This document shows, one piece after another, positions 1 through 64,000 of a DNA stretch of 64,000 nt (its first letter is position 1; every line of letters begins with the position of its first letter). Origin of the DNA: Rhodobacteraceae bacterium F11138. Lineage in GTDB: Bacteria > Pseudomonadota > Alphaproteobacteria > Rhodobacterales > Rhodobacteraceae. The position numbers and the translations under genes were made by a program. The notes under the pieces are model-generated. The model was not told the DNA's origin. It saw only the letters and a list, made by a program, of their open reading frames with translations, and ran no database searches. Location of the stretch: NCBI GenBank assembly GCA_016521575.1, contig JAEKDP010000001.1:663894-727893 (forward strand). The letters run 5' to 3'.

Positions 1-1
1 G

Positions 2-49
2 GTCGGCGTGTCCGAACGGCCCCGCCCGGATGACATGGTGGTCCACTAA
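2..49 (+). CDS. possible C-terminal tail of an upstream protein (partial)
   Basis: In the frame starting at base 2 the window opens with codons reading VGVSERPRPDDMVVH followed by TAA. The 5' part lies outside the window, so the family cannot be recognised. A terminator hairpin lies about 115 bp downstream on the same strand, which fits a gene ending here, but 15 codons are weak support and this could be chance. Confidence 0.25.
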   Translation, partial: VGVSERPRPDDMVVH

Positions 50-78
50 AGCGTTCCGCCTTTGACCTGATCGATCTC

Positions 79-129
79 GTATCACCTATCGCGTTGAAGT
101 CGCGGATTTCAGGCAGCGAAAGGTGATAC
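79..129. repeat. 9-bp inverted repeat, possible RNA stem
   Basis: GTATCACCT at 79-87 is the exact reverse complement of AGGTGATAC at 121-129, with 33 bases between. It sits in a gene-free stretch that ends in a strong terminator (165-200). This could be the stem of a small transcript or an mRNA 3' end. No function is claimed. Confidence 0.35.
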
Positions 130-164
130 AGGTTCAAGGCGAATTGCCCTAGACCCGATTTCTT

Positions 165-200
165 GAACGCCCGCCCGATGAACGGCGGGCGTTCTTGTTT
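165..200 (+). terminator. rho-independent terminator
   Basis: An 11-bp perfect stem (GAACGCCCGCC at 165-175, GGCGGGCGTTC at 184-194) with an 8-base loop is followed by a T-rich stretch, TTGTTT. It is oriented for transcription on the plus strand and would end the gene upstream of the window or a small transcript beginning near base 50. Confidence 0.7.
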
Positions 201-273
201 GTCCCGACAACGGGTTTCACGCTAGTACGGGGACTTTGGGCAAAGCGCCTCGGCCCGCGAGGGATGAACAGGT

Positions 274-714
274 CTACTGTTCGATCGCCTCTTGCGCGAT
301 GGCGCTCAGCAGGGTCTGGACCTCTTGCATCGCGCCGTCCGGAAAATTCTGATGGCCGACAACGACCTGTCCTGGCGGGGTGACCAGTTCAGCCACGAAA
401 ATGCCATAGGGACAGAACGCGATATTCATCCGGTCGGCTTCCATCATTTTGCGCGATAGGCTGGCCGAGCAAAAATTGTAGACATCCGCGCGCGCGAAAA
501 GCTTTACGTCCGATCCGACATCGGCCCGGGTGCGGTCCAGCATCTCGCCCACATGGCTGACATGATCGACGACCAGACCCCGGTCCAGGATCGCGCTTTC
601 CAACCCGAAGATCACGTCGTCAAAAGATTGTTGCGTTTCATAACTGGTCATGTCCTGCGCTGCTGCCGACTGGATCGCGCAGGCCAGGCCGACTCCGACC
701 ACCCAAGATTTCAT
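274..714 (-). CDS. secreted DUF302-like protein
   Basis: A 146-residue protein. The start at 714 is chosen because AAAGGA lies just upstream and a clear signal peptide follows (MKSWVVGVGLACAIQSAAAQ, cleavage expected after AAA). A longer frame extends upstream but is not protein-like. The mature part resembles the DUF302 domain: an N-terminal SYETQQSFDDVIFGLESAI segment, two central cysteines (NFCSAS, AFCPYG) and a final FPDGAMQEVQTLL helix. The family has no settled biochemical role; a periplasmic location is inferred from the signal peptide. It is a single gene just outside the integrated element and probably ancestral chromosome. Confidence 0.75.
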   Translation of the reverse strand: MKSWVVGVGLACAIQSAAAQDMTSYETQQSFDDVIFGLESAILDRGLVVDHVSHVGEMLDRTRADVGSDVKLFARADVYNFCSASLSRKMMEADRMNIAFCPYGIFVAELVTPPGQVVVGHQNFPDGAMQEVQTLLSAIAQEAIEQ

Positions 715-1039
715 GTCTGCGTTCCTTTGTGTTCCTCGACTCGAATGTCTGTGCCCGTATGACCGCAGGCTCAAGTGGCTGGTTTGGCAAAACCCGCGTC
801 TCTGCAACCTGCGACAACTCAAATACAGACTATCATGTTTGGCGGGCGTGATGTCCACAATGTGACGATTGCGGCCGGGTTGGCATGGTTTGGCCATTCC
901 GCTCAGCGTCGGCATATCTGCACCGGGGTCATCAGCCAATCGGACCAAGACAGGGCAGACGAACCCATGACCCGGGGACCGCTACATCGGAACCGTTCCA
1001 AAGCCGGTTGTCAGGCTATCCGTTCGCTTTTGATGAATA
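715..1039. other. gene-free stretch between the DUF302 gene and the att site
   Basis: About 325 bases without a convincing gene on either strand. Open frames here lack ribosome binding sites and protein-like composition. The part next to 714 presumably holds the promoter of the DUF302 gene. Nothing else is recognised before the tRNA-Pro fragment begins at 1040. Confidence 0.5.
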
Positions 1040-1089
1040 TGGTCGGAGTGGCGAGATTCGAACTCACGACCCCTGCCTCCCGAAGACAG
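1040..1089 (-). repeat. attachment site, distal copy (tRNA-Pro 3' fragment)
   Basis: These 50 bases are identical to 9646-9695, the 3' end of the tRNA-Pro gene from the anticodon loop to the encoded CCA. The 5' half of the tRNA is absent here, so this is not a functional tRNA but the displaced end left by integration. It marks the left border of the element, 91 bp from the end of the integrase gene. Confidence 0.95.
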
Positions 1090-1166
1090 ATCAAGCAATG
1101 ATATTCTCTCTTTGATCATGGTTTACACCTATTTTGTAGCGTCCCGTACGACATTGTTTCACATTC

Positions 1167-1190
1167 AAACTGTGTGGCCTCACAGCTTCC
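1167..1190. repeat. 24-bp repeat near left end, candidate integrase arm site
   Basis: The 24 bases match 9576-9599 at 23 positions. The core CTGTGYGGCCTCACAG is itself a dyad. This copy overlaps the last codons of the integrase gene and lies 78 bp inside the left att repeat; its partner lies 47 bp inside the right one. Paired inward repeats close to both attachment cores are what integrase or excisionase arm-binding sites look like. That role is inference. Confidence 0.5.
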
Positions 1191-2277
1191 TACCTCCACG
1201 TTCCATTGCCTTGACAGTACTGTCTTGATGGTCGGGGTGATGGTGGGCATAGACGCGATGCATGGTCTCGATGCTGACACCGAAGTAACCAGCAGTTTCC
1301 CAGATGTCCGCCCCGGCTTGCATCGCCCATGTGATTGCTGTGTGGCGTAGCGTGTGAGGCGTGACCCCCGTTCCAGTCAGCCCAGATTCTGCCAAGGCTG
1401 TGCCCCAAGCCGTCTTAATCGACCCAACGCCCGCCCCCTTGTATTCAACGACCCACCGACCGTGACTTTGTTCCCAGCAGCGCAGATGCGCGGCCAACTG
1501 ACGGGGCAGGCGGATCGCTGGGCGCTTTTTCTTGGTGTCGGCTTCCCCCAACCCACGGCGATACATTGTGCCGCGTTCGGTATCGACCCAACCGCCCGAT
1601 GTGTTTGGCGTGAAACGCAATCGCAGAATGGCTGTCTTCCGAGTTCCGGTATACAGACCGACGAGAATGAACTTCGCCAGATGCTTGGACTCTGGATTGC
1701 GCCAAGCAGACCAAAGTAACCGTGCTGCTTCACTCCTGGTTAACCAGCGGTCTTTCGGCTCTGTCTTTGCAGGCAAATGAACCTTTGGTGGGTTCACAAC
1801 ATAGCCTTCATCGCGGCAGTAGGTGATTGCGGCCGCCAACGTACCCAACTCCTTGCGGATCGTGCTGGGTGCAACGGGCGTAGTCTCCAAGACTTCTTTG
1901 GTTTTCGAATCCTGCTTCACCACCTTGCGCCTTGATCGACCGTAAGCCCTGCAGGTTTCGCGAGTGATGGTCGAAAGCGGCCGCTCTCCCCAGAACGGAA
2001 CCAGCGCTTCGATCGCGTAGCCGATTCTGGCGGGATCTTTTACGTTTGGGGCGTGTTCATTGGCGTAGGTCACCAACGCGGCGGCTACGGTCATCTCCGA
2101 GGCTGTAGCGGGACCACGGGGGCGGTCCCTTTCTGCAAGGTAGAGTTTGAGCTGCTTTTCAGCCTCTTTGCTGTCTCGAGTGCCTGTTGAGCGTTCCCCG
2201 CGACCGGAGTCGCGGATAATGTAGATGCCGGTGTCCTTGCGACGGTAGAGGCGGGGGCCCTTGGCGTACTGCGGCAT
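1180..2277 (-). CDS. int: tyrosine-family site-specific integrase
   Basis: A 365-residue phage-type tyrosine recombinase. The N-terminal part (residues 1-60) has the KGPRLYRRKDTGIYIIRD arm-binding-like start common to Rhodobacterales prophage integrases. A SAM-like core-binding region follows (about 62-160), then the catalytic domain. Visible catalytic residues are R213 (GLYTGTRKTA), H308 and R311 (HTLRHTA), and Y343 (HRVYAHH) as the likely nucleophile. It should catalyse recombination between the phage attachment site and the 3' end of tRNA-Pro(CGG). It ends 91 bp from the left att copy, the usual place for an integrase. Its first 187 bases overlap the upstream HTH gene in another frame. All catalytic positions are present, so it looks functional. 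Confidence 0.95.
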   Translation of the reverse strand: MPQYAKGPRLYRRKDTGIYIIRDSGRGERSTGTRDSKEAEKQLKLYLAERDRPRGPATASEMTVAAALVTYANEHAPNVKDPARIGYAIEALVPFWGERPLSTITRETCRAYGRSRRKVVKQDSKTKEVLETTPVAPSTIRKELGTLAAAITYCRDEGYVVNPPKVHLPAKTEPKDRWLTRSEAARLLWSAWRNPESKHLAKFILVGLYTGTRKTAILRLRFTPNTSGGWVDTERGTMYRRGLGEADTKKKRPAIRLPRQLAAHLRCWEQSHGRWVVEYKGAGVGSIKTAWGTALAESGLTGTGVTPHTLRHTAITWAMQAGADIWETAGYFGVSIETMHRVYAHHHPDHQDSTVKAMERGGRKL

Positions 2278-2435
2278 GCGTTCAAAATCTCCTCAAAGTC
2301 ATCTGGCGAAATTCGCTTCCGGTTGCCGAACCGTATGAATAGTCCAAGTTCTTCTGCGACGCGCTCGACAACGGCTTTCGGTGCTCCAAGTATTTTGGCC
2401 GCTTCTTTTGTCGTTACAGTGAGAACTTGTGACAT
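2091..2435 (-). CDS. HTH protein, excisionase-like
   Basis: A 114-residue protein whose first 50 residues form a helix-turn-helix of the excisionase/AlpA sort (VTTKEAAKILGAPKAVVERV, then RFGNRKRISPDDFEEIL). The rest is Ala/Pro/Thr/Ser-rich and overlaps the integrase start by 187 bp in another frame, so the tail is under double constraint and may be dispensable. Its position directly upstream of int suggests a role as directionality factor or integrase regulator. A plain transcription regulator is the alternative. The function rests on the fold and neighbourhood only. Confidence 0.65.
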   Translation of the reverse strand: MSQVLTVTTKEAAKILGAPKAVVERVAEELGLFIRFGNRKRISPDDFEEILNACRSTPRAPASTVARTPASTLSATPVAGNAQQALETAKRLKSSSNSTLQKGTAPVVPLQPRR

Positions 2436-2446
2436 GGTTTTTCTGC

Positions 2447-2710
2447 CTATTTCTCGATTTCGTTTTGATTGCGGCCCAGGTGGCCAGGGCCATCAACTCT
2501 CGGCCCCGGCTCCAGCCCCATCGAAATTTTGGTAACGCACTTCCTGCCAGCGCGCAGGACAAGGATCTTGCCCCCCGGAGCGAATTGGCTGGGCCGATAC
2601 AAGCGATTTTCAAAAACCACTTCCGTGTCGGTTTCCTCGACGATCTCGACCAGCTCGAAAAGCTCGAGATCGCAGTAGGGGTCGGGCAGTTTGATAGTGG
2701 TGTGAAACAT
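2447..2710 (-). CDS. hypothetical phage-element protein
   Basis: An 87-residue protein starting MFHTTIKLPDPYCDLELFELVEIVEE. The start at 2710 is chosen over one at 2752 because it has AAGGG about 7 bases upstream and lies just after the stop of the preceding gene (2721). It is acidic in the first half with a basic middle (VLRAGRKCVTKI). I do not recognise the family. It lies in a minus-strand run with the genes on either side (gaps of about 10 bp), so it is probably co-transcribed with the HTH gene and integrase. Confidence 0.6.
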   Translation of the reverse strand: MFHTTIKLPDPYCDLELFELVEIVEETDTEVVFENRLYRPSQFAPGGKILVLRAGRKCVTKISMGLEPGPRVDGPGHLGRNQNEIEK

Positions 2711-2720
2711 CTCGAAGCCC

Positions 2721-3437
2721 TTAGGTATCCGAGGCATCCAGATCCGCCCCAATCGGCGCGGCTTTTTTGGCCTTCAAGATGTCGCGGCCCCGCAGGACAT
2801 ACCCTTTCGCCAAGGCCCGTTCTTTGGCATATCGATAAGCAAACAACAGGTTCACAACCGAGAAGTGCGCCACTCCAGTCTTGACCGCGTTGAACCTCAC
2901 GTCCCGATTGGAGATACCTTCCGAGAAAAAGGCTTCAATCGTGCTGTTGAAACGACAACCGGCTTCGGTCGGGTCACAGCCGTAGCTGATTTCGCTATAC
3001 CCAAACCCATGCAAGTCATCGTGCGTGCCTGCGATTTTGAAAACAATATTCATATCGTTGACGCGTTTCCCTGCGTCCAGGCGATCAAAGAAGGCGCCAA
3101 TGTAACTCCATTGTCTCTGCACCAGCGGGGACGCGACAATGGCGGTTAAACCGGCACCCTGCGCCATTTCCAAGACCGTGCCAGCCACAACGTGCTGCCC
3201 GTCATAGCGCCTCTGCACGTTGGTTTCGAATCCATCATCGTCCCACGGCACAACACCACGTGCGAGATCTCCACGAACCGACGCTTTTGTGCGTCCCAAG
3301 AGGATGGCCAGTTCACCGGTGCGGATAGTCTTCTTAAAGTCCACTGCATCACCTATGTGCATAATCGATTTATCACATACTGTTTTCTTCAGTCCGGACA
3401 AGTCAATTACTTTTTTGATATCCCCATCGGATTTCAA
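2721..3437 (-). CDS. hypothetical protein with possible HTH segment
   Basis: A 238-residue protein. Residues 38-60 (GELAILLGRTKASVRGDLARG) look like a winged-helix/MerR-type DNA-reading segment. The rest (VAGTVLEMAQGAGLTAIVASPLVQRQWSYIGAFFDRL and onward) matches no family I know. The start is uncertain: ATG at 3437 is used, but ATG at 3362 is possible and neither has a strong ribosome binding site. It lies between the regulatory genes and the integrase operon, so an element-specific regulator is a fair guess, no more. Confidence 0.6.
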   Translation of the reverse strand: MKSDGDIKKVIDLSGLKKTVCDKSIMHIGDAVDFKKTIRTGELAILLGRTKASVRGDLARGVVPWDDDGFETNVQRRYDGQHVVAGTVLEMAQGAGLTAIVASPLVQRQWSYIGAFFDRLDAGKRVNDMNIVFKIAGTHDDLHGFGYSEISYGCDPTEAGCRFNSTIEAFFSEGISNRDVRFNAVKTGVAHFSVVNLLFAYRYAKERALAKGYVLRGRDILKAKKAAPIGADLDASDT

Positions 3438-3487
3438 TCAGCTTATTTGCTTGACTGCTTCGAGGACTCTGCGGCTTGCGTGGAAAT

Positions 3488-3649
3488 TCACCCGCCATCG
3501 ATGGCGTTCGGCGGGCCGGACTGACCCGAAGCGCCCCGCCACTTCCCCCGCATGAACAAGGGTTCCCGGCGATCAATGGCAAGCCAAGGCGCGCCCAGGT
3601 AGTTCATGTTCAGACCACAAAGCCGGGCGACTATTCTAGCTATCCGCAT
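3488..3649 (-). CDS. possible small overlapping protein
   Basis: A 53-codon frame starting MRIARIVARLCGLNMNYLG that overlaps the end of the upstream gene by 14 bp and fills an otherwise empty 200-bp gap. A GGGGA stretch lies upstream of the start at a slightly long distance. The C-terminus (RGKWRGASGQSGPPNAIDGG) is glycine-rich. There is no family match; it may be a non-coding spacer. Confidence 0.3.
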   Translation of the reverse strand: MRIARIVARLCGLNMNYLGAPWLAIDRREPLFMRGKWRGASGQSGPPNAIDGG

Positions 3650-3953
3650 CAGGATTTTTCCCCATTTTGGCGTAAAATCCAATCCGGTGCCTGCAATGAA
3701 GATCGTCCAATTCCCCGTATATCTCGTCGCAAAGCCGGTGGATAACCTCGAACATTCCTTCCCAGCCAACTGCGCCCAAATCTACACTCATATCGGAATC
3801 CGCAGCGCAGCGGCCCACGCGGGCAAGGGCCTTGATTTGGACGATTTTTTCAAACGCATCATCAACCCTACCTGAGGTATACATGCTTCGGTATTGGGGA
3901 ATCCTGGCAATCGGCAAACCTGTATCGGTCGCGCAAACGCGGTCTTTGGTCAT
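3636..3953 (-). CDS. hypothetical phage-element protein
   Basis: A 105-residue protein with a good ribosome binding site (AAAGGA, 6 bases before the ATG at 3953). The sequence is protein-like throughout (for example FEKIVQIKALARVGRCAADSD and GMFEVIHRLCDEIYGELDDL) and predicted mainly helical, but I recognise no family. It starts 15 bp after the stop of the small ribbon-helix-helix gene, so the two are likely co-transcribed from the 4139-4176 promoter region. Confidence 0.65.
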   Translation of the reverse strand: MTKDRVCATDTGLPIARIPQYRSMYTSGRVDDAFEKIVQIKALARVGRCAADSDMSVDLGAVGWEGMFEVIHRLCDEIYGELDDLHCRHRIGFYAKMGKNPDADS

Positions 3954-3968
3954 TGGATTTCCTTTCGG

Positions 3969-4127
3969 TTAGGGGTTGGTTTCGTGTTCTGCGTTGCGGG
4001 CCATGCGTTCCCGAATGGCGCGGATCACTTCGGAGTTCTGAGAAGATGCATTTTCCTCAGATTGAGCAGCAAGCCACACTTTGAGGTCTCGGGGCAATCT
4101 GAGAAGCAATTGCGGTCGGTCAGCCAT
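3969..4127 (-). CDS. Arc-type ribbon-helix-helix repressor (52 aa)
   Basis: A 52-residue protein reading MADRPQLLLRLPRDLKVWLA and ending NAEHETNP. The strand segment RPQLLLRLP followed by two helices (RDLKVWLAAQSEEN and NSEVIRAIRERMAR) is the Arc/MetJ ribbon-helix-helix pattern, close in size to P22 Arc (53 residues). GGGAG sits 6 bases before the ATG. It is divergent from a second RHH gene at 4227 across a 32-bp dyad, and is probably the first gene of the leftward control operon. The likely role is dimeric or tetrameric binding to the dyad to control both directions. Confidence 0.8.
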   Translation of the reverse strand: MADRPQLLLRLPRDLKVWLAAQSEENASSQNSEVIRAIRERMARNAEHETNP

Positions 4128-4138
4128 TCGAGTCTCCC

Positions 4139-4209
4139 ATCATATCCATTTGCGATGTATCGCATATGGATATCATTGCATCAACCAAAAAATGATCGCA
4201 CATGGCGAT
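4139..4209. promoter_or_regulatory. divergent promoter with 32-bp dyad operator
   Basis: Bases 4142-4173 form a near-perfect dyad: ATATCCAT/ATGGATAT outer arms (4142-4149, 4166-4173) and TGCGAT/ATCGCA inner arms (4151-4156, 4159-4164), with only two unpaired positions per half-turn set. TATGAT (minus, 4144-4139) and TATCAT (plus, 4171-4176) lie symmetrically on its two edges and resemble -10 boxes of the divergent RHH genes. A second ATCGCA (4195-4200) faces an imperfect copy, GGCGAT (4204-4209). The layout suggests one operator that silences both promoters. The binding protein is presumably one or both RHH products. Confidence 0.7.
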
Positions 4210-4226
4210 AGAAACGCGAGGGGCCC

Positions 4227-4538
4227 ATGAGCGATACGTCTAGACGGAAACAGGATCAGTTCATTGTTCGCCTGCCAGACGGCATGCGCGACCGCATAAA
4301 ATTGGCGGCAGAGGGCAATAATCGAAGCATGAACGCCGAAATAGTCGCAACGCTGGAGCGGGCATACCCGCCGCCCAAGCCCAAGAGCAGCTACGAAGAA
4401 ATCATCGAGGCCGTGAAGGAAGACGGCGAAAGCAGAATCATCAAAGAAGAGGGAACCGAGGTGCATTTCTCCAGGCTAGAAGACGGTCGCGTCATTCTCG
4501 ATATTGTTGACACCCGTCCGGTTCGAGACGTCGACTAG
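4227..4538 (+). CDS. Arc-like RHH protein, probable antitoxin or regulator
   Basis: A 103-residue protein. Residues 9-47 (DQFIVRLPDGMRDRIKLAAE, then SMNAEIVATLERAY) are an Arc-like ribbon-helix-helix DNA-binding domain. The acidic C-terminal half (EEIIEAVKEDGESRI and onward) has the look of a partner-binding tail. The PemK-like toxin gene starts 14 bp downstream, the usual antitoxin-toxin order. It reads away from the small RHH gene across the shared dyad. It may be antitoxin, immunity-type repressor or both; the sequence does not decide. Confidence 0.75.
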   Translation: MSDTSRRKQDQFIVRLPDGMRDRIKLAAEGNNRSMNAEIVATLERAYPPPKPKSSYEEIIEAVKEDGESRIIKEEGTEVHFSRLEDGRVILDIVDTRPVRDVD

Positions 4539-4552
4539 CGGGGTCGCGCCGA

Positions 4553-4957
4553 ATGCCAATCAAGTTTGATGTGAAGCCTCGAACCGTCTTGCTGTGCGAC
4601 TACAGCAAGGGCGGGTTCCGCGCGCCGGAGATGGTGAAGCGCCGCCCGGTCATCGCTATCTCGCCGCGCCTGCGACACAGAACCGGGCTGGTCACTGTTG
4701 TTCCACTGAGTACGACCAAGCCCGAGCGGGTGGCTGATCATCACTGCAAAGTGACATTTCAAAAACCATTGCCGCGCTTCCCTGTCCAAGAATGTTGGGT
4801 CAAGGCTGACATGATCGCCACAGTTTCCTTTGGACGCCTAGACCTTTTCAGCACAGATAGGGACCAGAACGGGAAGCGGAAGTATCTGACTCCGCTTATT
4901 TCAGAGGAAGAGTTCGAACATGTGAAGGCATGTATTCGCGTTTCTCTTGGATTTTGA
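4553..4957 (+). CDS. PemK/MazF-like growth inhibitor (toxin)
   Basis: A 134-residue protein of the PemK/MazF-like type. It opens with the strand-rich KPRTVLLCDYSKGGFRAPEMVK segment, followed by the family hallmark RRPVIAISPRL, a VTVVPLSTTKP strand, and the ECWVKADMIATVSFGRLD region. Members are small toxins, usually sequence-specific mRNA endonucleases neutralised by the product of the preceding gene. The RHH gene ends 14 bp upstream, so the pair forms a type II toxin-antitoxin operon that may stabilise the element. The family match is fair rather than strong; RNase activity is inferred. Confidence 0.7.
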   Translation: MPIKFDVKPRTVLLCDYSKGGFRAPEMVKRRPVIAISPRLRHRTGLVTVVPLSTTKPERVADHHCKVTFQKPLPRFPVQECWVKADMIATVSFGRLDLFSTDRDQNGKRKYLTPLISEEEFEHVKACIRVSLGF

Positions 4958-5074
4958 AAACTGCGTCACAATCGCCCGGAGCGATCCATTAATTGACGAT
5001 TAGGGCCTGTGTCCCTATATTGCCTGTGTCAGCTCGCGCTCTTGCGTTGAGCCTCAAGACCACTTTTTGTGGCG

Positions 5075-5115
5075 ACCCCGCTATGGCGATTCCAAGCCCG
5101 GCGGGGTTTTTCTTT
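5075..5115 (+). terminator. rho-independent terminator after the toxin gene
   Basis: ACCCCGC (5075-5081) pairs with GCGGGGT (5101-5107), followed by a T-rich tract TTTTCTTT. It is on the plus strand about 120 bp beyond the toxin stop and just before the decayed tail gene that comes from the other direction. It likely ends the rightward RHH-toxin transcript. Confidence 0.6.
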
Positions 5116-5135
5116 GTCTTGGGGCTCGGTGAAAC

Positions 5136-6330
5136 CTAGTCCGCCGATATCAACATATACCCTTCGTGGTGCGTGTCGTTCTGCAGATCGACCAGCATCC
5201 GCTTGCAGATGAAATCGCCTTCGACCCTGACCCGTCGCTCGTGTTGCTTTGGCTGCCAGCCTTGAGCGCTCCGACGAGGGCAAGTCCCTTGGTTGTGACC
5301 GCCGAAGCCGCGCCCAGATTGGCCGGAAACGGCAGCTTCAACGCTTCTGCCGCGCCTTGGTGCATGCTGATCAACGCCTGCGCTGCACCAAACACCTGCG
5401 CTCCTTTCAAGACCTTTTCGTTGAACGCCCCAAGCGCGCCTCCAGAATGTCCGACCCGGCCGCCAGGGTAGGCGCCAGCTTTGCCGCGCCTTCTAGATTT
5501 GCAATCTTGGTGCGCTCGTCCGCGTAATCTTGCTCGATCCAGGTCAGGCGCTTCTGAAAATCGTCGCTGGCGGCAAGGATCTCGTCGTGCGTTTCGACTA
5601 TGCCCGACGGCAACAGCGGTTCGGTTGCTGTAGCTCTGCATCATTCGCAGGCAGGTCGCTCCGCAATGTGCGCGCCCAATCCGGCCATTGTGACGGACCA
5701 TCCCCAAAGATCGATGGAGCCGTGAACCCGCCTTCCTGGGCGGCTCGCGCGATCTTGTTGTAGTAGCTTTCGAAGGAACGGCCAGCCTGTTCAAGTTGGC
5801 TGCCGCCAACGAGCTCACGCTCTCCGCAGCGTTCGAGGCAACATTGATCAGTCCAGTGAGAGCCTTTATCGCGTATTCGGACACGAATTCGGCCAATGTC
5901 CGCATACGGTCTTCTACATCGACCAGTGCACCAATCAATTCGCCCTTCGTTCATGCCTTTCAGAGTGTCGGCCACCTTGGTCTGCGACACCCAACGTATC
6001 GGCCGTGAATGCCATGCGCTGACACCGCTCGACACCCATCCCCGACATCTTGACAGGTTGTTGAGTTCCCGTGCCGCTCGGGCAGGACCGGTCAAAGCGT
6101 TGACTAGCCTAGTCTTGCAGCTCCGGCGGCAAGACCGATGGCTGACAGGCCCAAGGCGGACTTCTTGATGCCTGTGGCGTTCAAGGATCTGGAAAAGCCT
6201 TTTGCCGCGCGCGAGGTGTCTTTCAGGTCCCGGCGAAACGGTCGATCATCAGCGGTTATTATCACGGCGACTCTTGTCGCTTGCCAATTGTTCTGTGCCC
6301 TCTGTTCAATTGCGTTCTTTATTTGAGCGC
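5136..6330 (-). pseudogene. decayed tail tape-measure gene
   Basis: Read on the minus strand, phage tape-measure-like stretches appear in succession but in changing frames. They include VAVIITADDR, KKSALGLSAIGLAAGAARLV, ALTGLINVASNAAESVSSLA, SYYNKIARAAQEGGFTAPS, ILAASDDFQKRLTWIEQDY and GAAQALISMHQGAAEALKLP. The final frame ends in HHEGYMLISAD. At least four frame changes separate them (near 5440, 5610, 5800 and 5938). The Ala-rich helical, short form fits the tape-measure proteins of small siphophages, which set tail length. With this many breaks no full protein can be made. The flanking capsid gene is open, so decay is uneven. Confidence 0.75.
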
Positions 6331-6349
6331 CGCGCCTGAATGAAGAGTG

Positions 6350-6448
6350 TCAGGCCGCGCTCATCTCGGGGTTTTCCCACTCACCGAGTAACGGGGGCGA
6401 TTTCTCTTGAGACGACAAAAGAGACTCGGCCCGCCCTGCCGGAACCCG
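6350..6448 (-). pseudogene. possible 3' remnant of a phage gene
   Basis: Directly after the capsid stop a minus-strand frame runs without a start codon and ends ...SPPLLGEWENPEMSAA then TGA at 6350. The composition is protein-like. It may be the last 30 or so codons of a gene that once lay between capsid and tape measure, where head-tail connector and tail genes are expected. If so, an internal deletion ended here. Confidence 0.3.
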
Positions 6449-6450
6449 GC

Positions 6451-8451
6451 TTACTGACCGGGATTGCGATACCACCCTCTGTGATCAACAAATCCAGCGC
6501 CAAAATCCAACCTGCACTTGAACTGCATCACGTCCATTTCGAACCCTTCTTGTTCGAAGACTTCGGGACCTGATTGCCCGTTCAGGTAGGCATACTGCAA
6601 CGTGTCCGGTGAACCCGGTGCCGCGGCAAGATACCAAGCGGAACTGTCTTCGAGGAAAGAATCCAATATCGGTTCGAGATTCCCGGAGAATGGGTTCGCT
6701 TTTGCTTCATCGGCCGCTGCGATCACGGCCAACGACTGTTCTGCCGACGTCTGCATTTCTGGCGGAACCAGAACATAGCGCGGTGTTGCGCGAATGATCT
6801 CCCCATTCATGCCACGCTGGCGCTGCATCGCCGTACGAGCTGAGGAAATTGTCGAAATTGACGGCGCCGCCCCGCTCGAAGCAAGATTGTTGTGGTCATC
6901 ATGGAACATCGCCTTCCCATCGTCCATGGTGGGGCCCGCGCCTGAGTTGGCGGCCAGCAGCGCTGCCAGCAGCTTACCTTCAGTCTGAGCCGCACCTTCG
7001 CCCAAGGTTCTTGCCATGTTGTCGAAAGCGCCGAGATCGTCGTTGATCATCGTTTGCCGGGTCAGACCCAAGATCTTGCCATAGGTCTTTACGGCATAGG
7101 TTTCAGAACCTTCTTCGATGGTCCCGTATTTGTACTCTGCCCCTTCGCGAACTTCTTCGAGATCCGGCCCGATGCTCAACCGCGCAGCGTGCAGCGCCCG
7201 AAAATCGCTGGCTTCAACCTCTCTGCCAAGCATCTTGATGCCGGATGTCGCAGTTTCGTAATGATCCAGCATTGAGCGGTTCATAACGTTGCCCAAAATT
7301 CGGGGAAATTCGCTTGTGGTCATTGCCATCTCGACCTTGGCTGCCTTGCCCCCGAACAACGGTGTCTTGCGGCCATGCGCCTGCAAGACAACTCCGGCCA
7401 GGTCAACCATCGTCGCCCCGGCGAATTCGCGGCCCATGGTCGGTTCGTGGGATTTCTTCACACGGGCCATAAGGCCATCTGCCAGCTTTTCGACCAGCCC
7501 GTCCCCGTGATCGTAGGATTGCCCAACTGCGTTGCGGCCCAGGCTTTGAATGTGCCCACCATTGTTGCGGATATCGCCGCCGTCATTTTCCGCATCGGCT
7601 TTGGCATCCAGAACCCATTCCCGCGCCTGGGCAACGGTCACGCCTTCGTCGATCCAACCAGCCAGTCGATCTTGGGCAACAAGACTTGCATTGCCTTCAC
7701 GATTGGCCAGGGCCATCAATCCGCTGACTCGCTTCCGTTCTTCTGCGATCAGGTCATCACCCGGCGCGCGCGAGGTGATCGGGGCAAGGCTTTTCGGACC
7801 CTGCGATCGTTCGGCTTTCACCGGCTTGTTTTTGACAGTCATGGAGTTTCCTTTCGATTTTCGGTCCCAGCCCTTCGCATGTGCGAGCTGCACCAGGTGA
7901 ACGGGGGCATTCCTGAACGCCGCCGCATAGTTTGCCGGAAACGGTTCCGCTTCCGTGGTATTTTCAAAGATCAGATCGGCAAGGCCGGCCTCGACGGCAT
8001 CTGAAGGAGAAAACCACGTTTCCGCGCCCATCCACTTCAGGACGGCTTTCAGGTTTTGCCCAGATCTCGCGGCGTAAACTTCACCGTAAGTTGCCCTCAG
8101 CTTTTCCAGTTCGGTCGCCAACCTGGTGTGTTCTTCGGCAGTCCCGCGATATTCGACCCCATCCAAGGCCGGATCATGGAGCATCAGCATCGAACCGGGT
8201 GCCATCTCAACCAGATCTGCGGCCATAATCAGCAGCGAGGCGGAGCTTGCCGCCAGTCCTTGCACCCTCACTGTCACATTCCCGGAATACTCGAGAAATT
8301 CTGAATGGATCGCGACCCCATCCATGGCGTAGCCGCCCGGTGAATTCACCTTGACCAGAACGTCTCCACCATCAGCCTTGGCCAACTGGTTTCGCACGTC
8401 CGCAGGATCGAAGTCCCATCCGACAGCCCCCTCTAGCACGATTTCAAACAT
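6451..8451 (-). CDS. ClpP-like prohead protease / major capsid protein fusion
   Basis: A 666-residue two-domain phage head protein. Residues 1-200 are a ClpP/S14-type head maturation protease with VNSPGGYAMDG, the Ser-nucleophile motif GLAASSAS (S69) and H92 in MLHDPALDG. The third ClpP catalytic position reads ETW, as is usual in phage members. After a linker (200-330, with a charged helix around 230-290) residues 330-666 resemble the Mu gpT/HK97-like major capsid group. The protease half should cut the fusion and trim capsid subunits during assembly. AAGGGG precedes the ATG. The frame is fully open beside a decayed tail gene, which is notable. Such protease-capsid fusions are known in phages. 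Confidence 0.85.
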   Translation of the reverse strand: MFEIVLEGAVGWDFDPADVRNQLAKADGGDVLVKVNSPGGYAMDGVAIHSEFLEYSGNVTVRVQGLAASSASLLIMAADLVEMAPGSMLMLHDPALDGVEYRGTAEEHTRLATELEKLRATYGEVYAARSGQNLKAVLKWMGAETWFSPSDAVEAGLADLIFENTTEAEPFPANYAAAFRNAPVHLVQLAHAKGWDRKSKGNSMTVKNKPVKAERSQGPKSLAPITSRAPGDDLIAEERKRVSGLMALANREGNASLVAQDRLAGWIDEGVTVAQAREWVLDAKADAENDGGDIRNNGGHIQSLGRNAVGQSYDHGDGLVEKLADGLMARVKKSHEPTMGREFAGATMVDLAGVVLQAHGRKTPLFGGKAAKVEMAMTTSEFPRILGNVMNRSMLDHYETATSGIKMLGREVEASDFRALHAARLSIGPDLEEVREGAEYKYGTIEEGSETYAVKTYGKILGLTRQTMINDDLGAFDNMARTLGEGAAQTEGKLLAALLAANSGAGPTMDDGKAMFHDDHNNLASSGAAPSISTISSARTAMQRQRGMNGEIIRATPRYVLVPPEMQTSAEQSLAVIAAADEAKANPFSGNLEPILDSFLEDSSAWYLAAAPGSPDTLQYAYLNGQSGPEVFEQEGFEMDVMQFKCRLDFGAGFVDHRGWYRNPGQ

Positions 8452-8519
8452 ACATATTCCCCTTTAACCCTTTGAAATTGCTCACCCAACAACAACAACC
8501 TAATCTGCAAGAGGCTTGG

Positions 8520-8533
8520 GGTATTAAAATACC
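8520..8533. promoter_or_regulatory. 14-bp palindrome upstream of the capsid gene
   Basis: GGTATT-AA-AATACC is a perfect 14-bp palindrome 69 bp before the capsid start, in the short gap (8452-8625) between the capsid and initiator-like genes. It may be an operator for the structural genes. No recognition protein can be named. Confidence 0.4.
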
Positions 8534-8625
8534 ACACGAAACGGGGCGCGAATTACCCCTGTACGGTGGATGCCCAGGAAGGACCCACAGCCCATTTTCT
8601 CCTCTGCAGTTGGATCTTTGGTGGG

Positions 8626-9510
8626 TCATTGAAGCCCCGCCGCCCTCAGGTCGGCGACCGTAACCATGCCCATTTCGATCATGACTTTCGCAAGCTTCGA
8701 AGTTATGGCCGACTGTGGAATATAGGCGCGGCCAAGGATCTTCTCGGCATACATCCGGGCGGTACCCTCAATCCCGGCGGTGTTCGAGGTGACCGAAGCC
8801 GTGCTGGGTTCCTCGAAATCCTCCCACCTACGATCAACCAACCAGTTGTCGGAGTAGGCGATGTATTGCGGCGAGTTGCTCTTGTTCTCGCCCGCGTACC
8901 TCATCGCAGACTGGATAATCCAACAGGGATCAACACCCGCCCTCAATGCATCAGTGAATATCTGTCGCGTCTTGTCGCGAAACCTAGGTCTCGGGTGTTT
9001 CTCCCAGAACTCTTCAAAGCAATCTGGGATGTGTGTGTTGGCCTCGGCAACACATGGTTCCTGAACGGTTCCTGAACGGTTTGGGTGAATCTCCTGCACC
9101 CCATGGGGTGAATCTCCTGCACCCGTGGGGTGAATCTCCTGCACCGGTGAATCTCCTGCACCCGTCGACTTCTGGGGCAGTTGTGAGGGACTCGCGCTGA
9201 TCTGGTCCCGGTCTTTTCTGGTCGACGGCAGCGCCCTAACCGCTTCCAAATTGATTGCATACTCGAGGGTGTAGCCGTTGGCGCAGCTGCGCTTGCCGAC
9301 CTCGAAAATTAGGTTGGCGGCTTGCAAATCATCAAAGCAGTTTTGAACCGTCCGCTTGCTCAGTTCGAGGTCAGCGGCGATATGGCCTTTACTTGTCCAG
9401 CATCCGGAACCGTCTTCACTGGCGCAATCCGCCAGATACATGAAGACCGACTTTCGCGTCGGAGAACCGACACTGCGCTTCTTCACTAGGGCAATGACTT
9501 CGAAGCTCAC
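8626..9510 (-). CDS. helix-turn-helix protein, lambda O-like replication initiator candidate
   Basis: A 294-residue protein. Residues 1-100 form a winged HTH of the phage replication type (SVFMYLADCASEDGSGCWTS, then SKRTVQNCFDDLQAANLIFE). A low-complexity linker follows (about 116-155), encoded by four DNA iterons. The C-terminal half contains FEEFWEKHPRPRFRDKTRQI and an IAYSDNWLVDRRWEDFEE segment typical of phage replication/helicase-loader-like proteins. The order, DNA-binding head then iteron-encoded linker then partner-binding tail, parallels lambda O, whose gene contains the origin. It lies next to the tRNA, facing the capsid gene. A plain HTH regulator is possible. Confidence 0.7.
   Translation of the reverse strand: MSFEVIALVKKRSVGSPTRKSVFMYLADCASEDGSGCWTSKGHIAADLELSKRTVQNCFDDLQAANLIFEVGKRSCANGYTLEYAINLEAVRALPSTRKDRDQISASPSQLPQKSTGAGDSPVQEIHPTGAGDSPHGVQEIHPNRSGTVQEPCVAEANTHIPDCFEEFWEKHPRPRFRDKTRQIFTDALRAGVDPCWIIQSAMRYAGENKSNSPQYIAYSDNWLVDRRWEDFEEPSTASVTSNTAGIEGTARMYAEKILGRAYIPQSAITSKLAKVMIEMGMVTVADLRAAGLQ
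9084..9162. repeat. four 17-bp iterons inside the initiator-like gene
   Basis: GGTGAATCTCCTGCACC occurs exactly four times at 9084-9100, 9107-9123, 9129-9145 and 9146-9162. Spacings are 23, 22 and 17 bp, so successive copies are translated in different frames (GAGDSP versus VQEIHP). Each copy has GGTG/CACC ends in inverted orientation. A pair of shorter repeats (GGTTCCTGAAC) lies next to them at about 9057-9078. Identity kept across frames means the DNA, not the peptide, is conserved. A phage replication origin with iterons in the initiator gene is the likely reading. Confidence 0.75.
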
Positions 9511-9575
9511 AACAACACCCCCTTCGGCCTGTGAAAGGGCAGGTGAAACGGTCGAATATTCTGTGGATTTGCCGG

Positions 9576-9599
9576 AAACTGTGCGGCCTCACAGCTTCC
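9576..9599. repeat. 24-bp repeat near right end, candidate integrase arm site
   Basis: Partner of the repeat at 1167-1190 (23 of 24 bases identical) with dyad core CTGTGCGGCCTCACAG. It lies 47 bp inside the right att repeat, in the gap between the initiator-like gene and the tRNA. Arm-type binding by integrase or excisionase is inferred from position. Confidence 0.5.
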
Positions 9600-9645
9600 G
9601 CCAAATGGCAGAACCCATGTTGTTTGCACAAGTTCTTGAAAATAT

Positions 9646-9695
9646 TGGTCGGAGTGGCGAGATTCGAACTCACGACCCCTGCCTCCCGAAGACAG
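9646..9695 (-). repeat. attachment site, tRNA-proximal copy
   Basis: The 50-bp segment of tRNA-Pro from the anticodon loop to the CCA end is identical to 1040-1089. It marks the right border of the integrated element. Recombination between the two copies would release the circle and leave one intact tRNA. Confidence 0.95.
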
Positions 9696-9722
9696 TGCTC
9701 TACCAGGCTGAGCTACACTCCG
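9646..9722 (-). tRNA. tRNA-Pro(CGG)
   Basis: A 77-base minus-strand tRNA including an encoded CCA. The acceptor stem is CGGAGTG/CACTCCG, the D arm contains GCTCAGCCTGGTAGAGC, the anticodon loop is TTCGGGA (anticodon CGG, proline) and the T arm contains GGTTCGAATC-type sequence in its usual place. Its 3' 50 bases are duplicated at 1040-1089, so it served as integration target and was restored by the element. Confidence 0.97.
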
Positions 9723-9846
9723 ACCGTTGTGGGGGCGGATTACAGCTATGTTCGGGCTTTGGCAAGTCCAATCCACTACCCGTTCTGCTGTTGCCGGGGC
9801 CATCGTTCCGGGGCGGCCCCGAGCAATGGGCAGCAGAATGGAATTC

Positions 9847-9875
9847 GGCCCTGCACGCCAGGGACGTACAGGGCC
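9847..9875. other. GC-rich hairpin downstream of leuB
   Basis: GGCCCTG (9847-9853) pairs with CAGGGCC (9869-9875), followed on the plus strand by GGGGGTTTT. It lies 28 bp after the leuB stop. Leftward transcripts lack a T-run here, so for leuB it may stabilise the 3' end rather than terminate. Confidence 0.4.
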
Positions 9876-9902
9876 GGGGGTTTTGGTTGCAGCCGGTTCG
9901 GA

Positions 9903-11009
9903 TCAGATACTGTTGTCCAGCGCGGCCAGGATCGCGTCGCCCATTTCCGTGGTGGATACGGGCTGAACCCCTTCCTCGCCGATCAGATCGGCGGTGCGCA
10001 GACCGTCGGCCAGAACCTGTTCGACGGCCGCTTCCAGGCGGTCGGCTTCTTCCTTCTGATCGAAGGAATAGCGCAGCGCCATGGCAAAGCTGAGAATACA
10101 GGCGATTGGATTTGCCTTGCCCTGTCCGGCGATATCCGGCGCGCTGCCGTGGACCGGTTCATACAGGGCTTTGGGACGGCCATTGGCCATGGGCGCCCCC
10201 AGCGAGGCGGACGGCAGCATGCCAAGCGAACCCGTCAGCATCGCGGCCGCATCCGACAACAGATCGCCAAACAGGTTGTCGGTGACGATCACGTCAAACT
10301 GCTTGGGCCAGCGGCACAATTGCATGGCGCCCGCGTCGGCGTACATGTGCGACAGTTCCACATCGGGATAGTCCTCGTCATGGACCTTTTGCACGACTTC
10401 GCGCCACAGGATGCCGCTTTCCATCACGTTGGCCTTTTCCATGGAACAGACCTTGTTTCCGCGTTTGCGGGCCAGTTCAAAGGCGGACCGGGCAACGCGG
10501 TCGATTTCGCTTTCGGTATAGCGTTGGGTGTTGATGCCGACGCGTTCGTTGCCTTCCTTGATGATGCCGCGCGGTTCGCCGAAATAGATGCCGCTGGTCA
10601 ATTCGCGCACGATCATGATGTCCAGCCCGGCAACAACGTCCCGCTTGAGGCTGCTGAAATCGGCCAGCGCGTCAAAACACTGTGCCGGGCGCAGGTTGGA
10701 AAACAGGTCCATTTCCTTGCGCAGACGCAGCAGGCCGCGTTCCGGTTTGACGCTGAAATCCAGATCGTCGTATTTCGGCCCACCCACGGCGCCCAGCAGC
10801 ACGGCGTCGACCTCCTGGGCCTTGGCCATCGTGTCGTCATGCAGGGGGGTGCCATGTGCATCATAGGCCGCGCCGCCCACCAGGTCTTCGGAGACGTCAA
10901 AGGCCAGGTTTCGTTTGTCGCCGTACCAACCGATGATACGTTTGACTTGGGCCATGACTTCGGGGCCGATGCCGTCACCGGCAAGGATGAGAAGCGAGGG
11001 ATTGGACAT
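9903..11009 (-). CDS. leuB: 3-isopropylmalate dehydrogenase
   Basis: A 368-residue enzyme of leucine biosynthesis that oxidises and decarboxylates 3-isopropylmalate to 2-oxoisocaproate with NAD+. The start at 11009 gives the family N-terminus [18 protein letters not shown]. Visible family signatures are [25 protein letters not shown], the Tyr-containing [14 protein letters not shown], the metal-binding [21 protein letters not shown] and the NAD-binding [19 protein letters not shown]. The length is normal. A gene-free 53 bp separates it from the LysR regulator upstream. It lies in the same orientation as leuD and leuC but several kilobases away from them. Confidence 0.97.
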
Positions 11010-11062
11010 GCGGACTCTCCTGAATTTTGTTGCCTTGCCCCTACCGCGCAGGGCGGCAAGCG

Positions 11063-11971
11063 TCAATGCGTGCTGCCGACGGCGTGGTGGGCCAGCCCGC
11101 TTGACAGCATATCCCAGACGCGGCGCAGGCGCGGCGTCTGGCGCATCATCGGATGGGCCGCCAGCCAGACCGGAAGGGGTGGGATGGAAACGCCAAGTTT
11201 CAGTTCCTGCACCAGCGGATCGGCCCGCCCCACATTGACCTGAGAGAACCCGATGCCGCATCCGGCGCGCAGCAAATCCCAATAGGCGGCCTGATCGTCG
11301 CAGCGCACGGCGAAATGGTCCCGCGTCAATGGCCACCCCAGGGCCTGGGTGGTGCGCAGAATCAGGTCGTTGCGATCATATCCGATCAGGTCATGTTCCC
11401 GCAGATCCCGCGCCGATTTGGGGCGCCCCGCGCGTTCCAGATAGCTGTGCGCGGCAAAGATGCCCAGTTCCAGATCCGTGATATGTTGCGTGACGATATC
11501 CAGTTGGGTCGGACGATACATCCGCACTGCGATATCGGCTTCGCGGAACAGCAGGTTCTCGGTGGTGTCCGACGGGATCAGATCCAGCTGGATCCGAGGT
11601 TCCGCCGCGCGGATGCGGGCCAGGATCGGCGGCAGAAGGTGATGGCTGGCAAAAACGCTTGCGGTGATGCGGACCGTCCCCTGCAGGCGTTGTGATTGTC
11701 CCGCTGCCGTCAGCGACAGGGCGTGCATCTCGGCCTGCATCCGTTGCGCTATGGGCAACAATGCGGATCCGGTCTTGCTGGGGCGCAGGCCGCGCGGGTG
11801 GCGCAGGAACAGGTCAGCCCCCAGATGTTTCTCCAGGGTCCGGATCTGACGGCCCAGCGTGGGCTGGCTGCGCCCCAGCTTGCGGGCGGCAGCGGACAAC
11901 GAGCCGGTTTCGGCAACGGCCAGAAAGCTTTGTATCAGCGACCAATCCGTATGAGGCGGGGCATCATCCAT
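11063..11971 (-). CDS. LysR-family transcriptional regulator
   Basis: A 302-residue LysR regulator. The N-terminal winged HTH covers residues 8-67 ([40 protein letters not shown]). The effector-binding domain starts near 92 ([20 protein letters not shown]). It is of the MetR/CrgA-like sort that often controls an adjacent divergent oxidoreductase. The divergent epimerase gene begins 101 bp away, so autoregulation and control of that gene are likely. The effector is unknown. Confidence 0.92.
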
Positions 11972-12072
11972 TCATTCGTGAATATCATACCTGCATACTT
12001 CGGCAATATCCCATGACAATATGAATGGATAACCTGTGCCCGTTCAACAGATGCGTTCCAAAGGAGTTTGAA
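11971..12072. promoter_or_regulatory. divergent LysR/epimerase intergenic region
   Basis: A 100-bp AT-rich gap between two divergent genes. It contains a small dyad TTCA-TTCG-TGAA (11971-11982) at the LysR start, and AAAGGAG ahead of the epimerase start. A LysR operator is expected here, but I see no clear T-N11-A palindrome that I would defend. Confidence 0.4.
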
Positions 12073-13053
12073 ATGACAACGAATGTTCTGATTCTGGGGG
12101 CCAGCGGTCGGTTCGGTCGAAACATGGCCGACCAGTTCCGTTCGGCCGGCTGGCAGGTCCGGTGTTTTGACCGAACCCGCGATGATCTGATGCAGGTCGC
12201 GCGGGGCATGGACATCATCGTCAACGGCTGGAATCCCAAATACCCGGATTGGGCGGCGCAAGTGCCGGGGCTGCATGACGCGGTGATCCAGGCGGCTTTG
12301 GCCCATGATGCGACGGTGATCCTGCCCGGCAATCTTTATGTTTTCGGAGCAGATGCCAAAGCGCCCTGGGGGCCGGATACACCGCATCGGGCGGCAAATC
12401 CGCTGGGCCGGATCCGGATCGAAATGGAAGCCGCGTACCGCTGCGCCGGGGTCAAGACCATCGTGTTGCGCGCGGGGGATTATCTGGACATCCGGGCGTC
12501 GGGGAACTGGTTCGATCAGGTGTTGACCCGATCCCTGTCCAAAGGTGTCTTTACCTATCCGGGGCGTCCCGAGATTCCGCATGCCTGGGCCTATTTGCCG
12601 GATCTTGCACGCGCGGCATTTGAGCTGGCCGAAAAGCGCGATCAACTGCCGGTTTTCACCGATCTGGCTTTTGCTGGCTACACGATGAGCGGACGCGAAA
12701 TGTTCGGTGCGTTGAACCAGATCACACCCGGGCGTCTGCGTTTGAAACAGATGTCATGGCTGCCCCTGCAACTGGCACGCCCGTTCTGGCGTCTTGCCGG
12801 GCCGCTGTTGGAAATGCGCTATCTCTGGGACACGCCGCATTGGGTGGATGGCAGTGCGTTGGACCGGGTGTTGCCGGGTTTTCGCCCCACATCGGTGCAG
12901 ACCGCGCTGGCCGCCGCGATCGGAATGCCCTCAGTCCAGCGCCAGATCGACCCAGACCATCCGATGGCGGCTGGCGGTGATGGCCACGGCATGTCCCTTG
13001 CTGCCGGGCGCGGGCCAGAACACGCCACTGTCGATCACGCGCCAGTCGGCTGA
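12073..13053 (+). CDS. NAD(P)-dependent epimerase/reductase-like protein
   Basis: A 326-residue Rossmann protein. The start at 12073 follows AAAGGAG by 6 bases. The N-terminus VLILGASGRFGRNMADQFRS holds the GxxGxxG dinucleotide-binding motif. Further on lies LPGNLYVFG and a TIVLRAGDYLDI segment as in atypical short-chain reductases. The substrate is unknown. The last 35 codons overlap the convergent endonuclease gene by 123 bp and read unlike family C-termini (GGDGHGMSLAAGRGPEH), so the original stop may have been lost. It is probably controlled by the divergent LysR protein. Confidence 0.8.
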   Translation: MTTNVLILGASGRFGRNMADQFRSAGWQVRCFDRTRDDLMQVARGMDIIVNGWNPKYPDWAAQVPGLHDAVIQAALAHDATVILPGNLYVFGADAKAPWGPDTPHRAANPLGRIRIEMEAAYRCAGVKTIVLRAGDYLDIRASGNWFDQVLTRSLSKGVFTYPGRPEIPHAWAYLPDLARAAFELAEKRDQLPVFTDLAFAGYTMSGREMFGALNQITPGRLRLKQMSWLPLQLARPFWRLAGPLLEMRYLWDTPHWVDGSALDRVLPGFRPTSVQTALAAAIGMPSVQRQIDPDHPMAAGGDGHGMSLAAGRGPEHATVDHAPVG

Positions 13054-14031
13054 GGGCAGCACATAGTCCACGCGCATCCGGCCCACCCGCTGCCAGTCCA
13101 CGGTGTCCAGTGCGTTGGGACCGGCATGGCCCTGATCCGGTGCAGTCGCCGCACCGGCGCTGGCGGGGGCCGGGTCCTGAAGCCGCGCGTCGGCCAGCAA
13201 TCCGCGGATCGCGACCAGCCGTCCCTCGCTGTCGTGGGGGTCAAGATTGGCCTGTCCGGTCAGAACGAACCGCTTCGGGGGCGGGCCGAATTCCCCGTCC
13301 AGAACCGCGCGCCAGAACAGGATTTCATCGTGGTTGCGCCGCCCGTTGCGATCTTCGGCCCCATCGAAAACCGGCGGCGTGGCGTGAAAGGTCAGCACCT
13401 CAAGGATCTCGTCATTGGGCAGACGGATCGGCACGATCCAGTGCCCGGTGCTGGACAGGCGCTGTATCGCCCGGGCGCGGGCTGACGGAAAGGGGCGTCC
13501 ATCCGGGTGTTCGGGCAACAGCGCACCGGGCAGGTCGCGCCACAACAGGCCCGAAAAATCGCGAATCTGGTCGTTCGCGATCGGATAGCGCGACAAAATG
13601 GCCATCCCGCCCTGCCCGGTGAACGCGCCGAACCCCTGTGCATCGCCGGGACCACCCAGCCGCCCGTCTCCGTCCATGTCCAGATCGGTCGCCATCCCGC
13701 TGTTCGGGGGCAGGGCCAACCGATACGGGTATGCGACTCCGGCAGTGCGCAACCGATCCGACAAGGCCGCCAGCGCGACCCCGTCATGGTCCCAGTCGAC
13801 GCTTTGCAAGGTCAGGATGTCGGGCGAGACCTGCGCGATCACCTGGATCACGGCGGCGATCTGTTTGTCCTTGTCGCGGGTCAGGTCCCGCAGCAGAAGG
13901 CCCGGACCGTCGCGGGACAATTCGGCATTGAAGCTGGCAATGCGCAGGGAGTCGGCCCCAACCGGTGCGGCCAGCAGGATTGCGGCAAGGCAGGCCAGCC
14001 AGGCTTGCCGCAATCGATCACGCAAGGTCAT
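12931..14031 (-). CDS. secreted endonuclease/exonuclease/phosphatase-family protein
   Basis: A 366-residue protein with a signal peptide (LACLAAILLAAPVGA, cleavage near residue 26). The fold signs are RIASFNAEL near the start, ILTLQSVDWDHDG, NHDEILFWRAVLDGEF, VLTGQANLDPHDSEGR and RVDYVLPSADW near the end, all typical of the EEP domain. The catalytic Glu of the usual LQE motif is replaced by LQSVD and the GDFN motif reads GQAN, so the activity may differ or be reduced. Its ATG directly abuts the leuD stop, so translation is coupled to leuD. Its 3' end overlaps the convergent epimerase gene. Confidence 0.8.
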   Translation of the reverse strand: MTLRDRLRQAWLACLAAILLAAPVGADSLRIASFNAELSRDGPGLLLRDLTRDKDKQIAAVIQVIAQVSPDILTLQSVDWDHDGVALAALSDRLRTAGVAYPYRLALPPNSGMATDLDMDGDGRLGGPGDAQGFGAFTGQGGMAILSRYPIANDQIRDFSGLLWRDLPGALLPEHPDGRPFPSARARAIQRLSSTGHWIVPIRLPNDEILEVLTFHATPPVFDGAEDRNGRRNHDEILFWRAVLDGEFGPPPKRFVLTGQANLDPHDSEGRLVAIRGLLADARLQDPAPASAGAATAPDQGHAGPNALDTVDWQRVGRMRVDYVLPSADWRVIDSGVFWPAPGSKGHAVAITASRHRMVWVDLALD

Positions 14032-14637
14032 TCAGACCCAGGGCCGCTCCACCGCGGCGCGGGCTTCAAACGCGTCGATGGCCGCGGATTTTTCCATTGT
14101 CAGGCCGATGTCATCCAGACCTTCCAGCAGGCAATGCTTCTTGAACGCATCCACCTCAAAGCTGATGGTGCCGCCATCCGGGCCGGTGATGGTCTGTGCC
14201 TCAAGGTCGACGGTCAGAATGGCGTTTGCGCCGCGCTCGGCGTCATCCATCAGCTTGTCCACGTCTTCCTGTGGCAGAACGATGGGCAGGATGCCGTTCT
14301 TGAAACAGTTGTTGAAGAAGATGTCGGCGAAGCTGGTCGAGATCACGCAGCGGATGCCGAAATCCTTGATCGCCCAGGGCGCGTGTTCGCGTGAACTGCC
14401 GCAACCGAAATTGTCGCCCGCCACCAGGATTTCGGCGTTGCGATAGGCGGGTTTGTTGAGCACGAAATCGGGATTCTCGTTGCCGTCATCGTCATAGCGC
14501 ATCTCGTCGAACAAATTGACGCCAAGGCCCGAGCGTTTGATCGTTTTCAGGAACTGCTTGGGGATGATCATGTCGGTATCGATGTTGATCAACGGCATCG
14601 GTGCCGCAACCCCGGTGAGGGTGGTGAACTTGTCCAT
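14032..14637 (-). CDS. leuD: 3-isopropylmalate dehydratase small subunit
   Basis: A 201-residue subunit that pairs with LeuC to isomerise 2-isopropylmalate to 3-isopropylmalate in leucine synthesis. It shows the family motifs [20 protein letters not shown] near residue 20 and the substrate-recognition loop [16 protein letters not shown] near 73-88, then [22 protein letters not shown]. The length is normal. It is followed without a gap by the endonuclease-family gene and preceded by a VPLPA-CTERM gene not related to leucine. LeuC lies 1.9 kb upstream on the same strand. Confidence 0.97.
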
Positions 14638-14785
14638 CTGTGCTGCCTTTCAAGACCCGAAGGAAATTGTCTGCCCTGTTCTATCGGATAAATCGGTGCC
14701 GATTTCCACCGCTTCCTTGAATGCGGGCACAAAAAAGAGCAGCGCCGGGGGCGCTGCTCTTGTGACGTGTCGCAAAGCGTCTTGC

Positions 14786-15547
14786 TTATGCGGTTTTTTT
14801 CTTGCGGCGAACGGCAGCCAAGCCACCTACGCCAGCCAGCAACAGCCAGCCCGCTGCGGGCAGCGGAACGCCGGGGATTTCCGAGGTGAAGGTTGCCATC
14901 ACAATGGCCTCGTTGTTGCCACCTTCAGCCGAAAAGAACTGGTTCGTGAATTGGTTGGTGTCTTCGTCCAAAAACCCGTTGATTTCCAACGTATACTCGG
15001 TGTTGTTGTAGTTGAACGTTTCAGTCAAGTTGTTCGACGTCACCGTCACGATGTCGTCGCAGTTGGAATTGTTGGGATCAGGGAAAGCACAGTTGCTTAC
15101 ATTGCTGGTTTCATTGTGATCAAAGTCGAACAAGAAGTTCAAACCATTGCCAATCACGGTGGTTCCATCCAGAAGAACGTCGGCCGTCAGCGAGAGCTGA
15201 ACACTGTTGATCGATGTCCCCGCGTTGATGGACTGGTTGCGGTGAGTGAACATACCGATCTGGAACATGTCGCCAATGTTGGCACCGGGCTGTGGAACCG
15301 GGTCGGAATCCGCGACCACGTCATAGCCGGAGGTGCCTCCGCTACCCCAGTTGATATGTGCTTCGGCCGGGGTGTTTGTGTTGCTGTCGCCAGGGGTGCT
15401 TGTATTGCTTGTCACGTTCGCGTTGGGGCTGGGGTTCAGCCATTGGACGCTGACGTTCTGCAGTTGCAGCGTATTCGCTGCGGCACCTACCGTTCCGACC
15501 AGCAGAGCAACCGTGGATGCTGTTGCAAGTTTTGTTGCGATATTCAT
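14786..15547 (-). CDS. VPLPA-CTERM (THxN-type) surface/exported protein
   Basis: A 253-residue exported protein. It has an N-terminal signal peptide (ATASTVALLVGTVGAAANT) and a C-terminal sorting signal: VPLPAAGWLLLAGVGGLAAV followed by RRKKKTA. This tripartite tail is the Rhodobacterales VPLPA variant of PEP-CTERM, recognised by an exosortase that cuts at the motif (no exosortase gene in the window). The middle is Asn/Thr-rich and contains MFTHRNQSI, matching the THxN PEP-CTERM subgroup. The role is unknown, probably matrix or cell-surface linked. A CtrA-type box lies 200 bp upstream. Confidence 0.88.
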   Translation of the reverse strand: MNIATKLATASTVALLVGTVGAAANTLQLQNVSVQWLNPSPNANVTSNTSTPGDSNTNTPAEAHINWGSGGTSGYDVVADSDPVPQPGANIGDMFQIGMFTHRNQSINAGTSINSVQLSLTADVLLDGTTVIGNGLNFLFDFDHNETSNVSNCAFPDPNNSNCDDIVTVTSNNLTETFNYNNTEYTLEINGFLDEDTNQFTNQFFSAEGGNNEAIVMATFTSEIPGVPLPAAGWLLLAGVGGLAAVRRKKKTA

Positions 15548-15979
15548 CTCAATTCATTCCTTTTTCAAATGCCTAACGGCGGTTTTCGTTACCATGCAAA
15601 CACAGTGGTCGTGACCAAATTTCCACGCCGGCCCAATCTGCAAGTCCAAGACCAAAGCTCGCTGCCGCGAAACTTGCTCTTGGCTATGATGATAGCAGAT
15701 TCCATGGTTAACGGTCAAAAGCCGAGTTTTGCGAAAAACCAAAGGGTTAACCGAACGTTAACTTGTTCGCGGCTGTTGTGTGGCGAGATTCTGCCGACGA
15801 CCGCCGTCGGGGCCGAACGTCGAATGCTGTCGAAAATATCAATGGTTTCAGGAAATTGAAACGCAATCAGGGGTTGCTGAACTCGTCCGGCATATCGCCC
15901 TGAGCGGAATGTCGCTTGGGTGTCGTGGTGTCGGGGCCGTGCATGGACGGCCCCGGGAAAGACGGCGAAGAAATTGCCG
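15548..15979. other. gene-free 432-bp region upstream of the VPLPA gene
   Basis: No gene is visible. The part nearest the VPLPA gene is AT-rich with three GTTAAC sites (15707, 15746, 15757), two of which form a CtrA-type box. A strong hairpin, GGGGCCGT (15933-15940) with ACGGCCCC (15947-15954), sits downstream of the HdeD-like gene and probably ends its transcript, although the T-run is missing. Confidence 0.6.
15747..15762. promoter_or_regulatory. CtrA-type binding site TTAAC-N5-GTTAAC
   Basis: TTAAC-CGAAC-GTTAAC (15747-15762) fits the full alphaproteobacterial CtrA consensus, two TTAA half-sites spaced by 7 bases. A third GTTAAC half-site lies at 15707-15712. It is about 200 bp upstream of the VPLPA-CTERM gene start. 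CtrA in this group governs motility, gene transfer agents and surface functions, so control of a surface protein is plausible. Binding is inferred from sequence only. Confidence 0.6.
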
Positions 15980-16534
15980 CTATTTGTTCATGCGGGCTTC
16001 GATCTTGTCCTTTACCGCGCCCTTGGCCGTGCGCAGAAAGAACGCCAGCGCCATCAGGCCGGCGCCGTTGAACAGCAACTCGATACCCAGCAGAACACCC
16101 AACAGGCTGGGCGCGACGCTGGCGAAATTGGCCAGGATATAGCCGCCCAGCAGCACGGACAGCGCGCCGGACAACAGCATCGGCCAGAAGAACGGCGTGT
16201 CCCGCATCTGGAACGAGGTGATGATCCGCGCGATGCCGCTGGCCAGGAACAGGATCGCGACCACCAGCGTCAGGGAAATAACGCCCTGCAGCGGGTGAAA
16301 CATCAGCGAAACACCAAGGAACAGCATCAACACCCCCAGCGCGATGCCCATCAGCTTGGCGCCGGTGCTCTCTTCGCCAAAGCCCGCAACCAGTTGAATG
16401 CCACCCGAGATGGCGAACATGATACCCGCAAGCGTTGTCACCGCAATCGAGGCCGCCACGGGGTTGGCCAGCACGAACAGCCCGAAGGCAATCGACAGGA
16501 TGCCGAGTATCAGCCATTTGACCCAGGTTTTCAT
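15980..16534 (-). CDS. HdeD-family (DUF308) membrane protein
   Basis: A 184-residue inner-membrane protein. The start at 16534 is chosen because AAGGATC lies at the right distance; a start 27 bases upstream has none. There are about six hydrophobic segments in pairs, for example WLILGILSIAFGLFVLANPV, IMFAISGGIQLVAGF, LGVLMLFLGVSLMF, ISLTLVVAILFLASGIARII, and PMLLSGALSVLLGGYILA. This is the DUF308/HdeD pattern, linked in enterics to acid resistance though the mechanism is unknown. It ends in a basic helix (KDKIEARMNK). It starts 34 bp after leuC and may be read from the same transcript. Confidence 0.88.
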   Translation of the reverse strand: MKTWVKWLILGILSIAFGLFVLANPVAASIAVTTLAGIMFAISGGIQLVAGFGEESTGAKLMGIALGVLMLFLGVSLMFHPLQGVISLTLVVAILFLASGIARIITSFQMRDTPFFWPMLLSGALSVLLGGYILANFASVAPSLLGVLLGIELLFNGAGLMALAFFLRTAKGAVKDKIEARMNK

Positions 16535-16568
16535 TTCTTGATCCTTCTCATAGGTTTGCAACAGCAGC

Positions 16569-17975
16569 CTACATGATTTCGCGCACGTCCGTAAGGTGTC
16601 CCGTGATTGCTGCGGCAGCGGCCATCGCCGGGCTCAGAAGGTGGGTGCGACCGCCCCGGCCCTGACGTCCTTCGAAGTTGCGGTTGCTGGTCGCGGCGCA
16701 GCGTTCGCCCGGTTGCAATTGATCGGGGTTCATCGCCAGACACATGGAACAGCCCGCAAGCCGCCATTCGAATCCCGCCTCGATGAATATGTCGGCCAGA
16801 CCTTCCTCTTCGGCCTGCGCGCGGACCAGACCGGACCCCGGCACCACCATGGCGCGCATCCCGTCCTTGATCTTCTTGCCCTTCAGGATCGCGGCTGCGG
16901 CGCGCAGATCTTCGATGCGCCCATTGGTGCAAGAGCCGATGAACACGGTGTCGACCTTGACTTCGCTCAGCGGCGTGCCCGGCTTGAGATCCATGTAATC
17001 CAGCGCACGCTGGGCGGCCTCGACCTTGCCGCCGGTGAAATCGGACGGATCGGGCACGGTTGCGGTGATCGGCAGCACGTCTTCCGGGCTGGTGCCCCAG
17101 GTCACGACGGGTGCGATGTCTTCGCCCTTGATGGTGACGACCTTGTCCCAATGGGCATCATCGTCGGAATACAGTGTTTTCCACCAGGCCAGCGCGGCTT
17201 CCCACTGTGCGCCCTTGGGGGCGTGGGGGCGGCCCTTGCAATATTCGAACGTGGTTTCGTCCGGGGCGATCAGCCCTGCGCGCGCGCCGCCTTCGATCGC
17301 CATGTTGCAAACCGTCATCCGGCCTTCCATGGACAGGTCACGGATCGCTTCGCCGCAATATTCGATGACATATCCGGTGCCGCCCGCGGTGCCGGTTTCG
17401 CCAATCACCGACAGGGTGATGTCCTTGGCGGTGACGCCCGGCCGCAGTTTGCCGGTGATTTCCACCTTCATGTTGCGCGCCTTGCGCTGAATCAGCGTTT
17501 GCGTCGCCAGAACATGTTCGACTTCAGAGGTGCCGATCCCATGCGCCAGCGCGCCGAAAGCGCCGTGGGTGGCGGTATGGCTGTCGCCGCAAACCACGGT
17601 CATGCCGGGCAGGGTCCAGCCCTGTTCCGGGCCGACGATATGCACGATGCCCTGGCGCACGTCGCTGACCGGATAGTAGTGGATCCCGAAGTCCTTGGCG
17701 TTGCTGTCCAGCGCGGCGACCTGGATGCGGCTGTCCTCGGGCATGGTTTCGGCGTTTTCGCGACCTGCGGTGGTGGGCACGTTGTGGTCGGGCACTGCGA
17801 TCGTCTTGTCCGGTGCGTGGACTTGGCGGCCGGCCATGCGCAGCCCTTCAAAGGCCTGCGGGCTGGTCACTTCGTGCACCAGATGGCGGTCGATATACAG
17901 CAAGCAGGTGCCATCTTCGGCTTCGTGCGCCAGATGGGCATCCCAGATCTTGTCATAGAGCGTCTTGGGGGACAT
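16569..17975 (-). CDS. leuC: 3-isopropylmalate dehydratase large subunit
   Basis: A 468-residue aconitase-family subunit that, with LeuD, isomerises 2-isopropylmalate in leucine synthesis. It has the N-terminal family start [15 protein letters not shown], the substrate loop [20 protein letters not shown] and three cysteines for the [4Fe-4S] cluster, in [16 protein letters not shown] and in CSMC (two, residues about 410-413). The length is normal. It is followed by an HdeD-like membrane gene, with leuD further downstream on the same strand. Confidence 0.97.
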
Positions 17976-18297
17976 GGGTCCTCTCCCGTTGTTTGAATGT
18001 GGAATTCGTCAGGGTTGGGGCTGCAGCGACCTATTGGCAGGCCGACACCGTGTGCGCGGCTCCGAAGAACCGTTCACGCAGGCGGCTGTGGTCCTGTAGG
18101 TCAAGTCGTGGCGTGTCCAAGGCTGTCATGAGGGTCAGATACAGCGCACAGAGGCCGCGTTCAAGCTTGGAAGTCGCCTGTGATCACAGGACAGTGCCCT
18201 TGACGCCGCCCCTGCCCCGCCCCCCGGCCCGTGCCATGGCGGCGCGATACGCTTGCGCCCGTCCGGATCGCGTGCAAACCTGACTGAAAGGAGCACC
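17976..18297. other. divergent leuC/mscS intergenic region
   Basis: A 322-bp region with no gene. It includes the perfect 14-bp palindrome CCTGTGATCACAGG at 18177-18190, which could be an operator for the mscS-like gene (ATG at 18298, AAAGGAG ahead of it). The leuC side shows no attenuator or T-box-like structure that I can support. Confidence 0.5.
18177..18190. promoter_or_regulatory. 14-bp palindrome CCTGTGATCACAGG
   Basis: A perfect palindrome in the leuC/mscS divergent gap, 108 bp before the mscS-like start. It looks like an operator of a dimeric regulator. The family is not identifiable from the motif alone. Confidence 0.4.
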
Positions 18298-19650
18298 ATG
18301 GACCCGGTCAAGGACACCACCACGTCACTGATCCAGACGATCAGCCTGTTCTGGCAGCAGGTCATGGATCAGATCGGATGGATCTTTTTGCCCGGATGGC
18401 GGCAATATCAGGCGATGGCCGTCCTGGGGCTGATCCTGCTGGCTTGGGGGCTTGGGCGGATCACCAGGCCCAGATTGCAGGCCTGGGCGCGCGCGCGGGA
18501 TGGCTGGCCGAAGTGGCAATTGCGTTTGCTGGTGCAGGTGCGGCGCCGGCTGACCCTGATCTGGTTTGCCGCCCTGGCATGGCTGGTCTATCTGGTGCTG
18601 CAACAGATCACCTGGCCATCGCGCAGCTACATGATCGGGGTGGCGGCCACATTGGCGACGGTCTGGGTTGCGATCGGGATGGCGGCGCAACTGGTGCGCA
18701 ACCGCTCGTTGCGCCGGATCGTCAGCTGGATGCTGTGGATCTATGCAACGCTGTATTTCCTGAATGCGGTGGACGAGATCACCGGCTTTCTCGACCGGCT
18801 GGCCTTTGAGTTCGGCGAGACCCGGATTTCGGCGCTGACGGTGATTACCGCGCTGGTGGTGGTGGGAGCCCTGCTGGGGGTCGCACGGCTGTTGTCGCGG
18901 CTGTTCACCGCCAACGTGCGCCGCAATCAGGACATTTCGCCTTCGATGCAGGTTCTGACCACCAAGGCGGTGCAAATCCTGGTCTATGGTCTGGCGTTGT
19001 ATATCGGTGCGCAGGCCATCGGGCTGGATCTGACCGGGCTGGCGTTCCTGTACGGGATCATCGGCGTCGGTCTGGGTTTCGGCTTGCAAACGGTGGTGTC
19101 CAACCTGGTGTCCGGGGTCATCATCCTGCTGGATAAGTCGATCAAGCCCGGTGACGTGATTTCGCTGGGCGATACCTTTGGCTGGATCGAGTCGCTGAGC
19201 GCGCGATATGTTTCGGTCAAGACGCGCGAAGGGCTGGAATATCTGATCCCCAACGAGGATCTGATCGCCAATCAGGTGGTGAACTGGACCCATTCCAACC
19301 AGTTGGTGCGGCTGGATATCCATTTCGGCACTGCATATGACGATGATCCGCATCAGGTGCGCGCCCTGGCCATTCAGGCGGCATCGGGGGTTGATCGGGT
19401 TCTGGTGTCGCCGAACGCGCCGGTCTGTCACATCGTTGGGTTCGGCGACAGCAGCGTGGACTATATTCTGCGCTTCTGGATCAGGGATCCCACGGCGGGG
19501 CTGACCAATGTGCGCGGCAATGTCTATCTGGCCTTGTGGGACGTGTTCAAGGAACACCGCATCTCGATTCCATTCCCGCAGCGCGAAGTGCGCCTGCTGG
19601 GGCAGTCCGACGACCGGCAGGATGCGCCATCCAAAGCCGGGCCCGGCTGA
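18298..19650 (+). CDS. MscS-family mechanosensitive channel
   Basis: A 450-residue membrane protein. The start at 18298 follows AAAGGAGC by a good distance. It has several hydrophobic helices in the first 230 residues. The MscS core follows: the pore helix and hinge at residues about 250-290 (GLAFLYGIIGVGLGFGLQTV, then SNLVSGVIILLDKSIKPGDV) and the beta domain and C-terminal vestibule (VNWTHSNQLVRLDIHFGTAY). It should open under membrane tension to release solutes on osmotic downshock. It is longer than E. coli MscS (286) because of extra N-terminal helices, as in the YbdG/YnaI group. Confidence 0.93.
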   Translation: MDPVKDTTTSLIQTISLFWQQVMDQIGWIFLPGWRQYQAMAVLGLILLAWGLGRITRPRLQAWARARDGWPKWQLRLLVQVRRRLTLIWFAALAWLVYLVLQQITWPSRSYMIGVAATLATVWVAIGMAAQLVRNRSLRRIVSWMLWIYATLYFLNAVDEITGFLDRLAFEFGETRISALTVITALVVVGALLGVARLLSRLFTANVRRNQDISPSMQVLTTKAVQILVYGLALYIGAQAIGLDLTGLAFLYGIIGVGLGFGLQTVVSNLVSGVIILLDKSIKPGDVISLGDTFGWIESLSARYVSVKTREGLEYLIPNEDLIANQVVNWTHSNQLVRLDIHFGTAYDDDPHQVRALAIQAASGVDRVLVSPNAPVCHIVGFGDSSVDYILRFWIRDPTAGLTNVRGNVYLALWDVFKEHRISIPFPQREVRLLGQSDDRQDAPSKAGPG

Positions 19651-19763
19651 TCGCAGCCCGTCCCGGCCAATCTGATGCGGCGCGATTGAAAAACCGGTTC
19701 CGCATTGCTAAATTGGAGATATTCCCAGCGCCGGGGAACAGGCGGCGCGCCAAAAGGAGGACG

Positions 19764-19823
19764 ATGTCCTGTCAATCCAAGCTGAAGCGGCTGTGTCCGC
19801 TGATGACCGGGGCGGTTTTGTGA
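19764..19823 (+). CDS. short upstream ORF before rsfS (19 codons)
   Basis: A 19-codon frame MSCQSKLKRLCPLMTGAVL with the best ribosome binding site in this stretch (AAGGAGG five bases before its ATG). Its TGA overlaps the GTG start of rsfS in the sequence GTGA. It may be a leader for translational coupling or may sense something. Alternatively the SD could serve a longer rsfS start at GTG 19793, but that is farther from it. Confidence 0.45.
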   Translation: MSCQSKLKRLCPLMTGAVL

Positions 19824-20182
19824 CGGCCCAGACCCAACCAGACAGCGAAACGCTGCTGGCGGGAATTCTCACCTCACTTGCGGACGACAAGGCCGAAGAC
19901 GTCGTGCAGATCGATCTGCGCGGCAAGACCGAGATCGGCGATTACATGGTGATTGCCTCGGGGCGTTCGACCCGTCAGGTCGCGTCCATGGCTGAGAAGC
20001 TGGCGGATCGGCTCAAGCAGGAGTTCGGGCGTCTCAGCAAGGTCGAGGGAAAGGAAACCGGCGATTGGGTTCTGATCGACGCCGGCGATGTGCTGGTTCA
20101 TATCTTCCGTCCCGAGGTGCGCGAGTTCTATCAGCTCGAAAAAATGTGGTTGCCGGCGAGTTCCACGTCCCGGACCAACTGA
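19820..20182 (+). CDS. rsfS: ribosome silencing factor
   Basis: A 120-residue RsfS/Iojap protein that binds ribosomal protein L14 and blocks subunit joining in nutrient-limited cells. It has the family core KAEDVVQIDLRGKTEIGDYM near residue 20-39, VIASGRSTRQVASMAEKL, then GDWVLIDAGDVLVHIFRPEV and REFYQLEKMW, all highly typical. The GTG at 19820 is used because the sequence MTAQTQPDSETLLAGIL matches family N-termini; GTG 19793 is the alternative. It is followed 35 bp later by rlmH, the classic RsfS-RlmH pair. Confidence 0.93.
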   Translation: MTAQTQPDSETLLAGILTSLADDKAEDVVQIDLRGKTEIGDYMVIASGRSTRQVASMAEKLADRLKQEFGRLSKVEGKETGDWVLIDAGDVLVHIFRPEVREFYQLEKMWLPASSTSRTN

Positions 20183-20217
20183 GCACCCGTGCCCCGAGAT
20201 GAAAGGCAGGCCCCGCC

Positions 20218-20688
20218 ATGCGTGTGACCATCTGCGCGGTGGGGCGTCTGCGGTCCGGGCCTGAAAAGGATCTGATTGACGACTATCTGGCCCGGTTCGA
20301 CCGGACCGGGCGGGCGATGGGATTGGGTCCGGCGCGCGTGGTCGAGATCGAGGATCGCAAGGGGGGCGGGATGGCGGCCGAGGCCGACCTGCTGCGCCGT
20401 GCGATCCCCAGAGGGGCGGTGCGGTGCGCCCTGGATGAGCGCGGCAAGATCCTGTCTTCACCGACCTGGGCGAAACGGATTGCGGATTGGCGCGACCGTG
20501 GTGTCGGTGATCTGGCTATTCTGATCGGCGGGGCCGATGGGCTGGACCCTGCATTGCGCGCGGAGATGGATTTCAGCCTGTCCCTGGGGGCGATGGTCTG
20601 GCCACATATGCTGGTCCGGGTGATGCTGTCAGAACAGCTGTACCGGGCGTCCACCATCCTGGCCGGCGGGCCGTATCACCGGGTTTGA
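20218..20688 (+). CDS. rlmH: 23S rRNA pseudouridine-1915 N3-methyltransferase
   Basis: A 156-residue SPOUT methyltransferase that methylates pseudouridine 1915 of 23S rRNA in helix 69. It shows the family N-terminus MRVTICAVGRLRSGPEKDLI, the middle CALDERGKILSSPTWAKRIA, the knotted SAM site LAILIGGADGLDPALR and the C-terminal MVWPHMLVRVMLSEQLYRAS, ending at GGPYHRV. The length is normal. It lies right after rsfS, as in most bacteria. Confidence 0.97.
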   Translation: MRVTICAVGRLRSGPEKDLIDDYLARFDRTGRAMGLGPARVVEIEDRKGGGMAAEADLLRRAIPRGAVRCALDERGKILSSPTWAKRIADWRDRGVGDLAILIGGADGLDPALRAEMDFSLSLGAMVWPHMLVRVMLSEQLYRASTILAGGPYHRV

Positions 20689-20815
20689 TCCAAAGGCCGC
20701 GCTTGCGCGCGATTCGATTGTTTCGGCATTGCCTGTGGCAATGCGTGTGAGGCCGTGCAGATGTGTCCGGCGGTTTGGCCGTGTCTGGGTCATGGGGGCT
20801 TGTCGAACCCGGTAA

Positions 20816-20836
20816 TTGGTAATATTAATTTACCAA
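20816..20836. promoter_or_regulatory. palindromic operator upstream of glcD
   Basis: TTGGTAA (20816-20822), seven AT-only bases, then TTACCAA (20830-20836) form a perfect dyad 14 bp before the glcD start. TGGT/ACCA arms are typical of FadR-type GntR regulators such as GlcC, LldR and PdhR, and GlcC controls glycolate oxidase in enterics. Here the spacing is wider than usual. No regulator gene is nearby. Confidence 0.6.
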
Positions 20837-20850
20837 AGTGGGGTGTGAAC

Positions 20851-22320
20851 ATGGATATGCCAACGCCGGATGCCCGGGTTCTGGCGCGCAAGGCGCGCAT
20901 CGTCGCGTGTTTGCAACAGGTCTTGCCGCAGGATGCGGTGATCCACGAGGTCGCCGAGACGCGGGCCTATGAATGTGATGCCCTGACGGCATATCGCTGC
21001 GCGCCCATGGCGGTGGTCTTGCCTGCCTGCACTCAGGAGGTGTCGGAGGTTCTGAAGATCTGTCATCGCGAAGGGGTGCCGGTCGTGCCGCGCGGGTCGG
21101 GTACCTCGCTGGCCGGGGGGGCTTTGCCGACCGAGGATTGCGTGATCCTGGGGGTGGCGCGGATGAACGCCGTTTTGGAAACCGACTATGACAATCGGGT
21201 CATCCGGGTTCAGAGCGGTCGCACCAACCTGTCGGTGACCGGTGCCGTCGAACCCGAAGATTTCTTTTATGCGCCTGATCCGTCCAGTCAGCTGGCCTGT
21301 GCCATCGCCGGAAATATCGCGATGAATTCGGGCGGTGCGCATTGTCTGAAATACGGTGTCACCACCAACAACCTGCTGGGGGTGACCATGGTCTTGATGG
21401 ATGGCACCGTGATCGAGATCGGCGGGGCGCATCTGGATGCGGGCGGGCTGGATCTGTTGGGGCTGATTTGTGGCTCGGAGGGGCAACTGGGCGTGGTGAC
21501 CGAAGCCACGCTGCGTATTCTGCGCAAACCCGAGGGGGCGCGCCCCGTGCTGATGGGATTTGACGATCCCGAGGTTGCCGGGGCCTGCGTCAGCGATATC
21601 ATCCGCGCCGGTGTGTTGCCGGTGGCGATCGAGTTCATGGATCGTCTATGTATTCGGACCAGCGACAATTTTGCCAATGCGGGCTATCCCGATTGTGAGG
21701 CGTTGCTGATCGTCGAGGTCGAAGGCTCGGAGGCCGAGATAGACGCGCAACTGGCGCAGATCGTCGACATCGCCCGCCGTCACGATCCGGTGGAATTGCG
21801 GGAAAGCAGATCGCCCGAGGAAAGCGCCAGAATCTGGCTGGGCCGCAAGAGCGCATTTGGCGCGATCGGTCAGATCAACGACTACATGTGTCTGGACGGA
21901 ACCATCCCGGTGTCCGAGCTGCCCATGGTCTTGCGCCGGATCGGCGAGTTGGGCCGCGAATTCGGATTGCAGGTCGGCAACGTGTTTCATGCCGGCGATG
22001 GCAACATGCACCCGCTGATCCTGTTCGATGCAAACCTGCCCGGCGATCTTGAGAAATGCGAGGCGCTTGGAGCCGAGATACTGAAACTATGCGTGGATGC
22101 CGGCGGCTGTCTGACCGGAGAGCACGGGGTGGGGATCGAGAAGCGCGATCTGATGTGGCATCAATATACCCCTGCGGATCTTGAAGCCCAGATGGCGGTC
22201 AAGGACGTGTTTGATCCGTCCTGGCTGTTGAATCCGGCCAAGGTGTTCCCGCTGGATGCGTCCGAGTCGCGACGCGGATCGAAGCGGGCGGCGGAACTGG
22301 TCGGTGACGCCCGCGCTTGA
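20851..22320 (+). CDS. glcD: glycolate oxidase FAD subunit GlcD
   Basis: A 489-residue FAD-linked oxidase subunit that oxidises glycolate (a major marine algal exudate) to glyoxylate together with GlcE and GlcF. It has the FAD-binding PCMH segment (VVPRGSGTSLAGGALP, then DPSSQLACAIAGNIAMNSGG, GEPEDFFYAP-type) and a C-terminal FAD-linked oxidase domain with VGNVFHAGDGNMHPLILFD and the GGCLTGEHGVGIEKR motif. The start at 20851 follows GTGGGG by 6 bases; longer starts are not protein-like. It is first in a tight glcDEF operon. Confidence 0.95.
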   Translation: MDMPTPDARVLARKARIVACLQQVLPQDAVIHEVAETRAYECDALTAYRCAPMAVVLPACTQEVSEVLKICHREGVPVVPRGSGTSLAGGALPTEDCVILGVARMNAVLETDYDNRVIRVQSGRTNLSVTGAVEPEDFFYAPDPSSQLACAIAGNIAMNSGGAHCLKYGVTTNNLLGVTMVLMDGTVIEIGGAHLDAGGLDLLGLICGSEGQLGVVTEATLRILRKPEGARPVLMGFDDPEVAGACVSDIIRAGVLPVAIEFMDRLCIRTSDNFANAGYPDCEALLIVEVEGSEAEIDAQLAQIVDIARRHDPVELRESRSPEESARIWLGRKSAFGAIGQINDYMCLDGTIPVSELPMVLRRIGELGREFGLQVGNVFHAGDGNMHPLILFDANLPGDLEKCEALGAEILKLCVDAGGCLTGEHGVGIEKRDLMWHQYTPADLEAQMAVKDVFDPSWLLNPAKVFPLDASESRRGSKRAAELVGDARA

Positions 22321-22359
22321 TCCGCGCTCAATTTACCCCGGAATATGCGAGGCGGGAAT

Positions 22360-23493
22360 ATGGATATTGCACAGACCGAGTCCGAAATGGCGGCATGCGT
22401 GGCCGGTGCGAGCGGGCCTGTGGCCATTCGCGGCGGGGGGACGCGCGGACTGGTTCTGCCGGGTGAGGTTCTGACGACAAGCGGATTGGTGGGTGTGCAG
22501 TTGTATGAGCCGGGGGCCTTGACCCTGGTGGCGTCGGCCGGAACGCCGGTGGCCGAGATCGAGACGCTTCTGGCGGCGGAAAACCAGCAACTGGCCTTTG
22601 AACCGATGGATCACCGCGCGTTGTTGGGCACGTCCGGCGCCCCGACCATCGGCGGAGTCGTGGCGGCCAATGTTTCCGGACCGCGCCGGATACAGGCAGG
22701 GGCCTGCCGGGATTTCATGTTGGGCGTGCGCTATGTCGATGGCACCGGGGCTGTGATCAAGAATGGTGGCCGGGTGATGAAGAATGTCACCGGCTATGAT
22801 CTGGTTCGGTTGATGGGCGGAAGTTGGGGAACCCTTGGGGTATTGACGCAGGTTTCGCTGAAAGTCCTGCCCCGCCCGCAGGCCCAGGCGACGCTGTGTG
22901 TGCCGGATTGTGACATGGCGCAGGCGGTGAAAACGATGTCCGTCGCTCTGGGTTCGCCATTTGAAATCACGGGTGCGGCTTATGTTACGGACCGGGCCGA
23001 AGTCCTGTTGCGCATCGAGGGGTTTTCCGGGTCGGTCGCCTATCGCACCGGGCGGCTGATAGATCTGCTGGATCGCCTGGGGGCGGTTGAGCTCAGGGCC
23101 GAGGGTGCCGCTTCGGGCGCAATCTGGAAGGCGATCCGGGATGTCGAAGCCTTTGCGGGTCAGCCCGGCGATGTCTGGCGGGTGTCCATCAAACCGTCCG
23201 ATGCACCCCTGATTGCGCCACGCCTAAAGGCCGACGCGCTGTTACTGGATTGGGGGGGCGGTATGATCTGGGCTAGGGTGCCTGCGGGAACCGACCTGCG
23301 CGCCCGGATCGGGCAGATGTCCGGCCATGCCACGCTGGTGCGGGCCGATCCGGAAACCCGCGCCCGATTGGGGATGTTTCACCCGCAACCGGCACCGTTG
23401 GCCACCATCAGCGCGGGTTTGCGTGCGCGCTTCGATCCGCGCGGTATTTTCAACACCGGGCTGATGGACCGTCATCAGCCCTTGGGAGTCTAG
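22360..23493 (+). CDS. glcE: glycolate oxidase subunit GlcE
   Basis: A 377-residue FAD-binding subunit of glycolate oxidase, shorter than GlcD and lacking the C-terminal catalytic half. It contains AIRGGGTRGLVLP near residue 25, the FAD-site AFEPMDHRALLGTSGAPTIGG-like region, and GVRYVDGTGAVIKNGGRVMKN before NVTGYDLVRLMGGSWGTLGV. The start at 22360 follows GAGGCGGGA. It starts 39 bp after glcD and ends 3 bp before glcF. Confidence 0.93.
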   Translation: MDIAQTESEMAACVAGASGPVAIRGGGTRGLVLPGEVLTTSGLVGVQLYEPGALTLVASAGTPVAEIETLLAAENQQLAFEPMDHRALLGTSGAPTIGGVVAANVSGPRRIQAGACRDFMLGVRYVDGTGAVIKNGGRVMKNVTGYDLVRLMGGSWGTLGVLTQVSLKVLPRPQAQATLCVPDCDMAQAVKTMSVALGSPFEITGAAYVTDRAEVLLRIEGFSGSVAYRTGRLIDLLDRLGAVELRAEGAASGAIWKAIRDVEAFAGQPGDVWRVSIKPSDAPLIAPRLKADALLLDWGGGMIWARVPAGTDLRARIGQMSGHATLVRADPETRARLGMFHPQPAPLATISAGLRARFDPRGIFNTGLMDRHQPLGV

Positions 23494-23496
23494 GCC

Positions 23497-24819
23497 ATGC
23501 AGACCAGCTTTACCCCGGAACAGTTGCAGGATCCGGCCACGGCACGCAGCAACCAGATCCTGCGGTCCTGTGTGCATTGCGGGTTCTGCACGGCGACCTG
23601 TCCCACCTATCAGGTGCTGGGCGACGAACTGGACAGCCCGCGCGGCCGCATCTATCTGATCAAGGACATGCTGGAAAACAACCGGGTGCCGGATGAAAAG
23701 ACGGTCCGCCATGTGGATCGCTGCCTGTCCTGCCTGGCCTGCATGACAACCTGCCCGTCCGGGGTGCATTATATGCATCTGGTGGATCACGCGCGGGCCT
23801 ATATCGAAGAGCGGTACGAACGACCGTTCAGCGACCGGGCCTTGCGCTGGCTTCTGGCGCGGGTCCTGCCGCATCCGATGCGGTTCCGGCTGGCGCTGCT
23901 GGGGGCCAAGCTGGGCCGACCCTTTGCGCGGTGGCTGCCGGATCCCCGTTTGCGTGCCATGCTGGAAATGGCGCCACGGATCATTCCCCCGGTCAGCCGC
24001 AATGACGACCCGCAAAGCTTTGCGCCCAAGGCGCCGAAACGGATGCGTGTGGCGCTGATGACCGGTTGCGCGCAGAAGGCGCTGAACACCGATATCAACG
24101 ATGCCACCATCCGGATCTTGCGGCGCTACGGTTGCGAAGTGGTGGTTGCGCATGGTGCGGGGTGCTGCGGGGCATTGACCCATCACATGGGCAAGACCGA
24201 CGAAAGCCACGCGGCGGCGGCGGGCAACATCCGGGCCTGGGTCCGGGAAATGGACGGGCAGGGGTTGGATGCCATTGTCATCAATACCTCGGGGTGTGGC
24301 ACAACGATCAAGGATTACGGCCATATGTTCCGCAATGACCCGCTGGCCGGGGATGCGGCGCGGGTGTCGGCGATTGCAATGGATATCAGCGAACTTCTGG
24401 TGAAACTGGATCTCCCCGAAGGCAAGGACCAGGGCATCACCGTGGCCTATCATGCGGCCTGTTCCTTGCAGCACGGCCAGCAGATCAAGACCCACCCCAA
24501 GGATTTGCTGAAACGTGCCGGATTCGCCGTGGTTGAACCGGCCGACAGCCATCTGTGCTGCGGCTCGGCCGGGACCTACAATCTGTTGCAGCCCGAGATT
24601 TCAGGTCAGCTCAGAACGCGCAAGCTGCGCAGCTTGCAGGCCACCAAACCCGATCTGATCGCCGCGGGAAACATCGGATGTATGATGCAGCTGGGTGCCG
24701 GGGCTGGCGTGCCCATTGTGCACACGGTCGAGTTGCTGGACTGGGCCACAGGGGGGCCATATCCGCCCGCCCTGAACGCTTCGGGCCGCGATGGGCCGCA
24801 AATTCCCAACCTCAGGTAG
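23497..24819 (+). CDS. glcF: glycolate oxidase iron-sulfur subunit GlcF
   Basis: A 440-residue iron-sulfur subunit that carries electrons from GlcD. It has two ferredoxin-like [4Fe-4S] motifs near the N-terminus (CVHCGFCTATCPTY at about 26-39 and CLSCLACMTTCPSGVHY at about 76-92) and two cysteine-rich CCG domains (VAHGAGCCGALTHHMG, and CCGSAGTYNLLQP). The length and order are normal. It is the last gene of the operon; a serine protease gene follows after about 90 bp. Confidence 0.95.
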   Translation: MQTSFTPEQLQDPATARSNQILRSCVHCGFCTATCPTYQVLGDELDSPRGRIYLIKDMLENNRVPDEKTVRHVDRCLSCLACMTTCPSGVHYMHLVDHARAYIEERYERPFSDRALRWLLARVLPHPMRFRLALLGAKLGRPFARWLPDPRLRAMLEMAPRIIPPVSRNDDPQSFAPKAPKRMRVALMTGCAQKALNTDINDATIRILRRYGCEVVVAHGAGCCGALTHHMGKTDESHAAAAGNIRAWVREMDGQGLDAIVINTSGCGTTIKDYGHMFRNDPLAGDAARVSAIAMDISELLVKLDLPEGKDQGITVAYHAACSLQHGQQIKTHPKDLLKRAGFAVVEPADSHLCCGSAGTYNLLQPEISGQLRTRKLRSLQATKPDLIAAGNIGCMMQLGAGAGVPIVHTVELLDWATGGPYPPALNASGRDGPQIPNLR

Positions 24820-24906
24820 AACCGCGCAAATAGATCTTGCGAAAAGCCGCATTTTCGCCGCAAGCCTGTTATACGCTCATGGTGGTGTGGATTCGAGGTG
24901 TGGCCC

Positions 24907-25722
24907 GTGGTGTTCCGATTGATCTGTTTCCTGTTGGCGCTGCTTCCGGGCACTCTTGCTGCGCAGGACGCGGCGTTGCAGGCTTTGAACACCACCGACG
25001 CCGGGCGCGACTGGCAGGCCGTCGGGCGTCTGGACATCAATGGTGCGGGGTTCTGTACCGGGGCCCTGATCGCGCCCGATCTGGTCCTGACCGCCGCACA
25101 TTGCCTGTTTGATCGTCGATCCAAGGCCCGGATCGACCCGGAAACCATCGAGTTTCTGGCCGGATGGCGCAATGGCCGCGCCTCTGCCTATCGTCAGGTG
25201 CGTCGCGCCGTGGTGCATCCGGAATATGACTTTGGCGATGCTGTTTCGGCCCAGAGGGTCAGCACCGATGTGGCGCTGCTGGAGCTGCAACACCCGATCC
25301 GCAATACGACCGTGACGCCCTTTGCCACTGCCGGAAGGCCGCGCAAGGGGGATCAGGTCGGGGTGGTGTCCTATGCCAAATCGCGTTCCGAAGCGCCGGC
25401 GCTGCAAGAGGTTTGCGCCGTCATGGGCCGGCAATCGGGCGTGCTGGTGCTGTCGTGCGATGTGGATCACGGCTCGTCCGGGGCACCGATCTTTTCCTTT
25501 GCCGATGGCGGGGCGCGTATCGTTTCGGTCGTGTCTGCCAAGGCCGAAGTCGAAGGGCAAAGGGTTGCGTTGGGCACGACGCTGGACGAGCCTCTGGCTC
25601 TGTTGCGTGCCCAGCTGGACGCGGGATTGGGGTATAAACCGGGCCCGGCGTCGCCGCTTGTGAACCGGGTCACGGTGGGCCAGCCGCGTCGCGATACCGG
25701 CGCCAAGTTCATCCGCCCGTAA
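24907..25722 (+). CDS. secreted trypsin-like serine protease (S1), copy 1
   Basis: A 271-residue exported protease. GTG at 24907 is chosen because GAGG lies about 10 bases upstream. The N-terminus is a signal peptide (LICFLLALLPGTLAAQ). The triad is His of LTAAHC (about residue 65), Asp of STDVALLEL (about 121) and Ser of HGSSGAP (about 191), with a disulfide-type CTG...HC. It ends in TGAKFIRP. It is a tandem relative of the next gene, with a 108-bp gap. The substrate is unknown. Confidence 0.88.
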   Translation: MVFRLICFLLALLPGTLAAQDAALQALNTTDAGRDWQAVGRLDINGAGFCTGALIAPDLVLTAAHCLFDRRSKARIDPETIEFLAGWRNGRASAYRQVRRAVVHPEYDFGDAVSAQRVSTDVALLELQHPIRNTTVTPFATAGRPRKGDQVGVVSYAKSRSEAPALQEVCAVMGRQSGVLVLSCDVDHGSSGAPIFSFADGGARIVSVVSAKAEVEGQRVALGTTLDEPLALLRAQLDAGLGYKPGPASPLVNRVTVGQPRRDTGAKFIRP

Positions 25723-25830
25723 CCGTCGCGTCGCGATCCCGCGCCGGTCACAACTCGCCCGTACCGCGCCCGGATATTGCCGTATTCCCCTGTCATTGCT
25801 TGCCGCCGACACGGCAAGATAGGGTGAGCG

Positions 25831-26658
25831 ATGCGGTTTCGGAATAAATCTTTCGGGGGTTTTGCGGTCTGTTGCGCCGTTGTGCTGATGTGTCTGCCCG
25901 GTGCGGTCAGCGCGGATAACACCGGGTTGGTGCGGCTGACGGATCGCGATGATCTGTTGGGCTGGGAAGCCGTGGGCCGTCTGGATATCGACGGCACCGG
26001 GTATTGCACCGGCACGCTGATCGCGCCGGATCTTGTGCTGACGGCGGCGCATTGCGTTTATGACCGGCAGCACAGGCTGCGGAACATCCAGGCCCTGACC
26101 TTTCGCGCCGGTTTGCGCGATGGGGTGTCGATCGCCGATCGCAAGGTGGCCCAGATCGCGGCGGTGCCTGACTACGATCCGCGCGCCGCGCCAAACGTCG
26201 CGCGGGTGCGCCACGACGTGGCCCTGTTGCGCCTGGCCAGCCCGATCACCAGCCGGGATGCCGATCCGTTCATTCTCTATACCGGGCAGCGTGTCGGCAC
26301 CAAGGTCAGTGTGACCTCTTATGGCAGGGGCCGTGACGACGCTTTGTCGCGTCAGCGCAGATGCAGTATCGTGGCCCAGAACAACGATTTGATGGCGTTC
26401 GATTGCGATGTGACTTTCGGCTCGTCGGGGGCCCCGGTGTTCGTGCAATCGGGCACGCGGGGCCGCATCGTGTCGGTGATATCAGGCGGTGGCACAGTCG
26501 GCGGGCGCGAGGTGGCGCTGGGCATGGCCTTGCCCGACACCGTGGCCCGGCTCAAGTCGCAGTTGCGCGCGGCTTCTCGTCCGGTGACCGCGCGTATCAA
26601 CCGTCTTTCGGCGGGGGGCAGAAACACGTCGACCGGTGCCAAGTTCATCCGCAATTAA
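25831..26658 (+). CDS. secreted trypsin-like serine protease (S1), copy 2
   Basis: A 275-residue exported protease with a signal peptide (FAVCCAVVLMCLPGAVSA). The triad is H74 in LTAAHC, D129 in RHDVALLRL and S199 in FGSSGAP. It resembles copy 1 in the N-terminal block (GWEAVGRLDIDGTGYCTGTL versus DWQAVGRLDINGAGFCTGAL) and shares the C-terminal tag TGAKFIR. A dyad CTTGCCG/CGGCAAG (25799-25818) stands just before its ribosome binding site. Tandem duplication is the simple explanation; different substrates or regulation may keep both. Confidence 0.88.
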   Translation: MRFRNKSFGGFAVCCAVVLMCLPGAVSADNTGLVRLTDRDDLLGWEAVGRLDIDGTGYCTGTLIAPDLVLTAAHCVYDRQHRLRNIQALTFRAGLRDGVSIADRKVAQIAAVPDYDPRAAPNVARVRHDVALLRLASPITSRDADPFILYTGQRVGTKVSVTSYGRGRDDALSRQRRCSIVAQNNDLMAFDCDVTFGSSGAPVFVQSGTRGRIVSVISGGGTVGGREVALGMALPDTVARLKSQLRAASRPVTARINRLSAGGRNTSTGAKFIRN

Positions 26659-26688
26659 AGCGCATTGTTCCAATGCCCGCGCCGGGGG

Positions 26689-26718
26689 CTTGAAACCGAT
26701 CCGCAGGCAGCCCATTTC
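26689..26718 (+). promoter_or_regulatory. RpoH (sigma-32) promoter of hsp20
   Basis: CTTGAAA (26689-26695) is the RpoH -35 hexamer and CCCATTT (26711-26717) a close match to the CCCCATNT -10, with 15 bases between. The 26658-26815 gap then leaves a leader of about 90 bases before the small heat-shock gene. Heat-shock control of Hsp20 by RpoH is general in alphaproteobacteria. The leader is long enough to hold an RNA thermometer, but I see no clear one. Confidence 0.75.
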
Positions 26719-26814
26719 ATACGCATCGGGATGCCGGAACGGGTCCCGTCAACCAACCGGCCCGTCCCCATGGGAGGGCTTTCGTAAATCGCTCAAATAC
26801 GAGGATAACGACCT

Positions 26815-27291
26815 ATGCGTACTTTCGACTTTGCTCCTTTGCACCGGGCCACTGTGGGCTTTGACCAAATTGCCGATCTGATGGACCGTGTGATGACCAA
26901 CGATGTCGGCCAGTCCAGCTATCCCCCGTACAACATTGAAAAAACCGCGGCGGATTCCTACCGGATCTCGATTGCGGTCGCTGGCTTTTCGGACAGCGAC
27001 CTGACCGTCGAGGTCAAGGAAAACGCGTTGGTCGTCTCGGGCCGGAAAGCCGAAGACGACGATTCCGAACGCAGTTTCCTGCATCGCGGTATCGCAACGC
27101 GCGCGTTTGAACGCCGGTTCCATCTGGCGGATCATGTGCGCGTGACGGGTGCCAGCCATTCCGACGGGATGCTGCATATCGACCTGACGCGGGAAATTCC
27201 CGAGGCGCTCAAACCGCGCCGGATCGAAATTGCCAGCACATCGCCGGCGTCGGTCAAAACCGATGTGGTTGACGCAAAAGCCGTTAACTGA
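26815..27291 (+). CDS. Hsp20 small heat-shock protein
   Basis: A 158-residue IbpA-type chaperone that holds unfolding proteins until the DnaK/ClpB system refolds them. It has the alpha-crystallin domain from about residue 39 (YNIEKTAADSYRISIAVAGF, then LTVEVKENALVVSGRK) to RHLADH-type FHLADHVRVTGASHSDGMLH, and an unusual acidic/serine-rich C-tail (STSPASVKTDVVDAKAVN) in place of the plain IXI end (RRIEIAST). A sigma-32 promoter lies upstream and a strong terminator downstream. The length is normal. Confidence 0.93.
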   Translation: MRTFDFAPLHRATVGFDQIADLMDRVMTNDVGQSSYPPYNIEKTAADSYRISIAVAGFSDSDLTVEVKENALVVSGRKAEDDDSERSFLHRGIATRAFERRFHLADHVRVTGASHSDGMLHIDLTREIPEALKPRRIEIASTSPASVKTDVVDAKAVN

Positions 27292-27355
27292 TGCCTTGCG
27301 GGTTGTTCCCGACAGGCTGATACCGCCAACCAGACTTCCCTCGGATTGACGGTAT

Positions 27356-27395
27356 GCCCCGCATCTGGTCAGACAGGTGCGGGGCTTTGCATTTT
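27356..27395 (+). terminator. rho-independent terminator after hsp20
   Basis: GCCCCGCA (27356-27363) pairs with TGCGGGGC (27378-27385), followed by TTTGCATTTT. It lies 65 bp downstream of hsp20 and in the gap before the convergent gabD-type gene. Confidence 0.75.
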
Positions 27396-27509
27396 CTGTT
27401 CAGGGGCCACCTGCAACGGTTTCACGGCCCGCGCCATAGGCGGGAAACCGAAACGATTGGCGAACGGTGCGCAGCGCTGTCCGCCAATGCGTTCGCGAAG
27501 ACGGTCGGG

Positions 27510-28985
27510 TCAGACCGCCATGCAGATGTATTTCATTTCGAGATAATCCTCGATGCCATGGTGACTGCCTTCGCGGCCCAGGCCCGATTGCTTGACGCCG
27601 CCGAACGGGGCGAGTTCGGTGCTTATGATGCCGGTGTTGACCCCGACGATCCCGTATTCCAGCGCCTCGGCGACCTTGTAGACGCGGCTCAGATCCTTGG
27701 CATAGAAATAGGCGGCCAGACCAAAGATCGTGTCATTGGCCATCTCGATCACCTGATCCACGTCATCGAATTTGAACAGGGGCGCGAGCGGGCCAAAGGT
27801 TTCTTCCTTGGCGACGGCCATGTTCTGGGTGACGCCGGTCACGACGGTGGGTTCAAAGAAGGTCCCGCCCAGATCGTGCCGTTTGCCGCCGGTCAACACT
27901 TCGCCGCCCTTGGATGTCACATCGCCCAGATGTTCCAGCACCTTGTCGACCGCTTCGCTGTTGATCAGCGGCCCGGTGGTGACATCGTCGTTCAGCCCGT
28001 CGCCGACGTTCAGCTTTTCGACCGCATCCTTCAGCTTGGCGGCAAAAGCGTCATAGACACCGGCCTGCACATAGATGCGGTTGGCACAGACGCAGGTTTG
28101 ACCGTTATTGCGGAACTTGCACAGCATTGCGCCTTCGACGGCGGCGTCCAGATCGGCGTCGTCAAAGACGATGAAAGGTGCGTTGCCGCCCAGCTCCATC
28201 GAGCATTTCATCACCTGATCGGCGGCCTGTTTCAGCAGGATGCGGCCAACTTCGGTCGAGCCGGTGAAGGTCAGTTTGCGCACGGCGGGGTTCTCGCAGA
28301 ATTCCTTGCCTATGGCGCTGGAGGATGAGCTGGGAAGCACGTTGAACACACCGGCGGGAATACCGGCGCGATCCGCGAGCACGCCCATGACCAGTGCCGA
28401 CAGCGGCGTTTCCTTGGCCGGGCGCGCAACAAAGGCACAGCCCGCCGCCAGGGCCGGCGCGGCCTTGCGGGTGATCATCGCATTGGGAAAGTTCCACGGC
28501 GTGATCGAGGCAGCGACGCCGATGGGTTGTTTCAGCACCGTAATCCGTTTGTCGCGCTGATGGCCCGGAATGGTTTCGCCATAGATGCGCTTGGCTTCTT
28601 CGCCGAAGAACTCGATGAAGGATGCACCATAGGCGACTTCGCCCACGGCTTCGTTCAGCGGTTTGCCCTGCTCGGCGGTCAGGATGGTGCCAAGATCCTG
28701 TGCGTTTGCCATCATCAGGTCGAACCACTTGCGCAGGATGGCGGCGCGTTCCTTGCCGGTCATTGCGGCCCATTCCTTCTGCGCGGCTTCGGCCTGGGCG
28801 ATGGCGTCCGCGACCTGTGCGCGGCTGAGATCGGCCACTTCGGCGATCACATCCCCGCGTGCGGGGTTGGTGACGGCGAATGTGCCGTTGTCGCCATCGA
28901 CCCACTGGCCGCCGATATAGGCCTTGGTGACCAGCAGGTCCGGGTCTTTGAGCAGTGATTTGAGATTGGTTGTCGTCTCCAGCAT
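27510..28985 (-). CDS. gabD: NAD(P)-dependent succinate-semialdehyde dehydrogenase
   Basis: A 491-residue aldehyde dehydrogenase that oxidises succinate semialdehyde to succinate in GABA breakdown. The start at 28985 gives the family length. It shows NFPNAMITRKAAPALAAGCA (nucleotide loop), the LTFTGSTEVGRIL motif, the catalytic Glu in SMELGGNAPFIVFDDAD and the active-site cysteine region FRNNGQTCVCANRIYVQ. The two-cysteine TCVC pattern is typical of GabD. It is a single gene convergent with hsp20, and divergent from the creatinase gene. Confidence 0.93.
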   Translation of the reverse strand: MLETTTNLKSLLKDPDLLVTKAYIGGQWVDGDNGTFAVTNPARGDVIAEVADLSRAQVADAIAQAEAAQKEWAAMTGKERAAILRKWFDLMMANAQDLGTILTAEQGKPLNEAVGEVAYGASFIEFFGEEAKRIYGETIPGHQRDKRITVLKQPIGVAASITPWNFPNAMITRKAAPALAAGCAFVARPAKETPLSALVMGVLADRAGIPAGVFNVLPSSSSSAIGKEFCENPAVRKLTFTGSTEVGRILLKQAADQVMKCSMELGGNAPFIVFDDADLDAAVEGAMLCKFRNNGQTCVCANRIYVQAGVYDAFAAKLKDAVEKLNVGDGLNDDVTTGPLINSEAVDKVLEHLGDVTSKGGEVLTGGKRHDLGGTFFEPTVVTGVTQNMAVAKEETFGPLAPLFKFDDVDQVIEMANDTIFGLAAYFYAKDLSRVYKVAEALEYGIVGVNTGIISTELAPFGGVKQSGLGREGSHHGIEDYLEMKYICMAV

Positions 28986-29227
28986 CGGGTGTTCCTCCGG
29001 CAAAACTCTACCCGGGCAGCCAAACCAGTTGGGACGGGAATTGTCTAGGGCCACATATGGCAGAGAAGGGATGGAAGCGGGGAATGCGATCTGATACTAT
29101 CCGCCACGTCCTGTCCGGGGGCCGTTCCCGAATCAGGCTGGCATAACCCACGGCGATGGCGTCGCCGCACGGTCCCAACCCAACACCGTCCTGAACGCCG
29201 GGACCTTTCTGAAAAGGAGGGTCGATT
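28986..29227. other. divergent gabD/creatinase intergenic region
   Basis: About 240 bp without a gene. It holds the promoters of both divergent genes and a very good AAAGGAGGGT ribosome binding site for the creatinase gene. I see no clear palindrome. Confidence 0.5.
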
Positions 29228-30436
29228 ATGACCACACGTCCTGACATGTACCGTTTTCACAATGGCGAAAAGGCCGCGTTGCCCTTTGCCGTTTCGGAAT
29301 ATGAGGATCGCATCGCCGAATTGCGGGAACGCATGCAGGCCACAGGGGTCAGCGCGGCGGTTTTCACCTCGATGCACAACATCGCCTATTATTCCGGATT
29401 TCTGTATTGTGCGTTCGGTCGCCCCTACGGGTTGGTGGTCACGGAAAAGGATTGCGTGACGATCAGCGCGGGTATCGACGCCGGCCAGCCCTGGCGGCGC
29501 AGCTTTTGTGACAATATCACCTATACGGACTGGCAACGCGACAATTTCTGGCGCGCGGTGGGGTCGGTCGCGGGCACCGGCGGCGTCATTGGATATGAGG
29601 GCGACCACCTGACGCTGATGCAGCGCGACAAGCTTGAGGATTTCCTGAAACCACTGACCATGGTGGACCTGTACGAGACCACGATGCGTCAGCGCATGCA
29701 CAAGTCCGAGGCCGAAATCGCCCTGATCCGGCAGGGCGCGCAGGTCGCGGATGTCGGCGGTTATGCGATCCGCGATGCGATCCGGGCCGGTGTGCGTGAG
29801 ATCGATGTGGCGATGGCCGGACGCGATGCTATGGAGACCGAGATCGCCAAACGCTTTCCCGACGCAGAATATCGCGACACCTGGGTCTGGTTCCAATCCG
29901 GTTTGAACACGGACGGCGCGCACAACCCGGTCACCGGGCGGGTTCTGGAGCGCGGCGATATCCTGTCCCTGAACACGTTCCCGATGATTTCCGGATACTA
30001 TACCGCGCTGGAACGGACCCTCTTTGTGGAAACCGTGGACGCGGCCAGTCTGGACATCTGGCAGGCCAATATTGCCGCCCATGAACTTGGCATGACCCTG
30101 CTGAAACCCGGTGCCAGCTGTGCCGATATCACCAACCAGATCAATGCCTTCTTTGCCGAACGGGATCTGCTGCAATACCGCACCTTCGGCTATGGCCATT
30201 CGTTTGGCGTGCTGTCGCATTACTATGGCCGTGAGGCGGGGCTGGAGCTGCGCGAGGATATCGACACGGTGCTTGAACCGGGCATGGTGATCAGCATGGA
30301 ACCGATGCTGACCATTCCCCAGGGTCAGCCGGGCGCGGGCGGGTATCGCGAACATGACATCCTGCTGATTACCGAGGATGGCAACGAAAATATCACGGCC
30401 TACCCGTATGGCCCCGATTTCAACGTGGTGGGCTGA
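29228..30436 (+). CDS. creatinase (creatine amidinohydrolase)
   Basis: A 402-residue M24/pita-bread enzyme that hydrolyses creatine to sarcosine and urea. It follows the Pseudomonas putida creatinase sequence closely over its length (403 residues): FTSMHNIAYYSGFLYCAFGR near residue 46, ISAGIDAGQPWRRSF, QSGLNTDGAHNPVTGRVLERGDIL with the catalytic His at residue 232 exactly as in the Pseudomonas enzyme, LQYRTFGYGHSFGVLSHYYG, and EPGMVISMEPML. The ABC transporter and cupin genes nearby are convergent, so they are only candidate partners. An M24 aminopeptidase is excluded by the close match to creatinase. Confidence 0.88.
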   Translation: MTTRPDMYRFHNGEKAALPFAVSEYEDRIAELRERMQATGVSAAVFTSMHNIAYYSGFLYCAFGRPYGLVVTEKDCVTISAGIDAGQPWRRSFCDNITYTDWQRDNFWRAVGSVAGTGGVIGYEGDHLTLMQRDKLEDFLKPLTMVDLYETTMRQRMHKSEAEIALIRQGAQVADVGGYAIRDAIRAGVREIDVAMAGRDAMETEIAKRFPDAEYRDTWVWFQSGLNTDGAHNPVTGRVLERGDILSLNTFPMISGYYTALERTLFVETVDAASLDIWQANIAAHELGMTLLKPGASCADITNQINAFFAERDLLQYRTFGYGHSFGVLSHYYGREAGLELREDIDTVLEPGMVISMEPMLTIPQGQPGAGGYREHDILLITEDGNENITAYPYGPDFNVVG

Positions 30437-30492
30437 TCGCCTGCTTGCGGCCGGGTTTTCGCAACCCGGCCGCATTGTTCCGACAGACGGCG

Positions 30493-32118
30493 TCAGCCGA
30501 TCGGTCGGGCGGGATGGTCGGATTCGGGCGCGGCTCCCAGATCGGGCAGGCGCGGGGCGGCGGCGATCAGGGCCTGCGTATAGGGATGACGCGGGGCTGT
30601 GAACACGTCCTCGGTCTGGCCGGTTTCCACGATCTTTCCGGACTGCATGACCAGAACCCGGTCCGTGACCGTGCGCACGACGCTCAGATCGTGGCTGATG
30701 AACAGATAGGTCAGATCGTAGGTCGCGCAGAGATCCGCCATCAGGTCCAGGATTTGCGCCCGCACCGACACATCCAGCGCGCTGACGGCTTCGTCAAACA
30801 GGATCAGCTCGGGGCGGATGATCAGGGCGCGGGCAATGGCGATGCGCTGACGTTGTCCGCCGGAAAATTCGTGAATGTATTTCCCTGCATCATCCGGGCG
30901 CAGGCCAACCGCGGTCAGTGCCTCGGCGATGGCGTCCTGCCGCGCCGTGCCGGTGGGGGGCGAGGCAAGCAGATGAAAAGGCTCGGCGATCAACCGGTCA
31001 ACCCGGTGACGGGGGTTGAAGCTGCCGAACGGGTCCTGAAATACCACCTGCATCTTGCGCCGAACCGCCAGGTTGGGCCGATTTCCGGTGAACACCGGCG
31101 CGCCATCCAGCAGGATGCGGCCGGATTGCACATCTTCCAGACCCAGTATCGCCCGCGTCAGGGTGGATTTGCCACAGCCGGATTCACCGACCAGCCCCAA
31201 TCTCTCGCCCCGGTTCAGGGTAAAGGAGACATCGTTGACCGCGCGGTACCGGCCGGCTTCGCCGAACAGCCCGCTGCGGGGCAGGCGATAATCGCGGCAG
31301 ACGTTCTGGACCTGCAAAAGCGGGGTCGGTGCGGGCGGTTCTGGCAGCGTGACCTGATGGTTCGAGGCCTGAAACAGCATCCGCGTATAGGGATGTGTCA
31401 TATGGGCCAGCAAATGTTGCGTCGCACCCTGTTCGACCACGACCCCGTGGCGCATCACCACGATGCGGTCGGCCATGTCTGACACGACCGCCAGATCATG
31501 GGTGATCATTAGCAACCCCATGCCGAAATCCGCCACCAGCCCCTTGAGCAGGTCCAGGATCTGGGCCTGGGTGGTGACGTCCAGCGCGGTTGTGGGTTCG
31601 TCGGCAATCAGCAGTTTGGGACGCAGGGCGATGGCCATGGCGATCACCACGCGCTGACGCTGACCGCCTGACAATTCGTGCGGATACCGCGACAGAGGGA
31701 AACGCGCGGCAGGCAGGCCGACGCGATCCAGCACCTCGCGGGCGCGTTGCATGGCCTGATCGCGCGGCAGGGCATCGTGGACCAGAATGGTCTCGGCAAC
31801 CTGATCGCCAATGGTCTTGACCGGGTTCAGGGCCGTCATCGGTTCCTGAAACACCATGCCCACCCGTTGCCCGCGGATCGCGCACATGTCCGTTTCGGAC
31901 ATATCCAGAAGATCTGAGCCGTCCAGCACGATCCGCCCGGTCGCTTTCGCGCTGCCGGGCAACAGGCCCATCACCGCCAATGCCGTCATGGATTTGCCGG
32001 ACCCGCTTTCACCGGTGACGGCCACGATCTCGCCGGGTGCCACGCTCAGCGAGACATTGTGCAGGATGTCCAGACGATGGATCGACAGGCACAGGTTTTC
32101 GATGTCAAGCAGGCTCAT
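30493..32118 (-). CDS. fused oligopeptide/dipeptide ABC transporter ATPase (DppD-DppF-like)
   Basis: A 541-residue protein made of two ABC ATPase domains, equivalent to separate DppD and DppF. Domain 1 (about 1-260) has Walker [10 protein letters not shown], the signature LSGGQRQRV and Walker [12 protein letters not shown]; domain 2 (about 275-541) has Walker [10 protein letters not shown], signature FSGGQRQRI and [11 protein letters not shown]. The Q-loop sections ([11 protein letters not shown] and [11 protein letters not shown]) are of the peptide/nickel class. Its ATG overlaps the permease stop by ATGA. It is the last gene of the binding-protein, cupin, permease, permease, ATPase operon. 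Confidence 0.95.
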
Positions 32119-32930
32119 GCGCGGTTGATCCTCAGGCGGGGATCCAGATAATCGCGCAGACCGTCGCCCATCAGGTTCAATCCCAGAACCGTCACGATGA
32201 TCGCGATACCGGGGATCAGGGCCAAATGCGGCGCAAAGCTGACCATGGTCTGGGCGTCGGCCAGCATCCGCCCCCAGCTGGGCGTCGGCGGCTGCGCCCC
32301 CAATCCGACATAGGACAGGCCTGCTTCGGCCAGGATGCCAAGGCTGAACTGGATCGTGCCCTGCACGATCAGCAGGTTGGTAATGTTGGGCAGGATGTGT
32401 TCGATTGAAATCCGTGCGCCGGACTTTCCCGCGACCCGCGCGGCCAGGATGAAATCGCGTTCCCAAAGCGACAGGGCGGCACCGCGGCTGATGCGGGCGA
32501 ACACCGGAATGTTGAAAATGCCGATGGCGATGATCGCGTTCACGGCCCCCGCGCCGAACACGGCGGTGATCAGGATCGCGATAACCAGGCTGGGAAAGGC
32601 AAAGACCAGATCGTTGCCGCGCATGATCAGCTCGTCCAGCCATGATCCCTTGTGGGCCGCGGCCATCAGTCCCAGCGGCACCCCCAGAGCCATTCCGATG
32701 CCGACCGCGATCAGCGCCACCGCGATCGACGTGCGCGCGCCGACCATGATCATGCTGAAAATATCGCGCCCGAAATGATCGGTCCCGAACCAATGGCCAG
32801 CGCCGGGCGGATGCAGCTTGGCCGGTATATCCATCACGGTATGGTCGTAGGGTGTCCAGACAAAGGAAACCAGCGCCGCCAGCACCACCAGTGATGACAG
32901 TGCGATACCGATGATCAGGCTGCGGCTCAT
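32115..32930 (-). CDS. ABC transporter permease (DppC-like)
   Basis: A 271-residue inner-membrane permease of the dipeptide/nickel class. It has FGTDHFGRDIFSMIMVGARTSI at about residue 48 and the ABC-permease EAA-type loop (RISRGAALSLWERDFILAAR, then SGARISIEHILPNITNLL). It has about six membrane segments. The start overlaps the upstream permease by four bases. It should form the channel with DppB and the fused ATPase. Confidence 0.92.
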   Translation of the reverse strand: MSRSLIIGIALSSLVVLAALVSFVWTPYDHTVMDIPAKLHPPGAGHWFGTDHFGRDIFSMIMVGARTSIAVALIAVGIGMALGVPLGLMAAAHKGSWLDELIMRGNDLVFAFPSLVIAILITAVFGAGAVNAIIAIGIFNIPVFARISRGAALSLWERDFILAARVAGKSGARISIEHILPNITNLLIVQGTIQFSLGILAEAGLSYVGLGAQPPTPSWGRMLADAQTMVSFAPHLALIPGIAIIVTVLGLNLMGDGLRDYLDPRLRINRA

Positions 32931-33874
32931 GTGCGGGTCCTCAGGCGTGGATCGACCAGCGCATAGGCAAGATCGACAAGGAAGTTCACCAGAATCACGG
33001 AAAACACCAACAGCATCACGACGCTTTCCACCACGATCAGATCGCGCGAACTGATCGATTGAAACACCAGCCGGCCCAGACCTGGCAGATAAAAGACCTG
33101 TTCGATGATGATCGAACCGGCCAGCAGAAATGAAAATTGCAACCCGATGATCGTCAGCACCGGGATCAGCGCGTTGCGAACCCCGTGCCGCCACAGGGCC
33201 TGCCGTCGGCTAAGGCCCTTGGCACGGGCGGTGCGCATGAAGTCCTCTCCCAGTATGTCCAGCAGGGATGACCGCATGACACGCGCCAGGATCGCGGCTT
33301 GTGGCAGGGCCAGCGAGACCGCGGGCAGCGTCAGCGACCGCATCCCGGCCCAGAATCCGGCTTCCCAGCCGACGAACCCCCCGGCGCTGAACCAGCGCAG
33401 ATTGATGGCGAAAATCAGAACCAGCATCATGGCGAACCAGAAATTCGGCACCGCAACGCCCAGCTGGGTCGCCCCCATCACCGCCACGTCACCGGGCTGA
33501 CCGCGGCGCGATGCGGCGTAGATGCCGGCGGGAAAGGCGATGAGAGTGGACAGCGCCAGCGCAAACAGCGCCAGCGGCAACGAAACCCAAAGCCGATCCG
33601 CGATCATTTCGGCGACCGGCGTGCGATAGGTATAGGACGTGCCGAAATCGCCACGAAACATGCCGCCGATCCAGTCCAGATAGCGTTGCCACTTTGGCAC
33701 ATCCAGCCCCAGTTCGGTCCGCAGCGCGGCCACGGTTTCGGGTTGGGCATTGATGCCCAGCATGAAGCTGGCCGGGTCTCCCGGGGCGATTTCGATCACC
33801 ACGAAAATGACCACCGACGCAACGGCCAGGCTGATCAGAAGTGACATCAGGCGTTTGAGAGAATAGCGCAGCAT
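32927..33874 (-). CDS. ABC transporter permease (DppB-like)
   Basis: A 315-residue permease of the DppB/OppB class. The N-terminus is MLRYSLKRLMSLLISLAVAS, the family middle WQRYLDWIGGMFRGDFGTSY is present, and the EAA loop lies in RVMRSSLLDILGEDFMRTAR. The helices number about six. It lies between the cupin gene (70-bp gap) and DppC-like gene (4-bp overlap). Confidence 0.92.
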   Translation of the reverse strand: MLRYSLKRLMSLLISLAVASVVIFVVIEIAPGDPASFMLGINAQPETVAALRTELGLDVPKWQRYLDWIGGMFRGDFGTSYTYRTPVAEMIADRLWVSLPLALFALALSTLIAFPAGIYAASRRGQPGDVAVMGATQLGVAVPNFWFAMMLVLIFAINLRWFSAGGFVGWEAGFWAGMRSLTLPAVSLALPQAAILARVMRSSLLDILGEDFMRTARAKGLSRRQALWRHGVRNALIPVLTIIGLQFSFLLAGSIIIEQVFYLPGLGRLVFQSISSRDLIVVESVVMLLVFSVILVNFLVDLAYALVDPRLRTRT

Positions 33875-33943
33875 ACGGTCATGTCAGATGTTAAGGAAAG
33901 GGGAGGTCCGAAGCCAGGATCCGGATGCGGAAAGGGGCGCGTT

Positions 33944-34354
33944 CTATGGGTCGGCGGGCGCGCGCGTATAGTCCCGGTCGCTGACATGCTCCAGCCAGTC
34001 GGCCACGCGCCCGTCCTGCATTTCCTGCATCGCCAGATGGGTCATCCCGGTTGTCGGACATGCCCCGTGCCAGTGTTCCTCGCCCGGTGGAATCCACACG
34101 GTATCGCCGGCCCGGATGGTGCGAGGCGCGGCATCGCGCAACCCCACCAGGCCAACGCCGGACAGAACATGCAGGGTCTGGCCCAGCGGGTGGGTGTGCC
34201 AGGCGGTGCGCGCGCCCGGCTCGAACGCGACGCGCAGGGCGGATATCCGCGCCGGATCGGGGGCCTGGATGACCGGATCCTGCCAAACCGTGCCTGTGAA
34301 CCAGTCGGCACTCGCCTGTTTCGTGGGGCGGCTGCCCGCGATCATGATGTCCAT
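33944..34354 (-). CDS. cupin-domain protein
   Basis: A 136-residue single-cupin protein. Metal-binding motif 1 lies in PGARTAWHTHPLGQTLHVLSG (H-x-H, then more distal) and motif 2 in DTVWIPPGEEHWHGACP. This double-H layout matches the small cupins related to hydroxynitrile lyases and carboxymuconolactone-decarboxylase-linked cupins. The substrate is unknown. It lies between the solute-binding protein and permease genes, so a role in handling the transported compound is likely. Confidence 0.82.
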   Translation of the reverse strand: MDIMIAGSRPTKQASADWFTGTVWQDPVIQAPDPARISALRVAFEPGARTAWHTHPLGQTLHVLSGVGLVGLRDAAPRTIRAGDTVWIPPGEEHWHGACPTTGMTHLAMQEMQDGRVADWLEHVSDRDYTRAPADP

Positions 34355-34417
34355 CGTATCCTCGCTGTGTCTCTGCCCGTGGGGGCAAGCCCCTTGTCGC
34401 GGGGCCTGCCGATTGGT

Positions 34418-35899
34418 TCAGTTCGCCCAGCTGACACCGGTCAGGTCGGTGGCCTGCGTCGGCGCATTGACCCAAAGCCCCTGAATGCCTGCCTTGGCGA
34501 TTGTCGGGAAGGCCAGTTCGAACAGATATGCGTTCACATAGTCTTCGGCGATGATGGTCTGTGCCTGACCCAGAAGCCTGGTGCGTTCGTCTGGATCGGT
34601 GGTGCCGTTCAAGGTTGCCATCAGGTCCTGGAACGCCGGATTGTCATACTGGAAATAATATTCGGGCCGGGCATAGATGCCGATATCCATCGGTTCCGTA
34701 TGGCTGACAATGGTCAGGCCGAAGGTCTTGCCGCGAAACACGGTTTCCAGCCATTGCGCCCATTCCACATTGATGATTTCGGCCTTGATGCCGATTGCCG
34801 CCAATTGGGACGCAATGATTTCGCCACCGCGCCGGGCATAGGACGGCGGCGGCAGATGCAGCGTGGTTTCGAACCCATCGGCAAATCCGGCTTCGGCCAG
34901 CAGTGCCCTGGATTTCTCGGGGTCGAACCCGGACAGTCCGGTCAAGTCCAGATAGGCCGGATTGTGAGGCGCGAAATGCGTGCCGATGGGGGTCCCCAAC
35001 CCGAACATGGCCCCGTCGATGATGGCCCGACGGTCGATGGCATGCGCCACCGCCTCGCGGACGCGGATATCGTCGAATGGCGGCTGTTTGTTGTTCATGG
35101 CGAGAATGGTTTCGCCTTCGGTGCTGCCGATCAGGACCTGAAATCGGGGATCCGCTTCAAACTGCGGCAGATTCTCCGGAGCCGGAAAACCGGCGAAAAC
35201 ATCGACATCCTCGGCCATCACGGCGGCAAAGGCGGCTGTCGGATCCGAGATGAATTTGAACGTCGCCCGGTCCAGCGCCGCCGGGCTGCCCCAATAGTCG
35301 GGATTTCTTTCGATCTCGACCTTGTCGCCCTGTACCCAGTTGCTGAACTTGAAGGCGCCGGTGCCGATGGGGTTGGTCTTGATGGTTTCGATGCTTTCGG
35401 GGGCAACGATCACCGCGTCGCCCCAGGCCAGGTTGAACAGAAACAGCCCATTGGGTTTGTCAAGCGTCACCTTGACGGTCGTGGGGTCGACGACTTCTAC
35501 ATCTGCAATGGCTTCAAACAGGGCCTTTTGTGCATTCACGCTGTCTTCGGCGCGGGCGCGGTCCAGGCTGAACTTGACGTCCTCGGCATCCATCGTTGTC
35601 CCGTCATGGAACACGACACCGTCGCGCAGCTTGAACGTGTAAACCAGACCGTCATCCGAGATTTCCCAGCTTTCTGCCAGGCCCGGCACAACCGAGCCGT
35701 CGCCCATGAAGCGTGTCAGGCCTTCGAAAATATTGGTATAAACAACCGAGTCGATGGCCCCGGCCGCGGCGCTGGTCGGATCCAGATGCGGCGGTTCCAG
35801 TTGCAGTGCCACGGTTATGTCGCTCTGGGCCTGTGCCGATCCCAGTCCGGCGGCAAAGGCAACTGCGCTGGCCATGGCCAGATTGGAAAGAAGTTTCAT
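34418..35899 (-). CDS. ABC transporter substrate-binding protein (family 5)
   Basis: A 493-residue periplasmic SBP_bac_5 protein. The signal peptide is KLLSNLAMASAVAFAAGLGSAQA. Family marks are ALQLEPPHLDPTSAAAGAID, the SWEISDDGLVYTFKLRDGVVF lid region, NPIGTGAFKF and the DDIRVREAVAHAIDRRAI segment. The start at 35899 follows GGGAGAA. It is the first gene of the binding-protein, cupin, permease, ATPase operon. Which ligand it takes (peptide, or a small amine compound related to the nearby creatinase) cannot be told. Confidence 0.92.
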   Translation of the reverse strand: MKLLSNLAMASAVAFAAGLGSAQAQSDITVALQLEPPHLDPTSAAAGAIDSVVYTNIFEGLTRFMGDGSVVPGLAESWEISDDGLVYTFKLRDGVVFHDGTTMDAEDVKFSLDRARAEDSVNAQKALFEAIADVEVVDPTTVKVTLDKPNGLFLFNLAWGDAVIVAPESIETIKTNPIGTGAFKFSNWVQGDKVEIERNPDYWGSPAALDRATFKFISDPTAAFAAVMAEDVDVFAGFPAPENLPQFEADPRFQVLIGSTEGETILAMNNKQPPFDDIRVREAVAHAIDRRAIIDGAMFGLGTPIGTHFAPHNPAYLDLTGLSGFDPEKSRALLAEAGFADGFETTLHLPPPSYARRGGEIIASQLAAIGIKAEIINVEWAQWLETVFRGKTFGLTIVSHTEPMDIGIYARPEYYFQYDNPAFQDLMATLNGTTDPDERTRLLGQAQTIIAEDYVNAYLFELAFPTIAKAGIQGLWVNAPTQATDLTGVSWAN

Positions 35900-36076
35900 G
35901 CATGTTCTCCCTGTGGGTCCGTTGTGCCGACGCCCGGCACGTTTGCGGCGCAGTTTTGTTCGAGATGACGGCCGATACAAGGGGTCAATCGTCGGGACCT
36001 GTCGGTTCCGGGCTGGAATGCCTTGATGTTGCCGGTTTAAACAGGACAATATCGCGACAACAGAGAGGGGCAAGGC

Positions 36077-37555
36077 GTGGCATATGTTCTGGCGATAGAT
36101 CAGGGAACGACATCGACGCGGGCCATCCTGTTTGATGAGGCGATGCAAAAGGTCGGGGTGGCGCAGCAGGAATTCGCCCAGCATTTCCCACAAGCCGGCT
36201 GGGTGGAACATGATCCCGAAGATCTGTGGCAGACCACGTTGGACGTCTGTCGCGAGGTCCTGGCCCGGGCGGGGATCACGGCGGGCGATCTGGCCGGGAT
36301 CGGCATCACCAACCAGCGCGAGACCACGGTGGTCTGGGACCGCACCACGGGCAAGGCGGTGCACAATGCCATTGTCTGGCAGGACCGGCGCACCGCCGAG
36401 ACCTGTGCGCGCCTGAAAGCCGAAGGCTTTGAGCCGACAGTCAGCGCCAAGACCGGGTTGTTGCTGGATCCCTATTTTTCCGGCACCAAACTGCAATGGA
36501 TACTGGATACGGTCGACGGGGCACGCGCGGCGGCAATGCGCGGAGATCTGCTGTTTGGCACCGTGGATACGTTCCTGATCTGGCGGCTGAGCGGCGGAAA
36601 GGTCCATGCCACCGACGCAACCAATGCGGCGCGGACCCTGCTGTTTGACATACACAAAGGCGCCTGGAGCACCGAGATCTGCGCCCTGCTGGATATTCCA
36701 ATGGCCATGTTGCCTGACGTGCGCGATTGCGCGGCGGATTTCGGCAGCACCGATCTGCTGGGGGGCAATGTCCCGATTCTGGGGGTCGCCGGGGACCAGC
36801 AGGCGGCAACGATCGGGCAGGCCTGTTTCGGGCCGGGAATGATGAAATCGACCTATGGAACCGGCTGTTTCGCGCTGCTCAATACCGGGGCCACCCCGGT
36901 TGAGTCCAGAAACCGGATGCTGACGACCATTGCCTATCAGCTGGACGGGCGGCGCAGCTATGCTCTGGAGGGGTCGATTTTCATTGCCGGTGCGGTCGTT
37001 CAGTGGTTGCGTGACGGTCTGGGGATTCTGGAGCGCGCCGATCAGGCCGGAAGCCTGGCCCGAACGGCTGATCCGGCGCAGGACCTGATTGTCGTTCCGG
37101 CTTTTACCGGGCTGGGCGCGCCCTATTGGGACCCGGATTGCCGTGGCGCGGTGTTTGGATTGACGCGCAACTCGGGACCGGCTGAATTTGCCCGCGCTGC
37201 GCTGGAAAGTGTCGCGTTTCAGACCCGTGATCTGTACCAGGCGATGCGGGATGATTGGCAGGCCGACGCCCAGACCGTGTTGCGGGTGGATGGCGGAATG
37301 AGCGCCAGCAACTGGACCATGCAGAGCCTGGCCGATCTGTTGGGCGCACCGGTGGACCGCCCGGTGATGCAGGAAACGACGGCGCTGGGCGTGGCCTGGC
37401 TGGCGGGGATGCAAGCAGGGGTGTACCCGGACCAAGATGGCTTTGCCGATATCTGGGCGCTGGACCGCCGGTTCGAACCACGGATGGACACAGAAGAACG
37501 CAGCGCACGCTATGACCGCTGGATGCGGGCCGTCGCCGCCGCACGCAGCATATGA
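36077..37555 (+). CDS. glpK: glycerol kinase
   Basis: A 492-residue FGGY kinase that phosphorylates glycerol to sn-glycerol 3-phosphate. It starts at GTG 36077 ([20 protein letters not shown]), has the substrate loop [32 protein letters not shown], the [15 protein letters not shown] loop and the [20 protein letters not shown] region, and the ATP-binding [21 protein letters not shown]. The length is normal. It is divergent from the transporter operon; its partner enzyme GlpD lies 17 kb away at 54446. Confidence 0.96.
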
Positions 37556-37624
37556 TTCCGATTGCATTGCGCTCTGATTCCGTCTTGCACGGCGCCCGCG
37601 TCGCGTTTAAACGGTCGAGCGCAT

Positions 37625-37700
37625 GCCTCAATAGCTCAGCTGGTAGAGCAGGTCCTTCGTAAGGACAAGGTCGGGGGTTCGAGTCCCTCTTGAGGCACCA
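37625..37700 (+). tRNA. tRNA-Thr(CGT)
   Basis: A 76-base plus-strand tRNA with encoded CCA. The acceptor stem GCCTCAA/TTGAGGC, the D arm GCTCAGCTGGTAGAGC, the anticodon loop TTCGTAA (anticodon CGT, threonine) and the T arm GGGGGTTCGAGTCCCTC are clear. It lies between glpK and rpsU. Confidence 0.97.
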
Positions 37701-37824
37701 TTTTCCCGTGTTTTCGTGATTGGTCGTCTTTTGCGACTGGCATCGCTTTATGTGCGGAACGTGCTGCAGGAGACAGGATTGCCGGTGCGCCCGCTCATTG
37801 CACCCGTCAACGCGGGTAGTAGGC

Positions 37825-37858
37825 AAAAACAAACCCCCGAAGCAGGGCTGCGGGGGTC
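37825..37858 (-). terminator. rho-independent terminator of rpsU
   Basis: ACCCCCG (37833-37839) pairs with CGGGGGT (37851-37857), and on the minus strand a T-rich run (complement of AAAAACAAA at 37825-37833) follows. It lies about 35 bp after the rpsU stop. Confidence 0.75.
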
Positions 37859-37891
37859 GTCTTTGGTGTTTCGCAAAGCCGGAAGGCGCGC

Positions 37892-38098
37892 TTAAAGCAT
37901 GCCTTCGCGTTGGGCTTTCTTCCGAGCCAGCTTGCGGGCACGCCGAATCGCTTCGGCCTTTTCGCGCGCTTTTTTCTCGGACGGTTTCTCGAAATGCTGC
38001 TTGAGCTTCATTTCGCGGAACACGCCTTCACGCTGCAGCTTTTTCTTCAGGGCACGGAGCGCCTGATCGACATTGTTGTCACGAACACTAACCTGCAT
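37892..38098 (-). CDS. rpsU: 30S ribosomal protein S21
   Basis: A 68-residue, very basic S21 protein: [20 protein letters not shown] then [20 protein letters not shown] and an Arg/Lys-rich tail. It lies in the small subunit platform and helps translation start. It reads divergently from the COQ9-type gene, as is usual in Rhodobacterales, and carries its own terminator. Confidence 0.97.
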
Positions 38099-38208
38099 GT
38101 GGTTTTCACCACCTTTCTAAGTTGAGTTGCAAGGATTTGCAGGAAGGTGCCGTATAGCAAAGCAGGTTCGACTTGTCTAGTATTCGGGTGCAGACTGAGG
38201 AGAGCGAC

Positions 38209-38919
38209 ATGACCTTGTCCCAAAAAGAGACACTGGACTGTTTGCTGGACGCGGCATTGATGCACGTCCCGTTTGACGGCTGGTCGGATGTGATGCTGCG
38301 CGCGGCGGCGTCAGATATCGATCTGGATCCGGCTTTGGTTCACTCGGTTGTGCCGCGCGGGGCCGTGGGGCTGGCGCTGGCCTATCATGCGCGCGGTGAC
38401 AGGGCGATGGTGGATCGGTTGCAGTCCGAGGACCTGAGCCACCTGAAGTTCCGCGAAAAGATCGCCGCTGCGGTACGATACCGGCTGGAAGCCGTCGAGG
38501 ACAAGGAATTGGTGCGCCGCGGCGCCACGTTGTTTTCATTGCCTCAACACGCGGCGGACGGCGCGCGGGCGGTCTGGCAAACCTGTGATCTGATCTGGGA
38601 CACGCTGGGGGATACTTCGGAGGATGTAAATTGGTACAGCAAGCGCGCCACCCTGTCGGGGGTCTATTCGGCGACGGTTCTGTATTGGTTGGGTGATACC
38701 AGCCCGGACCACGCGGCCACATGGGCCTTTCTGGATCGGCGGATTGACGATGTGATGCAGATCGAAAAGCTGAAAGCCAACCTGCGCGGAAATCCGGTTC
38801 TGAAGCCGCTTCTGGCGGGGCCGAACTGGGTGATGAGCCATATACGCGCGCCGAAAAAGACCGCGAAGATGGATTTGCCAGGCACGGTTTCACCGCGCGG
38901 CCAGGCCGCAGATCGTTGA
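38209..38919 (+). CDS. COQ9-family protein
   Basis: A 236-residue protein of the COQ9 family, which binds lipids and supports ubiquinone biosynthesis (in eukaryotes by aiding COQ7). The start at 38209 follows GAGGAGA. The N-terminus is TetR-like helical (KETLDCLLDAALMHVPFDGWS), and the core includes KREKIAAAVRYRLE-type and NWYSKRATLSGVYSATVLYW, a conserved family stretch. The C-terminus is MSHIRAPKKTAKMDLPG. It is divergent from rpsU, an arrangement conserved in this bacterial group. Confidence 0.9.
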   Translation: MTLSQKETLDCLLDAALMHVPFDGWSDVMLRAAASDIDLDPALVHSVVPRGAVGLALAYHARGDRAMVDRLQSEDLSHLKFREKIAAAVRYRLEAVEDKELVRRGATLFSLPQHAADGARAVWQTCDLIWDTLGDTSEDVNWYSKRATLSGVYSATVLYWLGDTSPDHAATWAFLDRRIDDVMQIEKLKANLRGNPVLKPLLAGPNWVMSHIRAPKKTAKMDLPGTVSPRGQAADR

Positions 38920-38989
38920 CGCAACCGACCTGGGGTCAACGGCAAAGCCCTGCAAACGGTTCCATGCAGCCTTGTGGATATTCACGTCA

Positions 38990-39020
38990 AAGGCCGCCCA
39001 CAGTGGGGCGGCCTTCTTCT
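38990..39020 (+). terminator. bidirectional terminator between coq9 and the VPLPA gene
   Basis: AAGGCCGCCC (38990-38999) pairs with GGGCGGCCTT (39006-39015), followed by TTCTTCT on the plus strand and a T-run on the minus strand. It separates the convergent coq9 and VPLPA genes. Confidence 0.7.
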
Positions 39021-39046
39021 CAGGTTCCATCGCGTAATAGCGGGTA

Positions 39047-39742
39047 TCAGGCAGCCTTGCGGCGGCGGGCGGCGAACAGGCCGCCCAGAGCAGTCACCAG
39101 CATCAGGCCGGCGGCCGGCAGCGGCACGGGGGCCAATTCCGCGGTCACCAGGTTCTGGCTGCGCGTGTTGTTGTTGTTGAAGCCCTGGCCTTCCAGATAG
39201 GTCAGATCCCAGACATTGGGTCCGGTATAGCCCTGAGCAATTTCGAGAAACTCGTTGGCTGCGGTCTTAACGCCACCGGCATTGCTTTGTGTGAAGTCCC
39301 CGTCGTTCACGGTCCAGTCGTCGTCATAGACGGCATTCCACAATGCGACCTGGAAACCGGCGGATTTATCGGCGCTGGTCAAGGCGGTGTCAAAACCGGA
39401 ATCGAACAGTTTCTGGATCCGGTTCATGCCGCCGTTTGCGACCAGATCGACGCTGTTGCTGAACGGGGTCGCGGTGGCTGTATATTCGTAGGTCACGCCG
39501 GTGTAGACCTGACCGATCAGATCAAGGCAGAACGCCACCAGGCTGTTGCTGGTGCCGGTTTCCGACATGTTGAAGCCGCCGGCATTGTGGCTGCCGGACG
39601 CGGCAACCGGGTCCGCGACCGCGACGGTGGCGGTTCTGCTGCCTGCGGCCCAGCCATCAAATTTCAAGGAAAGCGCCGAAGCGCCATTCGCGGCCAAAAG
39701 CGTCGTAAAGGCAGTCGCTGCGGCGAGTTGAGTCAGTTTCAT
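39047..39742 (-). CDS. VPLPA-CTERM exported protein
   Basis: A 231-residue protein with a signal peptide (LAAATAFTTLLAANGASA) and C-terminal sorting signal VPLPAAGLMLVTALGGLFA then RRRKAA. The start at 39742 is used because the upstream ten codons look spurious. The body holds FDGWAAGSRTATV and WNAVYDDDWTVNDGDFTQSN, a segment found in exported PEP-CTERM proteins of unknown role. It is the second VPLPA-CTERM protein in the window (the other is at 14786). A 15-bp palindrome (39871-39885) stands 130 bp upstream. Confidence 0.85.
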   Translation of the reverse strand: MKLTQLAAATAFTTLLAANGASALSLKFDGWAAGSRTATVAVADPVAASGSHNAGGFNMSETGTSNSLVAFCLDLIGQVYTGVTYEYTATATPFSNSVDLVANGGMNRIQKLFDSGFDTALTSADKSAGFQVALWNAVYDDDWTVNDGDFTQSNAGGVKTAANEFLEIAQGYTGPNVWDLTYLEGQGFNNNNTRSQNLVTAELAPVPLPAAGLMLVTALGGLFAARRRKAA

Positions 39743-39870
39743 AAAACATCCAATCTTTAAGTTACCTGTCACGCATTGGGTAAAATTTGCGCAATCTGGA
39801 AGGCTGGATAGGCGAAAAGGCGCCGGCCTGTCAATATTGCGAGCGGGCGATGTCGAGTGACGCTGGGTCA

Positions 39871-39885
39871 GATATGGCCCATATC
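39871..39885. promoter_or_regulatory. 15-bp palindrome upstream of the VPLPA gene
   Basis: GATATGG-C-CCATATC is a perfect palindrome with a one-base centre, 129 bp before the VPLPA-CTERM start at 39742. It may be an operator. No regulator can be named. Confidence 0.35.
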
Positions 39886-40074
39886 GCGCGATTTGAGCCG
39901 ATTTTGAGGGAAATCGGCGATTTTTCCCCGTTCTGGCAGGGGATTCAGCATCTTTTCCGGCAGCAGACGCCTGTGAATGAATGGAATGGTTGCTGTCGAT
40001 TTCTGTCTTGGGGATTGGCGTGGTTTCCCGTCCGGGAACAGTGTGCCGGGATTCTACACATTGTTATCACCAAT

Positions 40075-40105
40075 ACAACAAGACCCGCCGGAGGACCGGC
40101 GGGTC
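40075..40105 (-). terminator. rho-independent terminator of rpmI-rplT
   Basis: GACCCGCCGG (40082-40091) pairs with CCGGCGGGTC (40096-40105), and on the minus strand a T-rich TTGTTGTATT follows. It lies 27 bp beyond the rplT stop. Confidence 0.75.
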
Positions 40106-40131
40106 GAAATCATAGCGATTCGGTTTTGGTG

Positions 40132-40497
40132 TCAGGCGCTCAGAGCGGCCTGTGCCTTGGCGACGATGGCACCAAACGCCTCGGGCTCCTGTACGGCCAG
40201 ATCGGCCAGAACCTTGCGGTCCACTTCGATGCCGGCCAGCGTCAGGCCGTTGATGAAGCGGCTGTAGGTCAGGGCTTCGTCATGGCTGCGAACGGCGGCG
40301 TTGATACGCTGGATCCACAAGGCGCGGAAATTGCGCTTGCGCTGTTTGCGGTCGCGGGTCGCATATTGGTTCGCCTTGTCAACGGCCTGGGTCGCAACCT
40401 TGAAGGTGTTCTTGCGACGTCCGTAATAGCCTTTGGCGGCCTTGATGATTTTCTTGTGACGGGCGTGGGTAACCACACCGCTTTTTACACGTGACAT
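40132..40497 (-). CDS. rplT: 50S ribosomal protein L20
   Basis: A 121-residue L20: [20 protein letters not shown], basic N-terminal tail, then [20 protein letters not shown]-type and [20 protein letters not shown]. It is an early 23S rRNA-binding assembly protein. The gene lies 16 bp after rpmI, the usual pair; infC is not adjacent. Confidence 0.97.
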
Positions 40498-40513
40498 ATG
40501 CTAGGCCTCCTGA

Positions 40514-40714
40514 TCAGCGGTCGTAGGGCATGAAGCCCTTGACGATTTTCGCGTCGGGGGCAGAAAGTGTGGTGGTTCCGCGCGCGTCGCGGATGAACTT
40601 GCGAGTCCGCTTGATCATGCCGTGCCGTTTGCCGGCCTGGCCAGCCAGGACCTTGCCTGTGGCGGTCACCTTGAAGCGCTTCTTGGCGCTTGATTTGGTC
40701 TTCATCTTGGGCAT
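40514..40714 (-). CDS. rpmI: 50S ribosomal protein L35
   Basis: A 66-residue L35: [20 protein letters not shown], then [20 protein letters not shown] and VKGFMPYDR at the end. The start at 40714 is the family start; an upstream frame is spurious. It is co-transcribed with rplT. Confidence 0.96.
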
Positions 40715-40884
40715 TTCCGTCTCCTTGTCTTTGGGTCGGTATATAACGCGACTCGGCATGCCACACGGGCCGGTCGCGCGATCAGAAACGCCCCTTACGC
40801 AAATCCTGTCTGACTGGCAAGAGCCGGGGGGCGAAAATCGTGGCGCAGGGCAAGAATTCGAGACAGCAGCAGGTTCCGGACCCG

Positions 40885-41109
40885 TCAGGACACGAAACCC
40901 GCAATCACACCGATCACGATATCCGGAATCTGGGCGATGCGATAGCCGCCGGGTTTGGTGCTGACCGCAATCAGGATCAACACACCCGCGATCAGGATCG
41001 TGACGGCGGGTGCGCGCGGTGTGCGTCCGTCGCTGGTTGCCGACAGCACTGCGGGGATCGAGAACATCGCCACGATCACACCCAACGTCAAAGCCAAATC
41101 CGGTTCCAT
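40885..41109 (-). CDS. small conserved membrane protein
   Basis: A 74-residue protein with two hydrophobic helices ([20 protein letters not shown] and [19 protein letters not shown]) and a third weaker one at the end ([11 protein letters not shown]). It is found beside pyk in Rhodobacterales; function unknown. It starts 30 bp downstream of the pyk stop. Confidence 0.7.
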
Positions 41110-41139
41110 ACTGACCGCCCTGTTTTTGCTTTTCGGGCG

Positions 41140-42585
41140 CTATTCTGGATCAGTTCGGTAAATCAATCGTTCATCGCAGGGCGCAACCCGCAGGATGTTG
41201 GTGGTTCCGGGCACGTTGAAGGGGACACCGGCGGTGATCACGATCTGGTCGGATTCGGTGGCAAAGCCTTCGGCGCGGGCGGCGCGGGCGGCATTGACCA
41301 CCGCGCCCTTGAACCGTTGCAGTTCGACAGTCATGACGCAGGTGCAGCCCCAGCTTAGCGCCAGACGACGTGCAGTTCCGCGCAACGAGGTCATGGCGAT
41401 GATCGGCACGCCGGGGCGTTCGCGGGCTGTCAGCAGGGCGGTGGTGCCGCTTTGGGTAAAGCAGCAGATGGCCTTGATGTCGGCGGTTTCGGCGATTTCG
41501 CGGGCCGCAGCGACGATGCCGTCGGCGACACTGGTGCCTTTCACGTTGCGCGAGGCCGCGATGATCTGGGCGTAGGTGGGGTCGGCCTCGACCTCGATTG
41601 CGACGCGGTCCATGGTCTGCACGGCCTTGACCGGGAACTGGCCTGCCGCGGATTCCGCGCTCAACATGACGGCGTCGGAGCCTTCGTAGATCGCGGTTGC
41701 AACATCGCTGACCTCGGCGCGGGTGGGCATCGGGCTTTCGATCATGCTTTCCAGCATCTGGGTCGCGACGATCACCGGCTTGGCCGCGGCCCGGCATTTG
41801 CGCACCAGGCGTTTCTGGATCGGCGGCACCGCCTGAACCGGCAATTCCACGCCCAGATCGCCGCGCGCGACCATGATCCCATCGCTGACCGCAAGGATTG
41901 CGTCGAACCGGTCCACCGCGTTGGGTTTTTCGATCTTGCACATGATGGCGGCGCGGCCCTTGACCAGATCGCGGGCCTCGGTCACGTCTTCGGCCCGCTG
42001 CACGAAACTGAGAGCAAGCCAGTCGACGCCCAGGGAACAGGCAAATTCCAGATCGCTGAGATCCTTTTCCGACAACGCCGCCAGCGGCAGTTCCACATCG
42101 GGCACGTTGACGCCCTTGTGGTTGCTGATGGTGCCGCCCGCAATGACCGTGCAATTGGCAAAATCCGGGCCGCAGTCATCGACCTTCAGGCGGATTTTGC
42201 CGTCATTGACCAACAGCGCCACGCCGGGTTGCAGGGCGGCAAAGATTTCGGGATGCGGCAGGCACACCCGAGACGCATCGCCATCCGCCGGATCCAGATC
42301 CATGCGAAAGGCCGCGCCGACCTCCAGGTCCTCGGACTCATTTGCAAAATTGCCGACCCGCAGCTTGGGTCCCTGCAGATCCGCCAGAATTGCGATCGGA
42401 CTGTCCAGGTCTTCTTCGACCTGCCGGATCAGCCCGTGCTTGATGCGGATTTCCTCCTGGGTGCCGTGGCTCATGTTCAGACGGAACACATCGACACCGG
42501 CCTCGTGCAGCGACCGGATCATGTCGTAGCTGTCCGATGCCGGTCCCAAGGTCGCCACGATCTTGACGTTGCGCTGACGTTTCAT
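41140..42585 (-). CDS. pyk: pyruvate kinase
   Basis: A 481-residue pyruvate kinase that makes pyruvate and ATP from phosphoenolpyruvate, a glycolytic exit step. It starts [20 protein letters not shown] and contains [13 protein letters not shown], the [15 protein letters not shown] substrate loop, [39 protein letters not shown] and the metal-site region [23 protein letters not shown]. The C-terminal regulatory domain is present. The length is normal. Confidence 0.97.
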
Positions 42586-42700
42586 AGGCGGATGCCCCCC
42601 AATCCGAAAATGTTATCGCAAACACGCTGGCTCTGCTTATGGCTCAATTCCCATTCGCAGGCAACTGTCCTAAAGCTGAGTGCAACAAGATGACAGGCCT

Positions 42701-43435
42701 ATGACATATACACCGATTTTCATGCATGGGGAAACCCGACCCGGCCCCTGGCTGATCAGCTGCGATCATGCGACCAACACCGTGCCGCCCCAGGTGGCGG
42801 GCGGTGACCTGGGGTTGCCGCGTGCAGACATGGAGCGCCATATTGCCTATGATGTGGGGGCTTATGGTGTGGCGCAACACCTGGGCGAGCTGCTGAACGC
42901 GCCTGTGATCGCATCCAACTTTTCGCGTCTGGTGATCGACCCGAACCGGGGCGAGGACGACCCGACCCTGCTGATGAAGCTTTATGACGGGTCGATCATC
43001 CCGGCCAACCGTCACGCCGGCAGCGCCGAGATCGAGCGCCGCCTGAACCTGTGTTATCGTCCCTATCATGACGCGTTGGGCCGCCTTGCCGGGTTGCCGC
43101 ATGCGGTGCTGCTGTCAATGCACAGTTTCACCCGTCAGCTGCGGGGCCGCGCGCCACGCCCATGGGAGGTTGGTGTGCTTTATGCCGGGGATGACAGGCT
43201 GGCGCGCCCGCTGATCCGGCTGCTGGCCGCCGACGGGCTGTGTGTCGGGGACAATGAGCCCTATTCGGGGCATCTGCCCGGCGATGCGATAGACAAACAC
43301 GCCATTGCCGAGGGGCGCCCGAATGTGCTGATCGAGTTGCGCAACGATCTGATCGCCGATGAGGCGGGGCAGAAATTCTGGGCCGGGCGGCTGGCCCCGA
43401 TCCTGAGCGCGGCCCTGATCGAATCGGGTGTTTAA
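42701..43435 (+). CDS. N-formylglutamate amidohydrolase
   Basis: A 244-residue FGase-family metalloenzyme expected to release formate from N-formyl-L-glutamate, the last step of one histidine breakdown route. The start at 42701 is favoured over GTG 42680. It shows SCDHATNTVPPQVAGGDLG, the metal-site-like YDVGAYGVAQHLGELLNAPV, SRLVIDPNRGEDDPTL, MHSFTRQLRGRAPRPWEVGV and IDKHAIAEGRPNVLIELRND. The family also includes enzymes acting on other formyl amino acids. It is divergent from pyk and is followed by a DUF1244 gene. Confidence 0.9.
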   Translation: MTYTPIFMHGETRPGPWLISCDHATNTVPPQVAGGDLGLPRADMERHIAYDVGAYGVAQHLGELLNAPVIASNFSRLVIDPNRGEDDPTLLMKLYDGSIIPANRHAGSAEIERRLNLCYRPYHDALGRLAGLPHAVLLSMHSFTRQLRGRAPRPWEVGVLYAGDDRLARPLIRLLAADGLCVGDNEPYSGHLPGDAIDKHAIAEGRPNVLIELRNDLIADEAGQKFWAGRLAPILSAALIESGV

Positions 43436-43485
43436 CCCTGCCGGCAATACCTATCTTGGTGACATATCCAGCAACGGAGGCTCAG

Positions 43486-43815
43486 ATGAACCCGAACAGC
43501 ATAGACCCGCAAACCGAAACCGAACTACAGGCCGCCGCGTTTCGCCGCCTGCAAAAGCACCTGATGCAGGATCGCACCGACGTCCAGAACATTGATTTGA
43601 TGAATCTGGCCGGTTTCTGCCGCAATTGTCTGTCGCGCTGGTATCAGGAAGCCGCGGCGGAAAAGGGGATCGAGATCGGCAAGGACGCCGCGCGCGAGCA
43701 TTTTTACGGCATGACCATGGCGGACTGGAAAGCCAATTACCAAACCGAAGCCGGGCCCGAGAAGCAGGCTGCATTCAAGACGGCATTCGCCGAGAATGTC
43801 ACCAACAAGGGCTGA
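43486..43815 (+). CDS. DUF1244 family protein
   Basis: A 109-residue protein of the DUF1244 family, common in alphaproteobacteria and of unknown role. GGAGG precedes the ATG at 43486. The core, AFRRLQKHLMQDRTDVQNID, then LMNLAGFCRNCLSRWYQEAA and FYGMTMADWKANYQTEA, is family-typical; the Cys pair in FCRNCLS is striking and could bind metal or iron-sulfur. It starts 50 bp after the amidohydrolase. Confidence 0.85.
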   Translation: MNPNSIDPQTETELQAAAFRRLQKHLMQDRTDVQNIDLMNLAGFCRNCLSRWYQEAAAEKGIEIGKDAAREHFYGMTMADWKANYQTEAGPEKQAAFKTAFAENVTNKG

Positions 43816-43823
43816 CGCCCGGC

Positions 43824-44774
43824 TCAGCTGGTCTTGGCGGCCATGCGGATGATGAAATCCGCGCAGTCTGCAGGGGCGGTGATCGGGATCATATGACCGC
43901 GCCCCTGCAGGGTTTCGAACTCCAGACCGTATTTTTGCATCGTCCGCCCATGTACGTCGGGGGACAGGATCGGGTCCGCCGCGCCAAATAGGATGCCGCC
44001 GGGCACCTGCAGATCCGTGTCATACCGGGCGGTGATGTCCGCGGCTTGGGCTTGCAGACCGGTTGCGTCCGCTGAGGCGGTGACAAAGGCCTGCGGGCGC
44101 ATTCCCAGCGCCGCGCCCCCGCGCAGCATGAAATCCGCCGGGCATGTTTCGGGGGCAAAAACCATGGCCAACACCTTGTCCTTGGTTGCCGCCGCCATGG
44201 GCGCGGCAATGGTATGTCCGATCAGACGTCGCAGAACCGGGGATTTGACCATCAGCCCCTTGAAGGCCTCGGGCACCTCGGTCTGATTTTGTGTGGCGGG
44301 GCACAACAAGGCCAGCGCGGCGGTCTTTTTCGGCCGTTCCAATGCCATGGTCAGCGCAACGGTGCCGCCCAGGGAATGGCCGACCAGGATCGTTTTCCCC
44401 AACCCCAGCGCATCCAGGGCTTCACCGATCATGCGCGCCTGTTCGCCGGGCGTTGCCAGATCGTCACTGTCGCGCTGTGAATACCCGCAACCGGGGCGGT
44501 CCAGGGCGATCACGCGGTACTGGTCCGACAGCATATCGGCAATCGCGTAGGTGAAATGCTGCAACTGCCCGCTGAGCCCGTGGATCAGAACTAGTGGCGT
44601 TGCGTCCCGGGGGCCGAGATCGACGTAATGCACCGACCCGCCCCGCACCTTCTGGATGTGCCCCACCTGCGGAACCTGCCGTTCCGCCGCGCGCGCCAGG
44701 CTACGTGTTCGCAAGACGCACACCGCCAGCAGGCAAAGAAGAACGGCAAGGATCAGCCAAGGGACAAGCGACAT
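43824..44774 (-). CDS. alpha/beta hydrolase with N-terminal membrane anchor
   Basis: A 316-residue hydrolase. The start is taken at ATG 44774. The first 25 residues are a membrane helix (PWLILAVLLCLLAVCVL), so it is probably membrane-bound. It has the HG dipeptide region VLIHGLSGQLQHF, the nucleophile elbow VGHSLGGTVAL and the C-terminal RGHMIPITAP holding the catalytic His; the Asp is probably in ILFGAADPIL. The substrate is unknown. It is convergent with DUF1244. Confidence 0.88.
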   Translation of the reverse strand: MSLVPWLILAVLLCLLAVCVLRTRSLARAAERQVPQVGHIQKVRGGSVHYVDLGPRDATPLVLIHGLSGQLQHFTYAIADMLSDQYRVIALDRPGCGYSQRDSDDLATPGEQARMIGEALDALGLGKTILVGHSLGGTVALTMALERPKKTAALALLCPATQNQTEVPEAFKGLMVKSPVLRRLIGHTIAAPMAAATKDKVLAMVFAPETCPADFMLRGGAALGMRPQAFVTASADATGLQAQAADITARYDTDLQVPGGILFGAADPILSPDVHGRTMQKYGLEFETLQGRGHMIPITAPADCADFIIRMAAKTS

Positions 44775-44914
44775 GGGCAAAGGCTCCGGACAGGGAATGG
44801 TCGTTGGACACTATCCTGTCTTGCATCGAACTGGAAACGAAGCCCGTCGGCGAAACCTGCGCAGATCCCGCCGATCGGACGCGCCACAAGGATGGCATCG
44901 TGGCGCGTGTGGGA

Positions 44915-45775
44915 TCAGATCGCGGTCTTCAGGCTTTCGTCCAGATAGATTTCGCGCAATCGTGGCGCGACCTTTCCCGGGGTGCCATCGCCCAGCTTGG
45001 TACCGTCGATTTCGACCACGGGCATCACGAACGCACTGGCCGAGGTCACAAATGCCTCGTCCGCATCGCGGGCTTCCTCGATGGTGAAATTGCGTTCTTC
45101 GACGTCCATCTGTGCCTCGCGCGCGAACCGCAGAACGGCGGCACGGGTGATGCCATGCAGGATGTTGTTGCTCAGCGCGCGTGTGATGATCTTGTTGCCC
45201 TTGACGATATAGGCATTGTTGCTGGTGCCTTCGGTCACATATCCGTCTTCGACCATCCAGGCATCGTCGGCACCGGCCTTCCGGGCCATCATCTTGCCCA
45301 TGCTCGGATACAGAAGCTGTACGGTCTTGATGTCGCGGCGCCCCCAGCGAATGTCGTTGACGCTGATGATCTTCAAGCCCTGTTTGGCGACGGGATTGTT
45401 GGCCAGGCCCGGCTTGTTCTGGGTGAACAGAACCACGGTGGGCTTGGTTTCGTCGGGATCGGGAAAGACGAAATCCCGATCACCGGGCGCGCCTCGGGTG
45501 ATTTGCAGATATATCATGCCTTCGTCGATGCCGTTCCGCGAAACCAGTTCGCGATGGATGGCCAGCAACTCGTCCCGGGTAAGCGGATTGGTCATGTCCA
45601 GTTCGCCAAGGCTGCGCTGCAGGCGTGCCGCGTGGCCGTCAAAGTCGATCAGCTTGCCGTCCAGAACGCTGGTCACTTCGTAAACCCCGTCGGCCATCAG
45701 AAAGCCGCGGTCGAAAATCGAAACCCTGGCTTCGGTTTCGGGCAGGTATTCGCCGTTCAGATAGACGGTGCGCAT
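44915..45775 (-). CDS. dat: D-amino-acid aminotransferase
   Basis: A 286-residue fold-type IV PLP enzyme that transaminates D-amino acids with 2-oxoglutarate, giving D-glutamate. The start at 45775 gives MRTVYLNGEYLPETEARVSI. It shows FDRGFLMADGVYEVTSVLDG, the PLP-lysine region around LLYPSMGKMMARKAGADDAW and DGYVTEGTSNNAYIVKGNKI, then RALSNNILHGITRAAVLR. It is the last gene of a three-gene run with DgcA (13 bp apart) and DgcN, so its D-glutamate product likely feeds them. Confidence 0.9.
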   Translation of the reverse strand: MRTVYLNGEYLPETEARVSIFDRGFLMADGVYEVTSVLDGKLIDFDGHAARLQRSLGELDMTNPLTRDELLAIHRELVSRNGIDEGMIYLQITRGAPGDRDFVFPDPDETKPTVVLFTQNKPGLANNPVAKQGLKIISVNDIRWGRRDIKTVQLLYPSMGKMMARKAGADDAWMVEDGYVTEGTSNNAYIVKGNKIITRALSNNILHGITRAAVLRFAREAQMDVEERNFTIEEARDADEAFVTSASAFVMPVVEIDGTKLGDGTPGKVAPRLREIYLDESLKTAI

Positions 45776-45788
45776 GGTGGTCTGTCTC

Positions 45789-46754
45789 CTATCCCCAGAG
45801 TGCCGCGATTGGCGGGTGCACGCCCTTGTCGTCGAAGGACAAGGGATTGTCACGGTCTTCGGCCAGCAGAAGCGGGCCGTCAAGATCCGTCACCATCGCC
45901 CCCTGCGCCAACATGACGGCGGGCGCCATTGCCAGGGACGAGCCGACCATGCAACCGACCATGATATCGTATCCCGCGTCCAGAGCGGCGGATTTCAGCG
46001 CCAGCGCCTCGGTCAGCCCGCCGGTTTTGTCCAGCTTGATATTGATCACGTCATATTTGCCCTTCAGCGCGGGCAGGCTGGCGCGGTCATGGCAACTTTC
46101 GTCGGCGCAGACCGGCACCGGGCGCTGCATGCCGATCAGCGCGTCATCCTCGCCGGCGGGCAGGGGCTGTTCGACCAGCGCCACGCCCAGCCGCACCAGA
46201 TGCGGGGCCAGGTCGGCATAGACGGATGCGCTCCATCCTTCGTTGGCGTCGACGATTATGCGGGATTCGGGCGCGCCCGCGCGCACGGCTTCCAGACGGG
46301 GCATGTCATCCGGCGTGCCCAGCTTGATTTTCAGCAACGGACGATGGGCATTGTCGGCCGCTTGTGCGCGCATGGCGTCGGGCGTGTCCAGCGACAGCGT
46401 ATATGCGCTGATCTCGGGGTCGGGGGCGGGCAGGCCGGCCAGTTCCCAAACCCTTTTGTCGGCCTGCTTGGCCTCTAGATCCCACAATGCGCAGTCCAGC
46501 GCGTTTCGCGCCGCGCCGGCGGGCAGCGCTTGGGCCAGATCCGCGCGGGTGATGGAGTGCCCGACCGAACGGATCTGCGCCTCGACGCTGTCCAGCGTTT
46601 CGCCATACCGGGCATAGGGCACACATTCACCGCGCCCGCAAAACGCCCCATCCGTGATGGTGACGGTCAGAACCTTGGCTTCGGTGCGCGAGCCGCGCGA
46701 AATGGTAAAGGCCTGTGCCAGTTTGAATATGTCGTGTGTTACATCTATCTGCAT
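45789..46754 (-). CDS. dgcA: N-acetyl-D-glutamate racemase (enolase-superfamily) DgcA
   Basis: A 321-residue enolase-superfamily racemase of the muconate-lactonizing/dipeptide epimerase group. It has GRGECVPYARYGETLDSVEA near residue 42, the metal ligands D-E-D/E in ADESCHDRASLPALKG and IIVDANEGWSASVYADLAPH, and the KXK catalytic base LLKIKLGTPD with the opposite base K in NIKLDKTGGLTEALAL. In marine bacteria DgcA turns N-acetyl-D-glutamate into the L form after DgcN acetylates D-glutamate. It sits between the dat and dgcN genes, supporting this role over dipeptide epimerase. Confidence 0.85.
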   Translation of the reverse strand: MQIDVTHDIFKLAQAFTISRGSRTEAKVLTVTITDGAFCGRGECVPYARYGETLDSVEAQIRSVGHSITRADLAQALPAGAARNALDCALWDLEAKQADKRVWELAGLPAPDPEISAYTLSLDTPDAMRAQAADNAHRPLLKIKLGTPDDMPRLEAVRAGAPESRIIVDANEGWSASVYADLAPHLVRLGVALVEQPLPAGEDDALIGMQRPVPVCADESCHDRASLPALKGKYDVINIKLDKTGGLTEALALKSAALDAGYDIMVGCMVGSSLAMAPAVMLAQGAMVTDLDGPLLLAEDRDNPLSFDDKGVHPPIAALWG

Positions 46755-46830
46755 TCGAATTTCCTCTGTCCCGATACAACTGCCCCATATCCGCCCCGGG
46801 CATCAGGCATTGCCAACGGGGCGATCCTGC

Positions 46831-47832
46831 CTAGAGCGCGGCCAAGGCATCCGCCAGCCGTTCCGCCCCCTGGCGGAAAGGATCTACCGCAGGCAGGCCC
46901 ATGCGCTTCTCGACGGCGGCCAGATAGGTCAGCGCCTCGTCTTCGCTCATGTGTTGGGTATTCACCGAGATCCCGACGACCTGACACGCGGGGTTCGAGA
47001 CCCGCGCCAGAGGCAGGGCGGTGTCGCGCAGCGTTTCCAGGCTGGGCAATTGATAGTCGGGCAAGCCCCGCATGTGGGCGCGGCTGGGTTCGTGGCTGAG
47101 GATCAGCGCGTCGGGTTGTCCGCCATGGATCAGCGCCATGGTCACGCCTGAGAACGAGACATGGAACAGGCTGCCCTGGCCCTCGATGATGTCCCAGTGA
47201 TCGTCGTCATTGTCGGGACACAGATATTCTATCGAACCCGCCATGAAATCGGCGATCACCGCATCCAGTGGCACACCGTCGCCGGTGATCAGGATGCCGG
47301 TTTGCCCGGTGGCCCGAAAGGTGCTTTTCATGCCCCGTTCGCGCATGGCGGCGTCCAGCGCCAGCGCGGTGTACATCTTGCCGACGGAACAATCGGTGCC
47401 TACCGCCAGAACACGTTTTCCGCTGCGCTTGACGCCGTTTGCGATCGGATAGTTGACCGAGGGCACCCGCACGTCATGCAGCGTTCTGCCATGAGACTGC
47501 GCCGCCGCGACCAGGTCGTCTTCGTCGCGCAGCAGGTTGTGCAACCCCGAGGCCAGATCAAAGCCCATTTCCAGCGCGGAGATCAGCACATCCTTCCAGG
47601 ACTGCGAAATCACGCCGCCCCGGTTCGCCACACCGATCACCAGCGTCTTGGCCCCTGCATCCCGGGCTTCGGCCAGCGTCATGTCGGTCAGCCCCACGTC
47701 GGCCTTGCATCCGGTCATCCGGTATTGCCCGACTGCGTTTTCGGGGCGCCAGTCCTTGATGCCTTGTGCGACCTTGGCCGCCAACTGATCGGGCGCATCG
47801 CCCAGGAACAGCAAATAGGGGGTCTCGATCAT
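46831..47832 (-). CDS. dgcN: D-glutamate N-acetyltransferase DgcN
   Basis: A 333-residue DUF1611-family protein. Its N-terminal part is Rossmann-like (IETPYLLFLGDAPDQLAAKV) and a P-loop-like GTDCSVGKMYTALALDAAMR stands near residue 150. In marine bacteria this family was shown to N-acetylate D-glutamate as the first step of the DgcN-DgcA route. AAGGAG precedes the ATG at 47832. It leads the dgcN-dgcA-dat cluster and is divergent from mcl1. A kinase- or other N-terminal activity is not excluded by sequence alone. Confidence 0.82.
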   Translation of the reverse strand: MIETPYLLFLGDAPDQLAAKVAQGIKDWRPENAVGQYRMTGCKADVGLTDMTLAEARDAGAKTLVIGVANRGGVISQSWKDVLISALEMGFDLASGLHNLLRDEDDLVAAAQSHGRTLHDVRVPSVNYPIANGVKRSGKRVLAVGTDCSVGKMYTALALDAAMRERGMKSTFRATGQTGILITGDGVPLDAVIADFMAGSIEYLCPDNDDDHWDIIEGQGSLFHVSFSGVTMALIHGGQPDALILSHEPSRAHMRGLPDYQLPSLETLRDTALPLARVSNPACQVVGISVNTQHMSEDEALTYLAAVEKRMGLPAVDPFRQGAERLADALAAL

Positions 47833-48131
47833 GGTCCTGCACTCCTTGTGTTTGCGTGCCACGGTAAAGCGTGATTCTGCGCCACCGTAAAGTATGGCAT
47901 GGGCGAGTGTGTCGCGTTTTCTGCTGTGCGATCTTGTGATGATGCAAGATTATCCGAAAATGACCCCTCTACCTGCAATATTTGTGCGCTACTGTTCCGG
48001 ATCATTGATGGTTTGACCGTCTGGCAAAGCGGATCTTTCTGCAGTTGCATAATGATGCTTGTGCTTTGGTGTGTAATTTAATATCCGAAGATTAAACGAT
48101 ATCGTAATATCCTTACCGAAAGGAACCGATC
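47833..48131. promoter_or_regulatory. divergent dgcN/mcl1 regulatory region
   Basis: A 300-bp AT-rich gap between two divergent genes. It includes the perfect 10-bp palindrome ACGATATCGT (48096-48105), the dyad TTTAAT-N8-ATTAAA (about 48076-48095), GCATAATGATGC and AAAGGAACC ahead of mcl1. These are candidate operators for the malyl-CoA lyase gene. No binding protein can be assigned. Confidence 0.45.
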
Positions 48132-49088
48132 ATGAGCTTTCGTCTCCAACCGGCTGCTCCCGCACGCCCAAACCGCTGTCAGTTGTTCGGCCCCGGCTCA
48201 CGTCCGGCCCTGTTCGAGAAAATGGCGGCCAGCGCGGCGGATGTGATCAACCTGGATCTGGAAGATTCGGTTGCGCCCGATGACAAGAGCAGCGCCCGCG
48301 CCAATATCATCCGCGCAATTGGCGACGTCGATTGGGGGACCAAGACCTTGTCGGTGCGCATCAACGGGCTGGATACACCGTGGTGGTATCGTGATGTGGT
48401 CGATTTGCTGGAACAGGCCGGCGAACGCCTGGATCAGATTATGATCCCAAAGGTCGGCTGCGCCGGGGATTTGTATGCGGTGGATGCGCTGGTCACCGCG
48501 ATTGAGGCCGCAAAAGGCCGCGCCAAGCGGATCGATTTCGAAGTCATCATCGAGAGCGCGGCGGGCATTGCCCATGTCGAGGAAATCGCATCAGCATCGC
48601 CGCGCCTGGTGGCGATGAGTCTGGGCGCCGCGGATTTTGCCGCTTCGATGGGCATGCAAACCACCGGCATCGGGGGCACGCAGGAAGACTATTACATGCT
48701 GCATGAGGGGCAGAAACACTGGTCTGATCCGTGGCATTGGGCGCAGACAGCCATTGTGGCGGCCTGCCGCACCCATGGGGTGCTGCCCGTGGATGGGCCG
48801 TTCGGCGATTTTTCGGATGATGACGGGTTTCGCGCTCAGGCGCGGCGGTCGGCCACTTTGGGCATGGTGGGGAAATGGGCCATTCACCCCAAGCAGATCG
48901 CACTGGCAAACGAAGTCTTTACCCCGTCCGACGACGCGGTGCGCGAAGCCCGCGAGATCCTGGCGGCGATGGAACAGGCCAAGGCCAACGGCGAAGGCGC
49001 GACTGTCTACAAGGGGCGCTTGGTTGATATTGCCAGCATCAAACAGGCAGAAGTCATCGTGCGGCAATCCGAGATGATCGCGGGCTGA
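48132..49088 (+). CDS. mcl1: L-malyl-CoA/beta-methylmalyl-CoA lyase
   Basis: A 318-residue HpcH/CitE-type lyase that cleaves malyl-CoA and beta-methylmalyl-CoA in the ethylmalonyl-CoA pathway for acetyl-CoA assimilation. It shows the CLpxx start FRLQPAAPARPNRCQLFGPG, the metal and CoA-site residues in INLDLEDSVAPDDKSSARAN (LEDSV), NIDFEVIIESAAGIAHVEEI, GAADFAASMGMQTTGIGGTQ and GKWAIHPKQIALANEVFTPS. The length equals that of the Rhodobacter enzyme. It is divergent from the D-amino-acid cluster. Confidence 0.93.
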   Translation: MSFRLQPAAPARPNRCQLFGPGSRPALFEKMAASAADVINLDLEDSVAPDDKSSARANIIRAIGDVDWGTKTLSVRINGLDTPWWYRDVVDLLEQAGERLDQIMIPKVGCAGDLYAVDALVTAIEAAKGRAKRIDFEVIIESAAGIAHVEEIASASPRLVAMSLGAADFAASMGMQTTGIGGTQEDYYMLHEGQKHWSDPWHWAQTAIVAACRTHGVLPVDGPFGDFSDDDGFRAQARRSATLGMVGKWAIHPKQIALANEVFTPSDDAVREAREILAAMEQAKANGEGATVYKGRLVDIASIKQAEVIVRQSEMIAG

Positions 49089-49190
49089 CGGACAGGGGCC
49101 GGAACGCCCCGTGGATACGGGGTATGCACCGGCCGATCCGATGTCTTTCCCCAAGGCGACCCATTGGCCGCCTTGCAGGGGGCTGCCGGT

Positions 49191-50210
49191 TCAGGCGGCG
49201 GAATACAGGGATTCGTAAATCGGCGTCAGGGTCGAATCTTCAAACAGGGACGAGACCGACGTGCCGTTCCAGATGTTCAGGATTGCCTGGGCAAAGACCG
49301 GCGCGGTCGGCACGATGCGGATGTTGCTGGCATTTTTGACCGCCTCCGTGGGCTGAATCGTGTCGGTGATCACCAGCGATTTCATCACCGAGCCGGTGAT
49401 GCGTTCCACGGCGGGGCCGCTCATCACGCCGTGGGTGATATAGGAATGAACCTCCTTGGCCCCGTTCTCCAGCAAGACTTCGGCGGCTTTGCACAGCGTT
49501 CCGGCGGTGTCGCACATATCGTCGACGATCAGGCAAATCTTGTCCTGAACGTTGCCGATCACGGTCATCTCGGCCACTTCACCGGCCTTTTCGCGGCGTT
49601 TGTCCACGATCGACAGCGGTGAGTTGATCCGTTTGGCCAGCTCGCGGGCGCGGGCCACGCCGCCGACATCCGGTGAGACCACCATCAGGTCATCCATCTG
49701 ATCCTTGAAATGGGTCTTGATATCCAGCGCGAAAACCGGGCTGGCATAGAGGTTGTCGACCGGAATATCAAAGAAGCCCTGAATCTGCGCGGCATGCAGA
49801 TCCATGGTCAGGACCCGCTCGATTCCGGTGCCGACCAGCATGTTGGCGACCAGCTTGGCCGAAATCGGAGTGCGGGCCTTGGTGCGGCGGTCCTGACGGG
49901 CATAACCGAAATAGGGCAGCACGGCCGTAATCCGCGCGGCCGAAGAGCGGCTGAGCGCATCGGCCATGATCAACAGTTCCATCAGGTTGTCATTGGCGGG
50001 GTTGGACGTGGGTTGCACGATGAACATGTCCTCGCCCCGCACGTTTTCAAACACTTCGACAAAGATTTCACCGTCGTTGAACCGCTCGACGCGGGCATCC
50101 ACCAGCCCGGTATGTACACCGCGATGCATGGTCATGCGTCTGGCAATAGCAGAGGCCAAAGGAAGGTTTGCGTTCCCAGCGATCAACTTGGGTTCGGTCA
50201 GTGAGGCCAT
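49191..50210 (-). CDS. prs: ribose-phosphate pyrophosphokinase
   Basis: A 339-residue PRPP synthetase that makes phosphoribosyl pyrophosphate for nucleotides, histidine and tryptophan. The start at 50210 gives [20 protein letters not shown]. Visible motifs are [20 protein letters not shown], the flexible loop [39 protein letters not shown], and the PRPP loop [19 protein letters not shown]. The length is normal for class I. It is convergent with mcl1. Confidence 0.97.
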
Positions 50211-50402
50211 CGTTCGGGTTCCCGGGCAGCTAGGGTATGTGACAGATTCGTGATGTTGACACCGCTTAGCATGGCCTTCCCGCCACGCAAACAACTTGGC
50301 TGAAGGAAATCCACATATGGTCGGGATTGACTGCGTATTTGCGACGCTGTCGCCCTATGCCGTCACCGGGCCACAGGGGCCCGGCGCGGGGATGGGGTGG
50401 CT

Positions 50403-51443
50403 TCAGCCCAGGTGCGACAGGAAGCGGTCGATCTGATCCGTCGTCATCGACCAGTCACAGACCAGCCGTGCGGCCAGCATTTCGTCGGGATCCTCGCCAT
50501 CCAGTTCGCCGGACCAGATGTGATACACCGCGCCGGCCTCGTGCAGGCGTCGATGCGCCGCGCGGGGAAAGGCGGCAAAGATCATGTTGGCATCGGGCGT
50601 ATGCAGGAACGAAGCCCCCGCCGCGCGCAAGCCTTCGGCCAGTTGCGCACATGCGGCATTGGCCGCGCGGGCCGTTGTCAGCCACAGATCATCGCGCAGA
50701 TAGGCCGCCATCTGCGCCGACAGGAAACGATGCTTGGAAAACAGATGGGCGCCCCGTTTGCGGCGCAATTCGAATTCCCAGGCCTTGTCCGGGTCAAAGA
50801 AGACGACCGCCTCGACCCCCATGCAGCCGTTCTTGGTCCCGCCCAGCGAAAGCGCGTCTATCCCCGATTTCCAGGTCATCTCGGCTGGCGTGCAATTCAG
50901 CTGTACCAGCGCGTTTGCAAACCGCGCCCCGTCCAGATGGACCGGCAGGTTGTGGGCCTTGGCAACGTCGCTCAGGGCCTGCAACTCGGCCAGAGAATAG
51001 ACTGAACCGCGCTCGGTGACCTGGGTGATTGAAACCGGGCCCCGTTGCGGGCCGTGCACGCCGCGGGTTTCTTCCTGGGCGATGGTATCGGCCAGGGCCT
51101 TGGGTGTCATCTTGTCCGTTCCGGGCACAAGTGTCAGCTTGGCCCCGCCGCTGAAGAATTCCGGGGCGTTGCATTCGTCTTCATGGATGTGGGCCACCGG
51201 GGAACAGAACACCGTCTGCCAGGGCTGTGACAGGGTGGCCAGCGCCAGTGAGTTTGCCGCCGTGCCGGTGGCAACCAGGTAAACGGCGGCCTCGGGGGCT
51301 TCGAACAGGTGGCGGATCTGTGTGCGGACCTCGTCCATCAAAGGATCGGCACCATATGGCATGGCGTAGCCCGCATTGGCATCGGTCAGGGCGGACATGA
51401 TCAGAGGATGTGTCGGGCCGGCGTTGTCAGAAGCAAAAAACAT
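50403..51443 (-). CDS. ltaE: low-specificity L-threonine aldolase
   Basis: A 346-residue fold-type I PLP enzyme that splits L-threonine to glycine and acetaldehyde. The start at 51443 overlaps the upstream gene's stop as ATGA. It has FFASDNAGPTHPLIMSALTD at the start, GTAANSLALATLSQ, the PLP-aspartate region LPVHLDGARFANALVQL and PLP lysine in ALSLGGTKNGCMGVEAVVFF. The length is normal. It is the last gene of the ribF-YcgN-ltaE overlapping run. Confidence 0.93.
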   Translation of the reverse strand: MFFASDNAGPTHPLIMSALTDANAGYAMPYGADPLMDEVRTQIRHLFEAPEAAVYLVATGTAANSLALATLSQPWQTVFCSPVAHIHEDECNAPEFFSGGAKLTLVPGTDKMTPKALADTIAQEETRGVHGPQRGPVSITQVTERGSVYSLAELQALSDVAKAHNLPVHLDGARFANALVQLNCTPAEMTWKSGIDALSLGGTKNGCMGVEAVVFFDPDKAWEFELRRKRGAHLFSKHRFLSAQMAAYLRDDLWLTTARAANAACAQLAEGLRAAGASFLHTPDANMIFAAFPRAAHRRLHEAGAVYHIWSGELDGEDPDEMLAARLVCDWSMTTDQIDRFLSHLG

Positions 51444-51913
51444 CAGATTGGCTCCACGATTATGTGTTCTTCCCATTCTTCCTCGGGGACTTCGAATTCG
51501 GGAATGGTCCAGCCCTGCACCGACACCTGGGCGTCATGCACCGATTGCGCGCTGCCCGAAATCAACGGATGCCAGTCAAACAGCGGCTGGCCCTCATAGA
51601 GCAGGCGATAGGCGCAGGTCGATGGCATCCAATAGGCGTGGCTGCTCAGGTTTTCGGGTGTCAGCACGATACATTCGGGAACGAACTGGTGGCGAATGTC
51701 GTATTGTGAACATCGGCAGGTGCTGTCGTCCAGCAATCGGCAGGCCACACGCGTCAGGGCGACATCGCCGGTCTCTTCGTCTTCCAGCTTGTTCAGGCAG
51801 CATTTGCCGCAGCCGTCGCACAGTGCTTCCCATTCCTGCTGTGACAGCTTGCCGAGCGGCTTGCGTTCCCAGAACCGATCGCTCAGCCCGCTGCGGTCTA
51901 TCGGATCGCTCAT
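51443..51913 (-). CDS. YcgN-family cysteine cluster protein
   Basis: A 156-residue protein of the YcgN family of unknown function. It carries clustered cysteines, ALCDGCGKCCLNKLEDEETG (residues about 30-50) and SNTCRCSQYDIRHQFVP-type, compatible with a metal or iron-sulfur site. The start at 51913 overlaps the ribF stop (ATGA) and its stop overlaps ltaE (ATGA). The tight overlaps imply one transcript. Confidence 0.82.
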   Translation of the reverse strand: MSDPIDRSGLSDRFWERKPLGKLSQQEWEALCDGCGKCCLNKLEDEETGDVALTRVACRLLDDSTCRCSQYDIRHQFVPECIVLTPENLSSHAYWMPSTCAYRLLYEGQPLFDWHPLISGSAQSVHDAQVSVQGWTIPEFEVPEEEWEEHIIVEPI

Positions 51914-52842
51914 AGTTCGCTCAGGATGACGCGTGCGCGCGTGCAATCGGCATTCATCTGGGCGACCAGCGCGTCCAGCGTATCGAACGTATCTTCCGTG
52001 CGGAGATATTCGACCAATGCCACGGACAGGGTCGCGCCATAGAGATCGCCGGAGAAATCGAACAGATAGGTTTCCAGATTTGGCCTGTTCTCGCCAAACA
52101 TCGGGCGCACCCCGACCGAGGCCGCGCCCTGATAGCTGCCCGCGTGGGGACCATCCAGCACATTCACAAGCACCGCATACACGCCATAGGCAGGGGGATG
52201 CAGCCCGTCGATGGACATGTTCGCGGTGGGGAAACCCAGCTCGCGGCCGCGCTGTTCGCCGCTGATCACCTTGCCTTCAATCCGGTGCCAATGGCCCAGC
52301 ATGGCGGCGGCGTCGCGGGGGCGTGCCTCGGTCAGCGCCTGCCGGATGGCCGTTGAAGACACGGTATGTTTGCTGTTTTCCAACAGCGGGGCAATGGTGA
52401 CGTCAAACCCCATTTCGGCCCCGAATTGCACCAGATCCTGCGCATTGCCCGCGCGCCCCTTGCCGAAACAGAAATCGGAACCGACCACGACATGCGCCAG
52501 TCCAAGCCCGTCCGAAACCACGTTTTGGGCGAATTCGCGCGGGCTGAGCCCGGCCAGACCGGCGTTGAATGCCAGTTCATACAGGCGCTGCACCCCCAGC
52601 TTTTCCAAGCGGTGGCTGCGCGCCTGCCGGCCCATCAATCGAAAAGGCGGCGCGTCCGGGGCAAAATATTCACGCGGATGGGGTTCGAAGGTCAGCACGC
52701 CCAGCGGCGCCTGCGGCGCGGCGCGGCGGGCCAGGTCGATCACGGATTGATGGCCCAGATGGACGCCATCGAAATTCCCGATCGCGACGCTGGCGCCGCG
52801 ATCCCGGGGTTCGACATATTGATAATCCCGCACGATCCGCAT
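51910..52842 (-). CDS. ribF: bifunctional riboflavin kinase/FAD synthetase
   Basis: A 310-residue enzyme that converts riboflavin to FMN and then FAD. The N-terminal nucleotidyltransferase part has GNFDGVHLGHQSVIDLAR and VGSDFCFGKGRAGNAQ; the C-terminal kinase part has RELGFPTANMSIDGLHPPA and GVRPMFGENRPNLETYLFDF. The length is normal. It is the first gene of the run and overlaps the YcgN gene. Confidence 0.95.
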   Translation of the reverse strand: MRIVRDYQYVEPRDRGASVAIGNFDGVHLGHQSVIDLARRAAPQAPLGVLTFEPHPREYFAPDAPPFRLMGRQARSHRLEKLGVQRLYELAFNAGLAGLSPREFAQNVVSDGLGLAHVVVGSDFCFGKGRAGNAQDLVQFGAEMGFDVTIAPLLENSKHTVSSTAIRQALTEARPRDAAAMLGHWHRIEGKVISGEQRGRELGFPTANMSIDGLHPPAYGVYAVLVNVLDGPHAGSYQGAASVGVRPMFGENRPNLETYLFDFSGDLYGATLSVALVEYLRTEDTFDTLDALVAQMNADCTRARVILSEL

Positions 52843-52928
52843 GGCCGTTGCGTAGCTTTCATGACGCGGCTGCGCAAGGGCCGGGTTCCGCTTTCAACCC
52901 GCTTTGCGGGACCTGTCCGGGAATGGGA

Positions 52929-53372
52929 TCAATCGAATTTGCGGCTGGGGGCCAACACCATCGCTTCGCCGATCAGAACTTTCTTGCCATCCACGGCGCA
53001 ATGGCAATCCAGTTTGACGCGGCGTTTGGCCATGTCGATGTCCACCACCTTGACCTCGGCATAGACCGTGTCACCCGGACGGACCGGGGCGAGAAATTTC
53101 AACGACTGGCCCATATAGACCGTACCGTGACCGGGCAGCTGTTCACCTATTACGGCCGAAATCAGCCCGGCGGTCAGCATGCCATGCGCAATGCGTCCTT
53201 CAAAGATCGTGTCGCGGGCATAGTCATCGTCCAGATGCACCGGGTTCCGGTCGGTCGAGACCTGGGCAAACATCTCGATATCCGTATCGGTCACGGTTTT
53301 GCGCAGGTGGCGGGACATACCCATCTCGATATCTTCGATACAGATCGTCCCGCGCGGCAGATTGTCCAACAT
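52929..53372 (-). CDS. MaoC-family dehydratase
   Basis: A 147-residue hotdog-fold (R)-hydratase-like protein. The start at 53372 gives MLDNLPRGTICIEDIEMG. It contains the hydratase 2 signature VSTDRNPVHLDDDYARDTIF with the catalytic Asp and His, then GRIAHGMLTAGLISAVIGEQ. It hydrates enoyl-CoA or a related acyl-CoA; here possibly ethylmalonyl-CoA or fatty-acid linked. It lies between ribF and the HAD gene, which read the same way. Confidence 0.88.
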   Translation of the reverse strand: MLDNLPRGTICIEDIEMGMSRHLRKTVTDTDIEMFAQVSTDRNPVHLDDDYARDTIFEGRIAHGMLTAGLISAVIGEQLPGHGTVYMGQSLKFLAPVRPGDTVYAEVKVVDIDMAKRRVKLDCHCAVDGKKVLIGEAMVLAPSRKFD

Positions 53373-53474
53373 TGCATCCTCACTTTTCAGTGGGGCGGTA
53401 ACAAACATGAATATCTATGACCGCACTGGCAACTTTATTACTTTGCGGCTGCAGAAAATCAAGCGGTTTTTGCG

Positions 53475-54350
53475 TCAGCGCAGTTTGCCGATACTATAGC
53501 GGGGGCTGGTCATTTCTTTTTGCAGATACGCATCCAGCGCATCGGGATCCGGCTGATCCGTGGTCCCGGTTTCCGCTGCGGCCAATCCTCCGGTGATGAA
53601 CAGGGCATCGATATCTTCGCCGATAGCGCCCAGCACGTCGGTATGGATACCGTCCCCGATGGCCAGAATGGCAGAGTCCGGGACCATCCTGTCCAGTTCC
53701 GCCAGCCGCCGCCGCGCCAGATCATAGATCGGCGGATGAGGCTTGCCGAAGTAAAGGCTCTCGCCCCCCATTTCGGTGTACATCCGCGCCAACGCACCGG
53801 CGCACCATTCGCGCTCGTCTCCGCGATCGACCACGATATCGGGGTTGGCGCATAGCAGCTTCAGCCCTTTCTGCTTGGCATACAACAGCTGGGGCCGGTT
53901 CTCATCCAGATCCGCCATCGGATCGAACGGGCCGCAGCAGACGATGCCGTCGGCCTCTTCCAGCGGGACACGGGTGACGGATACCGGGTCGTGGATCACG
54001 GCGAGCGGCTCAAAGAATCCGGCATCCCGATCTTCTTCGCCCATGAACCAGACCTTTTCGCCCACGGCGCCGCGAAACATCGCAGCGCGCGCACTGTCGC
54101 CTGAGGTCGCGATCGTATCCCAGGCGTCGTCCGGTACGCCGAACTGGCCCAACTGCTGCTGAACGCCGGCGCGCGGTTTGGGTGAATTCGTCACCAACAC
54201 CACCGTGCCGCTCGTCCGGCGATAGGATTGAAGGGCGGCAACTGCTTCGGGCATGGCGCGCACCCCGTCGTGCACGCAGCCCCACAGGTCAACGAACAGG
54301 GTCTGATACCGGTCGGAAATCTCGCTTAGCGCGGCGATGATCTGGGTCAT
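53475..54350 (-). CDS. HAD-superfamily hydrolase (TIGR01459 type, IIA)
   Basis: A 291-residue HAD hydrolase. It has the nucleophile motif LFVDLWGCVHDGVRAMPEAV (DxD variant DLWG, where the second Asp is not in the usual place), TNSPKPRAGVQQQLGQFGVP, and motif IV GKPHPPIYDLARRRLAELDR with AILAIGDGIHTDVLGAIGED. This is the IIA subgroup, sugar-phosphate or related phosphatases. The start at 54350 is used; the longer frame is spurious. The substrate is unknown. Confidence 0.87.
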   Translation of the reverse strand: MTQIIAALSEISDRYQTLFVDLWGCVHDGVRAMPEAVAALQSYRRTSGTVVLVTNSPKPRAGVQQQLGQFGVPDDAWDTIATSGDSARAAMFRGAVGEKVWFMGEEDRDAGFFEPLAVIHDPVSVTRVPLEEADGIVCCGPFDPMADLDENRPQLLYAKQKGLKLLCANPDIVVDRGDEREWCAGALARMYTEMGGESLYFGKPHPPIYDLARRRLAELDRMVPDSAILAIGDGIHTDVLGAIGEDIDALFITGGLAAAETGTTDQPDPDALDAYLQKEMTSPRYSIGKLR

Positions 54351-54445
54351 GTGGTCCTCATCTGGTTTGCGGCAACCGTGCGGGCAGCGCCGCAGGATCG
54401 CAAGCCCCAAACCGCAGCGCAGCGATATGAAACGCTGTCCGGCTG

Positions 54446-56020
54446 TCAGCGCCGCGCTTGACTGATGTAAGCATCGATGGCCGAGATCTGCGACGGGTCC
54501 AGTCGCAGCCCCAGCTTGGTTCGACGCCAGACGAAATCTTCGGCACTCTGGACCCATTCCTGCGCGATCGCCCAATCCAGTTCGCGCGCGGTGATCGTGG
54601 CCCCGAAAGCCTGTCCCAGATCCGACAGGGTCGTTGCGTCCTGCAAGACGTCCCAGGTTTCGGTCCCATAGCACCGCAACAGCCGCGTGGCCCATTTTTG
54701 ATCCAGAAACGGATAGTCGGACAGCAGCCGCGTCATCAGGTCTTCGGTCCCATCGACCGGGAAATCGCCTCCGGGCAGGGGAACGCCTGCCGTCCAGTTC
54801 GCACCGGTCTGTGTCAGAACCGTCTGCACCTGGGCCAATGCGGCTTCGGCCAGTTTGCGATAGGTCGTGATCTTGCCACCGAACACGTTCAGCAACGCGG
54901 CACCATCGGTATTTTCCATGCGCAACACATAGTCCCGCGTGGCGGCCGTGGCGGATGTCGCGCCATCGTCATACAGCGGGCGCACGCCGGAGTAGGTCCA
55001 GACGATATCGTTCTCGCTGACGGGCTGTGCCAGATATTGCGACACGAAATTCAACAGGTATTGCTGCTCTTCCGGCGTGCAAACGGGGGGGATGTCCGCG
55101 TCTGGATGTTCGGCATCCGTGGTGCCGATCAGGGTGAAATCCTGTTCATAGGGGATGGCAAAGATGATGCGCCCGTCGGTGCCCTGAAAGAAATAGCATT
55201 TGTCATGGTCAAACAGCGCACGGGTGACGATATGGCTGCCCCGTACCAGCCGCACCCGATCCCGCGCCTGGCTGTGCACGGTGTCGCGGATGATGTCCCC
55301 GACCCAGGGACCGCCCGCATTGATCAGCATGCGCGCGGTCTGGGTGCTGCGAGTGCCGGTTTCCTTGTCTTCAAGCGTGATCCGCCACAACCCGTCGACG
55401 CGCTCGGCTGAGGTGACTTTCGTGCGGGTCATGATGCTGGCGCCACGCGCGGCGGCATCCCGGGCATTCAGGATCACCAGCCGGGAATCCTGCACCCAGC
55501 AATCCGAGTACTCATACGCCGTTCGAAAGCGCGGCTTCAGCGGCTTTCCCGCGGGGTCCGATGACAGATCGACCGTTGTGGTCGCCGGCAGAATTTTCCG
55601 TCCCCCCAGGTGATCATAGAGAAACAGACCCAAACGGATCAGCCAGGCTGGCCGGCGGCCTTTCATCCAAGGCATGAAAAACGACAACAGCTTGGATGTG
55701 GGGGTGTCGTTCTCGAACCGCATATCGCGGTGATACGGCAGCACGAAACGCATGGGCCAACTGATATGGGGCATGGCGCGCAACAGTGTTTCGCGTTCGA
55801 TCAGGGCTTCGCGCACCAGTCTGAATTCGAAATATTCCAGGTATCGCAACCCGCCGTGAAACAATTTGGTCGAGGCCGACGACGTGGCGCTGGCCAGATC
55901 GTTCATCTCGGCCAGGGCCACCGTCAATCCCCGTCCCGCAGCATCGCGCGCGATCCCGCAACCATTGATGCCGCCCCCGATTATGAACAGATCCACGGGT
56001 GCGTTGGGCTGATCGGTCAT
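54446..56020 (-). CDS. glpD: glycerol-3-phosphate dehydrogenase (FAD, aerobic)
   Basis: A 524-residue flavoprotein that oxidises glycerol 3-phosphate to dihydroxyacetone phosphate and passes electrons to quinone. It begins VDLFIIGGGINGCGIARDAA with the FAD GxGxxG motif, and contains SSASTKLFHGGLRYLEYFEF, NAGGPWVGDIIRDTV and GVRPLYDDGATSATAATRDY. It is peripheral membrane. Its partner glpK is 17 kb away. Confidence 0.95.
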   Translation of the reverse strand: MTDQPNAPVDLFIIGGGINGCGIARDAAGRGLTVALAEMNDLASATSSASTKLFHGGLRYLEYFEFRLVREALIERETLLRAMPHISWPMRFVLPYHRDMRFENDTPTSKLLSFFMPWMKGRRPAWLIRLGLFLYDHLGGRKILPATTTVDLSSDPAGKPLKPRFRTAYEYSDCWVQDSRLVILNARDAAARGASIMTRTKVTSAERVDGLWRITLEDKETGTRSTQTARMLINAGGPWVGDIIRDTVHSQARDRVRLVRGSHIVTRALFDHDKCYFFQGTDGRIIFAIPYEQDFTLIGTTDAEHPDADIPPVCTPEEQQYLLNFVSQYLAQPVSENDIVWTYSGVRPLYDDGATSATAATRDYVLRMENTDGAALLNVFGGKITTYRKLAEAALAQVQTVLTQTGANWTAGVPLPGGDFPVDGTEDLMTRLLSDYPFLDQKWATRLLRCYGTETWDVLQDATTLSDLGQAFGATITARELDWAIAQEWVQSAEDFVWRRTKLGLRLDPSQISAIDAYISQARR

Positions 56021-56188
56021 GTTGAGCCTCTGCTGTGGTGATGCGCCTGCGTCTGCGCGTCGGTTCGGCAGGCATTCTGGCGCGATGCCGTTGTCCGGGG
56101 CAAAAGCGCGGGACTACCCACGGTCCCGGTCATACCCGTCTGGATCAGTCCGGCGTCACGGCGGTCGTTGACATCCACCCGGTTTGCC

Positions 56189-56250
56189 TTTCGTTTTCAC
56201 TGCTCCTTTTTCGATTTAGTTCGAAATTGGAAAAATCGCAAGATACCGAA
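56189..56250. promoter_or_regulatory. TTTCG repeats upstream of glpD, candidate DeoR-type operator
   Basis: TTTCGTTTTCAC (56189-56200), TTTTTCGATTTAG (56207-56219), GTTCGAAATTGG and AAAATCGCAAG follow in tandem. DeoR-type GlpR regulators bind TTTCG-type repeats, and this is the glpD promoter. No glpR is in the window, so this is a suggestion. Confidence 0.3.
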
Positions 56251-56318
56251 AGCAAAACACGCTCTTTTATGCGTGGTCCCGGGGTTTCAGTGGGTTTGCG
56301 TCGTCAGCGCGGGCGGCA

Positions 56319-56350
56319 CAAAAAAAGCCCCGGCGAAACCGGGGCTTTTT
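56319..56350 (-). terminator. rho-independent terminator of the atp operon
   Basis: AAAAAGCCCCGG (56322-56333) pairs with CCGGGGCTTTTT (56339-56350), followed on the minus strand by a run of T (complement of the A-run at 56319-56326). It is bidirectional and lies 20 bp after the atpC stop. Confidence 0.85.
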
Positions 56351-56369
56351 GAAACGAGGCGGGATCGCG

Positions 56370-56786
56370 TCAAAGGGTTATCTGATCCCCAAGCGCGACC
56401 ATATCCGCCAGAAGTTTTGCGGCGTCATCCACCGGACCGGGTTCGTTCTTGAACGTTTCCTTGGCCGCGTCGTGGGCGGCCCGGGCATCGTCGATCATCG
56501 CGTCGATATCTGCGCGGGTCACGTCGTTCAGCGGGATCGCTTTCTCGGCCAGAACCGAAAGGCTGGCTCCGTTGATCTCGGTAAAACCACCGGACACGAC
56601 ATATTCCGACGTGCCATTGGTGCTTTCGACACGCAGAACGCCGGGGCGCAGCGTTGTGATGACCGGCGCATGATCGGGCATTGCCGTCATGTCCCCGTCG
56701 GCACCGGGTATGAGCACCGCGCTGGCCTGAAGCGAAGCAAGGCTTCGCTCCGGGCTAACGAGATCGAATTGCATAGTTTCTGCCAT
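56370..56786 (-). CDS. atpC: ATP synthase F1 subunit epsilon
   Basis: A 138-residue epsilon subunit with the usual start [20 protein letters not shown], the beta-sandwich segment [20 protein letters not shown] and [16 protein letters not shown]-type, then a helical C-terminus. It regulates F1 and is the last gene of the operon, 12 bp after atpD. Confidence 0.95.
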
Positions 56787-56797
56787 CAGGCTGCTCC

Positions 56798-58240
<1,443 letters not shown>

Positions 58241-59116
58241 CTAGAGCGCTTCCGCGCCCGAAATGATTTCGATAAGCTCGTTGGTGATCACAGCCTGACG
58301 CGACCGGTTGAACTGGATCGTCAGTTTGTCGATCATCTCGCCCGCGTTCCGGGTCGCGTTGTCCATTGCGGACATCCGCGCACCCTGTTCGCTGGCGCCA
58401 TTTTCCAGCAGGGCGGCAAAGATCTGGGTGGCCACGCCGCGCGGCAGCAGATCGGCGAGTATCGATTCCTCGTCAGGTTCATAGTCGTAAACCGTGCTCA
58501 CGCCGGTGTCTTCGGGTGCCTCGAAATCGGCGGGAATGATCTGTTGCGCGGTCGGAACCTGGGTCACGACGTTTACGAACCCGGAATAGAAGATGGTCGC
58601 AACGTCGAATTCCCCCGCATCGAACCGTGCGAGAATGTCCTTGGCGATACCTTGAGCGTCCGAATAGGCAACACGTTTCACTTCGGTCATGTCGACGTGA
58701 TGCACGAACTTGTCTCCAAGATCGCGCTTCAGCGCATCCCGGCCTTTCTTGCCGACCGTCAGGATCTTGACGGTCTTGCCCTCGGCGAGCAGTTGCTCGG
58801 CCTTGGTGCGGGCCAGCTTGGCGATGTTGCTGTTGAAACCGCCGCACAGACCGCGCTCTGCGGTCATGACGATCAGCAGGTGAACCTGATCGCTGCCCGT
58901 GCCGCTGAGCAGCTTGGGCGCGGAATCAGACCCGCCGACCGACGCAGCCAGTTGCCCCATGACGGCATTGAACCGTTCGGTATAGGGACGTGACTGTTCG
59001 GCGCTTTCCTGCGCGCGGCGAAGTTTCGCCGCGGCAACCATTTGCATGGCCTTGGTGATCTTGCGAGTGCTCTTGACACTCTCGATCCTGTTTTTCAGGT
59101 CCTTGAGACTTGGCAT
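58241..59116 (-). CDS. atpG: ATP synthase F1 subunit gamma
   Basis: A 291-residue rotary shaft subunit. The N-terminal coiled helix ([20 protein letters not shown]) and C-terminal [20 protein letters not shown] with [20 protein letters not shown] are family hallmarks. It is 18 bp after atpA and before atpD. Confidence 0.97.
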
Positions 59117-59128
59117 CTGTCAGGCCCC

Positions 59129-60667
59129 TTACGCGAAATCGGCGGCGAATTCGTCGAGAGCTGCTTTGACTTTCTCTTCGGCTTCACCTTTGATCTTGGG
59201 ATCTTCATCGGTGATGTACTGCAGCAGATCGGCGTGTTTGCTGCGCAGGTGCTGCAGCAGGCCCGCTTCGAACCGGCCGACATCGCCGACGGCGATCTTG
59301 TCCAGATAGCCCTTGGTGCCCGCAAAGATCACGCAGACGATTTCCGCGTTGGTCAGCGGCGAATACTGCGGCTGTTTCATCAGTTCGGTCAGACGCGCAC
59401 CGCGGTTCAGCAACTGCTGCGTGGCGGCGTCAAGGTCGGACCCGAACTGCGCAAACGCGGCCATTTCACGGTACTGGGCCAGTTCCAGCTTCACCGGACC
59501 GGCGACGGATTTCATGGCGTTGGTTTGCGCCGATGACCCCACCCGCGACACCGAAAGACCGGTGTTCACCGCCGGGCGGATACCCTGGAAGAACAGTTCG
59601 GTTTCCAGGAAAATCTGGCCGTCGGTGATCGAGATCACGTTGGTCGGGATAAAGGCCGACACGTCGCCACCCTGGGTTTCGATAACCGGCAGGGCGGTCA
59701 GCGAACCGGAACCGAAGTCTTCGTTCAGCTTGGCCGAACGCTCCAGCAGGCGCGAGTGCAGATAGAAAACGTCACCCGGATAGGCTTCGCGCCCGGGCGG
59801 ACGGCGCAGCAGCAGGGACATCTGACGATAGGCGACGGCCTGTTTGGACAGGTCATCATAGATGATCAGCGCGTGACGGCCATTGTCGCGGAAATGCTCT
59901 GCCATGGCGGTCGCGGCATAGGGTGCGAGAAACTGCAGCGGGGCAGGTTCGGATGCGGTGGCGGCCACGACGATGGAATATTCCATCGCGCCGCTTTCTT
60001 CCAGCTTCTTCACCAGCTGGGCCACGGTCGAACGTTTCTGGCCGACGGCAACATAGACGCAATAGAGCTTCTTGTTTTCATCGTCGCCCGCGGCGTCGTT
60101 GTACACCTTCTGGTTCAGGATGGTGTCCAGCGCCACGGCGGTCTTGCCGGTCTGGCGGTCGCCAATGATAAGTTCGCGCTGGCCACGGCCGATCGGGATC
60201 ATGGCGTCGACCGATTTCAGGCCGGTTGCCATCGGTTCATGCACCGATTTACGCGGGATGATGCCCGGCGCCTTGACGTCAGCGACGCCGCGCTCTTTGG
60301 TCTTGATCGGGCCCTTGCCGTCCAGCGGGTTGCCCAGACCGTCCACAACGCGGCCCAGCAGTTCGTCACCGACCGGAACGTCCACGATCGAGTTGGTGCG
60401 CTTGACGGTGTCGCCTTCCTTGATGTCGCGGTCGGATCCGAAGATCACGACGCCGACGTTGTCGGATTCGAGGTTCAGGGCCATGCCCTGAATTCCACCG
60501 GGGAATTCGACCATTTCACCGGCCTGAACGTTGTCGAGACCGTAGACGCGGGCGATACCGTCGCCGACGCTCAGCACTCGACCGACTTCGGCCACTTCGG
60601 CTTCCTGACCAAAGTTCTTGATCTGGTCTTTCAGGATCGCAGAAATCTCTGCTGCTTGGATACCCAT
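59129..60667 (-). CDS. atpA: ATP synthase F1 subunit alpha
   Basis: A 512-residue nucleotide-binding subunit. It has Walker [19 protein letters not shown], the [20 protein letters not shown] segment, [20 protein letters not shown] and [20 protein letters not shown]. The length is normal. Confidence 0.98.
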
Positions 60668-61228
60668 TTATCCGACCTCTTTCATTGCATTCTGGAGAGA
60701 ATTGAGCCGCGAGCGGATCGAGGTGTCGATCATCTTGCTACCCACCTTGACGACAAGACCGCCGATGAGGCTTTCATCGACGGTCGCATTGATTGTGACG
60801 GTCTTGCCGACGCGCTCCTTGAGCGTCGCGGCCAGTTTCTCGGATTGCGCCTTGGTCAGGGCCTTGGCGCTGACAACGTCGGCGGTCACTTCGCCGCGCT
60901 CAAGCGCCAGCTCCTCGCGCAGGGCGCTGATCAGTTGCGGCACGACGAACAGCCGGCGCTTCTGCGCCATCAGCGCCAGCGCCTGAGACAGCACCGGAGC
61001 CAGTTCCATTTTCTTGGCAATGGCACTGATCGCGGCTTCCTGATCGGCGCGCGAAATCAGCGGCGACTGGATCAGATTGCGCAGGTCCGCGCTGTCGGAC
61101 AACCCGGAGGCCAGGTCATTCAGGCTGGTTTCCAGACCGTCGAGGTTCTTGTTCTCTTGCGCGATCTCAAAGATCGCGGTGGCATAGCGCGCAGCTATGC
61201 CTGCGGAAATCGAAGCTGGTTCGGACAC
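60668..61228 (-). CDS. atpH: ATP synthase F1 subunit delta
   Basis: A 186-residue delta subunit that links F1 to the F0 stalk. GTG at 61228 is chosen (GGAAGG upstream), giving MSEPASISAGIAARYATAIF. It has AALREELALERGEVTADVVS-type and the C-terminal GGLVVKVGSKMIDTSIRSRL. It heads the operon in the order atpH-A-G-D-C, with the F0 genes elsewhere as usual in Rhodobacterales. Confidence 0.95.
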   Translation of the reverse strand: MSEPASISAGIAARYATAIFEIAQENKNLDGLETSLNDLASGLSDSADLRNLIQSPLISRADQEAAISAIAKKMELAPVLSQALALMAQKRRLFVVPQLISALREELALERGEVTADVVSAKALTKAQSEKLAATLKERVGKTVTINATVDESLIGGLVVKVGSKMIDTSIRSRLNSLQNAMKEVG

Positions 61229-61544
61229 GTCCACCCTTCCGATATTTGGCCCCGGTTTGCCGCAAAATGCGGTTGCGGGGGCGTGAAGAGACCCTGCAGG
61301 ACAGCAGGGCGGCAAAATCAGCGTGGATGTAGCAGAGCCCTCTCTTGCCCGCAATATCCGATAACGATTATGCGACAACCCAATATCGGCGTGTTTCTAG
61401 GGGTTTAGCCGAAGTGCCGCCGTTTGTGCCCGATCGCGGCCAAAAAAAGTGCCGGTATGTTGCAGGTTTGTGCGATTCCTGCGGCCGGGTTCTTGTGTCT
61501 GCGAAGGGCTGATCCTATTTTCTGTGGCCGTTGGCTGAACCGGC

Positions 61545-62285
61545 TCAGGCGCCGGCCGGTTCAGCCAGCCCTTTCAGCGCCTTGATCGGTTTGGTCGCAA
61601 TGTCCTTGATGACGGTGCCCGCCGGCGGCTGGACGCGTTTGCTGGCTTCGACCATGAATACACCGCCGGGCAGGATACGCGGCAGCAACCCGCCGTATTT
61701 TTCAAACAACGGCCCGGATTTCAGCCAGAAGCGATGGCTTGACGGCGGTTGAAACAGGGCGGCGGTATGGCGTTCGGGCAGGAACTGATGCTGTTTGAGC
61801 TGCGCTTCGATCTGCCCCAGCGTGTAGGGGCGGCCATATCCGAACGGGGTGCGGTCGCTGCGCGACCACAGCCCGCCGCGGTTGGGCACGATGAAGAACG
61901 CCTTGCCGCCGGGTCCCAGCGCGCGCCAGCATTCTTCCAGCAGGCGTGACGGACGTTCAGAGGTTTCCAGCCCGTGCATCATCACCAGCTTGTCCACATG
62001 GCCGGTTTCGATCGGCCACAGGGTTTCTTCGCTCAGCACCGATACATTCGGCATGCCGGCCGGCCAGGGCATCACCCCCTGGGGGGCGGGCATCAACGCG
62101 ATCACGCGCCGGGCATCCGCCAGATATGGGCGCAACAGAGGCAGCGCAAAGCCGAACCCGGCGACAGTCTGCCCCTTGGCTTCGGGCCACATTTCCAGCA
62201 GCCGGTTCCGTATCGAAGCCTGCGCGGCACGTCCCAGCGTGCTGCGATAATAGAAATTGCGTAGATCCTGCACGTCAAGATGCAT
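61545..62285 (-). CDS. SAM-dependent methyltransferase (class I)
   Basis: A 246-residue methyltransferase. Motif I is in [20 protein letters not shown] (degenerate), and the SAM-binding acidic end of strand 2 and motifs II and III lie in [20 protein letters not shown] and [20 protein letters not shown]. The [20 protein letters not shown] segment near the C-terminus is typical of a Rhodobacterales group beside gloB. The substrate is unknown. It is divergent from gloB. Confidence 0.85.
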
Positions 62286-62347
62286 TGCGGGTGCCTGTTG
62301 CTTCCGTCAAGCTTGACCATACCCTAGCAACGAAAGGATGAAAGGTC

Positions 62348-63115
62348 ATGCCGCTCGAAATTCTCACCATTCCGTGCCTCAGCGACAATTACGCGTTTCT
62401 GGCCCATGATGCGGCCAGCAGTGAAACGGCGCTGATCGATGTCCCCGAAGCGGCACCCATCCTGGCGGCGTTGCAGGATCGGGGCTGGCGGCTGAGCCAT
62501 GTGCTGTTGACGCACCATCATGCCGATCACACCCAGGGGCTGAACGCGGTTTTGCAACAGCATCCCGCGACCGTGATCGGCGCGGCGGCGGATGCGCATC
62601 GTCTGCCGTCTCTGGACGTCGCCGTGGCCGACGGGGACGATGTTCGTATCGGCACGCAAACCGGCCATGTGATGGACGTGTCCGGCCATACGGTGGGCCA
62701 CATCGCGTTTCATTTCCCCGAAAGCCGTGCGGTCTTTACCGCCGACAGCCTGATGGCCCTGGGCTGTGGGCGTCTGTTCGAAGGCTCGGCCGCGCAGATG
62801 TGGGAATCGCTGTCCCGGCTGGCGGCATTGCCCGCGGATACCGTGGTTTATTCCGGCCACGAATACACGCAGGCCAACGGGGCGTTCGCGGTCACGGTCG
62901 ATCCCGACAATCCGGATCTGGCCGCGCGGGTGCGTGATATTGCGCAAAAGCGTGAACAGGGTCTTGCGACCGTGCCTTCGACGCTGGAACTGGAACTGGC
63001 GACAAACCCGTTCCTGCGCGCGGCGGAACCGCGGGTTCAGGCCGCTGTCGGCATGGTCGGGGCCGAACCCGCCCTGGTTTTTGCCGAGATTCGCGCCCGC
63101 AAAGACAGCTTCTGA
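62348..63115 (+). CDS. gloB: hydroxyacylglutathione hydrolase (glyoxalase II)
   Basis: A 255-residue metallo-beta-lactamase-fold enzyme that hydrolyses S-D-lactoylglutathione to lactate and glutathione. It has the THxHxDH metal site (LTHHHADHTQGLNAVL near residue 57), GHTVGHIAFHFPESRAVFTADSLMALGCGRLFEG with the ligands, and the C-terminal GHEYTQANGAFAVTVDPDNP. The length is normal. It is followed by clpA. Confidence 0.97.
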   Translation: MPLEILTIPCLSDNYAFLAHDAASSETALIDVPEAAPILAALQDRGWRLSHVLLTHHHADHTQGLNAVLQQHPATVIGAAADAHRLPSLDVAVADGDDVRIGTQTGHVMDVSGHTVGHIAFHFPESRAVFTADSLMALGCGRLFEGSAAQMWESLSRLAALPADTVVYSGHEYTQANGAFAVTVDPDNPDLAARVRDIAQKREQGLATVPSTLELELATNPFLRAAEPRVQAAVGMVGAEPALVFAEIRARKDSF

Positions 63116-63290
63116 GGCCTGAAACCTGTCCGCCACGGACATGATATTCGGATTTGTGACCAAAAAATGTAAGAAAAGCCTTGAAGCCGGGGCGCGATCA
63201 ACCAAACTCTAACATTATGGGGACAAGGTTGGTCCCGGGGCGCAGCAACGTTTTGCATCCCGCCCGACACAGACAAGAAGGAGCACGCCG

Positions 63291-64000
63291 GTGCCTTCAT
63301 TCTCGAGCACACTTGAACAAGCCATTCACGCCGCTCTCGCGCTGGCCAATGAACGGCGTCACGAATTTGCAACGCTGGAACATCTATTGCTGGCGTTGCT
63401 GGACGAACCGGACGCAACCCGCGTCATGAAGGCCTGTAGCGTCGATCTGGGCGAATTGCGCAATACCCTGGTCGAATTCGTCGACGAGGACCTGTCGAAT
63501 CTGGTGACGGATATCGACGGATCCGAAGCCGTGCCCACAGCCGCATTCCAGCGTGTCATCCAGCGCGCGGCGATTCACGTGCAGTCCTCGGGCCGCACCG
63601 AGGTGACCGGGGCCAACGTTCTGGTCGCGATCTTCGCCGAACGCGAAAGCAATGCGGCCTATTTCCTGCAGGAACAGGAAATGACCCGCTATGACGCGGT
63701 GAACTTCATCGCGCATGGCGTCGCCAAGGACCCGGCGTTCGGTGAAGCCCGCCCTGTGACCGGGGCGCCTGAACAGGAAGAAGAAGTTCAGGGTGTGACC
63801 GAAGGCGACAAGAAGGAAAGCGCGCTGGCCAAGTACTGCGTGGACCTGAACGCCAAGTCCCGCGAAGGTGATATCGATCCGCTGATCGGCCGCAATGAAG
63901 AGGTCGAGCGCTGCATTCAGGTCCTGTGCCGGCGGCGCAAGAACAACCCGCTGCTGGTGGGCGATCCCGGTGTCGGCAAGACTGCCATCGCCGAAGGGCT
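63291..64000 (+). CDS. clpA: ATP-dependent Clp protease ATP-binding subunit ClpA (partial, 5' end)
   Basis: The first 236 codons of ClpA, running off the window. GTG at 63291 with AAGGAG seven bases upstream begins the Clp N-domain ([20 protein letters not shown], then [20 protein letters not shown]). The N-domain repeats end about residue 145, a linker [20 protein letters not shown] follows, and the first AAA+ domain begins with [20 protein letters not shown], ending at Walker [10 protein letters not shown] at the window edge. ClpA unfolds substrates for ClpP. Confidence 0.95.

Follow-up and report, generated by a model that had tools for sequence, protein, structure and literature searches.

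Why should a coding sequence carry the same 17 bp four times over, when the copies are not all read in the same frame? The question is raised by the window (the whole 64-kb stretch of DNA that was analysed), in which a motif scan found four exact copies of GGTGAATCTCCTGCACC at 9084-9162, with spacings of 23, 22 and 17 on the plus strand. The scan and its coordinates bear out an earlier note, made from the sequence alone, which had described these repeats and their spacings. With up to three mismatches allowed, 0.25 matches are expected by chance per 64 kb, and four were reached in none of 100 shuffles. The analysis points to an answer already familiar from phage lambda: the repeats are very probably (a probability of roughly 0.85, judged from sequence comparison) the iterons of a lambda-type replication origin located where an O-like initiator gene encodes its linker.

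The repeats and the gene that contains them

The gene lies on the minus strand and, in its orientation, iteron 1, GGTGCAGGAGATTCACC, occupies 9146-9162 in codon phase 0; iteron 2 (9129-9145, offset 17, phase 2) abuts it, and iterons 3 (9107-9123, offset 39, phase 0) and 4 (9084-9100, offset 62, phase 2) follow. The phases 0, 2, 0, 2 confirm that the repeats are translated alternately in two frames, as had been noticed, and generate the peptide GAGDSP-VQEIHP-GAGDSP-VQEIHP at residues 117-143. On the coding strand, the word GGTGCA-GGAGA-TTCACC is an imperfect 6-5-6 inverted repeat, or dyad, with the half-site GGTGMA. A role as a DNA hairpin was rejected, the single-strand folding of the array having a z of -1.12 that 26 of 200 shuffles equalled, and an Rfam search of 1-12000 returned tRNA only.

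The O-like replication initiator gene (8626-9510, minus strand) encodes 294 aa from a GTG start with no internal stop. Its product matches Pfam HTH_36 (PF13730) with 33.2 bits (cut-off 25; E 4.5e-08) and, among the PHROGs, for which no cut-off is given, PHROG_270 (E 7.2e-24) and PHROG_391 (E 5.4e-16); the PHROG_391 and PHROG_8540 matches are annotated 'replication initiation O-like'. The lambda O family PF04492 (Phage_rep_O) gave no match at E up to 0.1, whereas lambda O itself matches it at 5.7e-36. On profile evidence, the window protein belongs to the HTH_36/PHROG_270 initiators, outside Pfam's Phage_rep_O family.

The AlphaFold model of the protein (mean pLDDT 74, pTM 0.41) comprises three parts, all encoded on the minus strand. 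An N-terminal winged-helix domain (residues 1-92; 9235-9510), predicted with pLDDT 89-98 as 10-residue block means over residues 1-90, includes the recognition helix (residues 52-64; 9319-9357), in which the codon of Arg53 lies at 9352-9354. The linker that follows (residues 103-159; 9034-9204) is predicted to be disordered, with pLDDT below 50 at residues 116-142 and 144-159, and leads to a C-terminal helical domain (residues 160-294; 8629-9033), which also matches PHROG_10293 and 35955 and whose helices are modelled with moderate confidence. All four dyads are located within the gene, in the linker part between the DNA-binding and C-terminal domains, and the iteron-coded residues 117-143 fall in the predicted disordered linker. 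A PDB sequence search with the single protein returned nothing at E up to 1, a PDB profile search just two unrelated chains (E 0.06-0.08), and Foldseek against the PDB nothing at E up to 0.001 (best 2.8e-3). Foldseek against viral models gave 115 matches at E up to 0.001; the best 50 of these are mostly unnamed or 'helix-turn-helix' phage proteins, and one is a 'putative replication protein O'. A single-protein search of the genome and viral contigs confirmed no relative.

In phage lambda, the textbook case, the origin is placed inside its own initiator gene, and lambda O brings in the helicase via P and DnaB. The four annotated lambda iterons lie inside O with spacings of 20, 24 and 23 and, from the annotated coordinates, in codon phases 0, 2, 2 and 1 of O, so that frame independence is itself a lambda trait. 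When the 6-5-6 scan was applied to lambda, three of the four iterons passed as TCCCTC-type dyads (12, 10 and 11 of 12) and the fourth remained below threshold. The parallel with lambda O drawn in the earlier note, that of an origin inside the initiator gene, holds in these respects: both systems have four iterons in the initiator gene, a 6-5-6 core (in lambda, in three of them) and mixed frames. In number and size, the window repeats also fit the lambda type, which has about four inverted repeats of 17-19 bp. They differ in the word (TCCCTC in lambda, GGTGMA in the window), in the spacings (20, 24, 23 against 17, 22, 23) and in the protein family (PF04492 against HTH_36); no P gene was found in the window element. 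Lambda also has an AT-rich stretch just downstream of its iterons (flank GC 0.23 vs 0.48), whereas the AT flank of the window is weak. According to PMC7466680, every lambdoid iteron has inverted-repeat structure and O is dimeric.

In a lambda-type origin of this kind, a dimer of the N-terminal domain would sit on each dyad, with Arg53 reading the G-rich half-site. Four such dimers would wrap the array, the AT-rich DNA nearby would melt, and the C-terminal domain, the putative replisome-recruiting part by its likeness to lambda O, would recruit the helicase as lambda O does. The disordered linker would tolerate any peptide dictated by the iteron DNA, and the repeats could thus occupy a coding region in more than one frame.

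The integrated element, the flank of the array and the replication partners

The initiator gene is part of an 8.6-kb element integrated in the window between perfect 50-bp direct repeats. The left attachment repeat is found at 1040-1089 and the right one at 9646-9695, within a tRNA-Pro(cgg) gene (9646-9722, minus strand) that the initiator gene adjoins. Profile matches on the minus strand identify the tyrosine integrase of the element (1180-2277), a small HTH_17 gene (2091-2435), weak similarities to tail tape-measure proteins (5150-5938) and, adjoining the initiator, a fusion gene of a ClpP-like prohead protease and a major capsid protein (6451-8451). Neither a portal nor a terminase was recognised among the 14 element ORFs scanned, and the same 14 ORFs (1040-9695) included no helicase or loader. 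Judged by its gene content, the element is a very small prophage remnant or satellite. As the ORFs scanned include neither a helicase nor a loader gene, the copy in the window is likely to be inactive or to rely on another element. The word 'origin' therefore states a type and not a present activity. Gram-negative PICIs are similar in being small and integrated and in having their own initiator and iterons, although, according to PMC6092414, a PICI origin follows the 3′ end of its initiator gene and its iterons flank an AT-rich stretch on either side, whereas all four iterons of the window are within the gene.

The stretch directly past the last iteron (9053-9083, minus strand) contains two tandem copies of CCGTTCAGGAA; it sits where many relatives have an AT-richer stretch of the CAAACCATCC type, and the AT-rich dip of the relatives is weak here. 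In the window copy, the first 40 bp past the array have a GC of 0.53 vs 0.56 for the gene, which is almost no dip, and the lowest 30-bp GC (0.40) is reached 58 bp away. The 40 bp past the last iteron are, on average, poorer in GC by 0.13 in a set of 76 same-family genes; for 104 viral genes the difference is 0.10, and there the 40 bp upstream of the array dip equally (-0.10), so the effect is not one-sided. The DnaA box TTWTMCACA, a mark of the origins used by iteron plasmid Rep proteins, is absent from both strands of the element and its sequence occurs in two of 88 homologous genes (L162 and L185), where perfect boxes, TGTGGATAA, in 3 and 2 copies, respectively, flank the in-gene dyads on both sides. 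As for replication partners, genes for a C5 methylase and a DnaB-type helicase lie downstream in L054, the nearest viral relative among the matches listed. Two of five annotated phages, PhiR49_2 and U2, have loader (DnaC-like) and helicase genes after the initiator; in the other three (SfV, Galaxy and AsXd-1), neither is annotated within the stretch examined.

The weak AT flank and the lack of a helicase or loader in the remnant were counted against function in this copy. Both would fit a formerly functional lambda-type origin that is now decaying in a dead prophage, a possibility that is compatible with the main reading and that we consider somewhat favoured: integrase, capsid fusion and tail fragments are present, and helicase, portal and terminase are missing from the 14 ORFs scanned. 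The open frame of the initiator, the identity of the iterons and the perfect 50-bp attachment repeats speak against decay, which implies that it is recent or that the site is still used.

A different explanation would deny the repeats any role in replication. The helix-turn-helix protein could repress or time its own transcription from within the gene, with the repeats as operator sites, and a winged-helix protein with dyads in its own gene fits this idea too, as do the best 50 of the 1309 Foldseek matches in the PDB, which are largely generic winged-helix proteins (transcription regulators and general transcription factors). Autoregulation is nevertheless unlikely. The sites lie about 350 bp inside the gene, away from its start, the family profiles are those of replication initiators, and the fixed-grid arrays with their AT-rich flank in relatives resemble origins and not operators. 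The loader and helicase genes that come after the initiator in two of the five annotated phages also argue against it.

Frames, words and spacing among the relatives

Viral sequences provided one source of evidence on whether the DNA or the peptide is the conserved entity. The exact 17-mer was found in at least 120 viral stretches, a set selected by the word itself, and variants of the form RGTGMA-N5-TKCACY cluster round most of these copies. The window protein was matched in phmmer by 109 of the 121 ORFs that cover motif clusters in this set (window included). Three of the 12 non-matching ORFs (L007, L074 and L082) are shorter and still contain multi-site arrays; the remaining nine, with a lone copy of the 17-mer and no protein match, look like chance occurrences. 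Exact 17-mers in the 108 viral O-like genes lie mostly in phase 0, with 56 copies in forward and 56 in reverse orientation, together with seven in phase 2 and one in phase 1, and more than one phase is used by 17 of these genes. The second-best viral relative by phmmer among the matches listed (L011) has copies at 0, 17, 40 and 63 that use three phases; the one at 17 contains a single mismatch.

The preponderance of phase 0 speaks for a repeated peptide, that is, for a GAGDSP/VQEIHP linker selected at the protein level: 420 of the 447 dyad sites in the 121 motif-selected ORFs (window included) keep that phase, against 26 in phase 2 and 1 in phase 1. Selection on the peptide is, however, very improbable, since the window has identical DNA read in two frames, copies in reverse orientation spell another peptide (GESPAP), disorder is predicted for the linker, and arrays are mostly lost in synonymous shuffles that keep the peptide. 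This reading was rejected on these grounds.

Direct evidence that the DNA is constrained came from fourfold third bases, compared at shared residues in 1609 gene pairs of 35-75% identity, which are not independent of each other. Inside the iterons at offsets 0, 39 and 62, 9602 of 12440 such bases (77%) were identical, vs 67752 of 140136 (48%) outside, and identity was higher inside the iterons in 1519 of the 1541 pairs with at least 4 inside sites. The proposal in the earlier note that the DNA itself is under selection is supported by this conservation, by the use of both orientations and of phases 0, 2 and 1, and by the protein-preserving shuffles.

An order-wide protein search retrieved homologues in 77 of 292 genomes, all of the same family, at 88 places; L123 is the window and L176 another copy from its genome. 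In four (L124-L127), which share 42-50% identity with the window protein across the matched region, GGTGCA-type dyads are retained with spacings of 17, 22 and 23. The other homologues are mostly without the window word and have their own dyads in the same linker, built on words such as GGGTCC-N5-GGACCC, GGGGCC, GGGTTC, GGGGTC and CGTGAA. A de novo scan for 6-5-6 dyads, blind to the word and with the grid 0, 17, 39, 62 taken from the window, found at least two dyads on the grid in 79 of the 88 genes and at least three in 48, counts that are not independent given that the homologues are related to each other. When codons were swapped among identical amino acids, 26 of 176 shuffles had at least two grid dyads and 2 of 176 at least three; 74 of the 88 genes had a dyad score above those of both their own shuffles. 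The GGGTTC-word genes mostly have two dyads (score 6), inside the range of some shuffles, and two of the 79 genes (L206 and L210) looked chance-like and were removed as chance dyads from the flank-GC and subsequent comparisons. No grid pair was detected in nine homologues (L133, L189, L200, L203, L204, L205, L207, L208 and L209), of which L200 and L207 are short ORFs, L203 matches in the C-terminal half only and L204 has three off-grid dyads. The loss of the repeats from relatives that keep the protein, the outcome that had been named as telling against an origin, is thus not the rule, since other words mostly occupy the same grid (79/88).

The positions of the grid are not equally strict. Counting only the genes already on the grid, mean agreement with a gene's own word was 10.6, 9.8 and 11.4 of 12 at offsets 0, 39 and 62, over a background of 3.4, and the second site is degenerate, with its best agreement (7.5 of 12) at offset 16 in an average dominated by GGGNYC genes. 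The arm gap of 5 was also taken from the window, and alternative gaps were scored too. Many GGGTCC and GGGTTC genes score better with a gap of 3 (up to 13 vs 10), which leaves the centre unchanged and shifts the arms inward in the palindromes listed, and a gap of 6 scores 10 vs 9 in most GGGGCC genes; 6-5-6 is not proved as the exact site shape in GGGNYC genes.

Beyond the order, a class-wide search with PHROG_270 gave matches in 17 of 385 genomes. Among the 17 loci, two (L222 and L232) have new arrays, one (L221) is the window and one (L224) has a doubtful short repeat; in 11 of the 17 no array rose above shuffles, some of the ORFs chosen being short or possibly in the wrong frame, and at L231 and L233 there was no tblastn match. 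Locus L232, from another family of the same class, has five GGCGCA-type dyads at ORF offsets 330-429 in alternating codon phases, and its word is a GC-shifted version of the window word. Dyads were also found in three further phages (L214, L215 and L216), an array count that leaves out L213, phage Galaxy.

Tandem duplication without selection, or recent amplification of a short mobile repeat in the window, hardly deserves credence: the four identical copies are what recent duplication or gene conversion would give, but relatives at 40-50% protein identity have diverged dyads at the same offsets, different words occupy the same grid, and of the 12 places in the 4.48-Mb genome that fit the loose pattern GGTGNANNNNNTNCACC, four are the window array and the other 8 are all single sites, so this reading was rejected on the conservation of the grid.

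Word and recognition helix

The exchange of words on a conserved grid is accompanied by changes in the recognition helix. Winged-helix domains of 187 aligned proteins, reduced to 45 at 90% identity, were compared after gappy rows had been dropped and four viral sequences (V_L028 and V_L006/29/30) left out of the viral GGTGMA group. Arg occupies position 53 in all 11 window-clade and all 19 viral GGTGMA representatives. In the 12 GGGNYC representatives the position is taken by Ser, Thr or Ala (Arg in 0 of 12), and every one of them has Lys-Arg at residues 56-57 (12/12); no window-clade or viral GGTGMA representative has Lys at residue 56. These are raw counts of related representatives, the viral ones selected by the word, and the word is weak in L138, a member of the window clade whose score of 6 is below that of one codon shuffle, as well as in L189 and L208. 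Taken across the entire domain, the window clade resembles the GGGNYC group (43% identity) more than the viral GGTGMA group (34%), and overall relatedness therefore does not explain the agreement at Arg53. A wider set of 195 proteins, reduced to 37 representatives at 80% identity and including lambda and other words, gave Arg53 in 25 of 25 cases with NGNGNA words and in 0 of 12 with others. Most relatives keep the site layout, and the site sequence often changes along with the DNA-reading helix.

Like the window, SfV orf39 and the initiators of Escherichia phage PhiR49_2, Aeromonas phage AsXd-1 and Pseudomonas phage U2 have GGTGMA or AGTGMA dyads in the gene; SfV orf39, the only one of the four tested for profiles, shares HTH_36 and PHROG_270 with the window protein. 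Arg53 is present in SfV and U2 as in the window, and the helix start SKR is found also in PhiR49_2 and AsXd-1. All four differ from the window in that their sites are in-frame, and their initiators share at most 29% identity with the window protein. No description of their iterons was found in searches of the open-access literature.

An initiator whose DNA-binding domain varies together with its origin has a precedent in the PLE of Vibrio cholerae, where, according to PMC8263062, the RepA_N domain and an intergenic origin co-vary, only cognate pairs replicate and the iterons are semi-palindromic. The PLE origin differs in being intergenic, in its RepA_N protein and in its three repeats of about 30 bp (PMC8263062), whereas here the origin is in the gene and the spacing is nearly fixed. 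The in-gene lambda-type origin and, from PMC8263062, initiator-origin co-switching are already known; what is new is a grid of fixed spacing on which the word changes in step with the recognition helix, in prophages and in mobilizable elements. In the searches made of the open-access literature, no description was found of the GGTGMA word family, of a fixed grid with exchangeable words or of the association with residue 53. A full-text search of the open-access literature for word variants returned only an unrelated West Nile amplicon paper, and GGTGMA-type words are not described in passages from PMC7466680, PMC2647930, PMC6092414, PMC7157519, PMC3349717 and PMC8263062.

The mobilizable elements came to light through the second copy in the same genome (L176), where an O-like initiator is followed by NikA/MobC-like and relaxase genes (L176:3001-5869) and the in-gene iterons are of the GGGGCC type, at offsets 0, 39 and 62. 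MobC homologues were found in the flanks of 33 of the 88 loci, including 29 of the 32 GGGGCC-word genes, so mobilizable integrative elements, too, have the in-gene design. This suggests that the lambda-like arrangement is common among the HTH_36 initiators of prophages and mobilizable elements. A broader proposal, for which we see the chances as evenly balanced, is that the HTH_36-type in-gene origin is a fixed dyad grid (0, 16/17, 39, 62 in one bacterial family) with an exchangeable word, common to prophages and relaxase-bearing integrative elements. Word and helix would co-switch (Arg53 with NGNGNA; Ser, Thr or Ala plus Lys56-Arg57 with GGGNYC), and spacing and C-terminal domain would stay constant. 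If this is true, site and reader, being in one gene, would travel as one cassette and form a natural recognition code for replication incompatibility.

One 17-bp word recurs in at least 100 viral O-like genes and other words occupy nearly the same grid elsewhere. With almost two hundred natural pairs of initiator and site available, each contained in a single gene, the evolution of origin specificity can be tested directly by binding assays. For annotation, the warning is that a linker like GAGDSPVQEIHP could represent origin DNA and not a protein repeat. A last observation concerns L176, in which an ORF close to the mobilizable element (L176:1871-2773) encodes an Arm-DNA-binding segment together with an rve integrase core and looks like a transposase gene inserted into, or fused with, a tyrosine integrase.
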